A stretch of DNA of 64,000 nucleotides from Hydrogenobacter thermophilus TK-6 (GTDB lineage Bacteria; Aquificota; Aquificia; Aquificales; Aquificaceae), in the NCBI RefSeq assembly GCF_000010785.1, contig NC_013799.1:1674001-1738000 (forward strand). The letters are read 5' to 3'. The stretch's first letter is position 1, and the number at the start of each line of letters is the position of its first letter. Position numbers and translations under genes: made by a program. Of this stretch, positions 1 through 64,000 are shown one piece after another. The notes under the pieces are model-generated. The model was given only the letters and a program-made list of their open reading frames with translations. It was not told the origin of the DNA and did not search any database.

Positions 1-895
1 CAGCACTATTAATGCTATCTATGCTTCTTTTTACTCCTATGCTTTCTACTACATCTTCAGTCTCTCTTATGCCCGCAGTGTCTATGAGGTTTATCGGCAC
101 CCCTTCCATGTGAAGCTCTTCACTGAGAAAGTCTCTGGTGGTACCCGGCACTTCTGTAACTATTGCTCTCTCTCTTCCAAGTAGTGCATTAAACAGCGAG
201 GATTTACCTACATTGGGCTTGCCTACTATTGCCAAGTTTATACCTTTTCTTAATAGCTCGCCCGCTTTAACTGTTGACATAAGGGTTTCTATGCTGTTTT
301 GCACTTCTTTAAGCACCTGGAGTATCTCCTCCCTGCTGATGGTGGGAATGTCCTGCTCGGAGAACTCTATGTCCGCTTCTACATAAGCCAGAAGCTGTAT
401 AAGCTTTTCTCTGAGAGAGTTTACATACTTGGAAAGCTCTCCCTGAAGCTGTCTTATAGCCACTTTTCTTGCAAGGTCCGTTTTGGCGTTTATAAGGTCT
501 GCAACAGCCTCTGCTTGTGTCATGTCAAGTTTACCGTTTAAAAAAGCCCTCTTGGTAAACTCTCCCGGCTCTGCAAGCCTTATGCCCTCCTTTAAAAACA
601 GCTCAAGGGCTCTTTTGAGTATAAGGGGGTTCCCATGAAGGCACATCTCTATCATATCCTCACCCGTGTAAGATGCGGGAGATTTGTAGTATATGAGCAC
701 CCCCTCATCCAGCACCTGACCGTCTTCATCCAGAAGTGCAAAAAAGTGAGCATAGCGAGGTTTTATCTCTCCCTTTGTGCGTACGTACTTTTTCACCTTT
801 TCAAGCACACCCAGACCAGAGATCCTTATCATTCCTATAGCACTCTCACCGTAAGGCGTGGCTATGGCAATTATAGGCTCTCTTTGTTTTACCAT
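1..895 (-). CDS. mnmE: tRNA modification GTPase MnmE (3' part cut by window edge)
   Basis: MnmE acts with MnmG to modify the wobble uridine of certain tRNAs (cmnm5U pathway). About 298 N-terminal residues are visible and the frame runs open through base 1. The reading starts MVKQREPIIAIATPYGES, typical of the formyl-THF-binding N domain. It continues into the helical domain and then the G domain, with the P-loop GKPNVGKSS, switch PGTTRD and the G3 motif DTAGIRET. The C-terminal CxGK motif lies outside the window. The start is the ATG at 895-893. Family length is about 450 residues, so roughly a third is missing. Confidence 0.95.
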   Translation of the reverse strand, partial: MVKQREPIIAIATPYGESAIGMIRISGLGVLEKVKKYVRTKGEIKPRYAHFFALLDEDGQVLDEGVLIYYKSPASYTGEDMIEMCLHGNPLILKRALELFLKEGIRLAEPGEFTKRAFLNGKLDMTQAEAVADLINAKTDLARKVAIRQLQGELSKYVNSLREKLIQLLAYVEADIEFSEQDIPTISREEILQVLKEVQNSIETLMSTVKAGELLRKGINLAIVGKPNVGKSSLFNALLGRERAIVTEVPGTTRDFLSEELHMEGVPINLIDTAGIRETEDVVESIGVKRSIDSINSA

Positions 896-945
896 CTGCG
901 ATTGCTATCTGTGTGCTTATTAAGATAGTGCTTTCTGGAAAATTT

Positions 946-2154
946 TCAAGCTAAATAGGATTTTATCTTATCAAGAGCCTTTTTTATGCCTCTTACTGCT
1001 TGCCTTATGCGGTGCTCGTTTTCCACAAGGGCAAACCTAACATAGCCTTCTCCGTACTCCCCAAAACCTATCCCAGGTGAGACAGCCACCTTTGCCTCCC
1101 TCAGAAGGAAAAGAGAGAAGTCCAGAGAGTTCATACCTACTTCTTCCGGCACCTTTGCCCACACAAACATGCTTCCCTTTGGTTTTTTCACCTCCCAGCC
1201 AACTCTGTTTAGACCCTCCACCAGCACATCCCTTCTTCTTCTGTATATCTCTCTGTTTTTTTCCACCACTTCGTATGGGCTCTCAAGAGCTATTATGGAT
1301 GCCACCTGTATAGGTGTGAAAACACCGTAGTCCAGATAGCTCTTAAGGTGGGCAAGGTTTTTTATGAGCATTTCATTGCCTACCACAAAGGCTACTCTCC
1401 AGCCTGCCATAGAAAAACCCTTTGACATAGAGTAGAGTTCCACTGCCACATCCAGCGCACCCTCCACCTGAAGGATGCTGGGAGGCGTGTATCCGTCAAA
1501 CCCAAGGTCTGCGTAGGCAAAGTCATGCACTATCCATATGCCTTCCTGCTTGGCGAGTTTTACCACCTCTTGGAAAAACTCCAGGTCCACACATAGCGTG
1601 GTGGGGTTGTGAGGAAAGCTAAGAACTACAGCTTTGGGCTTTCTGAAGGAGGTCTTTATAAGGTCGTAAAGTCTCCTCAAAAAAACCTCAGGAAAGTCCT
1701 CTTCCGGAAGGATAGGTACAGATATGGCATCACCACCACATATGATGGGTGCATAGTAGTGAATGGGGTAAGTAGGATTGGGGACTATCACTGTATCTCC
1801 GGGCTCCAGCATGGCAAGCATTAGGTGTGAGTATCCTTCCTTCGCACCTATGGTCATTATGGCGTTTCTCTCGGGGTCTAACTCCACACCGTAGCGTCTC
1901 TTGTAAAAATCGCATATGGCTTTTCGAAGTCTGGGTATTCCCTTGGATGCAGAGTATCCGTGTACATTGGGTCTGTTGGCAACTTCACAGAGTTTGTCTA
2001 TTATGTGCTGAGATGGTGGTATATCTGGATTTCCCATGCCCAGGTCCACTATGTCCTCACCCTCTCTTCTTAGCTGGTACTTTAGCTCATTGACCATAGC
2101 AAACACATACTTGGGTAGTTTCTTTACCTTTGGAAACATCCACTCTTCACTCAT
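946..2154 (-). CDS. Class I/II PLP aminotransferase, AlaC-like (probable alanine transaminase)
   Basis: This is a fold-type I pyridoxal-phosphate aminotransferase of 402 residues, the normal length. The Schiff-base lysine is about K245 in [12 protein letters not shown]. The N-terminal motif [12 protein letters not shown] and the SFPHNPTT stretch around residues 179-186 are also typical. Overall it resembles the AlaC/YfdZ branch that makes alanine from pyruvate and glutamate, but LL-diaminopimelate or aspartate transaminases are close relatives, so the substrate is inferred. It is translationally coupled to the upstream DksA-like gene by an 8-nt overlap. Confidence 0.85.
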
Positions 2155-2512
2155 TTTCCGCTTCCTCTTCCAGCTCCTTACAGTTTATACACATGGTGGT
2201 TACTGGTCTTGCCTTTAGTCTCTCGTAAGGTATTTCTTTACCGCAGTTCTCGCATATGCCGTAAGTAAAGTTTTCCATCTTCAAAAGAGCATAATCTATC
2301 TTTCTGAGGAGCTTAAGCTCTCTGGTTTTCACCCTCTGGAGCTGAAGGTAGCGTTCTGTTTCTATGTTAGCTCTGTCTATCTCATCCCCACCCTCAAAAG
2401 TCACATTGGAAGGGTCCTTTATCTGCTGGTCCGCTGACTTTATGACCTTCTCCCTCATGGAAAGGAGAAGCTGCTTAAGCTCTTTTATCTGTTCTTCCGT
2501 TAAGTGGTGCAT
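2147..2512 (-). CDS. DksA/TraR-family C4 zinc-finger protein
   Basis: The 121-residue protein has a helical N-terminal half and a C-terminal C4 zinc finger (C87, C90, C108, C111; CENCGKEI and CINCKEL). An acidic GGDEIDRA stretch near residue 42 sits where DksA has its coiled-coil tip. DksA-type proteins bind the RNA polymerase secondary channel and modulate initiation, often with ppGpp. It is somewhat shorter than E. coli DksA (151), so it could be a DksA-like or TraR-like regulator rather than a strict orthologue. It overlaps the downstream aminotransferase by 8 nt and is divergent from hemD. Confidence 0.85.
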
Positions 2513-2526
2513 AGATTAATTATAAA
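2512..2526. promoter_or_regulatory. 13-bp divergent promoter space, dksA-like / hemD
   Basis: Only 13 bp of A/T (2513-2525) separate the two ATGs. On the minus strand TATAAT ends 6 nt before the dksA-like ATG. On the plus strand TAGATT ends 8 nt before the hemD ATG. No Shine-Dalgarno sequence is visible for hemD. The arrangement fits leaderless transcripts fired in both directions; this is inferred from sequence only. Confidence 0.45.
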
Positions 2527-3236
2527 TGATCAAAGTTGTGCTAACCAGAAGTGAGGAGGATATACAAAAAGACAGAGAGCTTTTTGAGAGGGAAGGGTTT
2601 GTGGTAATCCCATTACCTCTTATAAAAACTGAGCCTGTTGAGTTCGAGCTTCTGGAGGATGACTTTGACTTTGTTGTTTTTCCCAGTGCTAAAGCGGTAA
2701 ATTACTTTCTAAGTAGAAGAAGGTTAAAAGGTAACGAAAAGGTCATAGCGGTGGGTGAGGCTACTAAAAAAGCTGTTGAAAGGTATAACTACAGTGTTTA
2801 TCAAGTTCCAGAAAATTACTACGCTGAAGAGATAAAACTTCTGCTGAAAGGACAGAAAGGTAAGGTGCTTATTCCACGCTCACAGGAAGGTAGAGAGGAG
2901 CTTATAAAAGAGCTTGAGAATTTAGGCTTCTATGTAAAAGCTTTAAATGTTTATACCACAAAAGGTGTGCTTTACCAAAAAGAGGAGTTTTTGAAGAAGA
3001 TATCTGAGGGTGATGTTGTTGTGTTTGCAAGCCCTTCAGCTGTCAGGAGCTTTTTTGCAAATTTGCCAAAGCCTGAGGGTGCAGCTATTTTAAAAGAGAA
3101 AAAGGTGGTTTGTATTGGCAAAACTACCAATCAAGAGCTTTTTTCCCTTTGCGGACATTCCGGGCTTTTGCCCGAAAAACCGAGCTTTGAAAGCATTGTA
3201 AAACTCTTAAAGTCTCTGGCACAGAGTTTGCAATAA
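2526..3236 (+). CDS. hemD: Uroporphyrinogen-III synthase
   Basis: HemD cyclises hydroxymethylbilane to uroporphyrinogen III in tetrapyrrole synthesis. The 236-residue protein has the bilobal HemD pattern: an N-terminal LTRSEEDIQKDRELFEREGF, DFVVFPSAKAVNYF near residue 48, and a repeat of that motif in lobe 2 (GDVVVFASPSAVRSFF) with a following CIGKTT. The family is poorly conserved, but the repeated FxSxxAVxxF motif is diagnostic. The start lies directly downstream of an A/T hexamer. lpxC follows after 8 bp, suggesting co-transcription. Confidence 0.88.
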   Translation: MIKVVLTRSEEDIQKDRELFEREGFVVIPLPLIKTEPVEFELLEDDFDFVVFPSAKAVNYFLSRRRLKGNEKVIAVGEATKKAVERYNYSVYQVPENYYAEEIKLLLKGQKGKVLIPRSQEGREELIKELENLGFYVKALNVYTTKGVLYQKEEFLKKISEGDVVVFASPSAVRSFFANLPKPEGAAILKEKKVVCIGKTTNQELFSLCGHSGLLPEKPSFESIVKLLKSLAQSLQ

Positions 3237-3244
3237 ATAAGAGT

Positions 3245-4743
<1,499 letters not shown>

Positions 4744-4765
4744 TTATTATATGACTTTTTTCATA

Positions 4766-4793
4766 TTGCAAATAATTTTCATTTACTTATAAT
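4766..4793 (+). promoter_or_regulatory. Peroxiredoxin promoter with Fur/PerR-like operator in the spacer
   Basis: A -35 element TTGCAA (4766-4771) and a -10 element TATAAT (4788-4793) are separated by 16 bp. Most of the spacer is an imperfect A/T-rich inverted repeat, AAATAATTTTCATTT (4770-4784), resembling Fur/PerR-type operators. A repressor bound there would block polymerase. The regulator is not in this window and the match is by eye. Confidence 0.5.
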
Positions 4794-4824
4794 ACTCAAT
4801 AACAAAACTTTAAGGAGGTTAAAG

Positions 4825-5406
4825 ATGATGGTAGGAAAGAAAGTTCCCAACTTTGAGCTGGAGGTTTACGACCCCCAAAAGGGTGGCTTTGGTAAGGTTT
4901 CCTTGCAAGATATGCGAGGCAAGTGGGTGGTACTTTTCTTCTATCCGGCGGATTTTACCTTTGTGTGTCCCACGGAGCTTGCTGACCTTGCGGAAAAATA
5001 CCAAGAGCTGCAAGAGCTGGGTGTAGAAGTAATATCCGTCTCCACGGACACTAAGTACGCACATCTGGCATGGCACAGAAGCGAGAAGCTCCTTGAGAAG
5101 GTAAGGTTTCCCATGGGTGCTGACCCAACTGGCAGAGTCTCAAGACTCTTTGGTATTTATGACGAAGAAAACGGGCTTGCTCTTAGAGGCACTTTTATAA
5201 TAAATCCTGAGGGTGTCCTTGTGGGGTCTGAGGTAAACTTTTACAATGTGGGTAGAAATGCGGAGGAGCTACTAAGAAAAATGAAGGCAAATGTGTATCT
5301 TATGCATCATCCTGAGGAAGCTTGCCCTGCCAAGTGGACGGAGGGCAAGAAGACGCTAAAGCCTTCGGAGGAGCTGGTAGGCAAGGTCTACCAAGCACTC
5401 AGTTAG
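4825..5406 (+). CDS. 2-Cys peroxiredoxin (AhpC/TSA family)
   Basis: This is a thiol peroxidase that reduces H2O2 and organic hydroperoxides. The 193-residue protein carries the peroxidatic cysteine C48 in PADFTFVCPTE and a resolving cysteine near residue 167 in EACPAKW, so it is a typical 2-Cys enzyme. A strong AAGGAGG lies about 7 nt upstream; ATG 4825 or ATG 4828 could be used. The flavoprotein disulfide reductase gene starts 30 bp downstream, suggesting a peroxide-reducing pair. It is one of the few genes here with both a clear promoter and a real 5' leader. Confidence 0.93.
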   Translation: MMVGKKVPNFELEVYDPQKGGFGKVSLQDMRGKWVVLFFYPADFTFVCPTELADLAEKYQELQELGVEVISVSTDTKYAHLAWHRSEKLLEKVRFPMGADPTGRVSRLFGIYDEENGLALRGTFIINPEGVLVGSEVNFYNVGRNAEELLRKMKANVYLMHHPEEACPAKWTEGKKTLKPSEELVGKVYQALS

Positions 5407-5436
5407 GTATATATTTAAATTGCTGGAGGTTAAAGT

Positions 5437-6408
5437 ATGGAGTTAAGCCTGGATTTCAAGACGGACAAGGTTTACGATGTGGTAATAATCGGTGCCGGTC
5501 CTGCCGGCGCCTCTGCGGCCATATACACATCAAGGGCAGGGCTTTCAACACTGGTGCTTTACAGAGCTGAAGCGGATGGTGCCTTGGGAGTCACCCAGCA
5601 GATAGAAAACTATCCGGGTATTAGAGGACCAATATCTGGCTACGAGCTTCTAAAACTTATGAGGGAGCATGCCAAAGCCTTTGGTGCAGAGTTTGTAAGA
5701 GGGAAGGTGATAGCTACAGACCTTTTAAATGAGGTCAAAAAGGTATACACAATAGATGGCAGGGAGTTTAAAGCAAGAGCCATAATAATAGCTTCGGGCG
5801 CAATGGAAAGAACCAACAAATACAAAGGCGAAGAGGAGTTTCTTGGAAAAGGTGTATCTTACTGCGGTGTGTGTGATGCGGCGTTTTTCAAAAACAGACC
5901 CGTTGCAGTAATAGGTGAGGACGATTATGCTTTGGAAGAGACGGAGTTTATAGCTCGCTTTGCCAGCAAGATATATCTTGTGGTGCCTTCCAGCAGGATA
6001 AAGGCACCTCCAGAGATAATAGAGGAAGTGCAGTCAAAGGAGAAGGTCAGCATCCTACTACACCACAGAGTACTGGAGATAGTAGGAACTTCTCTGGTGG
6101 AAGGACTAAAAGTGCAAGATGTGAAAACGAAAGAGATCAAACTGCTTGAGGTGGATGGCGTTTTTATATTTCTTGGAGGAAACAAACCATCGGTGGACTT
6201 CCTCATGAACCAGGTAGAGATGACGGATGAGCATTGCATAGTGGTAAACGAGGAGATGATGACTTCTGTACCGGGTGTCTTTGCCGCAGGCGATGTGCTT
6301 TGCACCAACATAAAGCAGGCAGTTATTGCAGCAGCTGATGGGGTAAAGGCAGCTCTTGCGGTGGATAAGTACCTCAATAAAAAAGCCAAGATCACATCCC
6401 AGTGGTGA
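5437..6408 (+). CDS. Thioredoxin-reductase-like flavoprotein with altered NADPH site
   Basis: The 323-residue protein has the TrxR layout: an FAD Rossmann motif (VIIGAGPAGASAA, about 16-28), ENYPG, the redox pair C143/C146 in SYCGVCDAAFF, and the C-terminal GVFAAGDV FAD motif. The NADPH subdomain is abnormal. The GGGxSAxEE loop reads GEDDYALEE (160-168), and the HRRxxFRA phosphate-binding stretch reads VVPSSRIKA (182-190). It therefore probably does not bind NADPH in the usual way; ferredoxin-linked TrxR relatives show comparable losses. Its neighbour suggests that it reduces the peroxiredoxin directly or through a thioredoxin. Confidence 0.85.
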   Translation: MELSLDFKTDKVYDVVIIGAGPAGASAAIYTSRAGLSTLVLYRAEADGALGVTQQIENYPGIRGPISGYELLKLMREHAKAFGAEFVRGKVIATDLLNEVKKVYTIDGREFKARAIIIASGAMERTNKYKGEEEFLGKGVSYCGVCDAAFFKNRPVAVIGEDDYALEETEFIARFASKIYLVVPSSRIKAPPEIIEEVQSKEKVSILLHHRVLEIVGTSLVEGLKVQDVKTKEIKLLEVDGVFIFLGGNKPSVDFLMNQVEMTDEHCIVVNEEMMTSVPGVFAAGDVLCTNIKQAVIAAADGVKAALAVDKYLNKKAKITSQW

Positions 6409-6422
6409 AAAGCATAAGGCTT

Positions 6423-6632
6423 TTAAGGTCTGCCTACTGCTTCGAGGAGTTTGTTTAGATTCTCAAGCGCTTCAAGAGTTTTCTTTGCTTTGAGTATCTC
6501 TATGCTTATGACCTTTCCGTCCTTTGAGTAGTCAAATATAACATTGGGAAGGACTTCCTCGCTCTCCTCTGCTTTGTCTTCTACGAGAATTATAGTCAAG
6601 GCATCAACTTCTGGGTCATAAAACATCTTCAC
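6423..6632 (-). CDS. DUF2283 family protein, putative antitoxin partner
   Basis: This 69-residue protein has the DUF2283 pattern: an N-terminal YDPEVDALTIIL, acidic middle, then VIFDYSKDGKVISIEIL. DUF2283 proteins are commonly found next to DUF4258 proteins and are suspected antitoxins; their biochemistry is not established. Here the partner lies immediately upstream, 15 bp away. The stop codon lies in a weak hairpin shared with the convergent flavoprotein gene. Confidence 0.75.
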   Translation of the reverse strand: MKMFYDPEVDALTIILVEDKAEESEEVLPNVIFDYSKDGKVISIEILKAKKTLEALENLNKLLEAVGRP

Positions 6633-6647
6633 CGCCTAAACCTCCTA

Positions 6648-6878
6648 TCAAAAAAAAGCAGTAATAATAATCTTATCTTTAGGATTTACTACCACTCTTA
6701 AAAATCTATTTCCAAATTCGGGAATTTTCTTCCAAAGTCTCACCTCTTCTTCCGAGACTTCCTCAACAAACTCTGGTTCCAAGATGACTCTCGCTATCCA
6801 TTCAGTTTTGATAAAAGACCTTATACCACTCAGATATCTTTCTAAATGCTTGGAAATCTTATAACCCAAAACTTCCAT
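6648..6878 (-). CDS. DUF4258-like protein, putative RelE-fold toxin
   Basis: The 76-residue form starting at ATG 6878 has the DUF4258 pattern: an N-terminal His plus Glu-Arg (SKHLERY), a charged central helix, then GNRFLRVVVNPKDKIIITAFF. DUF4258 proteins have RelE/BrnT-like folds and often pair with DUF2283. The same frame extends upstream to ATG 6941, but that form would overlap the divergent CoA-binding gene, so the internal start is preferred. No clear ribosome binding site is seen for either. The C-terminus stops just after TAFF, slightly shorter than usual. Confidence 0.6.
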   Translation of the reverse strand: MEVLGYKISKHLERYLSGIRSFIKTEWIARVILEPEFVEEVSEEEVRLWKKIPEFGNRFLRVVVNPKDKIIITAFF

Positions 6879-6917
6879 TCTGTTGGAGAGCTTTATTCTT
6901 ATGATAAAATATCTCCC

Positions 6918-7337
6918 ATGGAAAGGTTTCATCACCCCCATAGCGATGATGCTTTGGAAGTTCTAAAGGATGCCCAAGTGGTGGCGGTTGTGGGTATCTC
7001 CCCCGACCCAGAAAGACCATCTTACTATGTTAGTGAAAGACTCATCAGCAAAGGTAAGCACAGAGTTTACTTTATAAATCCCAAGTATGCAGGTCAGGAG
7101 ATACTGGGAATTAATGTACTGCCTTCACTATCAGATGTGCCAGAAAAGATAGACATAGTTAATGTTTTTAGAAATCCAGCTCATATAGAACCTATACTTG
7201 AGGAAGCTATAAAGATAGGTGCCAGGTGTGTGTGGCTCCAGCCCGGCTGTGAGAACCATGAAATTATAGAGAGGTACAAGGACAAAATAAAGATAGTCTG
7301 GAATGCCTGCATAGGTGTGGAAGCGGGATACCTTTAA
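6918..7337 (+). CDS. CoA-binding domain protein (YccU-like)
   Basis: This is a small Rossmann-fold CoA-binding protein of 139 residues. The motif VAVVGISPDPERPSYYVSE near residue 24 and the conserved VWLQPGCEN near residue 107 are hallmarks of the CoA_binding_2 family. The function is unknown; related domains occur in succinyl-CoA ligase and acetyltransferase complexes. The frame is open further upstream to 6846, but the conserved region begins at the ATG at 6918. The stop overlaps that of proB by 4 bp. Confidence 0.85.
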   Translation: MERFHHPHSDDALEVLKDAQVVAVVGISPDPERPSYYVSERLISKGKHRVYFINPKYAGQEILGINVLPSLSDVPEKIDIVNVFRNPAHIEPILEEAIKIGARCVWLQPGCENHEIIERYKDKIKIVWNACIGVEAGYL

Positions 7338-8395
7338 AAAACCACCAGGTTGTCCCTATGTATGGCTTCTTCTTTGTTAGTCTTGAGTATAGTTTTAACC
7401 TCCTGCCCTCTTCTTCTCATAACTTTTATTAGCTCGTCCGAAGAGAAGCTAACCTTTCCCTTACCCACCAGATACCCTTCTGGCAGACAGATGCTTACTG
7501 TATCTCCTCTCTCAAACACACCCTCCACCTTTACTATTCCTGCGGGCAGAAGGCTTTTACCATCCTTCACAGCCTTATAAGCCCCATAATCTATGTATAT
7601 GATCCCTTTTGGCTCCTCCATCATAGCTATAACCTTCTTTCTGCGCTTTAGAGGTTTTTCTGAAGGCTTAAAGTAAGTACCACAAGTCTTTAGCTCCCTG
7701 ACTTTTAATAAACTGTCTTCTTTGCCAGTGATGATAACATGCACCCCCAAGCTGAGGGCTATTCGTGTAGCAGACAGCTTGCTAAACATTCCCCCCGTGC
7801 CAAACTCAGAATTGACACCTCTCACTAAGGCAAATGCCTTCTCAATATCTTCCACATAAGGCACTATTTTGTCTTGCTGATCCCTTAACCCCCCTGCGGT
7901 GGAGAGTATCACCAAAAGTTCAGCATCCATCATAAAAGCCGTATGAACCGCAAGAAAGTCGTTGTCTCCAAACACCAGCTCCGATACAGCTACGGTATCG
8001 TTTTCGTTTATAACTGGAATAGCACCAAGCCTCATCATCTCTTCTATGGCGTTTTTGCTGTTATAAAATTTGGCTCTTTCCTTGAAAACATCGGATGTTA
8101 AAAGCACCTGTGCGGGAATGAGCCCGTAGTTGGAAAAAACCACATCGTATATGTGCATCAGATACGCCTGACCCACTCCTGCAAGTGCCTGCTTTAGCAC
8201 TAAGTTTTTGGGTTTTTCCTTGATACCAAGCTTTTTGGCACCGCACAGGACAGCTCCGGAAGATACAAGCATCACCTCATCTCCCTGCTCTTTCATGGTT
8301 TTTATCTCTCTGGCAAGCTTAGAAAGGAAAGAGAGGTCTATATCCCCTTCCTGTGTCTGTATGAGGTTGGATCCTAACTTTAAAACAATTCTCAT
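7334..8395 (-). CDS. proB: Glutamate 5-kinase
   Basis: ProB phosphorylates glutamate, the first step of proline synthesis. The 353 residues comprise an amino-acid-kinase domain (KLGSNLIQT at the N-terminus, LVSSGAVLCGAKKLG near 44, NENDTVAV near 134, GTGGMFSKL near 200) and a C-terminal PUA domain from about residue 255 (GSL-type SLLPAGIVKVEG). The ATG at 8395-8393 has TATCAT ending 8 nt upstream and no SD, consistent with a leaderless message. The -10 region overlaps that of the divergent dehydrogenase gene. Confidence 0.95.
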   Translation of the reverse strand: MRIVLKLGSNLIQTQEGDIDLSFLSKLAREIKTMKEQGDEVMLVSSGAVLCGAKKLGIKEKPKNLVLKQALAGVGQAYLMHIYDVVFSNYGLIPAQVLLTSDVFKERAKFYNSKNAIEEMMRLGAIPVINENDTVAVSELVFGDNDFLAVHTAFMMDAELLVILSTAGGLRDQQDKIVPYVEDIEKAFALVRGVNSEFGTGGMFSKLSATRIALSLGVHVIITGKEDSLLKVRELKTCGTYFKPSEKPLKRRKKVIAMMEEPKGIIYIDYGAYKAVKDGKSLLPAGIVKVEGVFERGDTVSICLPEGYLVGKGKVSFSSDELIKVMRRRGQEVKTILKTNKEEAIHRDNLVVF

Positions 8396-8414
8396 CAGTT
8401 ATAATGATAACATC
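8396..8414. promoter_or_regulatory. Overlapping divergent -10 elements, proB / MDR dehydrogenase
   Basis: In the 19 bp between the two ATGs, TATAAT (plus, 8400-8405) ends 9 nt before the dehydrogenase ATG. TATCAT (minus, 8409-8404) ends 8 nt before the proB ATG. The two hexamers overlap by two bases. No good -35 is visible on either side because both flanks are coding. Confidence 0.5.
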
Positions 8415-9443
8415 ATGAGAGCTGTTATACTTAAAGCCTTTGGAGGTATAGAAAACCTTGAGTATGTGGAAGATTTCCCAAAGCCTGAAATAAGGGAAGA
8501 TGAGGTACTCATAAGAGTAAAAGCTGTTGCCCTCAATCACCTTGACATCTGGGTAAGGATGGGTGCGCTGGCTGTAAAGCCTGAGCTTCCTCACATACTG
8601 GGTTCTGATGTAAGCGGTGTGGTAGAAAAGGTGGGGAGTTTAGTAAGAAATGTAAAGGAGGGAGATGAGGTTATTCTGTCGCCGGGGCTATCCTGCGGTG
8701 TGTGTTATGAGTGCCTTTCTGGAAGAGACAACCTGTGCAGGTACTATGATATTCTGGGACTGAAGACAAGGGGAGGTTATGCTGAGTATATTAAAGTGCC
8801 GTCAAGGAATGTAATGGCTAAACCCAAGAATTTGAGCTTTGAAGAAGCTGCCAGTTATCCTTTAACATTTCTAACCGTCTGGAACGCTCTTGTTAGGAAA
8901 GGAAACATAAAGCCTTACAGTAGGGTGCTAATTTGGGCTGGCTCTTCGGGTGTTGGGGTTGCCGGCATACAGATAGCCAAGCTTATGGGTGCCTTTGTAA
9001 TTGCTACTGCGGGAAGTGAGGAAAAAGCCAAGAGGTGCAAGGAGCTGGGAGCTGATATAGTGATAAACCACTATCAGGAGGATGTGGTCAAGAGAGTAAG
9101 GGACATTTTTAAAGAGGGTGTGGACCTGGTGATGGATCATGTGGGAGAAAAGACTTTTGGAAGGAGTATAGAGTGTCTCAAAAAGGGTGGGAAGCTCGTC
9201 TTTTTTGGAACCACCACAGGGAGTAATGCACAGATAGACATAAGGTATGTTTTTGTTAGAGAGATAGAGCTTCTTGGCACTTACATGGGTACAAGCGCAG
9301 ACCTTTTTAAGATAACAGAGCTTTTTGAGAGGGGTCTTTTAAAGCCCATTGTGGACAGAGTCTTTGACCTTAAATCAGCAAGGGAAGCCCACAGCTACCT
9401 TGAGGCTTCCACACACTTTGGCAAAGTTGTGCTTAGAATATAA
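8415..9443 (+). CDS. Medium-chain dehydrogenase/reductase with structural zinc only
   Basis: The 342-residue MDR-family protein has a GroES-like N-domain and a Rossmann domain with GSSGVGVAG near residue 175. The structural-zinc cysteines are present (C94, C97, C100, C108 in SCGVCYEC...C). The positions of the catalytic-zinc ligands are changed: the usual CHTD is NHLDIW, and GHE is GSDVSG. A zinc-independent NAD(P)H reductase, such as a quinone or enoyl-CoA reductase type, is therefore more likely than a classical alcohol dehydrogenase. An open frame extends upstream, but the conserved protein starts MRAVILKAFGG at 8415. Confidence 0.8.
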   Translation: MRAVILKAFGGIENLEYVEDFPKPEIREDEVLIRVKAVALNHLDIWVRMGALAVKPELPHILGSDVSGVVEKVGSLVRNVKEGDEVILSPGLSCGVCYECLSGRDNLCRYYDILGLKTRGGYAEYIKVPSRNVMAKPKNLSFEEAASYPLTFLTVWNALVRKGNIKPYSRVLIWAGSSGVGVAGIQIAKLMGAFVIATAGSEEKAKRCKELGADIVINHYQEDVVKRVRDIFKEGVDLVMDHVGEKTFGRSIECLKKGGKLVFFGTTTGSNAQIDIRYVFVREIELLGTYMGTSADLFKITELFERGLLKPIVDRVFDLKSAREAHSYLEASTHFGKVVLRI

Positions 9444-12068
<2,625 letters not shown>

Positions 12069-12070
12069 AG

Positions 12071-12265
12071 ATGAAGAAGGGTATTCATCCGGAGCTAAAA
12101 CCAACTACCTTTGTGTGCGGTTGCGGAAACACCTTTACTTTACTTTCCACCAAGGGCGGTACTGTGCATCTTGAGGCGTGCAATCTGTGTCATCCCTTTT
12201 ACACAGGCAAGCTTAGAATAAAGCCCTTTTACCTTGAAATGGCAGGAAGTGCCAAAGAGGAGTGA
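12071..12265 (+). CDS. rpmE: 50S ribosomal protein L31 (zinc-binding form)
   Basis: L31 is a small 50S subunit protein. The 64 residues begin [19 protein letters not shown] and contain the zinc-binding pattern CGCGN with [11 protein letters not shown], marking the C+ (zinc) paralogue. It is preceded by GGAGG overlapping the alaS end and lies 2 bp from the alaS stop. Its stop overlaps the prfA start (TGATG), so the three genes form one unit. Confidence 0.95.
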
Positions 12266-13338
12266 TGCTCCCTGCGCAGTTGGAAGAGAAGCTGGAGGCT
12301 ATAGAAAAGAGGTACGAGGAGATCCAAAACCGGCTGAGCTCTCAGGATGTTATAAGGGACAGAGCGCAGTTTGCCAAGCTAAGCAAAGACCTCAAAGACA
12401 TAGGGGAGGTTGTAGACTTATACAGGCGTTATAAAAAGGTGCAGAAGGACATAAAGGAAGCCCAGGAGCTTTTAAAGTCCAGAGAGTTTGAGGAGCTTGC
12501 CAAAGAGGAGATAAAGAGGCTTAAAAGAGAGGAGGAGCGGATAGAAAAAGAGCTAAAAATCCTTATGCTTCCAAAAGACGAGAGAGACTCAAGGAACGTG
12601 ATCCTTGAGATAAGGGCGGGTGTAGGAGGCGAAGAGGCTGCCCTCTTTGTAGCTGACCTTTTGAATATGTACCAGAAGTACGCCGAGGAGAGAGGCTGGA
12701 AGTTTAGCATACTCAGCGCCAACAGGACAGGCTTAGGTGGATACAAAGAAGTGATAGCGCTTATAGAGGGTGTGGGAGCCTACTCAAGACTCAAGTACGA
12801 AAGCGGTGTACACAGAGTACAAAGAATCCCTCGTACTGAATCTGGTGGAAGAATACACACATCCACTGCAACTGTGGCGGTTCTTCCAGAGGTGGACGAG
12901 ACGGAACTTGAGATAAATCCACAGGACCTTAAGATAGAAACCTTCAGAGCCAGCGGTGCTGGTGGACAGTATGTGAATACAACTGAAACTGCGGTGAGGG
13001 TCACTCACATACCTACGGGTATAAGCGTAGCGTGTCAGGACGAGAGGTCACAGTTTCAGAACAAGCAGAAAGCTCTGAAGATACTCTATGCCAGACTAAA
13101 GGACTTTTACGAAAGGCAAAAGGAAGAAGAGATAGCCAAGGAAAGAAAGATGCAGGTAGGCACAGGCGAGAGGAGCGAAAAGATAAGGACTTACAACTTT
13201 CCCCAAGGTAGAGTCACAGACCACAGAATAAACCTAACCCTTTATAAGCTTCATGATGTGCTGGAAGGAAAGCTGGACGAGATCATAGAAGCACTCATAC
13301 AGCATGACATAGATGAAAAGCTTAAAGCTCAAGTTTGA
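12265..13338 (+). CDS. prfA: Peptide chain release factor 1
   Basis: RF1 releases peptides at UAA and UAG codons. The 357-residue protein has the long N-terminal helical domain, the codon-recognition loop region near residue 183, and the catalytic [15 protein letters not shown] near 231. It belongs to the RF1 rather than RF2 class because the [18 protein letters not shown] stretch is RF1-like and no frameshift site is seen. ATG 12265 overlaps the rpmE stop; a GTG one codon earlier is possible. The 3' end overlaps convergent truB by 10 bp. Confidence 0.95.
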
Positions 13339-14195
13339 GGAAGTAGCCTGTAAGCCTTCAATCTATTGCCTTTTATCACGCCAATACCTATAAATTCTTT
13401 ACCCTCGTATAATCTCACGAAGGTCTCTTCTTCAAGGCAAGAAGGCAAGTATAAAAACAGACCGTTTTTTATAGTTTTGGCACTTTTGGCATCAAGATCA
13501 ATAGCCGGTATAAAGTCAAGAGCTTCCCACACAGGCACGGACACACCGTAAAGGTCATCCAGACACATCAGTCTCTCGTAGGTTATTGCCCTTTGCACAT
13601 CAAACTGCCCTATCTTTGTTCTCCTCAGCTCCTCCACATAAGCTCCACACCCAAGCGCCAATCCAATATCATGAACTAAGCTCCTTATGTATGTGCCTGC
13701 GGACACGCAGAATACAAACTTGGCGTATGGCATTTCACAATCTACAAGCTCTGCTTTGTAAACTGACACCTCCACTGGCTTCAGAGACACATGCAAGCCC
13801 TTCCTTGCAAGTTTATAAGCCCTTTTACCTTCTATCCTCTTGGCGGAGTGAGGAGGAGGTAGCTGAAGAATCCTTCCCAAAAAGCTTTGCAGAACCTTTT
13901 TTACATCTTGGCAAGAGACTTTTATCTCTCTCTTTTCAACAACTTTACCCTCCGCATCGTAAGTATCTGTTATCTCACCAAACTTCACTGTGGTTATGTA
14001 CTCTTTGGGAAGCTTGAGGAAAAACTCTGCGTATCTCGTAGCTTCGTTTATCAGAAGTATCAAAAGCCCCGTAGCCAAGGGGTCTAAAGTGCCAGTGTGT
14101 CCTACCTTCACTTTAAACTTCTTCTTTATACCTTCCACCACACTGAAGGAAGTCAAGCCTTTGGGTTTATCCACAAGAATTACGGATGGTACCAT
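13329..14195 (-). CDS. truB: tRNA pseudouridine-55 synthase
   Basis: TruB makes pseudouridine 55 in the T-loop of tRNAs. The 288 residues show the N-terminal [14 protein letters not shown], the catalytic Asp in [14 protein letters not shown] (about residues 33-46), and [15 protein letters not shown] near residue 165, with a small C-terminal PUA-like domain. It is the last gene of the minus-strand run and its start overlaps the sigma-factor stop by 1 nt. Confidence 0.96.
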
Positions 14196-15127
14196 CAGCT
14201 GAGAAAGTCTTTGAGATGTCTTTTCATAGCCATGTTTCTAAGTTTTCTCAAAGCCCTTGTTTCCAGCTGTCTTACCCTTTCTCTGGATATGTTGAGTATG
14301 TCTCCAATCTCCCTGAGGGTCCTTGGCTCCTCACCTCGGAGTCCAAAACGGAGCTCTATAACTCTCCTCTCCTTCTCTGGCAACCTGTCCAGCATGTCCC
14401 CTATCTCTTTTTCAAGCACTTCGTTGATGATTCTCTCTTCCACATCTGCAGTTCCGTGCTGGCTCAAAAAGTCAACGAAAAAGGTGTCCTCGTTCTCACC
14501 CACCGGCGCATCCAAGGATAGAGGAATGCGGCACACTTGAAGGCACTTTTCCACCTCTTCTGGGCTTATTTTAAAACCCTCCTTCTTGAATCTCTGCTCC
14601 ACCTCGTCTTTTGTGGGTTTCCTCCCAAGCTCCCTTTCAAGCTCCCTGGATAAGATTTCCTTTGAATATTCTATAGCAACCTCTTCTGGCGTTGGCTCTC
14701 TCTCCAGCTCCCTGAAAAGCCTGCTGTATATGCTACCTATCCTGTTTATAACATGTGCTTGTTTAAGAGGGATTCTTACCGCACCTGTCTGTTGAGAGAG
14801 TGCTTGCATGATAGCCTGCCTTATCCACCATACAGCATAGGATATGAACTTTACACCCCTATCGGGATCGAACCTCTTTGCGGCTTCAATAAGACCGTGA
14901 TTCCCTGCGGCTATAAGCTCAGAGAGGGGAAGCCCATAACCTAAGTACTGCTTAGCTATGTTTATAACAAACCTTAGGTTAGATTCTACCAGCTTTCTAA
15001 AGGCTTCCTGATCACCCTCTTTAGCCCTTCTGGCTACCTCCTTTTCCTCTTCGGGTGTCAGGAGAGGTATCTTGGCAACCTTCTTAAGATACTGATTTAT
15101 AAGCTCCTGTTCCGTGTCAGGTATCAT
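14195..15127 (-). CDS. RpoS-like (group 2) sigma-70 factor
   Basis: The 310-residue sigma factor lacks region 1.1. It has region 1.2/2 (LVESNLRFVINIAKQYLG, FDPDRGVKFISYAVWWIRQ), region 3 and region 4 with helix-turn-helix TLREIGDILNISRERVRQLE near residue 270. The size and region 1.2 start suggest the alternative RpoS-like primary-type sigma of Aquificaceae rather than the housekeeping RpoD, which is far longer. Region 3 looks expanded: two PTxxEV motifs (EPTPEEVA and KPTKDEVE) occur about 25 residues apart. It lies 4 bp downstream of an HtrA protease gene, which hints at an envelope-stress unit. Confidence 0.88.
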   Translation of the reverse strand: MIPDTEQELINQYLKKVAKIPLLTPEEEKEVARRAKEGDQEAFRKLVESNLRFVINIAKQYLGYGLPLSELIAAGNHGLIEAAKRFDPDRGVKFISYAVWWIRQAIMQALSQQTGAVRIPLKQAHVINRIGSIYSRLFRELEREPTPEEVAIEYSKEILSRELERELGRKPTKDEVEQRFKKEGFKISPEEVEKCLQVCRIPLSLDAPVGENEDTFFVDFLSQHGTADVEERIINEVLEKEIGDMLDRLPEKERRVIELRFGLRGEEPRTLREIGDILNISRERVRQLETRALRKLRNMAMKRHLKDFLS

Positions 15128-15131
15128 AACC

Positions 15132-16556
15132 TTACCTCAAATTCAACACTATGTATAGGTTTGTGTCTCCTCTCCTTATGAGAAGCAATACTTTATCCCT
15201 TCCAGCTTTTCTGGCACCGTCTATAGCCTGTATGAGCTCAGACCTTGATGTAACCGCTCTGTTATTAATACCCATTATTATGTCTCCGGGTCTTATCCCA
15301 CTTTGATAAGCTAAGCTTCCCGGTACTACGCCACTTACATACACCCCCTTTACACCTAAGCGCCTCTCTTCGTCAGGTGTGAGGTCTCTAAGGATTAATC
15401 CCACATCCTGAGCTTGAGGTCCTACCTGAGATACCTTTGTCTCTTCAGGCATTGCTTCCACCTTGACCTTTATGTTCTCCTTCTTTCCGTCCCTTACTAT
15501 GGTTAGCGTAAGCTCATTTCCTGGGGGTGTTTTCATGACTCTGAGCTGAAGGTCCCTTACACTGCTGACTTTCTCGTTGTTCACCGCTATGATTATGTCT
15601 CCCACCTTTAGCCCAGCCTTTTCTGCAGGGCTTGACGGCATCACCTGAGCTATTATTACACCCTCTTTAACACCTACAGTTTCCGCCATATCTGGCGTCA
15701 CTTCCTGTATGATTACGCCGAGCCAACCTCTTGTGACTTTTCCTTTAACTATAAGCTGGTCCGCTACCCACTTGGCTAAATTTATAGGTATGGCAAAGCC
15801 AAGCCCTTGACCTTCAGCAACTATGGCAGTATTTATACCTATCACCTCGCCCCATATGTTCACAAGCGGTCCTCCGGAGTTTCCGGGGTTTATAGGTGCA
15901 TCCGTCTGGATGAAGCTCTCATACTGCGTAACACCTATGGACCTTTTGAGGGCTGATATGACACCCATAGTGACAGTCCTTTCAAGCCCGTAGGGATTGC
16001 CTATAGCTATGACGATCTGTCCCACTTTGAGCTTGTCAGAGTCTCCCAGCCTTGCTACCCTTTGCTGAGGATCCTTTATATCCTTTGCATCAACTTCAAC
16101 CACTGCTATGTCCGTCTTGGGGTCTGTCCCCACTATTCTCCCTCTCTTTTCCGTGTGCTCGTCAAACCTCACCTTTATGGCTTTTGCATTCTGCACCACA
16201 TGGTTGTTGGTAAGGATGTAAAATTTGTCATTTTTATACTCTATGATGACACCCGAACCTAAGGACCTTCTCTCCTGCGGTGGCATCTGGAAGGGGAAAG
16301 GAAAGGGAAAATCCTCACCAAAGGGGTTTTGCATCTGAACCTCTTGAGTTGCAAAGATGGTGACAACGGAAGGAGACACCTTATCCACTATCTGAGTCAG
16401 CTCATTCTCAAGCTCGGACAGCACATTGCTTTTTACAAGAGGCGCAGTATCTGTGCGCTGAGTTTCTGCTTGAACCTTCTGAGCCTTACAGCCAGCAAAG
16501 AGAAGAAAGGATAGCAATACCAAGGATGGTACGAGAAGCATTTTTAACCTCCTCAT
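15132..16556 (-). CDS. HtrA/DegQ-type periplasmic serine protease, lipoprotein
   Basis: This 474-residue protease/chaperone has an N-terminal lipoprotein signal (hydrophobic LVLLSFLLFAGC, lipid cysteine at C23). A trypsin-like domain follows with triad H in TNNHVVQNA, D in KTDIAVVEV and S in GNSGGPLVN. Two PDZ domains complete it (starts near residues 285 and 385, with GLGFAIPIN before the first). It is probably anchored to a membrane facing the periplasm. The start overlaps the bioC stop by 4 nt and a sigma factor follows 4 bp downstream. Confidence 0.93.
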   Translation of the reverse strand: MRRLKMLLVPSLVLLSFLLFAGCKAQKVQAETQRTDTAPLVKSNVLSELENELTQIVDKVSPSVVTIFATQEVQMQNPFGEDFPFPFPFQMPPQERRSLGSGVIIEYKNDKFYILTNNHVVQNAKAIKVRFDEHTEKRGRIVGTDPKTDIAVVEVDAKDIKDPQQRVARLGDSDKLKVGQIVIAIGNPYGLERTVTMGVISALKRSIGVTQYESFIQTDAPINPGNSGGPLVNIWGEVIGINTAIVAEGQGLGFAIPINLAKWVADQLIVKGKVTRGWLGVIIQEVTPDMAETVGVKEGVIIAQVMPSSPAEKAGLKVGDIIIAVNNEKVSSVRDLQLRVMKTPPGNELTLTIVRDGKKENIKVKVEAMPEETKVSQVGPQAQDVGLILRDLTPDEERRLGVKGVYVSGVVPGSLAYQSGIRPGDIIMGINNRAVTSRSELIQAIDGARKAGRDKVLLLIRRGDTNLYIVLNLR

Positions 16557-17212
16557 GCTTTTACCTCACAGGACAAGAATAACACACTAAAGAGTGGCGT
16601 GTCAATATGCGATATCATATCTTCTATTTTCTTTCTTGACATTATAACACCTTCTTTTGAAGGATTGAAGGATGTGCCTGTATAGTGGAAAAACCTAAGA
16701 AGGTCCCAGCCCTTAAAAGGTATTTCAAGCTTTTGCATGAAGCTCTCTAATACTTTGACACCTTCTGACTTTACAAGGTTAAGAACAGCACTCTCCGATG
16801 GGAAGGGAAAGCCAAGCTCTTTTAAACTTCCTTCAACAGGGAGAGCTATAAGCATCTGCCCTCTGCAAACTCTTACCATCTCTGGAATACTCTTTTTTAA
16901 GTTAGTCCAGTGGAGGGAGAAGTTGCTAATTACCAGATGAAACTGCTTGTCTTGGAAGGGAAGAGCCTCGGCATTTGCCAAAAGCACCTTACCAAACCTA
17001 TCTTTGTATATCTTTGCCATACCCTTTGATATGTCCACACCCACCACTTTTTTAAGACCCCTGCTGGCAAACCCTGTACCGCAACCCACATCAAGAGAAA
17101 GCCCTTCTACTCTTTTCATGCTAAGAAGAAGATCCGCGCTCTTTCTCTGAGGCAGAGCCCACTCTTCGTATGTCTCAAAAGCCCTTGAGAATCTCAGGGA
17201 TAAAACGCTCAT
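16553..17212 (-). CDS. bioC: Malonyl-ACP O-methyltransferase BioC
   Basis: BioC methylates malonyl-ACP to start pimelate synthesis for biotin. The 219-residue class I SAM methyltransferase has the BioC-like N-terminus FSRAFETYEEWALPQRK, motif I LDVGCGTGFAS near residue 40, VVGVDIS and the SNFSLHWTN motif characteristic of BioC. It overlaps the bioH-like gene by 38 nt, which strengthens the pairing. Being in a menaquinone operon, a ubiquinone/menaquinone-type methyltransferase is the main alternative, but the SLHW motif favours BioC. Confidence 0.8.
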   Translation of the reverse strand: MSVLSLRFSRAFETYEEWALPQRKSADLLLSMKRVEGLSLDVGCGTGFASRGLKKVVGVDISKGMAKIYKDRFGKVLLANAEALPFQDKQFHLVISNFSLHWTNLKKSIPEMVRVCRGQMLIALPVEGSLKELGFPFPSESAVLNLVKSEGVKVLESFMQKLEIPFKGWDLLRFFHYTGTSFNPSKEGVIMSRKKIEDMISHIDTPLFSVLFLSCEVKA

Positions 17213-17804
17213 ACCTTTTAGGAAAGTGTCCTCCTTGGAAGGTGATAAATTTAGACCTTTTTATGAGATTGTAAAGGGTTAGTCCAGATATGAAGGGGAC
17301 TATCTCATCATCTATACCTTGCACTATCACAGTCCTCTGCGTGATGTAAGGTAAAAGCTTAGTAAGGTCAAGCTTTACATAGTCCTCCAGCATCCTGTAA
17401 GCCACGCTAAGGTTTATACTGTCCTCAAAGGCAAAAGGGTAAGCAAGCTTTCTGAAATATCTCAGAAACTCCTCCCCCTCTCTTCTTAGTCTGATAAGAA
17501 AAGCTCTCACATTCTTTTCACTCCAAGAGGATAGAAAGTGAGGCGTTGTGCCAATTAGGATAAGTCCTTTGACTTTGCTGGGAAACTTCAGAGCTATAAG
17601 GATAGCTAAACTGCCTCCCATGGACCAGCCCAAAAGGACAGAAGGCTTTGAAATTCTCATAGCCACATCACAAGCCAAACTCTCAAAGTTTTTGTATGTT
17701 AGCTTTGACTTTCCGTGAGCGGGAAGGTCTATCCCGTGGCAGTTTAAGTTTTCAAACACCTTTGAAGAAAATCCCCAACCGTGAATACAAAAAAGCTCAC
17801 TCAA
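17175..17804 (-). CDS. bioH: Pimeloyl-ACP methyl ester carboxylesterase, BioH-like
   Basis: This is a small alpha/beta hydrolase of 209 residues. The oxyanion-region motif is IHGWGFSSKVF at the N-terminus, the nucleophile elbow is GWSMGGSLA (Ser near residue 61), the acid is in VQGIDDEIVP and the histidine is in FQGGHFP. GWSMGG is characteristic of BioH, which frees pimeloyl-ACP from its methyl ester. It overlaps mqnC by 8 nt and bioC by 38 nt. A MenH-like role is conceivable, but this organism uses the futalosine route, so BioH is preferred. Confidence 0.78.
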   Translation of the reverse strand: MSELFCIHGWGFSSKVFENLNCHGIDLPAHGKSKLTYKNFESLACDVAMRISKPSVLLGWSMGGSLAILIALKFPSKVKGLILIGTTPHFLSSWSEKNVRAFLIRLRREGEEFLRYFRKLAYPFAFEDSINLSVAYRMLEDYVKLDLTKLLPYITQRTVIVQGIDDEIVPFISGLTLYNLIKRSKFITFQGGHFPKRYERFIPEILKGF

Positions 17805-18882
17805 AGGTCCTGATCACTCTATAGTAAGTGTCCCTCTGCGCTGGTACAAAGCCGGCACTTCTTATGGCTTCTACCATGTCTTCCACTTTGGGTATGTTCA
17901 CCTTGTAAGATGTGGAAGATATAACATTCTCTTCTATCATAACACTTCCCATATCATTGGCACCAAAGTGAAGTCCCACAGTGCCTACCTGCATGGTCTG
18001 CGTTACATGGGAGCTTTGGATGTTTTTAAAGTTGTCAAGGTATATTCTTGAGAGGGCAAGCACCTTAAGGTAGTAAAGAGTGGAAGCTTCCTCTATGTGG
18101 TCAAGCTGAGTGTTTCCCCTTTTGAAGGTCCAGGGTATAAAGGCTGTAAAGCCTCCCGTCTCGTCCTGAAGGCGTCTCACTCTCTCTAAGTGTTCGATTA
18201 TGTGATGAGGTTTTTCTACATGCCCAAACATCATAGTAGCGGTGGAGGTCATGCCAAGCTCGTGAGCCGTTCTATGCACCTGCTCCCACTCATCAACCGT
18301 GCATTTGCCTGGGCTTAAGAAGCTTCTCACCTCCGAAGACAGCACTTCTGCACCACCACCGGGTAAAGAATCAAGCCCCGCCTCTTTGAGTCTCTTTAGC
18401 ACTTCCCTTATGCTTAGCTTTTCTATTTTTGCCAGATATACTATCTCGGGAGCGGAAAAAGAATGGACCTGCACCTGTGGGAAGCGCTCCTTTATGGAAT
18501 AAATAAGCCTTTCGTAATAACTCAAAGGAAGGTCAGGGTTTAATCCTCCCTGCATGAGAAGGGTGGTACCACCCCACTGGATTAGCTCCTCCACCTTCTT
18601 TAGCACCTCTTGGGTATCAAGCACATAGCCCTCTGGAGAACCCACCTTTCTTTGAAAGGCGCAGAACTTACACCCAGCCACGCACACATTGGTGTAGTTA
18701 ACATTTCTGTCTATCACAAAAGTTACTATACCGTCGGGATGAAAGCGCTTTCTTACTTCGTTGGCTAAAAAACCCAGAGTTGTAAGATGAGCTTCTTCCA
18801 GAAGATGAAGGGCTTCTTCCTGAGTTATCCTCTCTCCGTCAAGAACCTTGTCCTCTATGTAATTGATACTTTTGGCTTTCAT
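17797..18882 (-). CDS. mqnC: Cyclic dehypoxanthinyl futalosine synthase
   Basis: MqnC is the radical-SAM enzyme that cyclises dehypoxanthine futalosine in menaquinone synthesis. The 361 residues include the SAM-cluster cysteines C67, C71 and C74 in CVAGCKFCAF, preceded by NYTNVC as in the MqnC/CofH group. LLMQGGLNP, DSLPGGGAEVLS and MFGHVE are further group signatures. Length and motifs separate it from MqnE. It has SD GGAGG before a T-run and lies 26 bp after apgM. Confidence 0.92.
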   Translation of the reverse strand: MKAKSINYIEDKVLDGERITQEEALHLLEEAHLTTLGFLANEVRKRFHPDGIVTFVIDRNVNYTNVCVAGCKFCAFQRKVGSPEGYVLDTQEVLKKVEELIQWGGTTLLMQGGLNPDLPLSYYERLIYSIKERFPQVQVHSFSAPEIVYLAKIEKLSIREVLKRLKEAGLDSLPGGGAEVLSSEVRSFLSPGKCTVDEWEQVHRTAHELGMTSTATMMFGHVEKPHHIIEHLERVRRLQDETGGFTAFIPWTFKRGNTQLDHIEEASTLYYLKVLALSRIYLDNFKNIQSSHVTQTMQVGTVGLHFGANDMGSVMIEENVISSTSYKVNIPKVEDMVEAIRSAGFVPAQRDTYYRVIRTFE

Positions 18883-18908
18883 AAAAAACCTCCATTTTAA
18901 TAATATAG

Positions 18909-20117
18909 CTATGCACCGTACTTGGCAAGCCTAAGAGAGTGTGCCAACATAAGGTTTATGATCTTCACAGCAGGAAAGATTCCCAGCTCACCCCTCAGGC
19001 ACTCTCTTTCGGTAAAACGGTCAGATATGCCACCTAAGACATAGGGAGAGTATAAAAGCACAGGCACAGGATGCCAAGAATGCCCCTTTAACACAGAAGG
19101 TGTTGAGTGATCGCCTGTTATGACAAGCACATGGGGATTTAGCTCCAAAAACTCCGGCAGAAGACTATCAAACTCTTCTATCACCTCCACCTTTCCCTTC
19201 CAGTTGCCATCCTCTCCGTAAGAGTCTGTCTTTTTAACATGAAAGAAAAAGTAATCGTAGTCTTTCCAAGCATCTTTTAGAGCTTTTATCTGGTCTTTTA
19301 TGGTGTTTCCTTCAAACTTCAAAACTTCCATACCCACAAGGCTGGCAAGCCCTTTATACATGGGATAAGTGGCTATAGCACACGCTTTTAGTCCAAACCT
19401 TTCGGAAAAACTTTCCATCTTAGGTTTTTGAGAAAAACCTCTGAGAAGCAGGTAGTTAGCCTTTGGCTCATCTTTTAGCACCTCCTCCGCCACAGATAAA
19501 AACTCTCTTACCACCTTTGCCACCATCTCTGAGTTTTGGTTTTTTCCGTAAGGTATTATGGGAGGCAAGCCCTCCCTTTGAGGGTCTGTATCGGGGATCT
19601 GGTCGCTTCCTTCCGGAAGAGTATAAGGAAACCTCAAAACCACTGCCAGCCTGTGTTCCATCCCCGGCGATAAAAGCACCTTTACATCCCCTATCTTGTC
19701 AACAGCCCGAGAGAGCTTTTGTGTGATCCTTATGTTCTCCTCTGTAGATATTCTCCCTGCCCTTCTGTCTTTTATAATAAGCTTTCCGTCTTGCACTTGA
19801 GCTGTAGCGTAGTTGCCTCTTATGGCTATATCCGTGTCTTTAACTTCAAGACCCAAGCCAAGAGCCTCTAAGATACCTCTGCCTATCTGATGCTTTAGAG
19901 GATCATAGCCAAATATACCAAGATGTCCCGGACCGCTTCCAGGCGTTATACCCCAGTCCACAGGAATGTGCATACCAAGAGCGGAAATTTTTGCAAGCCT
20001 ATCAAGGTTAGGAGTTTTGGCAATTTCCAGCTCTGTTTTGCCATCCTTGACCGGCAGACCACCCAAACCGTCAAGAACTATAAGAAGTAGCTTTGTGGAA
20101 TTTTTTACATATTCCAT
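18909..20117 (-). CDS. apgM: Cofactor-independent phosphoglycerate mutase, archaeal type
   Basis: ApgM interconverts 3- and 2-phosphoglycerate with two metal ions and a phosphoserine intermediate. The 402 residues match the archaeal-type family: LLIVLDGLGGLP at the N-terminus, GPGHLGIFGYDPLKHQIGRG near residue 62 with the likely catalytic Ser just before it (TPGSGPGH), and the metal motifs VLVITGDHSTP and HSWHPVPVLLYSP near the C-terminus. It serves gluconeogenic carbon flow from CO2 fixation. It lies 8 bp after a hypothetical gene. Confidence 0.93.
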   Translation of the reverse strand: MEYVKNSTKLLLIVLDGLGGLPVKDGKTELEIAKTPNLDRLAKISALGMHIPVDWGITPGSGPGHLGIFGYDPLKHQIGRGILEALGLGLEVKDTDIAIRGNYATAQVQDGKLIIKDRRAGRISTEENIRITQKLSRAVDKIGDVKVLLSPGMEHRLAVVLRFPYTLPEGSDQIPDTDPQREGLPPIIPYGKNQNSEMVAKVVREFLSVAEEVLKDEPKANYLLLRGFSQKPKMESFSERFGLKACAIATYPMYKGLASLVGMEVLKFEGNTIKDQIKALKDAWKDYDYFFFHVKKTDSYGEDGNWKGKVEVIEEFDSLLPEFLELNPHVLVITGDHSTPSVLKGHSWHPVPVLLYSPYVLGGISDRFTERECLRGELGIFPAVKIINLMLAHSLRLAKYGA

Positions 20118-20125
20118 TGGTATTA

Positions 20126-20431
20126 TTATAAACTGCTACTCTGCGGGTGTTCTATCTGAAAGGTGTAAGAAGTTTTTGGAGGATGTTTCTCAGCTTCTTG
20201 AAAAAACTCCTTTGCCTGATGGTCCTGACCTAAAGCCTGGTTTATAAGTCCCAGCAGAAAATACTTTTCGTAAGAGTCTTCTGAGAGCATGAGCCATTTG
20301 GTGGCTTCCAAGTACTTAAACTCCAGTATGTATCTGAGACCTATGGAGAAGGGGTCTTTTTTGCCAACAAGGTCCACTTTTTTGAGTTTCTTACCGTCTT
20401 TATATATACTCACTCTGAACTTGACGCGCAT
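20126..20431 (-). CDS. Hypothetical protein
   Basis: This 101-residue protein is not recognised. It begins with a beta-rich MRVKFRVSIYKDGKKLKKVD, followed by a helical FKYLEATKWLMLSEDSYEKYFLLGLINQALGQ-type region that could be a single TPR-like helical hairpin, and a Ser-rich end. The ATG at 20431 is preferred over an upstream TTG. It overlaps the Fe-S protein gene by 22 nt, so it is translationally coupled and may assist that protein. Confidence 0.6.
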   Translation of the reverse strand: MRVKFRVSIYKDGKKLKKVDLVGKKDPFSIGLRYILEFKYLEATKWLMLSEDSYEKYFLLGLINQALGQDHQAKEFFQEAEKHPPKTSYTFQIEHPQSSSL

Positions 20432-20964
20432 GTCTGAATAGGTCTTCTCCAATCAAACAGCTTGGAAAGAAGGTCAGAGTTTGTCCTGCTTGCCCTGTGG
20501 CGATCCTTTGGCACCTCATCCACCTCAACAAAGTAAAGGCAGTTGGTTACACACTTGGATACACAGGAAGGTAGTAAACCATTATCCACTCTTTTATAAC
20601 AGTAATCGCACTTTTCTACCTTCATGGTGTTGGGATTAAAAGTTATGGCTCCGTATGGACATGCTATTATACATGCCTTACAGCCTATGCAAAGCATCTC
20701 CTGAAGGTATACAATACCGTCATCCCTCTTTCTCATAGCGGAGGTGGGGCATGCAAAAACGCATGGTGCAGGCTCACAGTGAAAACAGTTCATGGGAAGG
20801 AAAAAAGCATCTGCGGTATCTGACAAGCCTTCCACTCTGAACACTTTCATAGGTCTTATGTTGAAAGTCTCCAGTCCCTTCTCCTGTTTGCAAGCAACTT
20901 CGCAAGACAGACAGCCTATACATCTGTCCAGGTCTATAATCATGACGGGTTTTTTTCTCATCAA
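20410..20964 (-). CDS. Four-cluster [4Fe-4S] electron-transfer protein (HycB/DmsB-like)
   Basis: The 184-residue ferredoxin-like protein has four cysteine groups: CIGCLSCEVACKQ, CFHCEPAPCVFACPTSAM, CIGCKACIIACPYGA, and CDYCYKR with CVSKCVTNC. This layout is that of beta subunits of molybdopterin oxidoreductases (DmsB, HycB, FdhB types), which pass electrons between a catalytic subunit and the membrane. No catalytic or membrane subunit lies beside it; the only molybdopterin-like gene in the window is at 58679-60247. Its physiological partner is unknown. Confidence 0.88.
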   Translation of the reverse strand: MMRKKPVMIIDLDRCIGCLSCEVACKQEKGLETFNIRPMKVFRVEGLSDTADAFFLPMNCFHCEPAPCVFACPTSAMRKRDDGIVYLQEMLCIGCKACIIACPYGAITFNPNTMKVEKCDYCYKRVDNGLLPSCVSKCVTNCLYFVEVDEVPKDRHRASRTNSDLLSKLFDWRRPIQTCASSSE

Positions 20965-20981
20965 GAATAAATTATAACCAC

Positions 20982-21089
20982 ATGGGTAAGCTGGTTCGTT
21001 TTGTGATAGCCTGCGCTCTGTGTGTAAGCTTTGCAGTGCTGATTTATTTCCTGTTTGAGCTTTTTAGGTATGGAAAAACTAGGTTTTAA
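20982..21089 (+). CDS. Possible 35-residue single-span membrane peptide
   Basis: ATG 20982 to TAA 21087-21089 encodes 35 residues with one hydrophobic span (FVIACALCVSFAVLIYFLF) and a basic C-terminus (RYGKTRF). An A/T hexamer TAAATT ends 8 nt before the ATG, as at other leaderless starts here. Its last codons form one arm of the hairpin beside tnpB. It may be a small membrane protein or a chance frame left beside the insertion. Confidence 0.4.
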   Translation: MGKLVRFVIACALCVSFAVLIYFLFELFRYGKTRF

Positions 21090-21152
21090 GTTTCTAATGT
21101 ATTTAGTTAACCCAGTTTTTCCATCCACCCTGCAGGGACTGAGACTCCCTGC
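21071..21152 (-). ncRNA. Tandem hairpins at the tnpB 3' end, candidate omega RNA / right end
   Basis: Two stem-loops abut. GCAGGGA and TCCCTGC (21132-21138 and 21146-21152) form a perfect 7-bp stem with a 7-nt loop inside the tnpB coding end. TGGAAAAACTAGGTT (21071-21085) and AACCCAGTTTTTCCA (21109-21123) form a 15-bp stem with one mismatch and a 23-nt loop spanning the tnpB stop. RNA-guided TnpB proteins use an RNA made from the 3' end of their own gene plus the right end, so this is the expected location. The exact RNA ends cannot be read. Confidence 0.45.
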
Positions 21153-22603
21153 CTACTACCCCCTATCCATAAGGACTCGGAGGATACTTTGTAAAACAAA
21201 TCAATCAACTTTAATCTAAGGGGGTTGCAAAGCTTAATAAACAAAATCTTAAGATTTTCGTAAAAGCTAAGTCTCAGGAGCTTTGCTCCCACTCTCATTA
21301 TGTTCAATGCACCTACCAAGTCAGCATGAAAGACTTTATTTAAAACCTTGTCTTTAAAAAGATTTCCCATCCTCTCCCCATAACATAGTTCTTTATTCTT
21401 AGTTCTCTGAATTTCCATCACATTTGCAAAAGGAGAAGTCTTTGAGGTATAACTTTCATCTACTTCAACCACTTCTATACCGTATTGCTGTGCTTTGTAT
21501 TTGATTAGCTCTACCAATCTCCTGAAGGGTATAGAGACAAAATTTTGATTAGTCCTCTTTCCCAAGTTTACTCCATTTTTACTTTCAAGTGCATTCTTAC
21601 CTATGTAAATGACCTTATGCCCTGTTTCGTAAAGCAAGTCCAATAGCTTCCTTGCTATCTTGTGAAGGTTGTTATCAAGCCATCTTTTTCTGTGTGCAGA
21701 TAATACTTTCTCCTTTATCTCAAGTTCTCTCAGCTTTCTCTCAAGCTTCTTTGTGTCTTTATAGTCTCCCCTTTTTATCTCATTCTTTAAGCAATCCATC
21801 TGAGACCTAAGTTTAGCTCTTTCTTTGTTAAACCACTGATTAAATGCCTTTATCTCCTTGCCTGAGATTACAAAGCTTTTTAAATTGGGATTTTCACTTA
21901 CCAAAGACAACATTTCGTCAAGTCCTATGTCTATGCCTGCTGTGTATTCTCCTACAGGATTTCTTGCTTCTACTTCTTGCTCATAAACTAAATCCACATA
22001 AAGGTCATTTCCGAAGAGCTTGAGCCTTACCGAAGAAACCCTAAGAGAGAAGTCCTTAGGCAGTTTGACTTTAAGATATTTGCCGTTTCTGAGTTTGATT
22101 ATTAGTTTATCTCCTTCTTGCTTAAAAGTGTTAGCGTTTCCTTCTACTGAGAAGTTCATCAGGTATCTGAGTTTCTTAGGTTTTGGTGGTCTTGGTGCTT
22201 CTTTGAACCTCTCAGGATTGGCTCTAAAATTTTCAACAGCTTTGAAAAAGCTCTTAAAGTCTCTTATAACTTGACGAATGACGTATTGAACATAGTGAGG
22301 ATTATCTATCCTTTCTTTCTGGGTTTTGAGTTTTTTAAGTAGTTCTCCCAGCTTAGGATTGCTCTCTATGTTTTTTAAAACCTTTTCAAACTCTTGTCTA
22401 TATTTACCTGTGTAAGTTTTGGCAACAAGACCGTAAAGAATGGACTGATGGAGAGGATACATTCCATAAAGCTCCTTGTATTTTGTGATAAGGATTATGA
22501 GCATGTTTCTAAAGTGTGCAAGGTCTAAAAGTAAAGTTCTTACCTTTCTTTTTCTTTCCTTCCCGCCTACTCTTATGGTAAGAACTCTTTTACTTGAGAG
22601 CAT
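21107..22603 (-). CDS. tnpB: TnpB-family RNA-guided nuclease/transposase, zinc-finger-less type
   Basis: The 498-residue protein has the TnpB RuvC core: D225 in GIDIGLDEM, IYIGKN near 332-337, the NQNFVSIPF stretch, ESYTSKTS (383-390) and HADLVGALNI (426-435). The C4 zinc finger usually lying between the last two motifs is absent, and the usual RuvC-II ExL position reads IGKN. It therefore belongs to, or has drifted toward, the TnpB variants with altered active sites. No tnpA is adjacent, so the element is not autonomous for mobility. Confidence 0.85.
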   Translation of the reverse strand: MLSSKRVLTIRVGGKERKRKVRTLLLDLAHFRNMLIILITKYKELYGMYPLHQSILYGLVAKTYTGKYRQEFEKVLKNIESNPKLGELLKKLKTQKERIDNPHYVQYVIRQVIRDFKSFFKAVENFRANPERFKEAPRPPKPKKLRYLMNFSVEGNANTFKQEGDKLIIKLRNGKYLKVKLPKDFSLRVSSVRLKLFGNDLYVDLVYEQEVEARNPVGEYTAGIDIGLDEMLSLVSENPNLKSFVISGKEIKAFNQWFNKERAKLRSQMDCLKNEIKRGDYKDTKKLERKLRELEIKEKVLSAHRKRWLDNNLHKIARKLLDLLYETGHKVIYIGKNALESKNGVNLGKRTNQNFVSIPFRRLVELIKYKAQQYGIEVVEVDESYTSKTSPFANVMEIQRTKNKELCYGERMGNLFKDKVLNKVFHADLVGALNIMRVGAKLLRLSFYENLKILFIKLCNPLRLKLIDLFYKVSSESLWIGGSRQGVSVPAGWMEKLG

Positions 22604-22664
22604 CCTATACCGCTTAAAGTAATTACTTGACTACATTTTACCAAGAGTTGCTAAAAAATTTCAG

Positions 22665-24257
22665 TTATACAATAACCTGTTTTACAAATAGCACCTCGGG
22701 AAGTTTTGAAAGCTCATGAAGTATCTCTTCGGGAACTGGGTCATCTAAGTTCAGTATGCCAAGAGCTATCCCGCCTCTCTTTTCCCTACCAAGTCTAAAG
22801 CCGGCTATGTTAACACCGGCATCTCCCAGTATGGAGCCCACCTTTCCTATCACCCCAGGCACATCTTTGTTTTCAAAGATGAGCATTATACCCTCCGGTT
22901 CTACATCCACCCTGTAGTTGTCTATGCGGAATATTCTGGGTACATGTCCCTCAAGCACCGACCCTGCCACCACTCTTTCGGAACTGTCTGACCTCACAAC
23001 TACCTTTATATAATGCTTGAAATCTTCCACATCCTGCGACATTACTTCCTCCACCTTTATGCCTCTATCCCTTGCCACATAAGAGGCGTTTATTATATTT
23101 ATGGGGAAATCCACCACCTGGCGAAGAATACCCATAAGCACCGCAGAAGATATAGGATGGAAGTGTTCCGCTATATCTCCCCTCACCTCTATGTGAACCT
23201 CCCTTATACCTTCCTCTGCCCACTGAACCAGAAACCTACCCATCTTTTCCGCCAGGTCAAGGTGAGGCTTTATGAGAGTAAGCACTGATATATCCGGAAA
23301 AGGTGCGTTTACTACATACTCTACGGTCTGACCCCTCAGAGCCTTTATAACCTGCTGTGCCACTATAACTGCCACATTCTCCTGCGACTCGTAGGTATTG
23401 GCTCCTATGTGAGGACTCAAAGACACATTGGGAAACCTCTTTAGTTTTTCAATAAATTCCATAGAAGGGGGCTCTTTAGAAAACACATCAAGACCCACTC
23501 CCGAGAGCTTACCGCTCTCCAAAGCCCACAGAAGGTCTTCCTCATTTACTATGCCACCCCTTGCACAGTTGATAAGCACTGCCCCGTCTTTCATAATCTC
23601 AAACTCTCTTCTGGTTATCATGTTTCTCGTTTCGTGCGTGAGAGGTGCGTGTATAGTAAGCATGTCCACCTGTCTTAGCATTTCGTGGAGGCTGTCCAGG
23701 AGTTTTACACCCAATCTATCCGCTTTCTCTCTTGGTATGTAAGGGTCGTAAGCAAGGACCTTCATACCAAAGGCTTTTGCTCTTATGGCAACTTGAGACC
23801 CAATATTGCCCAAACCTATTATGCCTAAGGTTTTGCCATAAAGCTCCCTACCCATAAACTTCTTCCTGTCCCACCTGCCTTCCAAAATGGATTGATGTGC
23901 TATGTGAGCGTTTCTTAAAACATTTAGCATGTGGCTTATGGTGAGTTCCGTAGCTCCTATGGTATTAGCACCCGGTGTGTTTACCACCAGTATGCCACGC
24001 AGAGAAGCTCTCTCAATGTCCACATTATCCACTCCTACCCCCGCCCTTCCTATGACCTTAAGATGCTCCCCTCTGTCTATGAGCTCTGCTGTCACAGGTG
24101 TTCTGCTTCTGGTTATAATGGCATCGTAATCTTTGACTATCTCCAGAAGCTCCTCATAAGATATGTCCGGCTGATTGTCCACTTCAATGTCTGGCTCTCT
24201 GGTGAGTAGCTCAATCCCCTTATCCGATATGGGGTCGGTGATGAGCACTTTAAACAT
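22665..24257 (-). CDS. serA: D-3-phosphoglycerate dehydrogenase
   Basis: SerA oxidises 3-phosphoglycerate, the first step of serine synthesis. The 530 residues are the long (type 1) form: substrate domain, NAD Rossmann motif [13 protein letters not shown] near 149, catalytic Arg/Glu/His region ([18 protein letters not shown]), an intervening domain, and a C-terminal ACT domain ([20 protein letters not shown]) that usually senses serine. An SD GGAGG precedes the ATG. The lytic transglycosylase gene starts 16 bp away in the opposite direction. Confidence 0.96.
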
Positions 24258-24273
24258 TCCTGACCTCCTTCCA

Positions 24274-24720
24274 ATGAAGTTTATAATTATAACCTGCCTT
24301 ATGGCTCTTCTGGTTTTATTAGTCCTCTCTGGCTGGGCTTTTGCCTTTTACGGGTGCTTTTTTGACGCAGGCAAGAGGTATAATGTGGACCCTTACTTGC
24401 TTGTCTCCATAGCCAAAGTGGAAAGCAACTTCAACCCTCAGGCTGTCAACATAAACAGAAATGGAAGCGTTGATTACGGTATTATGCAAATAAACTCTTA
24501 CTGGCTTTACTACTATCGCATACCCATGGAGTGGATAAAAAATCCTTGCTACAACATACACTTTGGCGCTATGGTTCTCAGAAGATGCATGGATGCCAAC
24601 GGGAATAACCTGAGTCTGGCAATAGACTGTTACAACAGAGGCTCAAAAGCTAACGGAGAAAGCCAGTATGTGCTAAAAGTTTACAGGAGCTACAAAAAAA
24701 TAAAGCATATGGTCAGGTAA
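24274..24720 (+). CDS. Lytic transglycosylase, SLT/IagB-like, exported
   Basis: The 148-residue protein has an N-terminal signal or anchor ([18 protein letters not shown]) and an SLT domain. The catalytic glutamate is in [11 protein letters not shown] and the partner motif is YGIMQIN; the closing motif is IDCYNRGS. Small IagB-type enzymes cut peptidoglycan locally so that secretion or pilus machines can assemble. The start at 24274 is chosen because the signal peptide begins there, although the frame is open further upstream. dnaE follows within 16 bp. Confidence 0.85.
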
Positions 24721-24735
24721 GGTATAATGCTTACC

Positions 24736-27700
24736 ATGGCGGAGTTTGTGCATCTGCACCTTCATACCCAATACTCTCTTCTTGATGGAGCTATTAAGAT
24801 AAAGGACCTGGCAAAGAAAGCCAGAGAGCTGGGATACAAGGCTGTAGCTATAACGGATCACGGAAATCTCTTTGGTATCCTTGAGTTTTACAGAAGTATG
24901 AAGAAGGAAGGCATAAAGCCTATAATTGGCATGGAAGCTTACTTTACAACAGGTTCGCGCCACGACAGAAAGGGGAAAGCGTCAGAAGACAACATCACAG
25001 ACAGGTACAACCATCACCTTATTCTGATTGCCATGAACGATACAGGACTCAAAAACCTTATGCAGTTATCAAGCATATCTTACCAAGAGGGTTTTTATTA
25101 CAAGCCAAGAATAGACTACGAGGTTTTGAGCCAACACTGTGAGGGTCTTATTGCCATAACCGCATGCCTCAAAGGCGTGCCTACTCATTATGCCTCCTTG
25201 GGTGATGAGGAAAAGGCTACTCATTGGGTCAAGAAGTTCAAAGACCTCTTTGGAGAAAACCTTTACTTAGAGCTTCAGTCCAACCAACTGCCCGAGCAGG
25301 AGATAGCCAACAGGATACTCATAAACATTGCTAAAAAAATGGGTGTTAAACTTATTGCCACCAACGACTCTCATTACCTTAACCCCGACGACAGACTTGC
25401 CCATCAGGTGCTTATGGCGGTGCAGATGAAAAAGACCCTCATGGAAATCAAGCAGGAGAGCGCTATAAAGTGTTCCAACGAAGGGCTTCATTTTGCTGGT
25501 CCTGAGGAAGTTTGGGAGAAGTTTAAAGGCAAGTTTGAAGGCTGGGAGGAGGCGCTAAAAAATACTCTTGAGGTAGCGGAGAAGGTACAGGACAGCTTTG
25601 AGCTTTTGGAAAACAGAGGTTATCTCTTTCCCAAATACGATACGGAAGATAAAACCACTGCAGAGTTTTTAAGGCATCTGGCGGTAAAGGGTCTCAGGCA
25701 GAGAATACAGCAGGGGCTTGCAAAGGACAGTCCCGAGTACTGGAATAGGTTGGAGTATGAGCTTGAAGTGGTTTTTAGGATGGGCTTTGAAGGATACTTC
25801 CTCATAGTGCAGGACTTTATAAACTGGGCAAAGTCTCAGAGTATCCCCGTTGGACCCGGAAGAGGCTCAGCTGCAGGATCGCTTCTCGCCTTTTCATTGG
25901 GTATAACCGACATTGATCCCATAAAGCACGGGCTTTTGTTTGAAAGGTTCTTAAATCCCGAAAGAATATCCATGCCGGACATAGATGTGGACTTTTGTAT
26001 GGAAAAAAGAGACAAGGTTATAGAGTATGTAAAGTCCAAGTATGGAGAGGAGAATGTAGCTCAGATTATCACATACAATGTTATGAAGGCAAAGCAGACC
26101 CTTAGAGATGTAGCGAGAGCTCTGGGAGTGCCTTACTCGGTGGCTGACAGCCTTGCCAAGCTCATACCGCAAGGCGATGTTCAGGGCACATGGCTTTCCC
26201 TTGAGGAAATGTATCTGGTACCTATAAAAGAACTCCTTGATAAGTATGGGCATCACAGAAGGGACATAGAGGACCATGTAAGCAAGTTCAGGAAAATGTG
26301 TTCAGAAAATCCGGAGATAAAAACGCTTGTGGAGATAGCTTTAAAGCTGGAAGGTCTCACAAGACATACATCACTGCACGCAGCAGGTGTTGTTATATCT
26401 CCTTTGCCCCTTCGTGAGCGTATACCTCTTTATTACGATAAAGACCAAGTTCTTGCCACCCAGTTTGATATGGTCAATTTGGAGGAGCTTGGACTCATAA
26501 AGATGGACTTTCTGGGGCTTAAGACTCTCACAGAGCTTGAAAGAATGAAACAGTTAGTAGAGGAGAGGCACAAAGTCAGTATAAATTACCTGAGCCTACC
26601 ACTTGATGATCCTCTGGTTTATGAGCTTCTCAGGAAGGGCAACACCACCGGAGTTTTCCAACTTGAAAGCGTAGGCATGAAAAATCTTTTAAAAAGACTG
26701 GAGCCAGACAGCTTTGACGACATAGTGGCTGTTCTTGCCCTCTACAGACCGGGACCTCTAAAAAGCGGTCTTGTGGACAGCTACATAAACAGAAAGCACG
26801 GAAAGGAGCAGGTAGATTACATCTTCCCAGAGCTTGAGCCAGTCTTGAAGGATACTTACGGCATCATAGTTTATCAGGAGCAGGTTATGAAAATCTCTCA
26901 GGTGCTTGCAGGCTTCACTCCGGGTCAAGCAGACACTCTCCGTAAAGCAATAGGCAAGAAGAAGAAGGAAGTTATGCAGGAAATGAAGGAGAAGTTTATC
27001 AGGGGGGCGCTGGAAAGAGGTTATAACCAAGAAAAGGTGATAAAACTCTGGAATGACATTGAGGAGTTTGCCAGCTACTCTTTCAACAAATCTCACTCAG
27101 TTGCTTACGGCTACATATCCTATTGGACAGCTTATATGAAGGCACACTATCCGGAAGAGTTTTTTGTGGTAAAACTCTCCACAGAAAAGAGCGACAAGAA
27201 GTTTATAAATCTCATAAAGGATGCCAAAAGTTTTGGTTTTGAAATACTCCAGCCGGACATAAACGAGAGTCATGTGGACTTTACCATAGAGTCAAAGGGC
27301 AAAATTAGGTTTGGATTGGCAAGGATAAAGGGGGTAGGAGAGGATACAGCCAGGTCCATAGTGGAAGCAAGAAATGGAAGATGGAAAGGCTTAGGGGACT
27401 TTTTAAAAAGCATAGATCAGAGGAAGGTAAACAAGAGGGTGCTTGAGGCGCTTATAAAAGCAGGCGCTTTTGACTTTACTGGAGAGAGCAGAGAAAAACT
27501 TCTTTCTTACATGGATAAAGCTTCAAAAGGAGGAGTTTTACCTTTGGGAGACCTCTTTGGTACAAAGGTAGAGCAAAAAGTGGACCCACTAAAGTACGAG
27601 AAGGAAGTTCTTGGCATATATATTTCCAAGCATCCGGTGGATCCTTTTGAAAAACTCCTATCAGGAAAAGTAAAGTGGCTTGAAGAGCTTGAGGAGTTGC

Positions 27701-28203
27701 AGGAAGGCACCTACAATTTTGTGGGCGTTGTGTCCGACCTTAAGGTTAAAAAGACAAAGAATGGCACCTACATGGCAACCTTTAACCTCATAGACAAAAC
27801 CGGCATAGGTCACGCTGTAGCTTTCCCCGATGTTTATGAGAAAAACAAGGAGCTTATAAAGGAAGATGCTCTTTTGGTTCTTAAGTGCCTTGTTGAATGG
27901 GACGAGGAATTAGAGGAGACTAAACTGATAGTTAAAGAAGTATACAAGCCAGAAGACTTTATAAAAGGAGAAGGCATGAATGTTGTGTTGGTATTTACTA
28001 AAGAGCTTTCCGATGATGAGCTTCTGCATGTAAAAAACTGCCTCATGGAGCATGTGGAACAGGCAGAAGGTAAGGAGGTCATAATGGACCTGCGTATAAA
28101 CGGATATAGAACTGTGTTGCAGGCAGACCCACAAATAAAAGTGGTCCCAAGTGCTGAACTTATAGAAAGCCTACAGAAGTTCGGCATCAGACTGATAGTT
28201 TAG
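24736..28203 (+). CDS. dnaE: DNA polymerase III alpha subunit
   Basis: DnaE is the replicative DNA polymerase. About 1155 residues give full length: a PHP domain (FVHLHLHTQYSLLDGA, TDHGNLFG), the polymerase core with GPGRGSAAGSLLAF and the metal aspartates in PDIDVDFC, the KIDFLG-like KMDFLGLKTL, helix-hairpin-helix and a C-terminal OB fold. ATG 24736 (MAEFVHL) is preferred because TATAAT (24723-24728) ends 7 nt before it. An in-frame ATG at 24727 lies within that hexamer. The end overlaps convergent DUF309 by 33 bp. Confidence 0.96.
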   Translation: MAEFVHLHLHTQYSLLDGAIKIKDLAKKARELGYKAVAITDHGNLFGILEFYRSMKKEGIKPIIGMEAYFTTGSRHDRKGKASEDNITDRYNHHLILIAMNDTGLKNLMQLSSISYQEGFYYKPRIDYEVLSQHCEGLIAITACLKGVPTHYASLGDEEKATHWVKKFKDLFGENLYLELQSNQLPEQEIANRILINIAKKMGVKLIATNDSHYLNPDDRLAHQVLMAVQMKKTLMEIKQESAIKCSNEGLHFAGPEEVWEKFKGKFEGWEEALKNTLEVAEKVQDSFELLENRGYLFPKYDTEDKTTAEFLRHLAVKGLRQRIQQGLAKDSPEYWNRLEYELEVVFRMGFEGYFLIVQDFINWAKSQSIPVGPGRGSAAGSLLAFSLGITDIDPIKHGLLFERFLNPERISMPDIDVDFCMEKRDKVIEYVKSKYGEENVAQIITYNVMKAKQTLRDVARALGVPYSVADSLAKLIPQGDVQGTWLSLEEMYLVPIKELLDKYGHHRRDIEDHVSKFRKMCSENPEIKTLVEIALKLEGLTRHTSLHAAGVVISPLPLRERIPLYYDKDQVLATQFDMVNLEELGLIKMDFLGLKTLTELERMKQLVEERHKVSINYLSLPLDDPLVYELLRKGNTTGVFQLESVGMKNLLKRLEPDSFDDIVAVLALYRPGPLKSGLVDSYINRKHGKEQVDYIFPELEPVLKDTYGIIVYQEQVMKISQVLAGFTPGQADTLRKAIGKKKKEVMQEMKEKFIRGALERGYNQEKVIKLWNDIEEFASYSFNKSHSVAYGYISYWTAYMKAHYPEEFFVVKLSTEKSDKKFINLIKDAKSFGFEILQPDINESHVDFTIESKGKIRFGLARIKGVGEDTARSIVEARNGRWKGLGDFLKSIDQRKVNKRVLEALIKAGAFDFTGESREKLLSYMDKASKGGVLPLGDLFGTKVEQKVDPLKYEKEVLGIYISKHPVDPFEKLLSGKVKWLEELEELQEGTYNFVGVVSDLKVKKTKNGTYMATFNLIDKTGIGHAVAFPDVYEKNKELIKEDALLVLKCLVEWDEELEETKLIVKEVYKPEDFIKGEGMNVVLVFTKELSDDELLHVKNCLMEHVEQAEGKEVIMDLRINGYRTVLQADPQIKVVPSAELIESLQKFGIRLIV

Positions 28204-28554
28204 CGGAAATACTGGGAATGCTTTTATGTCTTCCCCGCTTTCTAAGCCTTCTATGGAGGAATTAACGAAGGAGAGCAGGTAGGGGATATCTACCAAGGTG
28301 AAGTCTTTAAGGCATTCACTTAGCTGATCCCTGACCTTTCTTAAAACTCTCAGAGCGCTATCCTTCCTTCCACATGTATAGTGATGGTATGCTATGGCAA
28401 GCCTTATGATGCCCTGATAGCAGTTTCTTGAAAACCTGTCCTCTTTGGGGTAAAGCCTCCATATGTCCTCCAACAGCTCGTGAGCTTCGTAAAACCTGCC
28501 CTCATCCCACAGCTTCTTGACGCTAAGGAGCATTTCCTCTTCTACACTCATCAC
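28171..28554 (-). CDS. DUF309 domain protein
   Basis: This 127-residue helical protein carries the DUF309 pattern: EGRFYEAHELLEDIW near residue 19 followed by YQGIIRLAIAYHHYTCG near residue 46. The family has no firm function; the fold is an all-helical dimer. It is the last gene of the long minus-strand sulfur/lipoate unit, coupled to the FUN14 gene by an ATGA overlap. Its 3' end is antisense to the dnaE end. Confidence 0.85.
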   Translation of the reverse strand: MMSVEEEMLLSVKKLWDEGRFYEAHELLEDIWRLYPKEDRFSRNCYQGIIRLAIAYHHYTCGRKDSALRVLRKVRDQLSECLKDFTLVDIPYLLSFVNSSIEGLESGEDIKAFPVFPLNYQSDAELL

Positions 28555-28841
28555 ATCTTGAATCCTATGTAAAAACCGCCCAAAAAGGCACCTGAGAAAG
28601 CCAGCTTCCTCACAAGCTCCTGCACAAAGGTGCCAAAGCTTTCAAACATACCCTTGAAAAGGCCAAAGAAAGCAGACCAGTGTATGTCTATGATACCCTT
28701 GCTTTTGAGCCAGAGGAGGGAGAGGATATAAAGCCCCATCAGCATGAGGAATATGTTCAGAACTCTCCTTACCGCAAAGCCCACTACAAATCCCGCAAAG
28801 CCACCATAACCCAGATCCGCTAAAATGCCTTCCAGACTCAT
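28551..28841 (-). CDS. FUN14-family small membrane protein
   Basis: The 96-residue protein has the FUN14 pattern: a glycine-rich GYGGFAGFVVGFAVRRVLNIF, a hydrophobic segment MLMGLYILSLLWLKSKG, and a terminal GAFLGGFYIGFK. Prokaryotic FUN14 proteins are integral membrane proteins of unknown role. ATGA overlaps join it to both the radical-SAM gene upstream and DUF309 downstream. Confidence 0.8.
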   Translation of the reverse strand: MSLEGILADLGYGGFAGFVVGFAVRRVLNIFLMLMGLYILSLLWLKSKGIIDIHWSAFFGLFKGMFESFGTFVQELVRKLAFSGAFLGGFYIGFKM

Positions 28842-29953
28842 TGATACCTAAAAACGCTGGGGTTTAGCACATCCGGATAGTTAGTCTCCATATCATAGTC
28901 AAACAGCTGTTTTCTTATCCTCTGGAGGTGGTTTTTATCTGGTTTGAAGGGATAGCTCTTTATGTCGCTCACCGAGCTATCGCCAAAGGGTCTGTTGCAT
29001 GCCACCTCTGTGGTTTTTCCTCTGCAACCGGAGGTCATAAAGGGTCTTCCACTCCAGAAAAGCTCTTCAAAGGTATCTTTATCTATGCCAAAATCTATCA
29101 CCTGTCCCTTTTCGTTGAACTTCATATCTTCGTATCTGGCTATCTGGTTGTCTATGAGGTACCTGGCCAACTGCACCCTCCTATACTGGGGTGCAGGGCA
29201 TGGCTTTTCTTTCTCCATCATAGAACCTTCCTCTGGCCAGAAGGAAAAGAGGTGTGTCCTTGCACCCATATCTCTTACCTTCTGTATGGTCTCTATCATT
29301 TCCTGCTCGGTCTCCCCAAGACCTACCACCAAGTGGCATCCCGCGTATCCATCTCCCATAACCTCGCAAGCCCATTCCAGCACCTTCCAGAAGGTTTCCC
29401 ACTTGTGGGGGCTGTTCATAGGTTTTCCTCTTAGCTTTTCAAAGACTTCCGGCGTTGCACAGTCTATGGCAACGGTCACTGTATCCGCACCAAGCTTTTT
29501 GTAGTCCTCCATGTCTTCGTAAGAAGTCCCTGTAGCATTTATGAGTAGGGAAACGAAGATTTTATCTCCGAGTTCTCTCACAACTCTTTCCAATATGTAC
29601 TTGGTGTCTCTTATAGCTCTTGGATGCGTTATTTGGGCTATGCAGAGCCTCTCCACGTGTCCCACCTTTTTAGCTCTCTCCAGTATCTCCTCCAGTTTTA
29701 CCGTAGGCCACTCTACCCTTATAAAGTTCTTTTTGGAGTATTCCATATCCCTTGCCTTCTGAAGACCACAGTAAGCACATGTAGCGTGGCATCCTGAAGG
29801 ATAAGTAAGGAGCGTGTTTATACAGCTAAGTTTTGTGTTTTTATAAAACTGCCCTGGCAGAATACCCAAGGTCATGGCGGCTGCCATACTTATCTGAAGA
29901 TACTCTGGACTTTCTCTCTGCTGTGTTAGCTCCTCAAGCATCAGCTTATTCAT
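28838..29953 (-). CDS. lipS2: Radical-SAM protein, probable lipoyl synthase component (LipS2-like)
   Basis: The 371-residue radical-SAM enzyme binds its cluster through C55, C59 and C62 (CHATCAYCGLQ). Late cysteines in TSGCRGKTTEV and ACNRPFGDSS could hold an auxiliary cluster, as expected for a sulfur-inserting enzyme. It is a biotin-synthase-related type and lies in a cluster with two lipoate-binding proteins and a second radical-SAM gene. This matches the two-enzyme LipS1/LipS2 lipoyl synthases known from archaea and sHdr bacteria. Which of the pair this is was assigned from memory of family annotation and could be reversed. Confidence 0.62.
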   Translation of the reverse strand: MNKLMLEELTQQRESPEYLQISMAAAMTLGILPGQFYKNTKLSCINTLLTYPSGCHATCAYCGLQKARDMEYSKKNFIRVEWPTVKLEEILERAKKVGHVERLCIAQITHPRAIRDTKYILERVVRELGDKIFVSLLINATGTSYEDMEDYKKLGADTVTVAIDCATPEVFEKLRGKPMNSPHKWETFWKVLEWACEVMGDGYAGCHLVVGLGETEQEMIETIQKVRDMGARTHLFSFWPEEGSMMEKEKPCPAPQYRRVQLARYLIDNQIARYEDMKFNEKGQVIDFGIDKDTFEELFWSGRPFMTSGCRGKTTEVACNRPFGDSSVSDIKSYPFKPDKNHLQRIRKQLFDYDMETNYPDVLNPSVFRYQ

Positions 29954-30564
29954 AGCATACCTCCACTTTTAATTATACTAACAAGGTTTCTAACTGCTCT
30001 TCCACGGTGTGATATGGCATCCTTCTCCTCTGGTCTAAGCTGAGCCATGCTCTTTTCTAAACCCTCGGGCTCAAAGATGGGGTCGTATCCAAAACCTCCT
30101 GACCCTCTTGGCTCTTCTAATATTTTGCCTCTGCACTCACCCTTTGCCCAGTAGCCAGCATCTCCAAAGCTCAGCACCAAAAAAGCCACAAACTTGGCGC
30201 TCCTATCTTGCTTGCCTTTCATAAGTCTAAGAACTTTTCTTATGTTAGCTTCGTCCTTGTCAGAGACTACCTCCTCTTTGCCACCGTACTCGTGCTGATA
30301 AAACCTGCTGGAGAAAACACCCGGATAGCCATCGATAGAAGGTATAACAAGTCCAGAGTCATCTGCCAGCACAGGCATGAGATACTCTCTATGGTAAGCC
30401 TGAGCCTTCAAATAGGCGTTCTCTAAAAAGCTTGAACCGCTCTCTTCAACCTCTATATATTTATCTGGCAACTCCACATATATACCGTAAACCTCTAAAA
30501 GTCTTCTCATCTCTTCAACTTTCCCGGGATTTCTTGTAGCCAAAAGCACCTTCCTTAGACTCAT
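29950..30564 (-). CDS. rdgB: XTP/dITP diphosphatase (RdgB/HAM1 family)
   Basis: This enzyme hydrolyses non-canonical purine triphosphates such as XTP and dITP. The 204 residues show the family motifs: LATRNPGKVEEMR at the N-terminus, ADDSGLVIPSIDGYPGVFSSRF near residue 66, GGFGYDPIFEPEG near residue 152 and ISHRGRAVR near the end. It sits oddly between the two radical-SAM lipoate genes and is joined to each by an ATGA overlap, so it is co-translated with them. Confidence 0.95.
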   Translation of the reverse strand: MSLRKVLLATRNPGKVEEMRRLLEVYGIYVELPDKYIEVEESGSSFLENAYLKAQAYHREYLMPVLADDSGLVIPSIDGYPGVFSSRFYQHEYGGKEEVVSDKDEANIRKVLRLMKGKQDRSAKFVAFLVLSFGDAGYWAKGECRGKILEEPRGSGGFGYDPIFEPEGLEKSMAQLRPEEKDAISHRGRAVRNLVSIIKSGGML

Positions 30565-31559
30565 TGGGGCATAAAGACTGTGGAGCAGCAGTTTTGTGAT
30601 ACTACAGGCTCAAGCCCCATACTTTTGGCATAAGAAAACACTCCCTCTGCAGGGAAGGTTATACCGTTGACTCCTGCATGCAACGCATAAATGTCCAGCT
30701 TGACTCTTTCCTCACCTGCAGGGCGAGCACATCCTATAACCACATGAGTTGATGGAAGCTTTTTTCTCGCATGAAGTATCACCATCGCGCTTTCTTCGGC
30801 TTTTGGCGGTGGAAGGAGCTGAAACTTTGCCTTGCCATAGTATGGCATTACCACCACCAAAACCAGAGCAGAAGGTTCAAAGTCCGAGACCATATCTATG
30901 GCTCTGTATTCTCCAAGTATCTTCCCATAGTGCAGGCCTATGATGACATGAGGGACTATGCTATGCCCAAAATCCTTCAGGTTTTTTAGGGACATCTCAT
31001 AATCCTTAACACTTTTATGGGGCATCTTGTAAACTTCTGCTATTGTCCTGTCGTCTCCTATAATGTCAAGAAGAACCGCATCTACTCCGGCTTCTCTTAG
31101 CCCTTCCGCAAGCTCCCTGTCCACAAGACCCACATGGCAGGTCACCAGCATTCCCAGCTCTTCTTTTAGGTATCTCATAGCTTTAAGAAAGGGGTTTAAC
31201 TCCACCACTCCATCCTTGTTGGAGCCTCCGGATATCAGGATGCCTTCTATGCCTTTTGCCTTTAACTCCTGCCCTACTCTTATAAGCTCTTCTGGGCTTG
31301 TGGCAGGTATCATGTGCCAGAGTATTTTGGATGCACAGTGATCGCACATAAGCTCGCAATGCCTTCCTGTGATGGAGACATCCACAAACTTTGGAGCTGA
31401 GCTGACTTTAAAGTCATCCACCTGGTAATGCTTAAACCCTGGACTGTGGAAATAAATGGTGTTGCCAAAGTTTTGCTGTCTTATTCTAAAGCCATCATAA
31501 AGCTTATCAAGGAGGGTGCTGTCCAAAGCAACACCCTCTAAATGCTCCTCTATCCGCAC
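30561..31559 (-). CDS. lipS1: Radical-SAM protein, probable lipoyl synthase component (LipS1-like)
   Basis: The 332-residue protein has the radical-SAM cysteines C68, C72 and C75 (HCELMCDHCASK) and ends with a double cysteine (SQNCCSTVFMP) that could ligate a second cluster. It overlaps the lipoate-binding protein gene by 10 nt. Pairing with the other radical-SAM gene two genes on fits a LipS1/LipS2 split lipoyl synthase acting on octanoyl LbpA. The functional call rests mainly on context and general family resemblance; the numbering within the pair is tentative. Confidence 0.62.
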   Translation of the reverse strand: MRIEEHLEGVALDSTLLDKLYDGFRIRQQNFGNTIYFHSPGFKHYQVDDFKVSSAPKFVDVSITGRHCELMCDHCASKILWHMIPATSPEELIRVGQELKAKGIEGILISGGSNKDGVVELNPFLKAMRYLKEELGMLVTCHVGLVDRELAEGLREAGVDAVLLDIIGDDRTIAEVYKMPHKSVKDYEMSLKNLKDFGHSIVPHVIIGLHYGKILGEYRAIDMVSDFEPSALVLVVVMPYYGKAKFQLLPPPKAEESAMVILHARKKLPSTHVVIGCARPAGEERVKLDIYALHAGVNGITFPAEGVFSYAKSMGLEPVVSQNCCSTVFMPQ

Positions 31560-31996
31560 TTTATACCCTTCTCGTTTATGACCTTAGTGAGAGCATCAAT
31601 AGCGGACTGACCCTTGAGTAGCTGACCCACCTCGTCAGGGTTGGAGGGTTTTATCTTGGCTATCCATCCTGCACCGTAAGGGTCGTCATTGACCAATGCG
31701 GGATTGCCCTTCAGAGATTCGTTTATTTCTACTATTTCACCGCTGAGAGGCGAAGGCACAGGTCCTACCCACTTGCCACTCTCAATGGTAGCTACGCTCT
31801 TGCGCCTCTCTACGCTCTTGCCCACCTTCTTAGGCGTGTAGGCAACAAGCCTTCCTGCCATGGCAGTGGCTACGGATGTCAATCCTATGGTGAAGGTGCC
31901 ATCACCGTTATCCTTTGCCCAGGTGAAGGCGTTTGCCTCCGCATCCACATCGTAGAGCAGGTCTTCTGGTATGTTGCATCCGTTAACTACAGCCAT
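31550..31996 (-). CDS. lbpA: Lipoate-binding protein LbpA (GcvH-like), copy 1
   Basis: The 148-residue protein has a GcvH-type lipoyl domain with the modified lysine predicted at K75 in TIESGKWVGPVPSPLSG. A cysteine (C7, in VNGCNIPED) sits near the N-terminus and another at the end (GIKCG). In sHdr organisms such proteins carry sulfur intermediates on dihydrolipoamide rather than serving glycine cleavage, and no gcvP or gcvT is nearby. SD GGGAGG precedes the ATG. It directly precedes the lipS1-like gene. Confidence 0.87.
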   Translation of the reverse strand: MAVVNGCNIPEDLLYDVDAEANAFTWAKDNGDGTFTIGLTSVATAMAGRLVAYTPKKVGKSVERRKSVATIESGKWVGPVPSPLSGEIVEINESLKGNPALVNDDPYGAGWIAKIKPSNPDEVGQLLKGQSAIDALTKVINEKGIKCG

Positions 31997-32021
31997 ATCA
32001 ATACCTCCCGTATATAAGATT

Positions 32022-32411
32022 TTAAAAAGTTAGCACTTTATCAGCTTCCATAGCCCTGAGGGCAAACTCGCTGGCTGGGACAATACCGTCCAGCTCCTCT
32101 ATAAGTTCCTCTCTGGTGAGTCCCAGCGAATCTACAGCTTGCTTACAGGAGTAAAACTTAACTCCCGCCTGCTTGGCATCCTTCATAAAGTCGTACACGG
32201 TTTTGGGCTTTTTACCGTTGGGAGAAAGGCAGTTAGGTTCTGCAGGCAGTATCCTCTGAGCCACACCCCTTTTCAGCAGATTAGTCCCGTCCATGTTGAA
32301 AAAGACTTCCACCTCTGCCTCGTTGGCAGCCATAAGTGCTGCAATGTAAAAGGGTGAGGCGCACCTCCATGGCGTCTTTGGACCGCTTGTCATGAGTATT
32401 ATAACCTTCAT
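32022..32411 (-). CDS. DsrE-family sulfurtransferase-like protein
   Basis: This 129-residue protein has the DsrE fold pattern: MKVIILMTSGPKTPWRCASP at the N-terminus, a DGTNLLKRG loop, and YDFMKDAKQAGVKFYSCKQA near residue 74, whose cysteine occupies the usual sulfur-carrying position. DsrE proteins accept and donate persulfide sulfur with TusA. It is the third DsrE-type gene in the cluster and is joined by ATGA to the thioredoxin-like gene upstream. Confidence 0.85.
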   Translation of the reverse strand: MKVIILMTSGPKTPWRCASPFYIAALMAANEAEVEVFFNMDGTNLLKRGVAQRILPAEPNCLSPNGKKPKTVYDFMKDAKQAGVKFYSCKQAVDSLGLTREELIEELDGIVPASEFALRAMEADKVLTF

Positions 32412-32668
32412 GACTCTATTACCTTCCTTGCCTCTGCCTCATCCGGCACTCCCACAAAGGTTAGTTTACCATCTATTATGGTGGAAGGCACAGACCTGAC
32501 TATGAGCTTCTTTGCCCACATCTTACCCTCAGGCTGAGCCACATCAAGAACATCGTATTTAAATCCGTATTCAGCCTGAAGCTTGCGCCAGAGCATATCC
32601 GCATCAGGACAGGTAGCACACCACTGTGACACTAAAAGTATCACATGCTTGTCCTTTGCCCCCATCAT
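32408..32668 (-). CDS. Thioredoxin-fold protein with CATC motif
   Basis: The 86-residue protein has a short thioredoxin/glutaredoxin-like fold with active-site C17 and C20 (SQWCATCPDAD) and the cis-proline region RSVPSTIIDG near residue 60. The ATG at 32668 is preferred because it overlaps the lbpA stop (ATGA); the frame is open 27 nt further up. It lies between two sHdr-cluster genes, so a role in reducing or relaying disulfide or persulfide in this pathway is likely but unproven. Confidence 0.82.
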   Translation of the reverse strand: MMGAKDKHVILLVSQWCATCPDADMLWRKLQAEYGFKYDVLDVAQPEGKMWAKKLIVRSVPSTIIDGKLTFVGVPDEAEARKVIES

Positions 32669-33147
32669 GTACACCTCATACAAACTATGTCCCACTCATC
32701 TATGTACTTCTTCATCTCTTCAATAGCCTTCTGTCCCGTCACTAAGTCTTTCAAGTCTCTTTCCAAGTCAGAAGGCTTTAGCTTTGCCACCCAGCCCTCG
32801 CCATATGGGTCGTAATTTATTATATCAGGTTGTTCCAAAACCTTTTCATTTCTCTCTACCACCTCACCTTCTATAATTGCATTGATGGGGCCTGCCCACT
32901 TGCCACTCTCTAAGGATGCTACAGGCTTGCCCTTCTTTATGTATTTACCCGGCTCTTTTATTCTTGCATGCAGAAGTCTTCCAGCTCTTACCTGTCCAAC
33001 ATCCGTAAGGCCCATGGTAACTGTCCCGTCTTCGTTTATCTTAAACCAAGTCTGCGTTTCTATGTCGTAGTAAAGGTCAAGGGGTACAACGCAACCGTTG
33101 TACTCCCACTCGTTGGTGTGCTGGACAGCGCCATCGCTTAGTCCCAT
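32665..33147 (-). CDS. lbpA: Lipoate-binding protein LbpA (GcvH-like), copy 2
   Basis: The 160-residue GcvH-like protein has the predicted lipoyl lysine K83 in LESGKWAGPINAIIEGEV. A conserved NGC is near residue 19 and the protein ends in a CxxC tail (IVCMRCT, C156 and C159). It follows hdrB2 after 9 bp. It is only moderately similar to copy 1, so the two may interact with different partners of the pathway or act at different steps. Confidence 0.88.
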   Translation of the reverse strand: MGLSDGAVQHTNEWEYNGCVVPLDLYYDIETQTWFKINEDGTVTMGLTDVGQVRAGRLLHARIKEPGKYIKKGKPVASLESGKWAGPINAIIEGEVVERNEKVLEQPDIINYDPYGEGWVAKLKPSDLERDLKDLVTGQKAIEEMKKYIDEWDIVCMRCT

Positions 33148-33156
33148 TCACACCTC

Positions 33157-34116
33157 CTACGCAAGACCTAACCTTTTTAGCACAGGCAGTGGGTCAGAGA
33201 GGTTGTCTTTTAGCTTTACATCGTTGGCACTGTAGCCAAAAGCCAGTCCGAGAAGCTGGGTAAAGTATGCAGCGGGGACATCCACATCAGGCACACCCTT
33301 CATCATGAGCCTGTGCCTGTACATCTCAACGGAAGCATGACAGAGGGGACATTCTGTAGCTATGATATCAGCTCCATTTCTTTTGGCAGTCTGGAGTATC
33401 ATCATAACAAACTTTTCTGAGACTTGTTCGTCAGAAAGCGAGTGGGGTCCACCACAGCATTGGGTGTGCATGGGTTCAAACTCTACGCTGGTTGCACCAG
33501 CCGCCTCAAGTAAGGCATTCATGTAGTAAGGATGCTCATCGTCATCTGCCGTATCTCTCTTTCTGGGTCTTACCTCTTCTTCCTGTCCTCCTGCATGAGC
33601 ATAGGTTCTTGCATAAAAGTGGGGTCTTGTGTAGAGGCAACCATAATAATTGGCCACTTTTAACCCTCTTAACGGTCTCTTAGTCTTTTCCTTCACCTTT
33701 TGAGGTCCAGCCTCATGATAAAACCACTCAAGGATATGGTAAGTATGGGGTATTTTGTCAAGTTGGTCCACACCGCCTTCCCGCAGAAGTGCATTCACCC
33801 TCTCAAACACATTCCTATCAGTTTCTAAAAAGTACTCCGCCCTCTGCAGGGAGAAAGAGCAACCGTTGCACGGTGCTACTATAACATCGTGTCCCTGCTT
33901 TCTTGCCAGAGACATGTTGCGAGCATTCAAAAGCATTGTTCCCATAAAGGTTACATTCTTGGACTCCATAGCACCGCAGCAGTTGTAGTCCTCAAGGTAG
34001 TCAAGCTCAAGACCAAGCTCTTTAGCAACTATCCTTGTTGAAACATCGTAAGCCCTTGATGCACCTTCTAAGGAGCATCCGGGATAGTAAGCCACCCTTT
34101 TTCCTATCACACCCAT
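33157..34116 (-). CDS. hdrB2: sHdr subunit B2, CCG-domain protein
   Basis: HdrB-type subunits bind unusual [4Fe-4S] clusters through cysteine-rich CCG domains and are thought to perform disulfide chemistry. The 319 residues hold two complete CCG sets: YYPGCSLE, YNCCGAMES and APCNGCSFS in the first half, and NYYGCLYTR, HTQCCGGPH and ECPLCHASV in the second. In the sulfur-oxidising Hdr-like complex it pairs with HdrC2. It is spaced 11 bp after hdrC2 with a good SD. Confidence 0.92.
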   Translation of the reverse strand: MGVIGKRVAYYPGCSLEGASRAYDVSTRIVAKELGLELDYLEDYNCCGAMESKNVTFMGTMLLNARNMSLARKQGHDVIVAPCNGCSFSLQRAEYFLETDRNVFERVNALLREGGVDQLDKIPHTYHILEWFYHEAGPQKVKEKTKRPLRGLKVANYYGCLYTRPHFYARTYAHAGGQEEEVRPRKRDTADDDEHPYYMNALLEAAGATSVEFEPMHTQCCGGPHSLSDEQVSEKFVMMILQTAKRNGADIIATECPLCHASVEMYRHRLMMKGVPDVDVPAAYFTQLLGLAFGYSANDVKLKDNLSDPLPVLKRLGLA

Positions 34117-34127
34117 CTTAAACCTCC

Positions 34128-34889
34128 TTAATGCGCTAATGCTCCTTCTTCTTCCATAACTTTTCTAAGCACCTGTTTAAACTTGTTCCAGTTTTTGGTT
34201 CTAGGATGGAAGAGCATGTGTTTGGCGTTGAGCATAAGAAAACCTATGTTCATAGACTTTATAGGCTTTAAAGTTAGCTGTTTGAGCCATTCGGGGGTTT
34301 CTCCTATGAAGGGTATGGGTTTTTTGAGTATCGGGTCCTTTACCACCTTGTAGCCCTGCTTTTCTATCCATCCAAAGAGAAGCTCACCGTCCTCTATCCT
34401 GCCGTATTCCAGCACCTGCTCGGTGAAAAACTTGTCAAACTTCTTGGAAGGATACTCTTCAATGAGCCCTTTCTTTGCCATGGTTCTGAGTATGACCTTG
34501 AGCACCTCCTCTACCAGCACACCTTTTGGACACCTGTGGGTACACTTGTGGCAGGAGACGCATCTCCACATTACATCAGCGCGCTTTTGAAGCTCATCAA
34601 TCATCCCAAGCCTTGCCAGATATATGAAGTGCCTGGGGTTGTACCTTTCATCCCAGTAGTTGTGCACCGGGCAGGATGCTGTGCAGTAAGAGCACTGATA
34701 GCATTGGTTTATGGTCTTTCCATCGGGGGAGTTTACTATCTCTTTGGCAAAGTCAAGGTCGTAGTCGTTTATCACCCTGGGAAGTATTATGAGGTTCCAG
34801 TCTCCAGAGACATCTATACCTTCAACTACCAGCCTCTCCTTCCTTAAAATTCTCTCGGGTTCTACAAGACTTCTCTCATGTATAGCCAT
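34128..34889 (-). CDS. hdrC2: sHdr subunit C2, two-cluster ferredoxin-like protein
   Basis: The 253-residue protein carries two [4Fe-4S] motifs, CYQCSYCTASCPVHNYW near residue 64 and CVSCHKCTHRCPKG near residue 110, within a helical scaffold typical of HdrC. It would wire electrons between HdrA and HdrB2 in the cytoplasmic sHdr complex. It lies between the hypothetical sHdr gene (3 bp gap) and hdrB2. Confidence 0.92.
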   Translation of the reverse strand: MAIHERSLVEPERILRKERLVVEGIDVSGDWNLIILPRVINDYDLDFAKEIVNSPDGKTINQCYQCSYCTASCPVHNYWDERYNPRHFIYLARLGMIDELQKRADVMWRCVSCHKCTHRCPKGVLVEEVLKVILRTMAKKGLIEEYPSKKFDKFFTEQVLEYGRIEDGELLFGWIEKQGYKVVKDPILKKPIPFIGETPEWLKQLTLKPIKSMNIGFLMLNAKHMLFHPRTKNWNKFKQVLRKVMEEEGALAH

Positions 34890-34892
34890 GCT

Positions 34893-35636
34893 TTACACCT
34901 CCATAAGGTCCTCGTCTCTTATAATACCTAAAAGCCTCCTTGCCATGATACCGGCAGGCGGGAAAAAGCCCTTGGCGCTGTGCATAGTGGACAGAGTCAT
35001 ATAATCCACATAGGTGGCGTATATCATGGCAAGGAAGATATCAACGAACAGGTATCCTCTTACTTTAATGCCAAATTCCAGAAGCTTTTCTTGCACTTGC
35101 TTGTATATACTTTCAAACTCTTCGTATGTCTCTCCGTACATGCTCCTTTTGGGAGGCTCTTCTTTGAGAAAGACCACCGCACCGCTTTCGCTCTCCGGGT
35201 CCCAAATCCAGCTGGTCCAGAGAACATACTCTTCGGGAAATGTAAAGTGCAGTATCTCAGACGCTATATCTCTTGCAGACTTCCTATCAACTCCTCTTAG
35301 CTCTTTTGCAAACCTTTCTACCCTCTCTTCCCACGAGCCCTTACCGTATAGCAGGTCGCTTATAGCTCTCTTGAGTTTATCCTCGCCTGTTTCTTCAAGA
35401 ATTTTTTTCCTTTTGCGCCTGCTGGCAAAGATCCTCTCCAGCACTGTTTCAATCTCTTCGCGAGTAAGAGAGGGAAGCCTTTCTTTACTAAGTAGCCGTT
35501 GAAAGAGAAGGGATTTGGCAAGGAGATCCCTGTAAAAATCCTGGACAAACTCCTCGCCTTCACCCAGCATCTTTATCAGATAGTCCCTTACCAAAAAGTC
35601 GTCAAGCGTAGTACCTTTAAACTTTTTCTCCATCAT
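34893..35636 (-). CDS. sHdr-associated conserved protein (hyp)
   Basis: This 247-residue soluble, charged, mostly helical protein has no recognisable cofactor motif. Its position between hdrA and hdrC2 is that of the hyp subunit found in sHdr clusters (C1-B1-A-hyp-C2-B2), where it has been reported as part of the complex in Aquifex. The region ILHFTFPEEYVLWTSWIWDP near residue 130 is notably aromatic. ATGA overlap with hdrA shows translational coupling. Confidence 0.82.
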   Translation of the reverse strand: MMEKKFKGTTLDDFLVRDYLIKMLGEGEEFVQDFYRDLLAKSLLFQRLLSKERLPSLTREEIETVLERIFASRRKRKKILEETGEDKLKRAISDLLYGKGSWEERVERFAKELRGVDRKSARDIASEILHFTFPEEYVLWTSWIWDPESESGAVVFLKEEPPKRSMYGETYEEFESIYKQVQEKLLEFGIKVRGYLFVDIFLAMIYATYVDYMTLSTMHSAKGFFPPAGIMARRLLGIIRDEDLMEV

Positions 35637-36691
35637 ACACTAACCTTGGCACCTAAGAAGGCTGCAGCTTCTGCAGCTGCTGCCTCACCCTCTGACAGGG
35701 AGGACTCTATATCTATGGGACCTTTACAGGCACCTGCTATAAAGATACCCGGCTTGTTGGATATTATGTTAGAACCGGATTCTTCGGAAGGTATAAGAAA
35801 CTGGCTATCGGGGTCTTGCGCAAGCCCCAGTATCTTTGCCACCTTCTTGGTGCCTTCGGAAGGTTCCATACCAAGGACTAAAACCACCAAGTCCATAGGC
35901 ACTTCAGCAGGTCTTTGAACTATAGTGTCTTCGTGCTTTACCCTGAGCCTTCCATCCGCAGGACTGTAAGTTATCTCCGCTATCCTTCCTCTCACATACC
36001 TCACACCGTACTTCTCCTGAGGTGCCCAGTAGAAGGGATACTCCCATGTGCCGTAAGTTCTCACATCCATGTAGTAACAAAAGACATCTATGTCTGGGTA
36101 ATGCTCCCTTATCTCTGAACCCTGAAGACCTGAAAGAGCACATCCATACCTACAGCAGTGTACATTAGTCACACCCAGCTGTCTGTCCCTTGAACCAACG
36201 CAGAAGACAAAAGCTACCCTCTTGGGGAGCTGTCCGTTGGATGGTCTGTAGAGTTTGCCTTCCCTTGAAAACATCTGCTCCAACTCAAGGTTTGTGATCA
36301 CATCCGGATAGAGTCCGTAGCCAAGCTCTCCCTTCCTTCTTGCATCAAAGTGTTGAAAGCCTGTAGCTACCACTATGGCTGCCACCTCATGAGTTTCACC
36401 GTTGGAAAGTCTCACCTTGAAGTTCCCCGGTTCACCCTCGCAGGCTTCTAACTCGGTTTTGAGCTTTACCTGCACGTTGGGGTTTTCTTCCACCTCTTTG
36501 ATATAAGGACCCAGCACTTGGCTGGGCTTTAGCCTTCTTGGTATAAGGGTGTGATAATCTTCCAGTATAGGCCTACCGCCAAGCTTTTCCTCCTTTTCCA
36601 CGAGGATGGTAGGCACACCCAGCTTACCCAACACCTTAGCTGCACCCAGACCTGCCGGTCCACCACCGACCACTAACACACTCTTAGCCAT
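35633..36691 (-). CDS. hdrA: sHdr subunit A, FAD-binding
   Basis: The 352-residue flavoprotein is the short sHdr-type HdrA. It has an N-terminal FAD Rossmann motif VLVVGGGPAGLGAA, a second VVATGFQHFDARR stretch, the Fe-S region FCVGSRD with HCCRYGC near residue 175, and a C-terminal GIFIAGACKGP FAD motif. It lacks the extra ferredoxin domains of methanogen HdrA. The ATG at 36691 follows AGGAGGT at ideal spacing and is preferred over an upstream TTG. It should be the flavin-based electron hub of the complex. Confidence 0.92.
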   Translation of the reverse strand: MAKSVLVVGGGPAGLGAAKVLGKLGVPTILVEKEEKLGGRPILEDYHTLIPRRLKPSQVLGPYIKEVEENPNVQVKLKTELEACEGEPGNFKVRLSNGETHEVAAIVVATGFQHFDARRKGELGYGLYPDVITNLELEQMFSREGKLYRPSNGQLPKRVAFVFCVGSRDRQLGVTNVHCCRYGCALSGLQGSEIREHYPDIDVFCYYMDVRTYGTWEYPFYWAPQEKYGVRYVRGRIAEITYSPADGRLRVKHEDTIVQRPAEVPMDLVVLVLGMEPSEGTKKVAKILGLAQDPDSQFLIPSEESGSNIISNKPGIFIAGACKGPIDIESSLSEGEAAAAEAAAFLGAKVSV

Positions 36692-36709
36692 GAACAAACC
36701 TCCTATCTA

Positions 36710-38053
36710 TTAAGATTTAAACAGTGGCATGGATGCAGTTGCAGAAGCCTTTGGTTTGCCTGTGGATGTTCTGCTGTAAGGTTCATAAAGGTCATAAGTC
36801 TTGAAGAACTCCATAAGCTCGTCGTACTTTCCTGCCTTTTCCAGCTCCGCTATGTACTTAACCGCATCTTCCCACTCTTTCTTGAGCTCTCTCCAGTTGG
36901 TTATACCCATCTTTTCCAAGAGGGGTTCATAAGAGGAGCAGTTCCAGTAGAGCTGTACCACTTTGAAAGGATGAGCTCCACAGGCAAGAGCTGCGAACAT
37001 TACATCAGACATAACCGCAACGGGGTAATACATACCGTGAGCCTTCCCAATCCACTGATTCTTCTCAAAGGTGGTGGTGCATCCAGTATCGTGGGTGATG
37101 ATAACATCAGCCTTTACCTCTTCGTATATGACTTTTAGCTTCCTCTGTATAGCAAAGGACCTGGTGAATTCCCTTTCTGTCAGGATGTGCCTGAAGCCAA
37201 AACCACAGCAGTCAAACCATGTAGAGTAATCCACCACCTGAGCGCCCAAAGCTTGTATCACTGCAGTTGATGCGGCAGGTCTCTGACCGTTGAATACTTC
37301 AGGGTCGTAAGGATAGTCATCCGCTATCATCTTGTAGGTGTGGCAAGCATTGTGTATGGCAACCCTTACATTGGACACATCTATACCCTTGGGTTTGCCT
37401 TCCTTCTCATAGAGCTCCTTAATTTTGTAGCGCATGGCGTGGACCCATTCGGAATAGTGGACCACTTCCTGAGGTATCACTATCCTGCCATCCTCGGTGA
37501 GTCTTCCCAGCTTCTTGAGGATGGGTTTTACTGCGTCTCTGAGCTCCTTGTTCATGATGAGCTGTTCTCTGGTTTCCTTGTAAGAGCCAAAGGATGTTCC
37601 ACAGTGGATAAGAGGATAGTAGCCCGTTTTCCAAGCCTGGTGCATGTTTCTGAGCCAGACCGCCGCAAGAGCTACAGGATTGGAAGTTCCAGAGCCGTGG
37701 TAGTTCCATGCGGTACAGGAAGTTTGGTGAGGCTCATTCAGATAGTCAAGACCAAACTTGTTCATCAGCCAAAATACTGATGCAGGATATCCGGGTATGT
37801 TTCCACACTGACCGCAGGACTTGTGGTGCCACAGTTTATTGGTGGGTATTACTTTTATCCTTCCCGTTCTGGTATAAACATGTACAGGTTGGTTCTCTTC
37901 CGTTATCCTGTATATGAGAATCTCTCCCTTTGCCTCCAGCTCTTCCATCATCTCAAATATGTGGTCATAGTGAGCGTGATACTCCTTAAGTGGGAAGGGT
38001 GGCTTTTCCGGATACATAAGTATGCTTCCCTCTTTATGATGTCCTTGTGCCAT
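36710..38053 (-). CDS. hdrB1: sHdr subunit B1, modified CCG-domain protein
   Basis: The 447-residue protein is longer than HdrB2. The first half has scattered cysteines (KSCGQCGNIP, HQTSCTAWN, LIHCGTSFG). The second half has a CCG-like set NACHTYKM, DCCGFGFRH and TGCTTTFE in which the usual final CxxC retains only one cysteine. The C-terminal tail is Ser/Thr-rich. The ATG at 38053 follows AAGGAGG and is preferred over an upstream GTG. It partners HdrC1. Confidence 0.9.
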   Translation of the reverse strand: MAQGHHKEGSILMYPEKPPFPLKEYHAHYDHIFEMMEELEAKGEILIYRITEENQPVHVYTRTGRIKVIPTNKLWHHKSCGQCGNIPGYPASVFWLMNKFGLDYLNEPHQTSCTAWNYHGSGTSNPVALAAVWLRNMHQAWKTGYYPLIHCGTSFGSYKETREQLIMNKELRDAVKPILKKLGRLTEDGRIVIPQEVVHYSEWVHAMRYKIKELYEKEGKPKGIDVSNVRVAIHNACHTYKMIADDYPYDPEVFNGQRPAASTAVIQALGAQVVDYSTWFDCCGFGFRHILTEREFTRSFAIQRKLKVIYEEVKADVIITHDTGCTTTFEKNQWIGKAHGMYYPVAVMSDVMFAALACGAHPFKVVQLYWNCSSYEPLLEKMGITNWRELKKEWEDAVKYIAELEKAGKYDELMEFFKTYDLYEPYSRTSTGKPKASATASMPLFKS

Positions 38054-38101
38054 GATTAACACCTCCTTGAAGTTTTTTGGGCATCAAACCCATTCATAAA
38101 C

Positions 38102-38827
38102 TTACTCCTCTTCGTACATTTCCTGATAGCGCTCTTCGTTTTCCTCCACTATGTCCATTATGACATTGTAGAGGTTAGGGTCCAACTTTTCCAGCATCTC
38201 AAATATGCCCGTTTCTCTCCATATGGTGTACATCTCTATCGCTGTCTCCAGAGACACTTCCCACGCGGTTTTCACGGATTTGCCCACATCAAAGGGTATA
38301 GCCATCCTTTTGGCTCTGAGGTTTTCCATGTTGTCTGCCATCTTGGGACCCCAGTCGGGGAAGAAGTCTGGCTGGAGCATGTCAGCAGACAGCTGGTTTC
38401 CCGTGGTCATAACTTTTAGAAGAACCCTTCCGTAAGGTTTGAGAAGGTCCTTGGTGGCTTCAAAGGCGTTGCGCACCGCTACCTCTCTCATTATAGCAAC
38501 AAGCCCGCCAGGGTTGTTGACAAAGGGACACCTTATCCAGCATGTAAAGCATTGGGAGCAAGCCCATATGTACTCGTGCATCATGTCATAGAGAACTTCC
38601 ACATCCTCCTCCAGAAACCTCTGCACTATCTCCCTGGGAGAGTAATCAAAGAACCTGTTGGAAGGGCAGGACGCGGTGCAAACTCCACAGTTGAGACAGC
38701 CAAAGATGTATTCTTTAAAGCGAAAGTCTGACTTTACTTCTTCAATGACCCTAACCTTTTCCTCCCACGGTACGCTCTTGGTTTTTTCTGATATGGGGAG
38801 GTTGTACCCATATATATGTCCATCCAT
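38102..38827 (-). CDS. hdrC1: sHdr subunit C1, two-cluster ferredoxin-like protein
   Basis: The 241-residue protein has two [4Fe-4S] motifs, CLNCGVCTASCPSN near residue 44 and CSQCFTCWIRCPFVNNPGG near residue 90, in an HdrC-type helical frame. It is the first gene of the hdr core and has an SD GGAGG plus its own promoter-like region upstream, so the hdr genes could be transcribed separately from tusA-dsrE. Confidence 0.92.
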   Translation of the reverse strand: MDGHIYGYNLPISEKTKSVPWEEKVRVIEEVKSDFRFKEYIFGCLNCGVCTASCPSNRFFDYSPREIVQRFLEEDVEVLYDMMHEYIWACSQCFTCWIRCPFVNNPGGLVAIMREVAVRNAFEATKDLLKPYGRVLLKVMTTGNQLSADMLQPDFFPDWGPKMADNMENLRAKRMAIPFDVGKSVKTAWEVSLETAIEMYTIWRETGIFEMLEKLDPNLYNVIMDIVEENEERYQEMYEEE

Positions 38828-38860
38828 AACTCTTACCTCCTTTTGGCAGTTCTACCTAAA

Positions 38861-38925
38861 AAGATAAAATGACCCTGCTTTAAGTCAATTAATTTTTGCT
38901 TATGTATATATAAGTATATGCTTAT
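38861..38925 (-). promoter_or_regulatory. hdrC1 promoter with upstream direct repeats
   Basis: On the minus strand TTGACT (38888-38883) and TATCTT (38866-38861) are spaced 16 bp, about 34 nt before the hdrC1 ATG. Two copies of ATAAGCA (TGCTTAT on the plus strand, 38897-38903 and 38919-38925) lie upstream of the -35, 22 bp apart or about two helical turns, as expected for an activator site. Confidence 0.45.
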
Positions 38926-38950
38926 AAAACCGGTATAAAAGAGGAGGAAG

Positions 38951-39376
38951 TCAAAGAGTGATAACCGCATACTCACCGCTCATAAGCTTGTCAAGAAAGG
39001 CAGCTCCGCCTATTATACCATCGCAGAGCTCCGGGTTTACATCCTCCTTTTTGTAAATCTCCGTAAGGTCAAGGGAAGGTACGCAAAGGTAAATTTTGAC
39101 ACCAGCATCCTTTGCCATCTTTATAAAGTCATAAACCGTTTGCTCTACGCCCGGTCTGACCTTTACCTTCTTAGCATTGTCTCTCATGAGCAGAAAACCC
39201 GCCTCTGAGGTTATAACCATCTCCACCTCGTAATCCATAGTAGTTGCAGCGGTAGCAAGAAAGAAGGGAGCGCCTGCCTGAGGGTTTATCAGCTCACCCG
39301 TTGCAGGTTCAGCCCTTTCAAAGAAGGGAACCGTAAGAATGTAAAAGATGAGCTTTTCATAACCTTGAGCAGCCAT
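38951..39376 (-). CDS. DsrE-family protein
   Basis: This 141-residue protein has the DsrE-type alternating fold, with YDFIKMAKDAGVKIYLCVPS near residue 80 placing a cysteine at the usual reactive position, and a second cysteine in NPELCDG. It begins MAAQGYEKLIFYILTVPFF. It lies between the DrsE_2-type gene and the hdrC1 promoter, and probably takes part in persulfide transfer from TusA toward the sHdr/LbpA machinery. Confidence 0.78.
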   Translation of the reverse strand: MAAQGYEKLIFYILTVPFFERAEPATGELINPQAGAPFFLATAATTMDYEVEMVITSEAGFLLMRDNAKKVKVRPGVEQTVYDFIKMAKDAGVKIYLCVPSLDLTEIYKKEDVNPELCDGIIGGAAFLDKLMSGEYAVITL

Positions 39377-39388
39377 ATCTATGCCTCC

Positions 39389-39922
39389 TTAAATAAAGAT
39401 TATCATCGGTTTATCCGCTTCAAGAAGGTAGTTTATGAGGGTTGCAGCACCCGCAGGGGGTTCCAGACCGTCTATCAGGTCCTCGTACTTGTAGCCAAAG
39501 AGCTCCATAGTCATCTGGCAGGGTATGAGCTTTACCTCAGCCTCTTTACAAGCTTCTATGAGTTCTGGGATGCTTGCCACACCGTGTTCTTTTATGGTCT
39601 TTTTCATCATAAAGGTCATGAGGTCTGTCATCCCGGGTATCACACCCATAATCTGGGGTGGTCCGGGGAATATGGAGGATATGGCATTGGTTACGGGGTT
39701 TTGCATGGATGGAGGAAAAGCCATGGGCATGGCAGGGTTTGCTATGGGTGCCAGCTTCAGCTCGTTTATCTTCTTCCTGTGGATGATGTTAAGACCGTAA
39801 AAGGTAAAAAAAATGGCAGTCTCCAGTCCCAACGAAGCGGCAGTTGACGCTATTATCAGGGGTGGATACGCCATGTCCAGCGTACCCTTTGAGGCTATTA
39901 TGGCGAGCCTTTCAGTAGCCAT
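39389..39922 (-). CDS. DsrE2-type (DsrE/DsrF/DrsH-like) protein
   Basis: The 177-residue protein belongs to the DrsE_2 type: LAIIASKGTLDMAYPPLIIASTAA at the N-terminus in two pieces, a hydrophobic and proline/methionine-rich middle (NPAMPMAFPPSMQNP), then VKLIPCQMTMELFGYKYEDL near residue 140 with the conserved cysteine. Such proteins are associated with TusA and rhodanese in sulfur oxidisers and some are membrane-attached. It lies 13 bp after tusA. Confidence 0.85.
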   Translation of the reverse strand: MATERLAIIASKGTLDMAYPPLIIASTAASLGLETAIFFTFYGLNIIHRKKINELKLAPIANPAMPMAFPPSMQNPVTNAISSIFPGPPQIMGVIPGMTDLMTFMMKKTIKEHGVASIPELIEACKEAEVKLIPCQMTMELFGYKYEDLIDGLEPPAGAATLINYLLEADKPMIIFI

Positions 39923-39935
39923 AGCTTTCCCCTCC

Positions 39936-40172
39936 TTATTTCTTTCTTAAGTAAAATATGATCTTACCACCCTCTTCCACAGTCTCTATAAGCTCGTGTC
40001 CTGTGCGACTGCAGAAGGCAGGGATATCAGCCTTTGCACCCGGGTCGGTGGTTATGACCTCAAGTATCTGCCCGGATTGGAGCTCTTCAAGAGCCTTCTT
40101 AGTCTTGAGGACGGGAAGAGGACAGTTAAGACCTGAGGCATCAAGGACTTTGTCAGGAGTTACTGTAGCCAT
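39936..40172 (-). CDS. tusA: TusA sulfur-carrier protein
   Basis: TusA carries sulfur as a persulfide on its conserved cysteine. The 78-residue protein has the signature LDASGLNCPLPVLKTKKAL, with the active cysteine near residue 17, followed by the typical TTDPGAKADIPAFC. The ATG at 40172 follows GGAGG and is preferred over an upstream GTG. It opens the sulfur cluster and delivers sulfur to the DsrE proteins and ultimately to the sHdr/LbpA system. Confidence 0.94.
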   Translation of the reverse strand: MATVTPDKVLDASGLNCPLPVLKTKKALEELQSGQILEVITTDPGAKADIPAFCSRTGHELIETVEEGGKIIFYLRKK

Positions 40173-40185
40173 ATTAAACACCTCC

Positions 40186-40243
40186 TATGTTTTTAAACAT
40201 ATGGCAATAACCATATAATATACTAAGTCACCTCCCTTTTCAA
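40186..40243 (-). promoter_or_regulatory. tusA promoter with two inverted repeats
   Basis: On the minus strand TTGAAA (40243-40238), a 17-bp spacer and TATTAT (40220-40215) form a sigma-70-type promoter. Downstream, ATATGG-N6-CCATAT (40199-40216) spans the predicted start of transcription. TATGTTT-N2-AAACATA (40186-40201) lies next to it and abuts the ribosome binding site at 40180-40185. Both are perfect inverted repeats and could bind a repressor such as an ArsR-type sulfur sensor, which is not in this window. Confidence 0.55.
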
Positions 40244-40279
40244 CACTATAGTTTTTGTTTAAGTTATTATAAGATAACC

Positions 40280-40672
40280 TTATAACCTAAAGCTGTTTTC
40301 TCTTAATAGTTCTACAGGTTTTCTTCCTGCAAAGCCTTCGTCAAGTTCGTGCCAGTAGAGTATTGTCTCTTCGTCCTCTTTCCAGCAAAGCCATATGTAT
40401 CTGTTTTGATAAAAGGAGAGAAAGTCTATCAGTATAGGATCTGTGCCTTTTATAACACCGCCAAGTGCTTCTATCTTTTGGAAGTACTGCCTTATCTGTG
40501 CGTCAAGTTCCCTGGCTTGACTCTCCATGTATAACTTCTCAAGCTTGTCCTCCTCTTCTTCCATGTTGGTAAAGAGGGAGTATAGCTCTTCCTTTTTTGT
40601 GTTTATAGCTTCCACAAGAGGTTTTATAAGAGTGAGCAATTCTTTTGCACCATCTAAGTCAAACACCTTCAT
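40280..40672 (-). CDS. DUF2203 family protein
   Basis: This 130-residue protein has the DUF2203 pattern: a helical N-terminus (FDLDGAKELLTLIKPLVE), a coiled middle, GVIKGTDPILIDFLSFYQNRYIWLCWKEDEE near residues 74-104 in pieces, and WHELDEGFAGRKP near the end. The function is unknown. It lies upstream of tusA in the same direction but has its own promoter; about 100 bp containing the tusA promoter separates them. Confidence 0.85.
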   Translation of the reverse strand: MKVFDLDGAKELLTLIKPLVEAINTKKEELYSLFTNMEEEEDKLEKLYMESQARELDAQIRQYFQKIEALGGVIKGTDPILIDFLSFYQNRYIWLCWKEDEETILYWHELDEGFAGRKPVELLRENSFRL

Positions 40673-40679
40673 AGCTTAA

Positions 40680-40707
40680 ATAATAAACTCTTGCGAAAAT
40701 TTGTCCA
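40680..40707 (-). promoter_or_regulatory. DUF2203 promoter, leaderless
   Basis: On the minus strand TGGACA (40707-40702), a 16-bp spacer and TATTAT (40685-40680) are seen. The -10 ends 7 nt before the ATG, so transcription should begin at or next to the start codon. This is the clearest complete promoter of the leaderless type in the window. Confidence 0.6.
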
Positions 40708-40738
40708 TATGATAATTCAGCGCTTTTGGAGATTTTAT

Positions 40739-40769
40739 TTGACAAACCCTACCTGGAATGCTTTATAAT
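40739..40769 (+). promoter_or_regulatory. tRNA promoter
   Basis: A perfect TTGACA (40739-40744) and a perfect TATAAT (40764-40769) lie 19 bp apart. The -10 ends 10 nt before the mature tRNA 5' end at 40780, leaving a very short 5' leader for RNase P. The spacing is slightly long for sigma-70. Confidence 0.7.
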
Positions 40770-40779
40770 AATATAAAGA

Positions 40780-40851
40780 GGGCGCGTAGCTCAATGGCAG
40801 AGCGGGCGGCTCATAACCGCCCGGTTGGGGGTTCGAGTCCTCCCGCGCCCA
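40780..40851 (+). tRNA. tRNA with CAT anticodon (tRNA-Met type; Ile2 possible)
   Basis: A full cloverleaf can be folded: acceptor GGGCGCG with CGCGCCC and discriminator A, D-stem GCTC/GAGC, anticodon stem GGCGG/CCGCC with loop CTCATAA, and T-stem GGGGG/CCTCC (one G-T pair) with loop TTCGAGT. The anticodon CAT is at 40812-40814. No CCA is encoded. The paired G1-C72 argues against initiator tRNA. Elongator Met and lysidine-modified Ile2 cannot be separated by eye; the tilS gene for that modification is at 55381-56331. Confidence 0.93.
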
Positions 40852-41328
40852 TTAACTTATAAACTTTTCTAAAAAGTTACCGAAAAAGACAAAAGCGCCT
40901 ATTCTTATACTCCTAGCTATAAAGCTTGCTATTAAAAATACCAAAGGGGGCATCTTGAAAATACCCGAGAGCCAGCAGACGAGCTTATAAGGTTCGCCAA
41001 TAAGGACAGCAAAGAATCCGTATTTATTGAACAAGCTTTCACCCTTCAGGTAGAGTTTTTCACCAAGAAGGCGCTTTACAAAGGTCTCACCAAGGAAACT
41101 GGCTGAATAGTAAGCTGCTAAAGCACCAAGCAGATTTCCCAAAAGAGCAACTATGCCTGCCATATAAACATTCAGTTTGAAAAAAGGAGCACTTACTATA
41201 AAGGGATACGGAGGAATGGGCTGTATTATAGATTCGGTGAAAGATATGAGAAATATAGCTGTATAGCCATAACTGGCAACAAAATCCTCTGCGTACCTTT
41301 TAAGTTCCGGAAAAAACTGCTCTATCAC
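40852..41328 (-). CDS. VTT/DedA-like small membrane protein (YqaA-type)
   Basis: The 158-residue integral membrane protein has several hydrophobic segments. The family signature is the E-x-proline loop SFTESIIQPIPPYPFIVSAP near residue 30 and a GNLLGALAAYYSASFLGE segment. The YqaA/VTT group includes DedA relatives with suggested roles in lipid carrier or membrane homeostasis. Its stop codon begins at the base right after the convergent tRNA, and its start overlaps the MBL gene stop. Confidence 0.8.
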   Translation of the reverse strand: MIEQFFPELKRYAEDFVASYGYTAIFLISFTESIIQPIPPYPFIVSAPFFKLNVYMAGIVALLGNLLGALAAYYSASFLGETFVKRLLGEKLYLKGESLFNKYGFFAVLIGEPYKLVCWLSGIFKMPPLVFLIASFIARSIRIGAFVFFGNFLEKFIS

Positions 41329-42083
41329 TAAAGGTACACCTCCATACCATCGTGGGCGGCAAGGGTTTCAATCCCTGTGAGCGAGGTTATATGCTTGGCA
41401 ACTTCTTCGGGTTTATGACTTTTTAAAAAATCGTATCCAAAGTGGGTTATTATAGCTTTTTGTGGTTTGACTTCTTTTATAAGCTTGACTGCATCTTCCA
41501 CAGAAAGGTGCTCAATATGCGCCTTCTTGTCATAAAGGGTGGTGTTAATGATCATAACTTTAACGTGCTTGGGATAGACTTCTAACATCCTGTTTTCAAA
41601 GAGGGCGCATGTTACATAAAGTAATTTTCCATTAAACAAAAGTGCATAAGTCTCTGTATTGTGATGTCTGTGCTTCATAACTGCTTTTACCTTTATGCTC
41701 ATGTACTCTAAGATTATTCCTTCTTCAAAGAAGGCTTCGTAAGCTAATCTTCTCCTCAAGTAAGGCAAGATAACCTTGTCCTCTCCCTCAAAGGCAGAGC
41801 GGGGCGCAAATAGAGCTACATGATGCCTTTTACCACCATCTGTTGCAGACTCTATGAGAGAGTTTACATCTGCCGAGTGGTCAAGATGAATATGGGAAAG
41901 TACAATGAGATCCAGATTTCTTGGGTCAAAATCCATTTGGTGTAAGTAGACAAATGCTCCAGGACCGGGGTCCACATGTATCCACTTGCTTGATAAGCTT
42001 AGCAAAAAGCCACCTGACCTTCTAACCAGTCTAAAGGTGCTGGCTCTACCTCCTGCAGTTCCCAAAAAGATTACCTTATCCAA
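41328..42083 (-). CDS. Metallo-beta-lactamase-fold hydrolase
   Basis: The 251-residue MBL-fold protein has the metal motif SHIHLDHSADVN near residue 64 and downstream metal residues in KAVMKHRHHNTET, and ITHFGYD near residue 215. The N-terminal VIFLGTAGGRAS resembles the RNase Z/lactonase-like group, so it may be a phosphodiesterase or other hydrolase; the substrate cannot be told. It overlaps the ferredoxin gene by 8 nt. Confidence 0.82.
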   Translation of the reverse strand: MDKVIFLGTAGGRASTFRLVRRSGGFLLSLSSKWIHVDPGPGAFVYLHQMDFDPRNLDLIVLSHIHLDHSADVNSLIESATDGGKRHHVALFAPRSAFEGEDKVILPYLRRRLAYEAFFEEGIILEYMSIKVKAVMKHRHHNTETYALLFNGKLLYVTCALFENRMLEVYPKHVKVMIINTTLYDKKAHIEHLSVEDAVKLIKEVKPQKAIITHFGYDFLKSHKPEEVAKHITSLTGIETLAAHDGMEVYL

Positions 42084-42279
42084 CTTCTTCCATCTGTATA
42101 GAATTGCTGGGGCAGCTCTCCATCACCTCTTTTATAGCTTCTACAAGGTTCCTGTCAGGGAAGCTTTTCATGGGCAGTGTTATGGGTATGCCATCACCTC
42201 TGTCCACAAATACAGTAGGAAGCGTATCGTAGCACAGCCTGCAGGTTGTGCATGTATCTATGTCAATGAGTATCCTCAT
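42076..42279 (-). CDS. Small [4Fe-4S] ferredoxin, second of tandem pair
   Basis: This 67-residue ferredoxin has ligands in DTCTTCRLCYDTLP and a distal CPSNSI, giving one [4Fe-4S] cluster in the C-x2-C-x2-C...C pattern. The ATG at 42279 overlaps the stop of the first ferredoxin (ATGA). Tandem ferredoxins of this kind are known in Hydrogenobacter thermophilus, where they supply low-potential electrons to the 2-oxoacid oxidoreductases of the reductive TCA cycle. Confidence 0.88.
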   Translation of the reverse strand: MRILIDIDTCTTCRLCYDTLPTVFVDRGDGIPITLPMKSFPDRNLVEAIKEVMESCPSNSIQMEEVG

Positions 42280-42494
42280 ACTTCCTCTGTTATGATAGAG
42301 CCACTGGGACACTCGTCGGTAACTTCCTTAACCTCTTGCTCGAGCTCTGGTGGTACCATCATCCATCCATCGGGTCCCGGACTTACCACCTCAGCTATAC
42401 CATCACCTCTGTTTTTGTATACTTCGGGAACTCTATCGTAACACAGCTCGCATGAGGTACATGTATCTGGGTCAACCATGGTCCTGAGTGCCAT
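42276..42494 (-). CDS. Small [4Fe-4S] ferredoxin, first of tandem pair
   Basis: The 72-residue ferredoxin has the ligand motif DTCTSCELCYDRVPEVY and a distal ECPSGSI. It is clearly a paralogue of the next gene, with a conserved acidic surface and DRGDGI/NRGDGI loop after the first motif. SD GGAGG lies upstream. Located 73 bp after sucD, it probably serves carboxylation reactions of the reductive TCA cycle. Confidence 0.9.
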   Translation of the reverse strand: MALRTMVDPDTCTSCELCYDRVPEVYKNRGDGIAEVVSPGPDGWMMVPPELEQEVKEVTDECPSGSIITEEV

Positions 42495-42567
42495 ACTGCA
42501 TACCTCCTTTGCAAAGTTTTAGGCTATTAAAATATAACACATCTTTAAGGTTTTAATATATTCTAAA

Positions 42568-43449
42568 TCACCTTTTTACCAAAAGCTCCTGCAAAGACTT
42601 GCCTATGAAGGCAGGGTTTTCTATCACATATACACCAGCTTCCCGAAGAGCCTGCATCTTTGCCTGAGCTGTACCTCTACCACCGCTTATTATGGCACCT
42701 GCGTGTCCCATACGTCTGCCTGGGGGTGCAGTGATGCCTGCTATGTAAGCAAACACAGGCTTTTTTACATGATGCTTTATATACTCTGCCGCCTCCTCCT
42801 CTGCGGTGCCACCTATCTCGCCTATAATGAGAATAGCCTCCGTTTCCGGGTCCTCATTAAACATAGATATCACATCTTTGTGGGAAAGCCCATGCACAGG
42901 GTCGCCTCCTATACCTACAGCGGTGGACTGTCCAAGTCCCACCATGGTAAGCTGATAAGCTGCTTCATAAGTGAGGGTACCACTTCTTGAGACTATGCCC
43001 ACGCTTCCTCTCTTAAAGACATGCCCTGGCATTATGCCCACCTTTGCCTCTCCTGGTGTGATAACTCCTGGACAGTTGGGACCTATGAGCTTAGCGCTGG
43101 GATAGTTCTTTCTCATGTAGTCTTTTACCATCATCATGTCTTTTACCGGCACGCCTTCGGTGATACACACAATAAGCTCTATACCTGCATCCAATGCTTC
43201 CACTATGGCATCTGCTGCGAAGGCAGGGGGAACGAATATGAGAGAGCAGTTGGCATTGGTTTCTTGAACAGCTTCTTCCACTGTGTTAAAGACGGGTATA
43301 CCTTCTACAGATTGTCCACCTTTGCCGGGCGTAACTCCTGCCACTACCTGTGTGCCGTAAGCTTTGCACTGAGCAGCATGAAAAGATCCTTCCTTCCCAG
43401 TAATGCCCTGAACTACCACTTTTGTGTCTCTGTTTACAAGTATAGCCAT
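42568..43449 (-). CDS. sucD: Succinyl-CoA synthetase alpha subunit
   Basis: The alpha subunit binds CoA and carries the phosphohistidine. The 293 residues show the CoA site [36 protein letters not shown] near residue 122, and the active histidine in [14 protein letters not shown] near residue 247. In the reductive TCA cycle it makes succinyl-CoA from succinate. The length fits SucD rather than the longer citryl-CoA synthetase subunit of Aquificaceae. It lies 11 bp after sucC. Confidence 0.93.
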
Positions 43450-43460
43450 ATCTTCCCTCC

Positions 43461-44612
43461 TTACCTTAATGCCAACTCAGTTGCCTTTTTGGCACCGTCC
43501 CACATATCTACAGCATTGACAAAGTTTAGTCCGGACTCTGACAGTAATCTTCTTCCCTCCTCCACATTAGTCCCCTCCATTCTGACCACCACCGGCACCT
43601 TTATCTCCACCATCTTTGCCGCCTCTATAAGACCTTGAGCTAACCTATCGCATCTGAGTATCCCCCCAAAGATGTTTATAAAGACTGCTTTTACATTTTT
43701 GTCAGCCATCAGAATCCTGAAAGCGTTGGCTATCTGTTCCACATTAGCACCTCCACCCACATCAAGGAAGTTAGCAGGGTCTCCGCCCGCCAGCTTTATT
43801 ATGTCCATAGTTGTCATGGCAAGACCTGCACCGTTTACCATACAACCTATGTTACCATCCAGCTTTATGTAATTGAGACTATAACGCTTTGCCTCTATTT
43901 CAAGGGGGTCAAGCTGTGTAAGGTCCTCAAGCTCCTCCACGTCCTTGTGCCTTAGCATTGCATTATCGTCTATCTCCACCTTGGCATCCAAGAGGATTAG
44001 GTTTCCTTCTTTAGTAAGCACCAGTGGGTTTATCTCCACCAAGCTGGCATCCATGTCCGTATACATCTTGTAGAGAGCAAGGGATATCCTTACAAACTCA
44101 TTTACGGGAAGTCCAAGTTTAAAGGCTATCTTCCTTGCTTGAAAGGGCATAAGACCGAGGGCTGGGTCTATGTGCAGCGTGTGTATAGCTTCTGGCTTTT
44201 CCTTTGCCACTTCTTCTATCTCCATGCCACCTTCCGCGCTTGCCATAAAAACAGGTTTTGAGACAGACCTGTCAAGAGTTATGGAAAGATAAAACTCTTT
44301 TTCTATGTTGGTAGCCTTTTCTATCCATACTCTACTCACAGGCTTACCTTCGGGACACTGGAAGGTCTTTAAAACTTTCCCCAGCATGCTTTCAACTGCT
44401 TCTCTTAGCTCCTCCTGATTCTTTACCAGCTTTACACCGCCTGCTTTACCTCTTCCTCCACAGTGTACCTGAGCTTTGACCACCAAAGGATATCCGCTAA
44501 GCTCTTCAGCAACCTGCAGAGCCTCCTGAAGGCTAAAAGCTACCTTACCTTCTGGAACAGGTAAGTTATATCTTTTTAAAATTTCCTTAGCCTGATGTTC
44601 GTGTAATTTCAT
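43461..44612 (-). CDS. sucC: Succinyl-CoA synthetase beta subunit
   Basis: The beta subunit has an ATP-grasp domain and binds nucleotide and succinate. The 383 residues start [20 protein letters not shown], with [17 protein letters not shown] near residue 45, [11 protein letters not shown] near residue 195, the phosphate-loop [11 protein letters not shown] and GGGANVEQI. The ATG at 44612 follows GGAGG at good spacing; eight codons of open frame upstream are not used. The length fits SucC rather than the 420-residue-class CcsA. Confidence 0.94.
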
Positions 44613-44639
44613 ACAATACCTCCGGAAAGGTTTCAAAAG

Positions 44640-44670
44640 ATTATAACAAAAGTCATAGCTTTGCTAAAAT
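44640..44670. promoter_or_regulatory. Divergent promoters sucC / exonuclease
   Basis: On the minus strand TATAAT (44645-44640), with a weak TTAGCA 16 bp upstream, serves sucC with a leader of about 20 nt and an SD. On the plus strand TAAAAT (44665-44670) ends 8 nt before the exonuclease ATG, suggesting a leaderless message there. Confidence 0.45.
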
Positions 44671-44678
44671 TTATCTTT

Positions 44679-45254
44679 ATGAAGGAGATACTCCTTGAAA
44701 GCACATTTGTGAGCATTGATATAGAAACTACCGGTTTTGATGAGGAAAGCTCTGACATAATAGAGATAGCTTGCGTCAGGGTGGAGGGGTGCATAATAAC
44801 AGATAGGTTTAGCACCCTCGTAAATCCTGGATACTTGCTTCCCGATAGGATAGTTAAGCTTACCGGCATAACCAACGCTATGATAGTAGGTAAACCAAAT
44901 ATATACGAGGTACTGCCGCACTTCCTACGGTTTGTGGGAGATAGCATAATAGTTGGACACCATGTGGAAAAGGACATGGCTTTCATAGACAAAGCTTATA
45001 GAGTGCTTTACGGAAAGAAATTCAAACATCCTCACATCTGCACTTTGAACTTGGCAAGGAACATCTTACCTGACCTAAAAAGATACTCCCTCAAAGACTT
45101 GGCAGACCACTTTAATATAAGATACAGAAGGCTTCACAGAGCCCTTGATGATGCAGAAACTACCGCTTACCTGTTTATTGAACTTTTGAACCTGCTCTGG
45201 AATCACCTAAGGGTAGGCGATTACTTAGGCATAAAAAGACTCTCTAAAGCTTGA
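44679..45254 (+). CDS. DEDD 3'-5' exonuclease, DnaQ-like
   Basis: This 191-residue exonuclease has motif Exo[12 protein letters not shown] near residue 13, ExoII in [13 protein letters not shown] near residue 90 and Exo[17 protein letters not shown] near residue 155, the H-x4-D (DEDDh) type. It could be the proofreading epsilon subunit or a separate DnaQ-family nuclease; the replicative alpha subunit lies 17 kb away. The 3' end overlaps convergent dnaJ by 11 bp. ATG 44679 is preferred over an upstream in-frame start. Confidence 0.87.
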
Positions 45255-46314
45255 GAAGGCTTAATATCTTGGTGATTACACCACTTTGATACTCTATGCC
45301 CTCCTCGCCCAGCTCTTTGGCGAGTTTTTCAATAAGCGCTCTTATGTTGGAATTTACATTTTTAGGAACCTCTATCCTGAAGGTAATAATAAGGTCTCCT
45401 CTTCCCCCCGCGATTGGGTATCCCAGACCTTGTAGCCTCTTTGTAGAACCGCACTCTGTACCTGGCTGTAAAAAAACTTCTTGATAACTACCTTCCAGTG
45501 TTTTTATCTTAGTCGTACCACCTAAGACGGCTAAGGGGAAGGATATAAATGCTTCCATGTAAAGGTCCTTTCCCACCTTCTTAAAGATGGGGTGAGGTTT
45601 TAAACTTACCCTCAGGTAGAGATCTCCAGCTTCACCACCTCTCTCACCTGTGTGTCCTTTGCCTGGTACTTTGAGAACATCACCCTCATCGGTGCCTGGG
45701 GGGACATTCACCCTCAGAAGACTATGCATTGCCACTCTTCCCCTTCCCGAACAAGCAGGGCACTGATTCTTTATGATAAATCCTCTTCCCTTACACACTG
45801 AGCAAGGTCTGGGAAAGCTAAATATACCGCTTACCCTCCTTCCAGTGCCCTCACAGGCATGACAAGTAACCTTTTCCATCTTCCCTACATAACCTTTACC
45901 CTCGCAGGTGGGACAGTCTATCCACCTTTCGTATTCTATATCTTTCTCACATCCAAAGGCAGCCTCTTCAAGGGTAAGCTCCAGCTTAAGCCTTACATCA
46001 CCACCCTTTTTGGGCTTGGGCGATCTCCTCATACCCTGCCATATGCTTTCCAAAAAGTCCTGTATGTATTCCATAAAGTCCCTGTAGCTTTTTTCATCTC
46101 CGCTTTTTAATATCCTGTCATACTCCTTTCTTCTTTCTTCGTCGGAAAGAATGTGGTAAGCCTCATTTATCTCCTTGAACTTCTCAGAAGCATTTTCGTC
46201 AGCACTTATATCGGGATGGTACTCTTTGGCAAGCCTTCTGTAAGCCTTCTTTATCTCCTCAGCTGTTGCATCTTTGCTCACACCCAATATCTGATAGTAG
46301 TCTTTAATGGGCAT
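45244..46314 (-). CDS. dnaJ: Chaperone protein DnaJ
   Basis: DnaJ is the Hsp40 co-chaperone that stimulates DnaK. The 356 residues contain the J domain with HPD (YHPDISADE, near residue 32), four zinc repeats ([32 protein letters not shown]) and the C-terminal substrate domains. The glycine/phenylalanine-rich linker after the J domain is replaced by a charged [17 protein letters not shown] segment, which is unusual. No dnaK or grpE is nearby. Confidence 0.94.
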
Positions 46315-46413
46315 ACCACCATTATAGGATAAGAGCAGCCGAATATCTCTTCATGATTAAAGTCATAAACATCCTTAAAGTTTCCATACTTATAATGGTA
46401 AAATATTTTAAGC

Positions 46414-47553
46414 GTGAGTGATAGAACAAACCTAATTGTATTCTTGCTCACCCTTTCAGCATTTGTGTCTATAACTCTGTTTGAGGCTTTTCTGGCAATG
46501 ATATTACTCTACTGCACTTTTTACCTGTTTAAAAGACGGGAAATGCCTAAGGGTATACTCACTAAGCCCCTTGTGATATATGCCATCCCTACACTTTTAT
46601 CAGCCATTTTGTACACACCTCAATACATTAACAAAGGGATCGAGAGAAGTCTCTTTTTGTTTGCGTACCCTGTAGGCAGTTATGTAAAGATGAATCAGGA
46701 TTTTCTGTATAAAATGAACAAAGTACTCTTATTGGTGGGATATGTTTTGATGCCTGTTGTTATTTACAAGTTTTACAAAACAGGAGAGCCTGCCCCTCTC
46801 TGGGGAGGGTGGTTTGAAGTAGGCATATTTTACTCCATATTTTCTCTTGTAGCCTTAGCCCTCTTTGTAAAAGACAGAAACTACTTATATCTTGTCAGTT
46901 TTTTTATCTTTGTTAGCTTTGTGTTTTTGAGTGCCAGAAGGTCCTCTTTGCTTGCCCTTGGAGCTACACTTCTCATTTTTTTCTTTCTTATGAGGAGGCA
47001 CATACCCATAAGATACATTACGGCAATTAGCTTGCTTCTTCTTCTCGTTGGAGGCTTTTCTTCTTACCTCCTTGTGAAAAAGGACGAGAGATTTGGCACG
47101 CTTTATCAAGTTATTACCCGTCAAAAACCCATCAACGACGAAACACTAAATAAGATATCAAGTTTAAGATGGAAAAACTTAAAGGCAGGTGTTGAGGTAA
47201 TAAAGAAAGATATATCTCAGGGAAATTACCTACAGCTTCTGATAGGGCATGGTGTAAATCCCGGATACCATCTTGAACCAAAGTCTCCAATAGGTGGTGC
47301 TTACGAGTCGGTTATGTTTTTGTCTGAGTTTATACAGAGTGGCGCTCTGGGACTTATAGGCATAATGTTGCTTTATGTAAAGTATTACACTTTTGTGCTG
47401 AGGTTTCCTTTAGATAAAGAGAATGTGCTTTTTGCACCTTTCTTGCTGACACTCTCTATTCTGTTTGTGGGAGCCATCTTCACAGGTTTCTGGGATGCCC
47501 TTTTGCCCCTTTATCTTATTTGGTTTAAAATTACGGAAGAGCACAGAGCTTGA
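46414..47553 (+). CDS. O-antigen ligase/polymerase-like membrane protein
   Basis: The 379-residue protein has about ten hydrophobic segments and a larger hydrophilic loop (residues about 225-300) with GHGVNPGYHLEPKSP, the arrangement of WaaL/Wzy O-antigen ligase family proteins. Such enzymes join O-antigen to lipid A-core in the periplasmic leaflet. It uses a GTG start; TAAAAT (46399-46404) ends 9 nt upstream. Sequence conservation is low in this family, so the exact activity is uncertain. Confidence 0.75.
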   Translation: MSDRTNLIVFLLTLSAFVSITLFEAFLAMILLYCTFYLFKRREMPKGILTKPLVIYAIPTLLSAILYTPQYINKGIERSLFLFAYPVGSYVKMNQDFLYKMNKVLLLVGYVLMPVVIYKFYKTGEPAPLWGGWFEVGIFYSIFSLVALALFVKDRNYLYLVSFFIFVSFVFLSARRSSLLALGATLLIFFFLMRRHIPIRYITAISLLLLLVGGFSSYLLVKKDERFGTLYQVITRQKPINDETLNKISSLRWKNLKAGVEVIKKDISQGNYLQLLIGHGVNPGYHLEPKSPIGGAYESVMFLSEFIQSGALGLIGIMLLYVKYYTFVLRFPLDKENVLFAPFLLTLSILFVGAIFTGFWDALLPLYLIWFKITEEHRA

Positions 47554-47582
47554 CTACAGTAATGCATTGGTATAGTATTTTT

Positions 47583-47603
47583 ATGCGTGAGAGAAACACT
47601 TGA
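47583..47603 (+). other. Short upstream frame MRERNT overlapping the argS start
   Basis: ATG 47583 opens a six-codon frame ending at TGA 47601-47603. It contains two arginine codons (CGT, AGA) and overlaps the argS GTG start in another frame. With a TATAGT hexamer just upstream it would be the first AUG on the message. It may be chance, or a leader affecting argS translation. Confidence 0.3.
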
Positions 47604-49242
47604 AAGTAGTATAAAGGAGACAATAAAGGAAATTTACGGAATTAACATAGAAGGCTTTACCGTGGAGAAGCCAAAAGAGGAAAGTCTGGGTGATCTCTCT
47701 ACGAATGTTGCCTTTCTGGTAGCAAAGGAGCTCAAGATAAATCCAAAGGATGTGGCACAAGAGCTGGCAAAAAAGCTGAGCAACAAAAAGATGTTGGCAA
47801 AAGCAAGCGGTGGTTTTATAAACTTCACTTTTTCTGAAAATTTTTGGAGAGAGGAGTTTGAAAAGCTCTTAAAAGAAAGGGAGAAGTACTTTGTGGAAGA
47901 TATTGGTAAGGGGGAGAGTGTGCAGATAGAGTTTGTGAGCGCAAATCCTACAGGACCACTTCACCTGGGTCACGGTAGAGGTGCGGTGGTGGGAGATGTG
48001 CTGGCAAATCTCTTAGAAACATACGGCTATCGTGTGGTGAGAGAGTATTACATTAACGATGCTGGTTATCAGGTTTATCTGCTGGGGCTTTCTGTATTCT
48101 GCAGGTACATGGAACTTTTTGGACAGGAAGATGCAGAGCTTAAACAGGTTTATGAGAGGGAAGGATACAAGGGTAGTTATATTAAAAAACTCGCAGAAGA
48201 TGTAAAAGCCTTTTACGGTGATGCGCTTCTCAAGGAAGAAAGACAAAAAGCAATAGAAAGGCTCAGAGATTATGCAGTAAAAAGGCTCTTGGAGGAGATA
48301 AGAGACGATCTTGAACTTCTAAACATCAAATTTGATGTTTGGTATAGCGAAAGGTCCCTTTATGAGGAGGGGAAAGTTGAGCAGGTGATAAACCTACTCA
48401 GAGAGAGGGGCTACACCTACGAAAAAGATCAGGCACTGTGGTTCAGGTCCACAGATTTTGGAGATGACAAAGACAGGGTGCTTATAAGGTCTGACGGGAC
48501 TTACACTTACTTTGCCAGCGATGTGGCTTACCATTGGGAAAAGTATAAAAGAGGCTTTGCTCGTGTGATAAATGTATGGGGAGCAGACCATCACGGATAC
48601 CTTCCAAGATTAAAAGGAGCGCTATCCGCCCTGGGAGTGCCCCAAAACTGGCTCCATGTGCAGTTTGTTCAGATGGTGAGGCTCTTCAGCGCAGGACAGG
48701 AAGTAAGAATGTCCAAAAGGACTGGAGAGTTTGTAACCCTTAGGGAGCTTGTGGAAGAGGTCGGGTCTGATGCAGTAAGGTTTACCTTCCTGACCAAAAG
48801 AAGCGATACTCCCTTGGATTTTGACATAGACCTTTTGAAGAAGAAAAGCTCAGAAAATCCTGTATTTTATGTACAGTACATGCATGCCAGAATAAGGGGG
48901 GTGTTTAGAGAGGTGCTCTCAAGATTTGGCATAGATGCAGACAAGGAAGAGCTTAATAAATTTGTCTATAACTTAAGGGAAGAGCAGGAGCTAAAACTTG
49001 TAAAGAAGGCAGTATCTCTAAAAGACTCTATAAAAGAAGCAGCCCTTAGATGGCTTCCTCACATAATAACCTATGAACTTATAGACCTTGCTAAGGACTT
49101 TCACAACTACTATAACCATTATCGTGTTATAGTTGAAGACAGAGAAGTTATGCTTTCACGGCTTGCTCTATTCAAAGGCATTGAAACCTCAGTAAAGTTT
49201 GCACTAAAATTAATGAAGGTATCCGCACCAGAAAGAATGTGA
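47587..49242 (+). CDS. argS: Arginyl-tRNA synthetase
   Basis: ArgS charges tRNA-Arg. The 551 residues are full length for the class I enzyme, with an N-terminal additional domain, the HIGH-type motif PTGPLHLGHGRGAVVGD near residue 120, the KMSK-type RMSKRTGEFVTL near residue 375, and a DALR anticodon-binding domain. The start is a GTG at 47587, because the nearby ATG at 47583 is out of frame and no ATG in frame precedes the conserved region. The SPOR gene follows 12 bp downstream. Confidence 0.96.
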   Translation: MRETLESSIKETIKEIYGINIEGFTVEKPKEESLGDLSTNVAFLVAKELKINPKDVAQELAKKLSNKKMLAKASGGFINFTFSENFWREEFEKLLKEREKYFVEDIGKGESVQIEFVSANPTGPLHLGHGRGAVVGDVLANLLETYGYRVVREYYINDAGYQVYLLGLSVFCRYMELFGQEDAELKQVYEREGYKGSYIKKLAEDVKAFYGDALLKEERQKAIERLRDYAVKRLLEEIRDDLELLNIKFDVWYSERSLYEEGKVEQVINLLRERGYTYEKDQALWFRSTDFGDDKDRVLIRSDGTYTYFASDVAYHWEKYKRGFARVINVWGADHHGYLPRLKGALSALGVPQNWLHVQFVQMVRLFSAGQEVRMSKRTGEFVTLRELVEEVGSDAVRFTFLTKRSDTPLDFDIDLLKKKSSENPVFYVQYMHARIRGVFREVLSRFGIDADKEELNKFVYNLREEQELKLVKKAVSLKDSIKEAALRWLPHIITYELIDLAKDFHNYYNHYRVIVEDREVMLSRLALFKGIETSVKFALKLMKVSAPERM

Positions 49243-49254
49243 AGGAGGAAAAAG

Positions 49255-49797
49255 ATGAAGAGGGAAAGGTTGGTAGTCTTGCTAGGCATCTTAGTAGCCT
49301 TAGTCTTCTTTTATTTAGGACTAAATGCTTGGATTAAAAATAAGGAGGAAAAGATCACGCCACCCCCTGTAGTAATACAACCCAAACCCAAGCAAACAGC
49401 ACCCCCAACTCCACCACCACCTGAACCAGCACAGCCACCCGCAGAAGAAAAACCCAAGGAAGAAGAGAAAAAAGCCAAAAAGGTGGAAGAAAAGCCTATT
49501 GTAAAGAAGGTAAAACCCGCAGAGGAAAAACCTAAGGAAGAGAAAAGGAAGGAAGAAGTTAAAAGACCTGAGAAAGAAAACCTTAAACAAAAGACTTACT
49601 TGGTTCAAGTAGGAGCGTTTTCCAAAGCTGAGAATGCGCAAAAAGCTCTCAAAAAAGCAAAAGACTTAGGTTATAAAGGTTCAATAGTGGAAGAAGATGG
49701 TCTTTATAAGGTAAGATTGAAGATCACTACGGCAGATATAGGGAAGGATGTGAGCAGGTTAAAGGGTCAATTTGGTAGCGTAATTATCAAACAATGA
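49255..49797 (+). CDS. SPOR-domain membrane protein
   Basis: The 180-residue protein has a short cytoplasmic N-terminus, one membrane span (VVLLGILVALVFFYLGLNAW), a long Pro/Lys/Glu-rich linker and a C-terminal SPOR domain from about residue 110 (TYLVQVGAFSKAENAQKALK). SPOR domains bind denuded peptidoglycan at division sites, so this is a cell-envelope or division protein. It has an SD GGAGG and overlaps the next gene by 4 nt. Confidence 0.88.
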   Translation: MKRERLVVLLGILVALVFFYLGLNAWIKNKEEKITPPPVVIQPKPKQTAPPTPPPPEPAQPPAEEKPKEEEKKAKKVEEKPIVKKVKPAEEKPKEEKRKEEVKRPEKENLKQKTYLVQVGAFSKAENAQKALKKAKDLGYKGSIVEEDGLYKVRLKITTADIGKDVSRLKGQFGSVIIKQ

Positions 49798-50873
49798 AAA
49801 AGCCTATTTTTTTTATACTTCTTATCTTACTATCATGCGCAGTCAGAGATGAACAGAGAACAAAAGAATGGCAGTACTACTACGATATGGGTATGTCCTC
49901 CTATGTAGCCAAGAATTACTCCGATGCTATTGCTAACTTCTTTAGGGCTACGCAGATAGCACCTAAGGAGCCAAAAGTATGGAACGCCCTTGGACTTGCC
50001 TATACGGAAGCTAAGGAGTTTCAAAAAGCAGAAAGCTCTTTTCAGAAAGCTTTAGAAATTGATCCCGCATACACAGAAGCCAAAATGAACTTAGGCATAC
50101 TTTATTACAAAGCAAAAGATTACACAAAAGCAAAAAACATCCTTGAGGATGCGCTAAAAGACGAAACTTTTTCGCAGAAGCACATGGCTTATTATTACCT
50201 TGCAAAGGTTTATAAGGCACTGGGGGAGGACAATAAATATTTGGAAAACTTAGAGAAGGCTACCGCCTACAACCCACTATTCTTAGAAGCTCAGATGGAG
50301 CTTGCAGAAGAGTACGAAAGGAGAGGAGAGTACGAAAAGGCAAAGTATGTTTATACAACGCTTCTTAATAACAACGTAGATATCCCTTTAGTCTCTCTTA
50401 GCCTCGCAAGAGTGAACTTTGAACTTGGCAATTACGAAGAGTCCAAGAGCATCATAAAGAGTATTCTTGAGAGGAAGGATGGTGATAATTTTGTAAAAAG
50501 TCAAGCATACAGTCTATTAAATAAGATACTTATAGCTGAACAAGAAAGATACATACGCAGTTTACACAAAGGAGCGGAAGAAAAGCCAGAGGAGGAGCAA
50601 AAACTAACACCAGCACTACAATCCGTTAAAGAGGTGCAACCTCCGGTGCAGGAAAAGGTCTACGCCATACAGCTGGGAAGTTTCTCTTCTTACGAGAGAG
50701 CAGATGCCTTTAAGAAGAAGTTAGAAGGTTCACTCAAAGATGTAAGAGTGGTGGAACAGTCGGGGGTTTATAAGGTTATATACGGAAGATTCACCAGCAG
50801 AGAAGAGGCAGAAAAGAAGCAAAGAGATCTTCTAAAAAACTTTAATATTCTGGGGTTTATAGTGGAGCAGTGA
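49794..50873 (+). CDS. TPR lipoprotein with C-terminal SPOR domain
   Basis: The 359-residue protein has a short lipoprotein signal (FFILLILLSC, lipid cysteine C15), about six tetratricopeptide repeats (starting at WQYYYDMGMSSYVAKNYSDA, then WNALGLAYTEAKEFQKAESS and so on) and a C-terminal SPOR domain (VYAIQLGSFSSYERADAFKK). TPR lipoproteins act as scaffolds for outer-membrane machines such as pilus secretins. It is coupled to the preceding SPOR gene by ATGA. Confidence 0.88.
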   Translation: MKKPIFFILLILLSCAVRDEQRTKEWQYYYDMGMSSYVAKNYSDAIANFFRATQIAPKEPKVWNALGLAYTEAKEFQKAESSFQKALEIDPAYTEAKMNLGILYYKAKDYTKAKNILEDALKDETFSQKHMAYYYLAKVYKALGEDNKYLENLEKATAYNPLFLEAQMELAEEYERRGEYEKAKYVYTTLLNNNVDIPLVSLSLARVNFELGNYEESKSIIKSILERKDGDNFVKSQAYSLLNKILIAEQERYIRSLHKGAEEKPEEEQKLTPALQSVKEVQPPVQEKVYAIQLGSFSSYERADAFKKKLEGSLKDVRVVEQSGVYKVIYGRFTSREEAEKKQRDLLKNFNILGFIVEQ

Positions 50874-50887
50874 GAAGTTACAAAAAT

Positions 50888-51769
50888 ATGAAAGAAATAA
50901 CAATGAACGATTACTTAGAATTCATAAAAGAAAACGATTTTGTCATTATTGAAAGTGTAAAAGTAAAGTTAAACAAAACTTGGAGCATCAAATCATACGG
51001 CCCTAAAGAATACTTTCCTGAAAAAACAACTGTCTGGAGTTTTCCCAATAGAGGAAGTTGGGCAACTCATAAGGGAAATTACAGGGGAAACTGGTCTCCT
51101 TATGTTCCAAGAAATCTTATTTTAAAATACACAAATAAAGGGGATTGGGTCCTTGACCAGATGATGGGGAGTGGAACCACGCTTGTTGAGGCAAAATTGC
51201 TGGAGAGAAATGCAATAGGTGTTGATATTAATTTGGACGCTGTAATGGTTGCTTTAGATCGTTTAAACTTCCCTTACGGGCAATCAACTATAAAAACATA
51301 CTGGGGAGATGCAAGAAACTTAGATAAGATTGAGAGCCAAAGCATTGATTTAATCGCTACGCATCCACCTTATGCCAATATGATCTCCTATACAAAAAAC
51401 AAAAAGCTAAGTGATGATCTTTCACTGCTATCCCCTGAAGAGTATCTAAAAGAAATGAGAAAAGTTGCGGAAGAGTCTTACAGGGTGTTAAAACCCGGTA
51501 AAGTGTGTGCTATTTTAATTGGTGATACGAGAAAGTACAAGCACTATGTGCCTATTGCCTTTAGAGTTATGCAGGTATTTTTAGAAGCAGGGTTTATTTT
51601 GAGAGAAGACATTATTAAATTGCAATGGAAAATGAAGGCTACAAGAGAAAAATGGCGAGCAAAGGAATACGATTTTTATCTTATTGCACATGAGCATATT
51701 TTTGTCTTCAGGAAGCCGGAGAAGGAGGAGGAGTATAGAAAATATAAATTGAGTGTTAACATCTTTTGA
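50888..51769 (+). CDS. Orphan N6/N4-type DNA methyltransferase
   Basis: This 293-residue DNA amino-methyltransferase has SAM motif I DQMMGSGTTLVEA (90-102) before catalytic motif IV THPPYANM (158-165), i.e. the I-then-IV order. No restriction endonuclease is adjacent. The gene is visibly richer in A+T than its neighbours, which suggests horizontal acquisition. ATG 50888 is chosen; a GTG at 50870 that overlaps the upstream stop and an ATG at 50903 are alternatives. Its end overlaps the convergent Mut7-C gene by 14 bp. Confidence 0.82.
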   Translation: MKEITMNDYLEFIKENDFVIIESVKVKLNKTWSIKSYGPKEYFPEKTTVWSFPNRGSWATHKGNYRGNWSPYVPRNLILKYTNKGDWVLDQMMGSGTTLVEAKLLERNAIGVDINLDAVMVALDRLNFPYGQSTIKTYWGDARNLDKIESQSIDLIATHPPYANMISYTKNKKLSDDLSLLSPEEYLKEMRKVAEESYRVLKPGKVCAILIGDTRKYKHYVPIAFRVMQVFLEAGFILREDIIKLQWKMKATREKWRAKEYDFYLIAHEHIFVFRKPEKEEEYRKYKLSVNIF

Positions 51770-52211
51770 GGATGTGTTTGAGCATCTTCTCCATTTTGGG
51801 AAAGTGGGTGCCTTTCCAAAAGATGCTTTTACATTGAAGGCATTGCGTAAAGTCATAACCAAACTCGTAAACTAAGGGTGGAATGCTATCTTTCACATAC
51901 TCTTTACTTACGGAAATGAGCTGACTGTTACAGTAAGGGCACCTGTTTAGTAAAAGTTTAGGTTTTATGCGGAAGTATTTGACAATTAAGCAGAGTTGAA
52001 CTTCCCAATCATCCTTTGGGATGATAAGGTAAGAAATACCCCAGCTTGCTAAGTGCCTCTCCCACTTTTTTGAGGTAGTTATAAAAACTCTATCCGCATA
52101 GCTAAGCACATCCCTTTTATTTATGGCACCTTTTAATACCTCAACATCCTGACCTAAAAATCTGAGCCACTTAGCCAGCTTTTCCAGGTCCGCCTCAAGT
52201 AGGAACTTCAA
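51756..52211 (-). CDS. Mut7-C RNase-domain protein with zinc ribbon
   Basis: The 151-residue protein begins [20 protein letters not shown], the typical Mut7-C start with a PIN-like acidic residue pattern, including ADRVFITTSKKWERH near residue 40. A zinc ribbon follows (CPYCNSQL near residue 91, CLQCKSIFWKGTH near residue 128). The family is predicted to be RNases, with roles untested in bacteria. The start overlaps the leuC end by 17 nt. Confidence 0.82.
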   Translation of the reverse strand: MKFLLEADLEKLAKWLRFLGQDVEVLKGAINKRDVLSYADRVFITTSKKWERHLASWGISYLIIPKDDWEVQLCLIVKYFRIKPKLLLNRCPYCNSQLISVSKEYVKDSIPPLVYEFGYDFTQCLQCKSIFWKGTHFPKMEKMLKHILKRC

Positions 52212-53481
52212 TCTCCTCCAGCTTTACAACTTCCTCGGGGTGTGCGATCCTTCCCAGCACCGCACTTGCAGCAACCACAGCTGGATTTGCCAGATAGGCT
52301 TCGCTCTTAGGATGCCCCATCCTTCCGGGAAAGTTCCTGTTGGATGTGGAGATGCACCTCTCACCCTCCGCAAGGATACCCATGTGCCCACCCAGACACG
52401 GACCGCAGGTGGAGACAGAAACTATGCATCCAGCTTCAGTAAAGATGTCTATCAGCCCTTCATGAAGAGCTTGATGATACACATTTTTGGAGGCAGGTAT
52501 AACAATACAACGCACATAAGGATGCACCTTTTTACCTTTTAGTACGCTGGCTGCAAGTCTGAGGTCTTCTATCCTTCCGTTGGTACATGAGCCTATGAAG
52601 GCTTGGTCTATGGTTATGTGGGTTGACTCGCTTACAGGATGTACATTTGATGGAAGGTATGGCCATGCAACAAGAGGTTCTATTTTACCGGCATCCCATT
52701 CATAAACTTCTACGTAATGGGCGTCTGGGTCGCTGTTGTATATCTTCCAAGGCTTCTTTGCTCTTTGAGAAACATACTCTAAGGTTTTTTCATCAGGTGC
52801 TATTATGCCGCTCTTCCCACCTGCTTCTATTGCCATGTTGGCAATGGTGAGTCTTTGCTCCACCGACAGGTCTCTTATAGCTTCACCTTCAAACTCCATA
52901 GCCCTGTATAGTGCTCCATCAACACCTATCTGCCCTATGGTGTGGAGTATTAGGTCTTTGCCTGTGACCCAGGGCTGAAGCTTTCCGTAGAATATAAACT
53001 TCATGGATTCGGGAACTTTTAGCCATATCTCACCCGTTGCTAATGCGTAAGCAAGGTCCGTAGAACCCACGCCTGTAGCAAAAGCTCCTATACCCCCGTA
53101 AGTGCATGTGTGGGAATCCGCACCTATAACTAAATCTCCAGGTACCACAATACCCTGCTCGGGAAGTATAGTGTGCTCTATACCTTCTCCCTCTTGAAAG
53201 AACCATTTTATGTTATGCTTTCTTGCAAACTCTCTTACCATCTTTGCCTGCTCTGCAGACTTTATATCCTTTGCAGGCACAAAGTGCGACAGCACCAAAG
53301 CCACTTTATCAGGGTCAAATACCTTGTCTATTGAGTACTTCTCCAGCGTCTTTATGGCAAGAGGTGCTGTCACATCGTTAGCCATAGCAAGGTCAACCTT
53401 TGCGGTGATGAGCTCCCCAGGATAAACCTCTCTTTTCCCGGCATGGTCTGCGAGGATCTTCTCCGTTATGGTCATGCCCAT
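52195..53481 (-). CDS. leuC: 3-isopropylmalate dehydratase large subunit
   Basis: LeuC is the aconitase-type Fe-S subunit that isomerises isopropylmalate in leucine synthesis. The 428 residues contain [18 protein letters not shown] near residue 122 and cluster cysteines in [11 protein letters not shown] near residue 298 and [11 protein letters not shown] near residue 357. The length is that of the shorter, archaeal-type LeuC (HACN-like) rather than the 465-residue E. coli form, so a related dehydratase such as homoaconitase remains possible. leuD is not in the window. It overlaps the ftsH end by 10 nt. Confidence 0.88.
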
Positions 53482-55349
53482 GACTTTACCTCCTTCTGGG
53501 TGTTTTTCTCAAGACTGGTCTCTTCCTTCTTACACTCGTTCTTTATCTCAATACCGTAAAGTTTCAGTACTTCAACAAACTCCTCGCAAGATATGGTTTC
53601 CTTCTCCAGAAGCTTCTTTACCACAGCTTTAAGGGGTTCCTTGTAAGTCTCTATGGTTTTTCTCGTCTCTTCGTATGCCCACGTAAGTATGTTTTTAACC
53701 TCCTGGTCTATTTCCCTTCTTAGCTCTTCGCTTATATCCACCGATGTAGTCATGCCTCCCAAGAAGGGATTTATCGTCTTTCTTACCGCGAGCGGTCCCA
53801 CCCTCTCACTCATTCCCCACATGGAAACCATTCTGTAGGCAAGCTCGGTTGCTCTCTGAAGGTCATTTTCTGCACCGGTAGTTATGCCCTCTCTTCCGTA
53901 GAAAACCTCCTCAGCAGCACGCCCACCCATAAGTGTAAGTATCTTTCCCATGAGATCCTCCTTGTCATACATATGCTTGTCATCTATGGGTAGCTGCTGA
54001 GTGACTCCAAGAGCCATACCTCTGGGTATTATGGAGACTTTGTGAAGAGGATCAGAACCTGGCACCATCAAGCTCATGAGAGCGTGGCCTGCTTCGTGGT
54101 ATGCTATCTTTTCCTTTTCCTTTGGGGATATAACCATTCCCTTTCTTTCAAGACCCATGGTGACTCTGTCTATAGCTTCTTCTATATCCTCCATCTCTAT
54201 GTAGTTTTTGCCGTTTCTTGCTGCAAGAAGAGCGGCTTCGTTGAGCACATTCTCAAGGTCTGCACCTGTAAAGCCCGGTGTAGCTCTTGCTACTATCTCT
54301 AAATCCACATTGGGAGCGAGCTTTTTGTCCTTTGCGTGAACCTTGAGTATTTCGTATCTTCCTCTTACATCAGGTCTTGGTATAAAGATCTGTCTATCAA
54401 ACCTTCCCGGTCTTAATAGGGCTGGGTCAAGAATATCCGGTCTGTTGGTAGCCGCTATGACTATGATGCCCTCCGATGTATCAAATCCATCCATTTCCAC
54501 TAAAAGCTGGTTGAGGGTTTGCTCCCTCTCGTCGTGTCCACCCCCGAGATTGACCACTCCCCTTGACCTGCCTACCGCATCTATCTCATCTATAAATATG
54601 ATGCAGGGAGCGTGCTTTTTGGCTGTGTCAAATAGATCCCTTACCCTTGCTGCCCCAACTCCCACAAACATCTCAACAAAGTCCGACCCTGACACGGATA
54701 TAAAAGGTACATGAGCCTCACCTGCTATAGCCTTTGCAAGGAGAGTTTTACCTACCCCCGGTTCTCCATAAAGAAGCACACCTTTGGGTGGTCTTCCGCC
54801 CAGCCTTTGAAACTTTACAGGGTCTTTAAGATACTCAATGATCTCCTTAACCTCTTCTTTTACCTCTTCCATGCCAGCTACATGGTTAAGCGTCACCTTG
54901 GGTTTTTCATCTATGTACACTTTTGCTCTGCTCTTTCCAAAGCTGAAAGCCCTTGAGTTAGGATTGCCTCCACCGCTTACCTGTCTCATCATGTATATCC
55001 ATATACCTATAAAGAGAAGAATGGGAAGCCATGATATTAAAAAGCTCACAAGCCATCCGCTGTGCTCTGGAACTGAGACCTCAACTTTCACGCCTTTGTC
55101 CATAAGCTTTCCCACTATATCCGAACCCGGTGGTATGCCCGTCTCTATCCTCTGACCGTCAGTGGTGACACCCACTATGACATTGTCCTTTACTTTAACT
55201 TCCTTAAGCTTACCCTCTTCCGCCAGCTGCAGAACTGTATTTAAAGGTGTTTTCACTACCGTCTCTTTACTCCCCTCAAAGAGATTAAAGGCAAGGATCA
55301 TAAAGCCCAGTATGAGTATCCATACAAAAAGATTCTTTGCCCACTGCAT
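53472..55349 (-). CDS. ftsH: ATP-dependent membrane zinc metalloprotease FtsH
   Basis: FtsH is a hexameric AAA+ protease of the inner membrane that degrades misfolded membrane and regulatory proteins. The 625 residues have two N-terminal membrane spans ([18 protein letters not shown] and [19 protein letters not shown]), an AAA domain with Walker [11 protein letters not shown], Walker [11 protein letters not shown] and the SRH region, and zinc motif HEAGH near residue 420. The C-terminus is charged. tilS lies 31 bp upstream. Confidence 0.97.
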
Positions 55350-55380
55350 CCATTTACCTCCTAATAAGGATTAAACATAA

Positions 55381-56331
55381 TCAACCTTCCTGCCTTTGCA
55401 AGTATAAGTAGTCACCCTCTGCTTTTAGCCTTTTCCCATCTCCCAGCTCCATAATCCCACCTTTTTTTGCCAGTGAAAGAACCTGGTCTATTTTTCTTAA
55501 GTCTCTTATGCCAAGCCAAAGGTAGATGACCCTCCTTTGCAATGCCGGGTGCAAAGATGTTAACACATCTCTGCGCAGTGCCTGACCTTGCGTGCACTCT
55601 TTTAGAGCTTTTAGAGCTTGCTCGTTGATAAATTCTCCCTCCTTTTTAAGAATGTCTCTGAGCCTGAGCACCGAATCCTCAAGAGAGGCATTTATTTTTT
55701 TAAGCTCTGGAAGGACACGGTGCCTTATTCTATTTCTTGCGTAATTGATGTCATAATTGGTAGCATCTTCTACCCAAGCCTCACCCCTTGAGATGACAAA
55801 GTCTTTAATTTCTTCTTTGGTAACCAGGTAAAGAGGTCTTACTATGTCCTCTGTCTTTTCGTCAAAACCTGTCAGTCCTTCAAGACCTGCGCCTCTCACC
55901 AACCACAGGATTACTGTTTCCACAAGGTCGTTAAGATGGTGAGCTGTAGCAATAATGTCAAATCCCTCCTTCTGTTTTATACTCCTGAGTGCTTTATATC
56001 TTACTTCTCTGGCAAGCGCCTCAAGATTTTCGCCTTCTTCCTCCGCCATCTTTTTTACATGGAATCTTTCAACAAAGATCTCCAGGCGCTTCCTTCTGGC
56101 AAATTCCACTGCAAAATCCTCGTCCCTGTCTGACTGAGCCCTTATGCCGTGGTTTATGTGTGCAAGAGCAACCCTCTTTAACTTAAAAAAGTCTTTGAGT
56201 TCCAGAAGAGCTAAGACAAGCGCAACAGAATCTATGCCTCCCGAGAAAGCCACCAGCACAGAAGCATGCTCAGGTATGAGTTTTTTCCGTCTTTGGAGTG
56301 TAATCACTTTCCTGAGCAGGGTTTGAGCCAT
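55381..56331 (-). CDS. tilS: tRNA(Ile)-lysidine synthase
   Basis: TilS converts C34 of the CAU-anticodon tRNA-Ile2 to lysidine so that it reads AUA. The 316 residues show the N-type PP-loop SVLVAFSGGIDSVALVLAL near residue 25, HINHGIRAQSDRDEDF near residue 58 and ATAHHLNDLVETVILWLVRG near residue 128. The C-terminal domain is short compared with E. coli, as in Aquifex. A CAT-anticodon tRNA lies at 40780-40851. Confidence 0.94.
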   Translation of the reverse strand: MAQTLLRKVITLQRRKKLIPEHASVLVAFSGGIDSVALVLALLELKDFFKLKRVALAHINHGIRAQSDRDEDFAVEFARRKRLEIFVERFHVKKMAEEEGENLEALAREVRYKALRSIKQKEGFDIIATAHHLNDLVETVILWLVRGAGLEGLTGFDEKTEDIVRPLYLVTKEEIKDFVISRGEAWVEDATNYDINYARNRIRHRVLPELKKINASLEDSVLRLRDILKKEGEFINEQALKALKECTQGQALRRDVLTSLHPALQRRVIYLWLGIRDLRKIDQVLSLAKKGGIMELGDGKRLKAEGDYLYLQRQEG

Positions 56332-56335
56332 AGTT

Positions 56336-57034
56336 TTATGTTATGCACCTTTTTATGAGCTTTTCCCAGTTTTGGAGGGAGTTAAGATGGGCAAAGATGG
56401 CGCGAAGGTAGCCTTTTGAGGAGAGTTCTCTAAGCACATCTTTTGGAAGGTCTATAAGCCTCTCTTCTTCCACCATATTGAAGGACACTTCTATGTTTTC
56501 GTAAGTGAGCCTTGCCCCTACTATAAGGTTGAGGTCAAAAAGTGTATTTATAAAATCCTGAGTTTGCGCCTTACCCTCCTGAAGTTTTAAAGAGTAGGTA
56601 AAAAATCTCTCTTCCAAGTGAGGGTTTATGGTCTGACCTTCCCAGAGAGGTGTGCCTTGGCTTTCGGAAAATCCCGGACAGGTAAGGTCAAAGGCTAAAT
56701 AGCCACCTTCTATTAAAAAGGGATACTGTCTGCAAGTGTAAGGCTTTTCTTCTTCTATAGCACAGCCAACACCATCTTTTAAGTAGAGGCACCCTCTTTT
56801 ATCCTCTTTGAGCCTAAGGTAAGCACACAGAAGCCTTTCCTCTCTTTGTTGCTCGTCCACCTCCACAGTTATAACCACGGGAAAGTGTTTGGAAAGGCGA
56901 TAAATCTCCTCAAGGACTATAAAGGTACGGTCGGGGATAAAACAGCAACTTGAAAGGCATTGAGAGTTTAGACACTGCCAGCGCAGGTGTGCGTGATCCT
57001 TAGCATCAAGGAAAACCACTTTTGAAAATAGCAT
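56336..57034 (-). CDS. YkgJ-family cysteine-cluster protein
   Basis: The 232-residue protein has the YkgJ pattern of clustered cysteines: RWQCLNSQCLSSCC near residue 20, RGCLYL, GVGCAIEEEKPYTCRQYPF near residue 90 and FDLTCPGF. These proteins probably bind zinc or an Fe-S cluster; their role is not settled. It lies 1 bp after the tsaB-like gene and 4 bp before tilS, in a group of tRNA-modification genes. Confidence 0.82.
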   Translation of the reverse strand: MLFSKVVFLDAKDHAHLRWQCLNSQCLSSCCFIPDRTFIVLEEIYRLSKHFPVVITVEVDEQQREERLLCAYLRLKEDKRGCLYLKDGVGCAIEEEKPYTCRQYPFLIEGGYLAFDLTCPGFSESQGTPLWEGQTINPHLEERFFTYSLKLQEGKAQTQDFINTLFDLNLIVGARLTYENIEVSFNMVEEERLIDLPKDVLRELSSKGYLRAIFAHLNSLQNWEKLIKRCIT

Positions 57035-57035
57035 A

Positions 57036-57611
57036 TTAAGATTTTAAGTAAAAAGGCTCCAGAAGAAACACATCATCGCCAGCATAACCGCTAATTAGCC
57101 TTTTATACGCATAGAGACCTCCAAAGGCTGAGAAGGGGAAAAACTCAAGGACCACATGGCTTCCCTCTATGTTATGCTCTCTTAGGCTTATGATACTTCC
57201 TGAGGGGATGATATCTTTAAAAACCTTGATTTGGGATAGTCTGTTTTCTTCCATAACTCTGCAAAAAACTGTGTTGCTAACTTTCAGGCACGAAACTTTT
57301 GGAATCTGTGCAGGTGTATAAAGTAGCATCATCTCCAAGTTCTCGTATCCTACGAGAGGCTTACCAAAAAGGTAAGCCCAGCTTTTCATAAATGTTATAC
57401 CTATCCTAACAGAGGTGAGGTACCCTACACCTAAGGAAACCGCATATGCATCATAATCCTCCGGTCTTATGCGGTAGTCCGCAAACACCTTGGGTAGATT
57501 TTCAAGGGCTTTTTTCTGATGGTCCATGTAGCATGTGAATATAACCTTTCCATCCTCCACAACGGAAAAGTTCAGAAAGGAAAAGGAAGTATCAAGGGAA
57601 AAAATACGCAT
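57036..57611 (-). CDS. tsaB: TsaB-like protein (t6A modification partner)
   Basis: The 191-residue protein resembles TsaB, the non-catalytic dimerisation partner in tRNA threonylcarbamoyl-adenosine synthesis. It begins MRIFSLDTSFSFLNFSVV and has SLGVGYLTSVRIGITFMKSW near residue 59, matching the GPGSFTGLRIGI signature with changes. The ASKHA fold is otherwise preserved, and the protein is a little short and divergent. It starts 21 bp from the divergent degT-type gene; TATTAT lies 8 nt before its ATG. Confidence 0.75.
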   Translation of the reverse strand: MRIFSLDTSFSFLNFSVVEDGKVIFTCYMDHQKKALENLPKVFADYRIRPEDYDAYAVSLGVGYLTSVRIGITFMKSWAYLFGKPLVGYENLEMMLLYTPAQIPKVSCLKVSNTVFCRVMEENRLSQIKVFKDIIPSGSIISLREHNIEGSHVVLEFFPFSAFGGLYAYKRLISGYAGDDVFLLEPFYLKS

Positions 57612-57632
57612 CTTTAATTATAATAAATCAGG
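57612..57632. promoter_or_regulatory. 21-bp divergent promoter space, tsaB-like / degT-like
   Basis: The space is almost all A/T. On the plus strand TATAAT (57619-57624) ends 8 nt before the degT-type ATG. On the minus strand TATTAT, overlapping the same bases, ends 8 nt before the tsaB-like ATG. No SD fits the plus-strand gene well, although AGG precedes its ATG. Confidence 0.5.
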
Positions 57633-58682
57633 ATGATCAGGATTATTGAGCCGAGATTTTCGGAAGAGGAAAAGCTTGCCATCAATGGTATCTTAGAGAG
57701 CCATCAGATCACCAGAGGCGAATGGACAAAGAGGTTTGAAGAGGAGTTTGCAAGATACTTGGGAGTAAAGCATGCTTTTACTGTTTGCTCCGGTACTGTT
57801 GCGCTCTTTATTGCTTTAAAAGCCATAGGTGTTGAGGGCAAGAAGGTGGTGGTGCCGGCCATGAGTTTCATGGCAACCATTGATGCGGTGCTTCTGGCGG
57901 GCGGTATTCCCATTGTGATTGATGTGGATGAGTATTACACCATGGATGTTTCTCAGCTGGAGCATGTAGCAAAAAGATACAAGCCGGTGGTGGCTCTTCC
58001 TGTGCATCTTTACGGACAGACTGCCAACATGGAAGACATACTTTACCTTTCCGAAAGGTATGGCTTTTTGGTGCTTGAGGATGCGGCACAGGCACATGGT
58101 GCAGAGTATAAAGGTAAAAAGGCAGGCGCTTTAGGTCACATATCAGCCTTTAGCTTTTATGCGTCAAAAAATGTCCCAATGGGAGAGGGTGGAGTGATAG
58201 CCACCGACGATGATGCTTTGGCAAAGCAGGTAAAAAAGTGGATAGATTTTGGAGATCATCCGGCCTTTAATGTGAGAATCACGGAATTTCAGGCAGCCAT
58301 AGGAAGCATTCAGTTAAAGTACCTGGATGAAAAAAACAGAAGGAGAAGACAGGTAGCAAAAAGATACGAAGAACACCTTAGCGGATATCTTACCACCCCA
58401 TCAGAGAGAGAAGGAGCTTATCATGTCTATCACCTTTACACCTTAAGGCATACTCAGAGGGACAGGATAATACAGCACCTTAAGGATAGAGGTATTGATG
58501 CAAGGATTTACTACACTTACCTTCTTAATGAGATAAGGGATGCCGAGCATATGCCCCTTGAGAGAGCAACGCGTTTTAAAAAGGAAGTCTTTTCCATACC
58601 GGTGCATCCATACCTGACGGATGATGAGGTGGACTACATCATAGAAGGTGTACTTTCTGCCGCTCAAGTGTTTATAACATGA
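57633..58682 (+). CDS. DegT/DnrJ/EryC1-family sugar aminotransferase
   Basis: This 349-residue PLP enzyme transfers an amino group to a keto sugar, usually a nucleotide sugar destined for LPS. Motifs include EEFARYLGVKHAFTVCSGTVAL near residue 35, LEDAAQAHGAEYKGKKAG near residue 149, and the PLP lysine in SFYASKNVPMGEGG near residue 180. It starts an operon with lpxA and glmU, which fits a cell-surface sugar role. The 3' end overlaps the next gene by ATGA. Confidence 0.88.
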   Translation: MIRIIEPRFSEEEKLAINGILESHQITRGEWTKRFEEEFARYLGVKHAFTVCSGTVALFIALKAIGVEGKKVVVPAMSFMATIDAVLLAGGIPIVIDVDEYYTMDVSQLEHVAKRYKPVVALPVHLYGQTANMEDILYLSERYGFLVLEDAAQAHGAEYKGKKAGALGHISAFSFYASKNVPMGEGGVIATDDDALAKQVKKWIDFGDHPAFNVRITEFQAAIGSIQLKYLDEKNRRRRQVAKRYEEHLSGYLTTPSEREGAYHVYHLYTLRHTQRDRIIQHLKDRGIDARIYYTYLLNEIRDAEHMPLERATRFKKEVFSIPVHPYLTDDEVDYIIEGVLSAAQVFIT

Positions 58683-60247
58683 AGTCTACCAACCTACCCT
58701 TGACTGTTAAGGAGTTTGATGAGGCGCTGTGTGGCAGATGTGCAGGCTGTGGATGTTCGTGCGGATACATCCTTTACTGTAAGGATGGTATCATAGCCGA
58801 CCTTTATGGGCATCCTGCAGACCCAAACGGTGTGGGAAGTCTCTGCACAAAAGGCATAACATACATCCAAGCCACAGATACAAACCCTCTCAGATTGAAA
58901 GAAGCTTACCTTAAGGAAGGGGAGAGCTACAGAGAAGTCTCCTTGGAGCAAGCACTTGCGGTGGCGAAGGAGAAGACAAGAAACAGAAGGATAGCCTTTT
59001 TGTTGGATAGATGGACTGGACTTGAGGAGTATGTGCTTGCCAGCAGTATAACAGAGCTTGTCTTTACGGATGCCCCTTACCTGCCCTTTAAAGCTTCAAG
59101 TGTAAAACCTCAGGATTGGAAGGACAGAAGGTTCATCTTGTCTGTTGAAGCCGACCCCGTCTTTTCTGAAGTTATGTCCACAAGGTGGATAGTAGATGCT
59201 GTAGAAAAAGGCGCTTATCTTTACGCTTTATCCTCAAGATACTCAACCCTCTGTGCCAAAGCAAAAGAATCTCATCTTATGCCTCCTTACCTTAGCTTGG
59301 AGCTTCTAAACAGAGTGCTAAACCCAGAAGAGGAGGACCCAAAAGCAAGCTTTATAAAAAGAAGCCTAAAACTCATAAAACCCTCCCTTGTGCTGATAGG
59401 CTCCTGCTTGCTTTCCTCCCCCTTCAGAGAGCATATCATTACCTTTCTGAAAGAGGCAAGAAGGAAGTTTGGCATAGACTACTCTATAGTGGGGGATGTT
59501 ATGCCCTTCCCCTCAAAAAGTCTCAAGGAGATAAATCAGGAAGAGTTTGATGTTCTGATAGTTTTTGGGAACATCTTGAGATTCCTAAAGGATGAGGAGC
59601 TTGAAAGTCTAAGGAGTAAGTTTGTCATACACTTTACCATGTTTCCCAACTTCACATCCCACCATGCACACCTTATTATCCCAGTCAAAAACTTTACAGA
59701 GAGAGAGTTTATAAACTACAGACACGGCTTTGGGTTTTTGAGTTATAGTCCCAAGAGTTTAAGCAGAGAGAAATACATACACCCCTATGAGTTTCTCTCT
59801 CAGGTATTTGGTTTAAAGGTAGATTTAAAAGAGTTTTTGCTAAATTACGGCGTAGATTACCAAGAGCTAAAGGAGGTAGGTCAGGCGGACCTTAAACTTC
59901 CCACAGTGGAAGCTTATAACCCCCATCCCTACGAGGAGTTAAAGAAAAGCATTTATATATACACCGACAACACCCTCGTGGAAGAGCTGGGACACTGGTA
60001 CACATGGACGCACGATATGGAAAAGTATCAGATGGCTTATATGAACGAAAGGACTGCAAAGGAGCTGGGAATAAAAGACAGCCTAAACCTCAGAGGATAC
60101 CAATTTAAGGTTATCATAACACCCAACATAGCGGATGGAGTGATCTTTATCCCCTCTTCTTATGAGGAGCACCAGCCCTTTCATCCGGGCATCAGCGTAG
60201 GAAGGTTTCTCAAAGAGCCTTATAACAGGTTTGAGGTTATCAAATGA
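58679..60247 (+). CDS. Molybdopterin-oxidoreductase-like protein, shortened
   Basis: The 522-residue protein has the N-terminal Fe-S element of the molybdopterin oxidoreductase family (C18, C21, C24, C26, C28 and C34, with GVGSLCTKG at C56). The C-terminal dinucleotide-binding domain contains TDNTLVEELGHWYTWTHDME and a GVIFIPSSYEEHQPF stretch. It is much shorter than formate dehydrogenases or nitrate reductases (700-1000) and no clear metal-ligand Cys, Sec or Ser is seen. It may be a degenerate, NuoG- or FwdB-like protein. Partners are not adjacent. It is coupled to both neighbours. Confidence 0.68.
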   Translation: MKSTNLPLTVKEFDEALCGRCAGCGCSCGYILYCKDGIIADLYGHPADPNGVGSLCTKGITYIQATDTNPLRLKEAYLKEGESYREVSLEQALAVAKEKTRNRRIAFLLDRWTGLEEYVLASSITELVFTDAPYLPFKASSVKPQDWKDRRFILSVEADPVFSEVMSTRWIVDAVEKGAYLYALSSRYSTLCAKAKESHLMPPYLSLELLNRVLNPEEEDPKASFIKRSLKLIKPSLVLIGSCLLSSPFREHIITFLKEARRKFGIDYSIVGDVMPFPSKSLKEINQEEFDVLIVFGNILRFLKDEELESLRSKFVIHFTMFPNFTSHHAHLIIPVKNFTEREFINYRHGFGFLSYSPKSLSREKYIHPYEFLSQVFGLKVDLKEFLLNYGVDYQELKEVGQADLKLPTVEAYNPHPYEELKKSIYIYTDNTLVEELGHWYTWTHDMEKYQMAYMNERTAKELGIKDSLNLRGYQFKVIITPNIADGVIFIPSSYEEHQPFHPGISVGRFLKEPYNRFEVIK

Positions 60248-60924
60248 TAGTAAGCCTGTGCAGAAGAAGAAAGAGAAGTTCTCCTTTTATGTTAAGGACT
60301 TTTGGGCTTTCTGAGGAAGTGCTAAAACACTATCAACATAAAAGATGGGTAGGAGGAGCAGACCTTTACTTTAATACAGAGCAGGAAAAGGAGGAGGCTT
60401 ACAAAAGACTGAAAGAGTTTGTTTATGCGGACTCTCCCAAAGAGATGGAGGAGGTGGTAGTTGATATGCTAAAAAAAACTGGACTAAAGCTTGCCACCGC
60501 AGAGAGCTGTTCTGGAGGTCTCCTGTCTGCAAGAATTGTAAATGTGCCCGGAAGCTCCAAGGTCTTTTTGGGAAGCTTTGTAGTTTATGCCAATGAGCTA
60601 AAAACCAAACTGCTGAGTGTTGAGGAAAGTCTCCTCAAAGAGTTTGGGGCTGTGTCTGCTGAAGTCTGCAGGGCTATGTGTGTGGGCGCGCTGGAAGAGA
60701 CGGATGCGGACATATCTATAGCCATAACAGGTATAGCAGGTCCAGAAGGAGGCACAGAAGAAAAGCCCGTAGGTCTTACTTTTATAGGCATAGGGACTGA
60801 CAGCGAGGTGATGGTGGAAAGATACCAGCTCAAAGGACAGAGGAACCAAAACAGGTTTCTCTCCACACAGATAGCTCTTGACATGCTAAGAAGATTTTTA
60901 CTAAAGAGGTATATAAATGATTAA
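60244..60924 (+). CDS. CinA-type nicotinamide-nucleotide amidase without MoCF domain
   Basis: The 226-residue protein keeps the CinA linker/KH-like region (LRTFGLSEEVLKHY, about residues 17-30) and the C-terminal PncC amidase domain (ATAESCSGGLLSARIV near residue 85, VYANELKTKLL, ITGIAGPEGGTEEKPVGL). The N-terminal molybdopterin-binding-like domain of full CinA (about 170 residues) is missing. It should deamidate NMN for NAD salvage. ATGA overlap joins it to the molybdopterin-enzyme-like gene. Confidence 0.85.
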   Translation: MIVSLCRRRKRSSPFMLRTFGLSEEVLKHYQHKRWVGGADLYFNTEQEKEEAYKRLKEFVYADSPKEMEEVVVDMLKKTGLKLATAESCSGGLLSARIVNVPGSSKVFLGSFVVYANELKTKLLSVEESLLKEFGAVSAEVCRAMCVGALEETDADISIAITGIAGPEGGTEEKPVGLTFIGIGTDSEVMVERYQLKGQRNQNRFLSTQIALDMLRRFLLKRYIND

Positions 60925-61711
60925 AGTACATCCCACCGCAATAATAAGCGGAAACGTAAATTTGGAAGAGGATGTAGAAATAGGACCGTATAGCGTGATA
61001 GAGGGAAGCATCACAATAGGCAGGGGCACCAAGATAGGCGCAAGAGTAAGCATAAAGGGCAAGGTGAGCATAGGAGAAGACTGCAAAATATATGACGGTG
61101 CAGTCATAGGTGAAGAACCCCAGCACCTTAAATATGCAGGAGAGGAGAGCGAAGTCGTCATAAAAAATCGCGTTATAGTGAGGGAGTATGTCACCATCCA
61201 CCGGGGGACAGCCATAGGCACTATGAAAACCATAATAGAGGATGATGTTATGCTAATGGCGTACTCTCATGTAGCCCATGACTGCATAGTCAGAAGGGGA
61301 GTTATCATGGCAAACTGTGCCACACTGGGAGGACATGTGGAGGTGGGGGAGTATGCCTTCATAGGGGGTCTTTCTGCAGTGCATCAGTGGGCAAGGGTGG
61401 GTTCTTACTCAATGGTGGGGGGACTCTCAGGTGTTTCCTTAGACATACCACCCTACACAAGAGCATCCGGCCAACACGCGCTACTTTACGGTATAAACAC
61501 CGTAGGCTTGCAAAGGAGAGGTTTTGACAGAGAAGTTATAAACATCTTAAAGAAAGCCTACAGAGTGCTTTTCAGAAGCGGTATGCTAAAAAGGGAAGCA
61601 ACGGAGCTTCTAATGAGAGAATTTGGCAGCTATCAGGAAATAAGACATCTTGTAGAATTTATAAACACCAGCAAAAGAGGAGTAGCAAGGGATGCAGGAG
61701 GTAAAGTATGA
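60917..61711 (+). CDS. lpxA: UDP-N-acetylglucosamine acyltransferase
   Basis: LpxA is the first acyltransferase of lipid A synthesis. The 264 residues begin MIKVHPTAIISGNVNLEEDV and form a left-handed beta helix of hexapeptide repeats. The catalytic-His region is AYSHVAHDCIV near residue 116, followed by GGHVEVGEYAFIGGLSAVHQ. A C-terminal helical domain follows. It overlaps the cinA-like gene by 8 nt and glmU by 4 nt, and complements lpxC and kdsB at the window start. Confidence 0.96.
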   Translation: MIKVHPTAIISGNVNLEEDVEIGPYSVIEGSITIGRGTKIGARVSIKGKVSIGEDCKIYDGAVIGEEPQHLKYAGEESEVVIKNRVIVREYVTIHRGTAIGTMKTIIEDDVMLMAYSHVAHDCIVRRGVIMANCATLGGHVEVGEYAFIGGLSAVHQWARVGSYSMVGGLSGVSLDIPPYTRASGQHALLYGINTVGLQRRGFDREVINILKKAYRVLFRSGMLKREATELLMREFGSYQEIRHLVEFINTSKRGVARDAGGKV

Positions 61712-63093
61712 AAGCTGTAATACTATCCGCTGGGTTGGGGACAAGGTTCAGAAGTGAAAAGCCCAAAGTGCTACATACTATACTGGGTAAGCCTATGCTA
61801 TGGTATGTCCTGCAAGCTGTAAAAGGCAGTGGTATTCAAGAGATAGGCGTGGTTATAAGTTATATGGGAGAGCTAGTGGAGAAGGCATTAGAAGGTGAGC
61901 AAGTGATGTTTTACCATCAGAAGAACCCAAAGGGTGGCACTGCTGATGCTTTGCTCTCTTCTGCAGACATGTGGAGGTCTTACGATGGATATGTGCTGGT
62001 TATAAATGGGGATGCTCCGCTGGTAAGTGCTCAAACTCTTAGAAACATGCAAAGGTTTTTACATATGGTTGAAGAGTATGAAGATGAAAGGCTGAGCGGT
62101 GTAATCCTTACGGGCTTTTTGCCAGACCCCACAGGCTACGGCAGGGTGGTGAAAGACAGCAATGGAAATGTTATTAAGGTGATAGAAGAAAAGGATGCGA
62201 ATTTTGAGGAAAAGAAAATAAACGAAGTAAACGGCGGAGTTTACATCTTCTATGCACCTCACCTTATTGAGTGCGCATTTTTCATAAAGCCTAACGAAAA
62301 GACAGGAGAGCTGTATCTTACGGATGTTTTTAAGGTCATGTATGAGAGGGGGTATAAAGTAAGGACTTTTATGGCGGAGGATGCTGTGGAGGTGATGGGG
62401 GTAAATACAAGGTGGGACATGGCGGTGGCAGAAAACGTGATAAGGCTCAGGATACTCCAACATTGGGCTAATATGGGCAACACTCTGCATCAGCCGGAGA
62501 GCATATGGATAGAACCCGATGTTAGCTTGGAAGGTGATGTGGAGGTGCACCCTAATGTGTCTCTGAAGGGAAAAACTAAGGTAGGGAAAGGAAGCATTAT
62601 TGGAAAGGGATGTCTAATAGAAAACTCCATACTTGGGCAGGCTGTGGTGCTGGAGCCTTACTCCATAGTGAGGGATAGCATCATAGAAGATGGAGCTTGT
62701 ATTGGACCCTTTGCTCACATAAGAAATCAGAGCAGAGTAGGACAGAATAGCCACATAGGAAACTTTGTAGAGGTAAAAAAGTCCTTAGTAGGAAGGGATG
62801 TAAAGGCAAAGCATCTGGCGTACATAGGCGATGCTCACATAGGAGAAAACACCAACATAGGGGCGGGTGTGGTTTTTGCCAACTTTGATGGTAAGAAAAA
62901 GTACGAGACTTATGTAGGCAGTAATGCCTTTGTAGGTAGCAACTCACTTCTTATAGCACCCTTAAAGGTCGGCAATTTTGCTTACATAGCAGGGGGTTCA
63001 GTGGTAAATAAGGATGTGCCGGACGGAGATCTTGCCATTTCAAGGCCTCAGCTCAGACTTTTAAAAGGCAAAGGGGAAGAGAAGCTAAAATGA
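61708..63093 (+). CDS. glmU: Bifunctional GlmU: GlcN-1-P acetyltransferase / GlcNAc-1-P uridylyltransferase
   Basis: GlmU makes UDP-GlcNAc for peptidoglycan and LPS. The 461 residues have an N-terminal pyrophosphorylase domain ([29 protein letters not shown]) and a C-terminal left-handed beta-helix acetyltransferase ([51 protein letters not shown]). It directly supplies the LpxA substrate encoded upstream, and is coupled to it and to mtnP by 4-nt overlaps. Confidence 0.96.
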
Positions 63094-63923
63094 TAGGCAT
63101 AATAGGTGGGAGCGGTCTTTACCATTTGGAAGGAGCTGGCACAGTCAAAGAAGTTAGCATCTCAACACCTTTTGGAGAGCCTTCATCTTCAATACTTATT
63201 TTAGAAGTAGAGGGCAAAGAGGTGGCATTCCTTTCAAGACACGGCAAAGGACACATATATCCCCCTCACTTAGTTCCTTACAGGGCAAACATCTGGGCAT
63301 TAAAAGAGCTGGGAGTAAGCAGAATACTATCAGTTTCTGCGGTAGGGGGTATAAAGGAGAGTCTAAGCCCGGGAGATTATGTGGTAATAAGCGATTTTAT
63401 AGACCTCACCAAAGGCAGAGAGTCCACCTTTTACGAAGGCATAAGGTCCAGAAAAGTTGACGGAGATGATTTAGTGTCAAGGCTTTTGAGAGAAGGGAAA
63501 GTGGTTCACATAGATGTCTCGGAAGCCTACTGTCCACAGATGAGAGGTGTGCTGTGTGCAGTGCTTGAGAGATTAAAGCTTTCCTTTCACAGCCAAGGTG
63601 TTTATGCATGCACAGAAGGTCCAAGGTTTGAAACACCATCGGAGATAAGAGCTATAAAGATTTTGGGAGGGGATGTGGTGGGAATGACAGGCTACCCAGA
63701 GGTGGTGCTATCAAGAGAGCTAAGTATGTGCTATGCATCTATTTGCGTAGTTACCAATCCAGCGGCAGGCGTATCAAAGCACAGACTCACCAGCCAAGAG
63801 GTCATAGAGCTTATGAAGAGGAAGGAGGAGGAGCTAAAGAAGGTAATAGCAGAATTCGTTAAAAGCCTTCCAGAAGAGAGGACCTGTCAGTGTGGAAAAT
63901 CCCTTGAAGGTGCGCAAGTTTAA
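63090..63923 (+). CDS. mtnP: S-methyl-5'-thioadenosine phosphorylase family protein
   Basis: This enzyme cleaves methylthioadenosine (or a related purine nucleoside) with phosphate, salvaging the by-product of polyamine synthesis. The 277 residues show [14 protein letters not shown] at the N-terminus, [21 protein letters not shown] near residue 48, [17 protein letters not shown] near residue 82, [16 protein letters not shown] near residue 174 and [13 protein letters not shown] near residue 194, matching MtnP. A purine nucleoside phosphorylase activity is the alternative. Confidence 0.93.
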
Positions 63924-63929
63924 TTAATT

Positions 63930-64000
63930 ATGAGCATAAGAAGGGAGAAACTCACCAAACTTTTAAAGGAAGAAATAGCTGAGATCTTAAGGGAAGCTCA
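63930..64000 (+). CDS. rbfA: Ribosome-binding factor A (N-terminal fragment at window edge)
   Basis: The 23 complete codons visible read MSIRREKLTKLLKEEIAEIL followed by REA, the typical N-terminus of RbfA, a cold-shock and 30S maturation factor that binds near the 16S 5' end. The start follows mtnP by 6 bp in an A/T-rich stretch without a clear SD. The rest lies beyond the window. Confidence 0.8.
   Translation, partial: MSIRREKLTKLLKEEIAEILREA

Follow-up and report, generated by a model that had tools for sequence, protein, structure and literature searches.

Our analysis places the gene at positions 5437 to 6408 (+ strand) of the window, a stretch of 64,000 nucleotides from the genome of Hydrogenobacter thermophilus TK-6, in all likelihood among the ferredoxin-dependent flavin thioredoxin reductases (FFTRs) of the kind found in Gloeobacter and Prochlorococcus, with ferredoxin as electron donor. 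FFTR is an already named family, and the kind of enzyme is therefore not new. The preliminary description had read the gene as a thioredoxin reductase (TrxR) that seems to have lost NADPH binding and that ferredoxin or another donor could drive. Family membership supports the first point, the closest solved relative being the Gloeobacter FFTR, whose structure was determined with its electron donor (6XTF); it also supports ferredoxin as the likely donor, as sequence, structure match and trees all point to the same family, and by homology this donor is very probably the right one.

The gene, defined by its open reading frame, sequence search, alignment, structure match and trees, encodes 323 amino acids from an ATG start and has a GGAGG ribosome-binding site (5425 to 5429, +) 7 nt before it. 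The FAD and CxxC motifs described earlier as intact are both present in the sequence: (i) the FAD-binding GxGxxG, here GAGPAG at residues 19 to 24 (G19-G24; 5491 to 5508, +), and (ii) the redox-active CGVC with C143 and C146 (S-Y-C143-G-V-C146; 5863 to 5874, +). In the alignment, GEDDYALEE, from G160 onward (5914 to 5940, +), stands at the position of the pyrophosphate-binding GxGxxA, and VVPSSRIKA (5980 to 6006, +) at that of the 2'-phosphate-binding HRRxxxR. The replacement of both NADPH fingerprints claimed at the outset (GEDDYA for GxGxxA, VPSSRIK for HRRxxxR) recurs in all orthologues read. Sequence and structure alignment pair the C-terminal Trp323 (6403 to 6405, +) with the FAD-stacking W315 of the Gloeobacter enzyme. 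Additionally, the motifs G[RK]G and FF, described as thioredoxin-binding (PMC9025218, excerpt), are seen in the alignment as LGKGVSYC and AAFF.

Among 147 distinct sequences of the same type (44 from Aquificaceae, 6 from family f3, 69 named records from other phyla and 28 from the Anaerolineae class), none carries GxGxxA/G, none carries HRR and every one has the CxxC. The NADPH-type TrxRs in the same alignment, 36 of 36, have both NADPH fingerprints; each of the two sets, gathered by similarity, is of its own type by construction. For the 80 named loci, motifs were read row by row in 49, and the distinct-sequence counts cover all 80. Since both fingerprints are absent throughout while the CxxC is kept in all 147, the loss is neither a sequencing accident nor decay. 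The reductase nevertheless scores 360 bits with the NCBIfam model TIGR01292 ('thioredoxin-disulfide reductase'), over its cut-off of 343, so that automatic annotation gives no hint that the NADPH site is missing.

The tail Trp occurs in 144 of the 146 distinct FFTRs with a tail, and one more sequence ends at a contig edge. The remaining two have Tyr, in tails ending KDYK, and belong to Planctomycetota and Omnitrophota FFTRs (L116:5001-5945 and L170:5001-5942). Net charge of the C-terminal tail averages +2.8 in FFTRs (n=146) and -1.2 in NADPH-TrxRs (n=36); basic tails of this kind would fit an acidic ferredoxin.

The best match among PDB sequences is the Gloeobacter violaceus FFTR (5J60/6XTF) at 251 bits, the next one reaching 222. 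The reductase shares 43% identity with this enzyme, 46% with the Prochlorococcus FFTR and 38% with the NADPH-TrxR of its own genome (L005), its nearest named relative being a protein of a Hydrogenobacter MAG at 91%. In a tree of 62 chosen rows, from which clostridial FFTRs, DvTRi and DFTR were left out, 44 FFTRs including those of Gloeobacter and Prochlorococcus form one side of a branch against the NADPH-TrxRs with support 100/99, and this support is the same with both fingerprints and the tail columns removed.

The comparison with ferredoxin-dependent flavin TrxR structures that had been proposed as a check points the same way. An AlphaFold model made from 36 sequences (pLDDT 87) keeps the overall domain fold and lies closest to 6XTF/5J60 (Z 37.4, rmsd 3.4-3.5 Å), whereas the best rows among NADPH-TrxRs reach Z 30.7 at an rmsd of about 8 Å and most others lie at 8-15 Å. 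The model is nearer to the former because FFTR structures share an open domain arrangement, and the reductase is accordingly modelled in the open, flavin-reducing arrangement. As 5J60 was probably seen by AlphaFold, this modelled conformation is not fully independent, and W323 itself is placed at low confidence (pLDDT <50 at residues 321-323 of the monomer model).

By analogy with the characterised homologue, the enzyme would work as a dimer of identical chains, in the open conformation in which the flavin is reduced, and Trp323 of each chain would cover the FAD of the other. In this regard, W315 of the Gloeobacter FFTR lies stacked against the FAD of the other protomer (PMC12796991, excerpt), and removal of the FFTR tail is reported to alter the shape barely, the Trp being described as determinant for catalysis (PMC8469568, excerpt). 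Two reduced ferredoxins would dock in turn and deliver one electron each to FAD; the tail would then swing off, the CGVC domain would rotate onto the flavin and the disulfide would be reduced. Candidate donors in H. thermophilus are the 4Fe-4S ferredoxins Fd1 and Fd2 and a 2Fe-2S protein encoded at G000:C1:201445-201663. The resulting CGVC dithiol would reduce a thioredoxin-fold protein, in H. thermophilus most likely thioredoxin and/or the protein disulfide oxidoreductase (PDO), which has two thioredoxin folds, and the reduced thioredoxin or PDO would recharge the neighbouring AhpC-type peroxiredoxin. The PDO of this genome (G000:C1:1223328) gives a match to the double-thioredoxin domain at the N-terminus of AhpF (1HYU, E 8e-8), and thus FFTR plus PDO resembles an AhpF in two parts, with ferredoxin presumably replacing NADH. 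The chain from ferredoxin through FFTR and thioredoxin or PDO to AhpC suggests a split, ferredoxin-driven AhpF. We give about an even chance to the PDO and AhpC steps, that is, to the acceptor (thioredoxin, PDO or both) and to a role in peroxide removal, because NADPH-TrxR/TrxA and an AhpF-like enzyme share the cell.

The neighbour described earlier as a 2-Cys peroxiredoxin is indeed one, of the AhpC type (C48 in FVCPTE, C167 in ACPAKW; open reading frame, profile and alignment), and is a probable operon partner. It occupies 4825 to 5406 on the same strand (+) and ends 30 bp upstream of the reductase gene; the gap contains the ribosome-binding site, and no terminator-like site was found between the two genes. 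A weak promoter-like site (10/12) precedes it at 4766 to 4793 (+), one of 4 such sites in the region against 2.9 expected. Of 39 distinct Aquificaceae loci, each with at least 600 bp of upstream sequence, 22 have FFTR immediately following the peroxiredoxin, and in the other 17 the two are not adjacent. In 70 loci from other phyla no peroxiredoxin was found beside FFTR, which makes the linkage family-specific.

Two further TrxR-family genes of the H. thermophilus genome bear on this linkage. The canonical paralogue (L005) has GGGDSA and HRRDQLRA and adjoins TrxA. The other one (L006:1435-2364; G000:C1:749589-750500) has GGGNSG and EISDRF, a site that we take to be AhpF-like, and is without the N-terminal domain; it is perhaps a third, NADH-dependent reductase and may compete as a partner of PDO and AhpC. 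With both enzymes at hand, the peroxiredoxin neighbour could be incidental, FFTR feeding thioredoxin or PDO generally and AhpC being recharged by L006 or by NADPH-TrxR/TrxA. This reading, to which we assign somewhat less than an even chance, is favoured by these paralogues, by the 17 Aquificaceae loci and the 70 from other phyla in which no peroxiredoxin was found next to FFTR, and by the preference of the T. maritima TR for NADH (PMC5627308, excerpt). It is opposed by the 30 bp spacing with its ribosome-binding site and without a terminator-like site, by the retention of the pair in 22 of 39 loci, and by some Aquificaceae and f3 genomes that are without any other TrxR-family enzyme. The NADPH-independent route of peroxide detoxification put forward in the preliminary description is plausible as a hypothesis; the peroxiredoxin neighbour is kept only in part of the Aquificaceae, and in H. 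thermophilus the route would operate beside NADPH-TrxR/TrxA and the AhpF-like reductase. H. thermophilus ferriperoxin is another peroxidase, fed via an NADPH-FNR system (PMC3317640, excerpt); the same paper documents gene disruption in strain TK-6.

As for the acceptor, NADPH-TrxR directly adjoins TrxA in all 11 loci of family f5 and in H. thermophilus itself, and TrxA adjoins no Aquificaceae FFTR locus. One Aquificaceae FFTR locus (L044) has a thioredoxin-like gene downstream, at 32% identity. In the window, positions 32474-32680 (-) give a weak thioredoxin-family match, a 95-residue frame with CATC, below the Pfam cut-off. PDO lies about 0.5-0.6 kb from FFTR, on the opposite strand, in three Aquificaceae loci (L070, L071 and L086). 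In the Anaerolineae, 15 of 30 FFTR loci have PDO on the same strand at a distance of up to about 1.5 kb, and in six of these it is the gene immediately upstream; among NADPH-TrxR loci of that class, the count is 1 of 20. The flanks span about 1.5 kb for most of the 30 loci and less for a few at contig ends. Fisher's test for 15 of 30 gives p = 0.0007, uncorrected for kinship, a value that overstates independence since the loci share ancestry. The PDO idea arose from L130 and L169, whose genomes recur among the 30 as L196 and L190; with both removed, PDO is near FFTR in 13 of 28 loci. An electron path from TrxR to PDO and on to Bcp peroxiredoxins has been described in Sulfolobus (PMC7465337, excerpt).

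The same Chloroflexota loci hold other arrangements. In 6 of 30 (L190, L198, L199, L200, L202 and L204), the gene immediately preceding FFTR is GroES-like, and the open reading frame 4654-4995 of L169 appears to join a glutaredoxin-like start to a GroES-like end. Furthermore, 5 of the 30 Anaerolineae-class loci (L203, L206, L210, L211 and L212) carry FFTR and a canonical NADPH-TrxR as a tandem pair, with PDO close by.

Across the 136 Aquificota genomes surveyed, with family counts made by hand from the match table, FFTR occurs in 58 of 64 Aquificaceae (f1) genomes at 69-100% identity, in a few as fragments only, and a relative at 58-62% identity is found in 6 genomes of family f3. Each of the 22 genomes of f5 has one TrxR match, and the 11 that were read are canonical NADPH-TrxRs. 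Family f2 gave no TrxR-family match at 1e-30. The catalytic subunit of the Fe-S ferredoxin:thioredoxin reductase (FTR) occurs in 36 Aquificota genomes, all of them f2 (e.g. L184-L187) and none with an FFTR match. Three families of the phylum hence appear to reduce thioredoxin in three ways, two of them via ferredoxin. Outside Aquificota, FTR and FFTR occur together in 10 of 30 genomes, so the two enzymes do not exclude each other as a rule, and the exclusion seen in Aquificota rests on few clades. Two genomes of family f4 (G112 and G113) encode a further kind of TrxR (L068:2048-3007 and L069:3871-4794) that keeps the CxxC, has GRGEIA and LLNKKMKLP at the NADPH fingerprints and no Trp tail; as it groups on the NADPH-TrxR side of the tree, its NADPH site seems to have been lost independently. 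The gene upstream of it in L069 reads by eye as an iron-sulfur subunit of the succinate dehydrogenase/fumarate reductase type.

FFTR is the sole full-length TrxR-family match in 7 of 8 genomes tested (G001, G002, G007, G063, G106, G107 and G111; the eighth is H. thermophilus TK-6), the next best reaching at most 71 bits, and thioredoxin is present in all 4 of these FFTR-only genomes searched for it. The PDO of G001 is identical across 229 residues to 2YWM/2AYT, presumably Aquifex aeolicus entries, and G001 is on this identity very probably Aquifex aeolicus. In this Aquifex aeolicus-like genome and some relatives, FFTR is the only TrxR-family enzyme that the searches found. Beyond Aquificota, FFTR records come from Nitrospirota, Chloroflexota, Cyanobacteria, Planctomycetota and Omnitrophota; in the Anaerolineae class, to which L130 belongs, about 30 of 298 genomes carry FFTR, set apart from NADPH-TrxRs by a drop in score between 402 and 356 bits.

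Two alternatives concern the donor itself. The reductase might be independent of pyridine nucleotides and draw on another low-potential carrier, such as flavodoxin, a rubredoxin-like protein or F420. We regard this as unlikely: other TrxR-like enzymes without an NADPH site do include DvTRi and the T. acidophilum TrxR, whose donor is unknown, and the F420-using M. jannaschii DFTR (PMC5627308 and PMC7278568, excerpts), but tree and structure place the reductase with the ferredoxin-using Gloeobacter enzyme, DvTRi and DFTR being outside that tree. That a divergent site still accepts NADPH or NADH, as the TIGR01292 score and the conserved domain fold might suggest, is highly improbable and was ruled out, as both fingerprints are replaced in all 147 distinct relatives and the characterised homologue is reported to be unable to use NADPH (PMC12796991, excerpt).

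Other family assignments were also discarded. A canonical NADPH-thioredoxin reductase (LMW-NTR) does not agree with GEDDYA and VPSSRIK in place of GxGxxA and HRRxxxR, although TIGR01292 is over its cut-off. AhpF is ruled out by the missing N-terminal domain, TIGR03140 being matched at 207-511 only (208 bits against a cut-off of 503), and a clostridial-type FFTR by the length of 323 aa, the tail and the low identity. TrxR-type ferredoxin:NADP+ reductases have no CxxC and have an NADP site; the reductase, with its CxxC and without NADP fingerprints, is not one of them. The definition of that group is given in part in PMC5627308 (excerpt).

Descriptions of ferredoxin-driven flavin TrxRs have so far come chiefly from certain cyanobacteria and clostridia, and an excerpt of one survey (PMC9025218) reports no FFTR from any other group that it analysed. 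In the open-licence literature searched, no paper names an FFTR or TrxR of this kind in Aquificota, Hydrogenobacter, Aquifex, Nitrospira or Chloroflexi. What is new here is the presence of the family in Aquificota, Nitrospirota and Chloroflexota, and its standing as the sole TrxR-family enzyme found in Aquifex-like genomes; a standard annotation model labels such FFTRs as ordinary TrxRs. This distribution links the thiol redox control of bacteria that do not photosynthesise directly to their ferredoxin pool, and in H. thermophilus CO2 fixation by the reverse TCA cycle draws on the same pool. As a wider proposal, which we consider possible though short of probable, Aquificota and several other non-photosynthetic phyla would run a ferredoxin-powered, unfused AhpF equivalent (FFTR to PDO to AhpC), and in Aquifex-like bacteria, whose genomes gave no match to NADPH-TrxR or FTR, ferredoxin and not NADPH would power everything that depends on thioredoxin and PDO, peroxide defence being only one part of it. 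The pathway of ferredoxin, FFTR, PDO or thioredoxin, and AhpC is simple and testable.

Among known systems, the closest are the FFTRs of Gloeobacter (5J60, 6XTF; first named DTR and later renamed, PMC9025218, excerpt) and Prochlorococcus. They share with the H. thermophilus enzyme the FAD motif, the CxxC, the thioredoxin-binding motifs, the absence of NADPH fingerprints, the C-terminal Trp, the open conformation (here that of a model) and the same clan. The Gloeobacter FFTR is reduced by ferredoxin and cannot use NADPH (PMC12796991, excerpt), whereas in H. thermophilus ferredoxin is the presumed donor, the host is a non-photosynthetic, hydrogen-oxidising thermophilic autotroph, an NADPH-TrxR coexists and an AhpC gene adjoins. 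A very negative potential of the FAD is a further trait by which FFTRs of the Gloeobacter type are defined. The clostridial FFTR (C. acetobutylicum 6GNA/6GNC/6GND) is likewise a ferredoxin-dependent TrxR without an NADPH site and of similar domain arrangement (Z 28.1, rmsd 4.0 for the model against 6GNC), but its chains have 288-294 aa, match the reductase at about 31% identity and 112-120 bits, and are reported to be without the C-terminal Trp tail (PMC8469568, excerpt). NADPH-TrxRs, such as E. coli TrxB and the paralogue L005, have the fold, the FAD site and the CxxC in common with the H. thermophilus FFTR, which differs from them in being without GxGxxA and HRRxxxR, in its Trp tail and in not adjoining TrxA. 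The Fe-S FTR, which was not found in a search of the H. thermophilus genome, has the same role between ferredoxin and thioredoxin, but is an unrelated Fe-S enzyme present in another family of the same phylum. Finally, the AhpF/AhpC system resembles the proposed one in its AhpC-type partner and in the likeness of FFTR plus PDO to an AhpF split in two; compared with AhpF, the H. thermophilus enzyme is unfused, has no NADH site and presumably takes its electrons from ferredoxin, with PDO encoded elsewhere in the genome.
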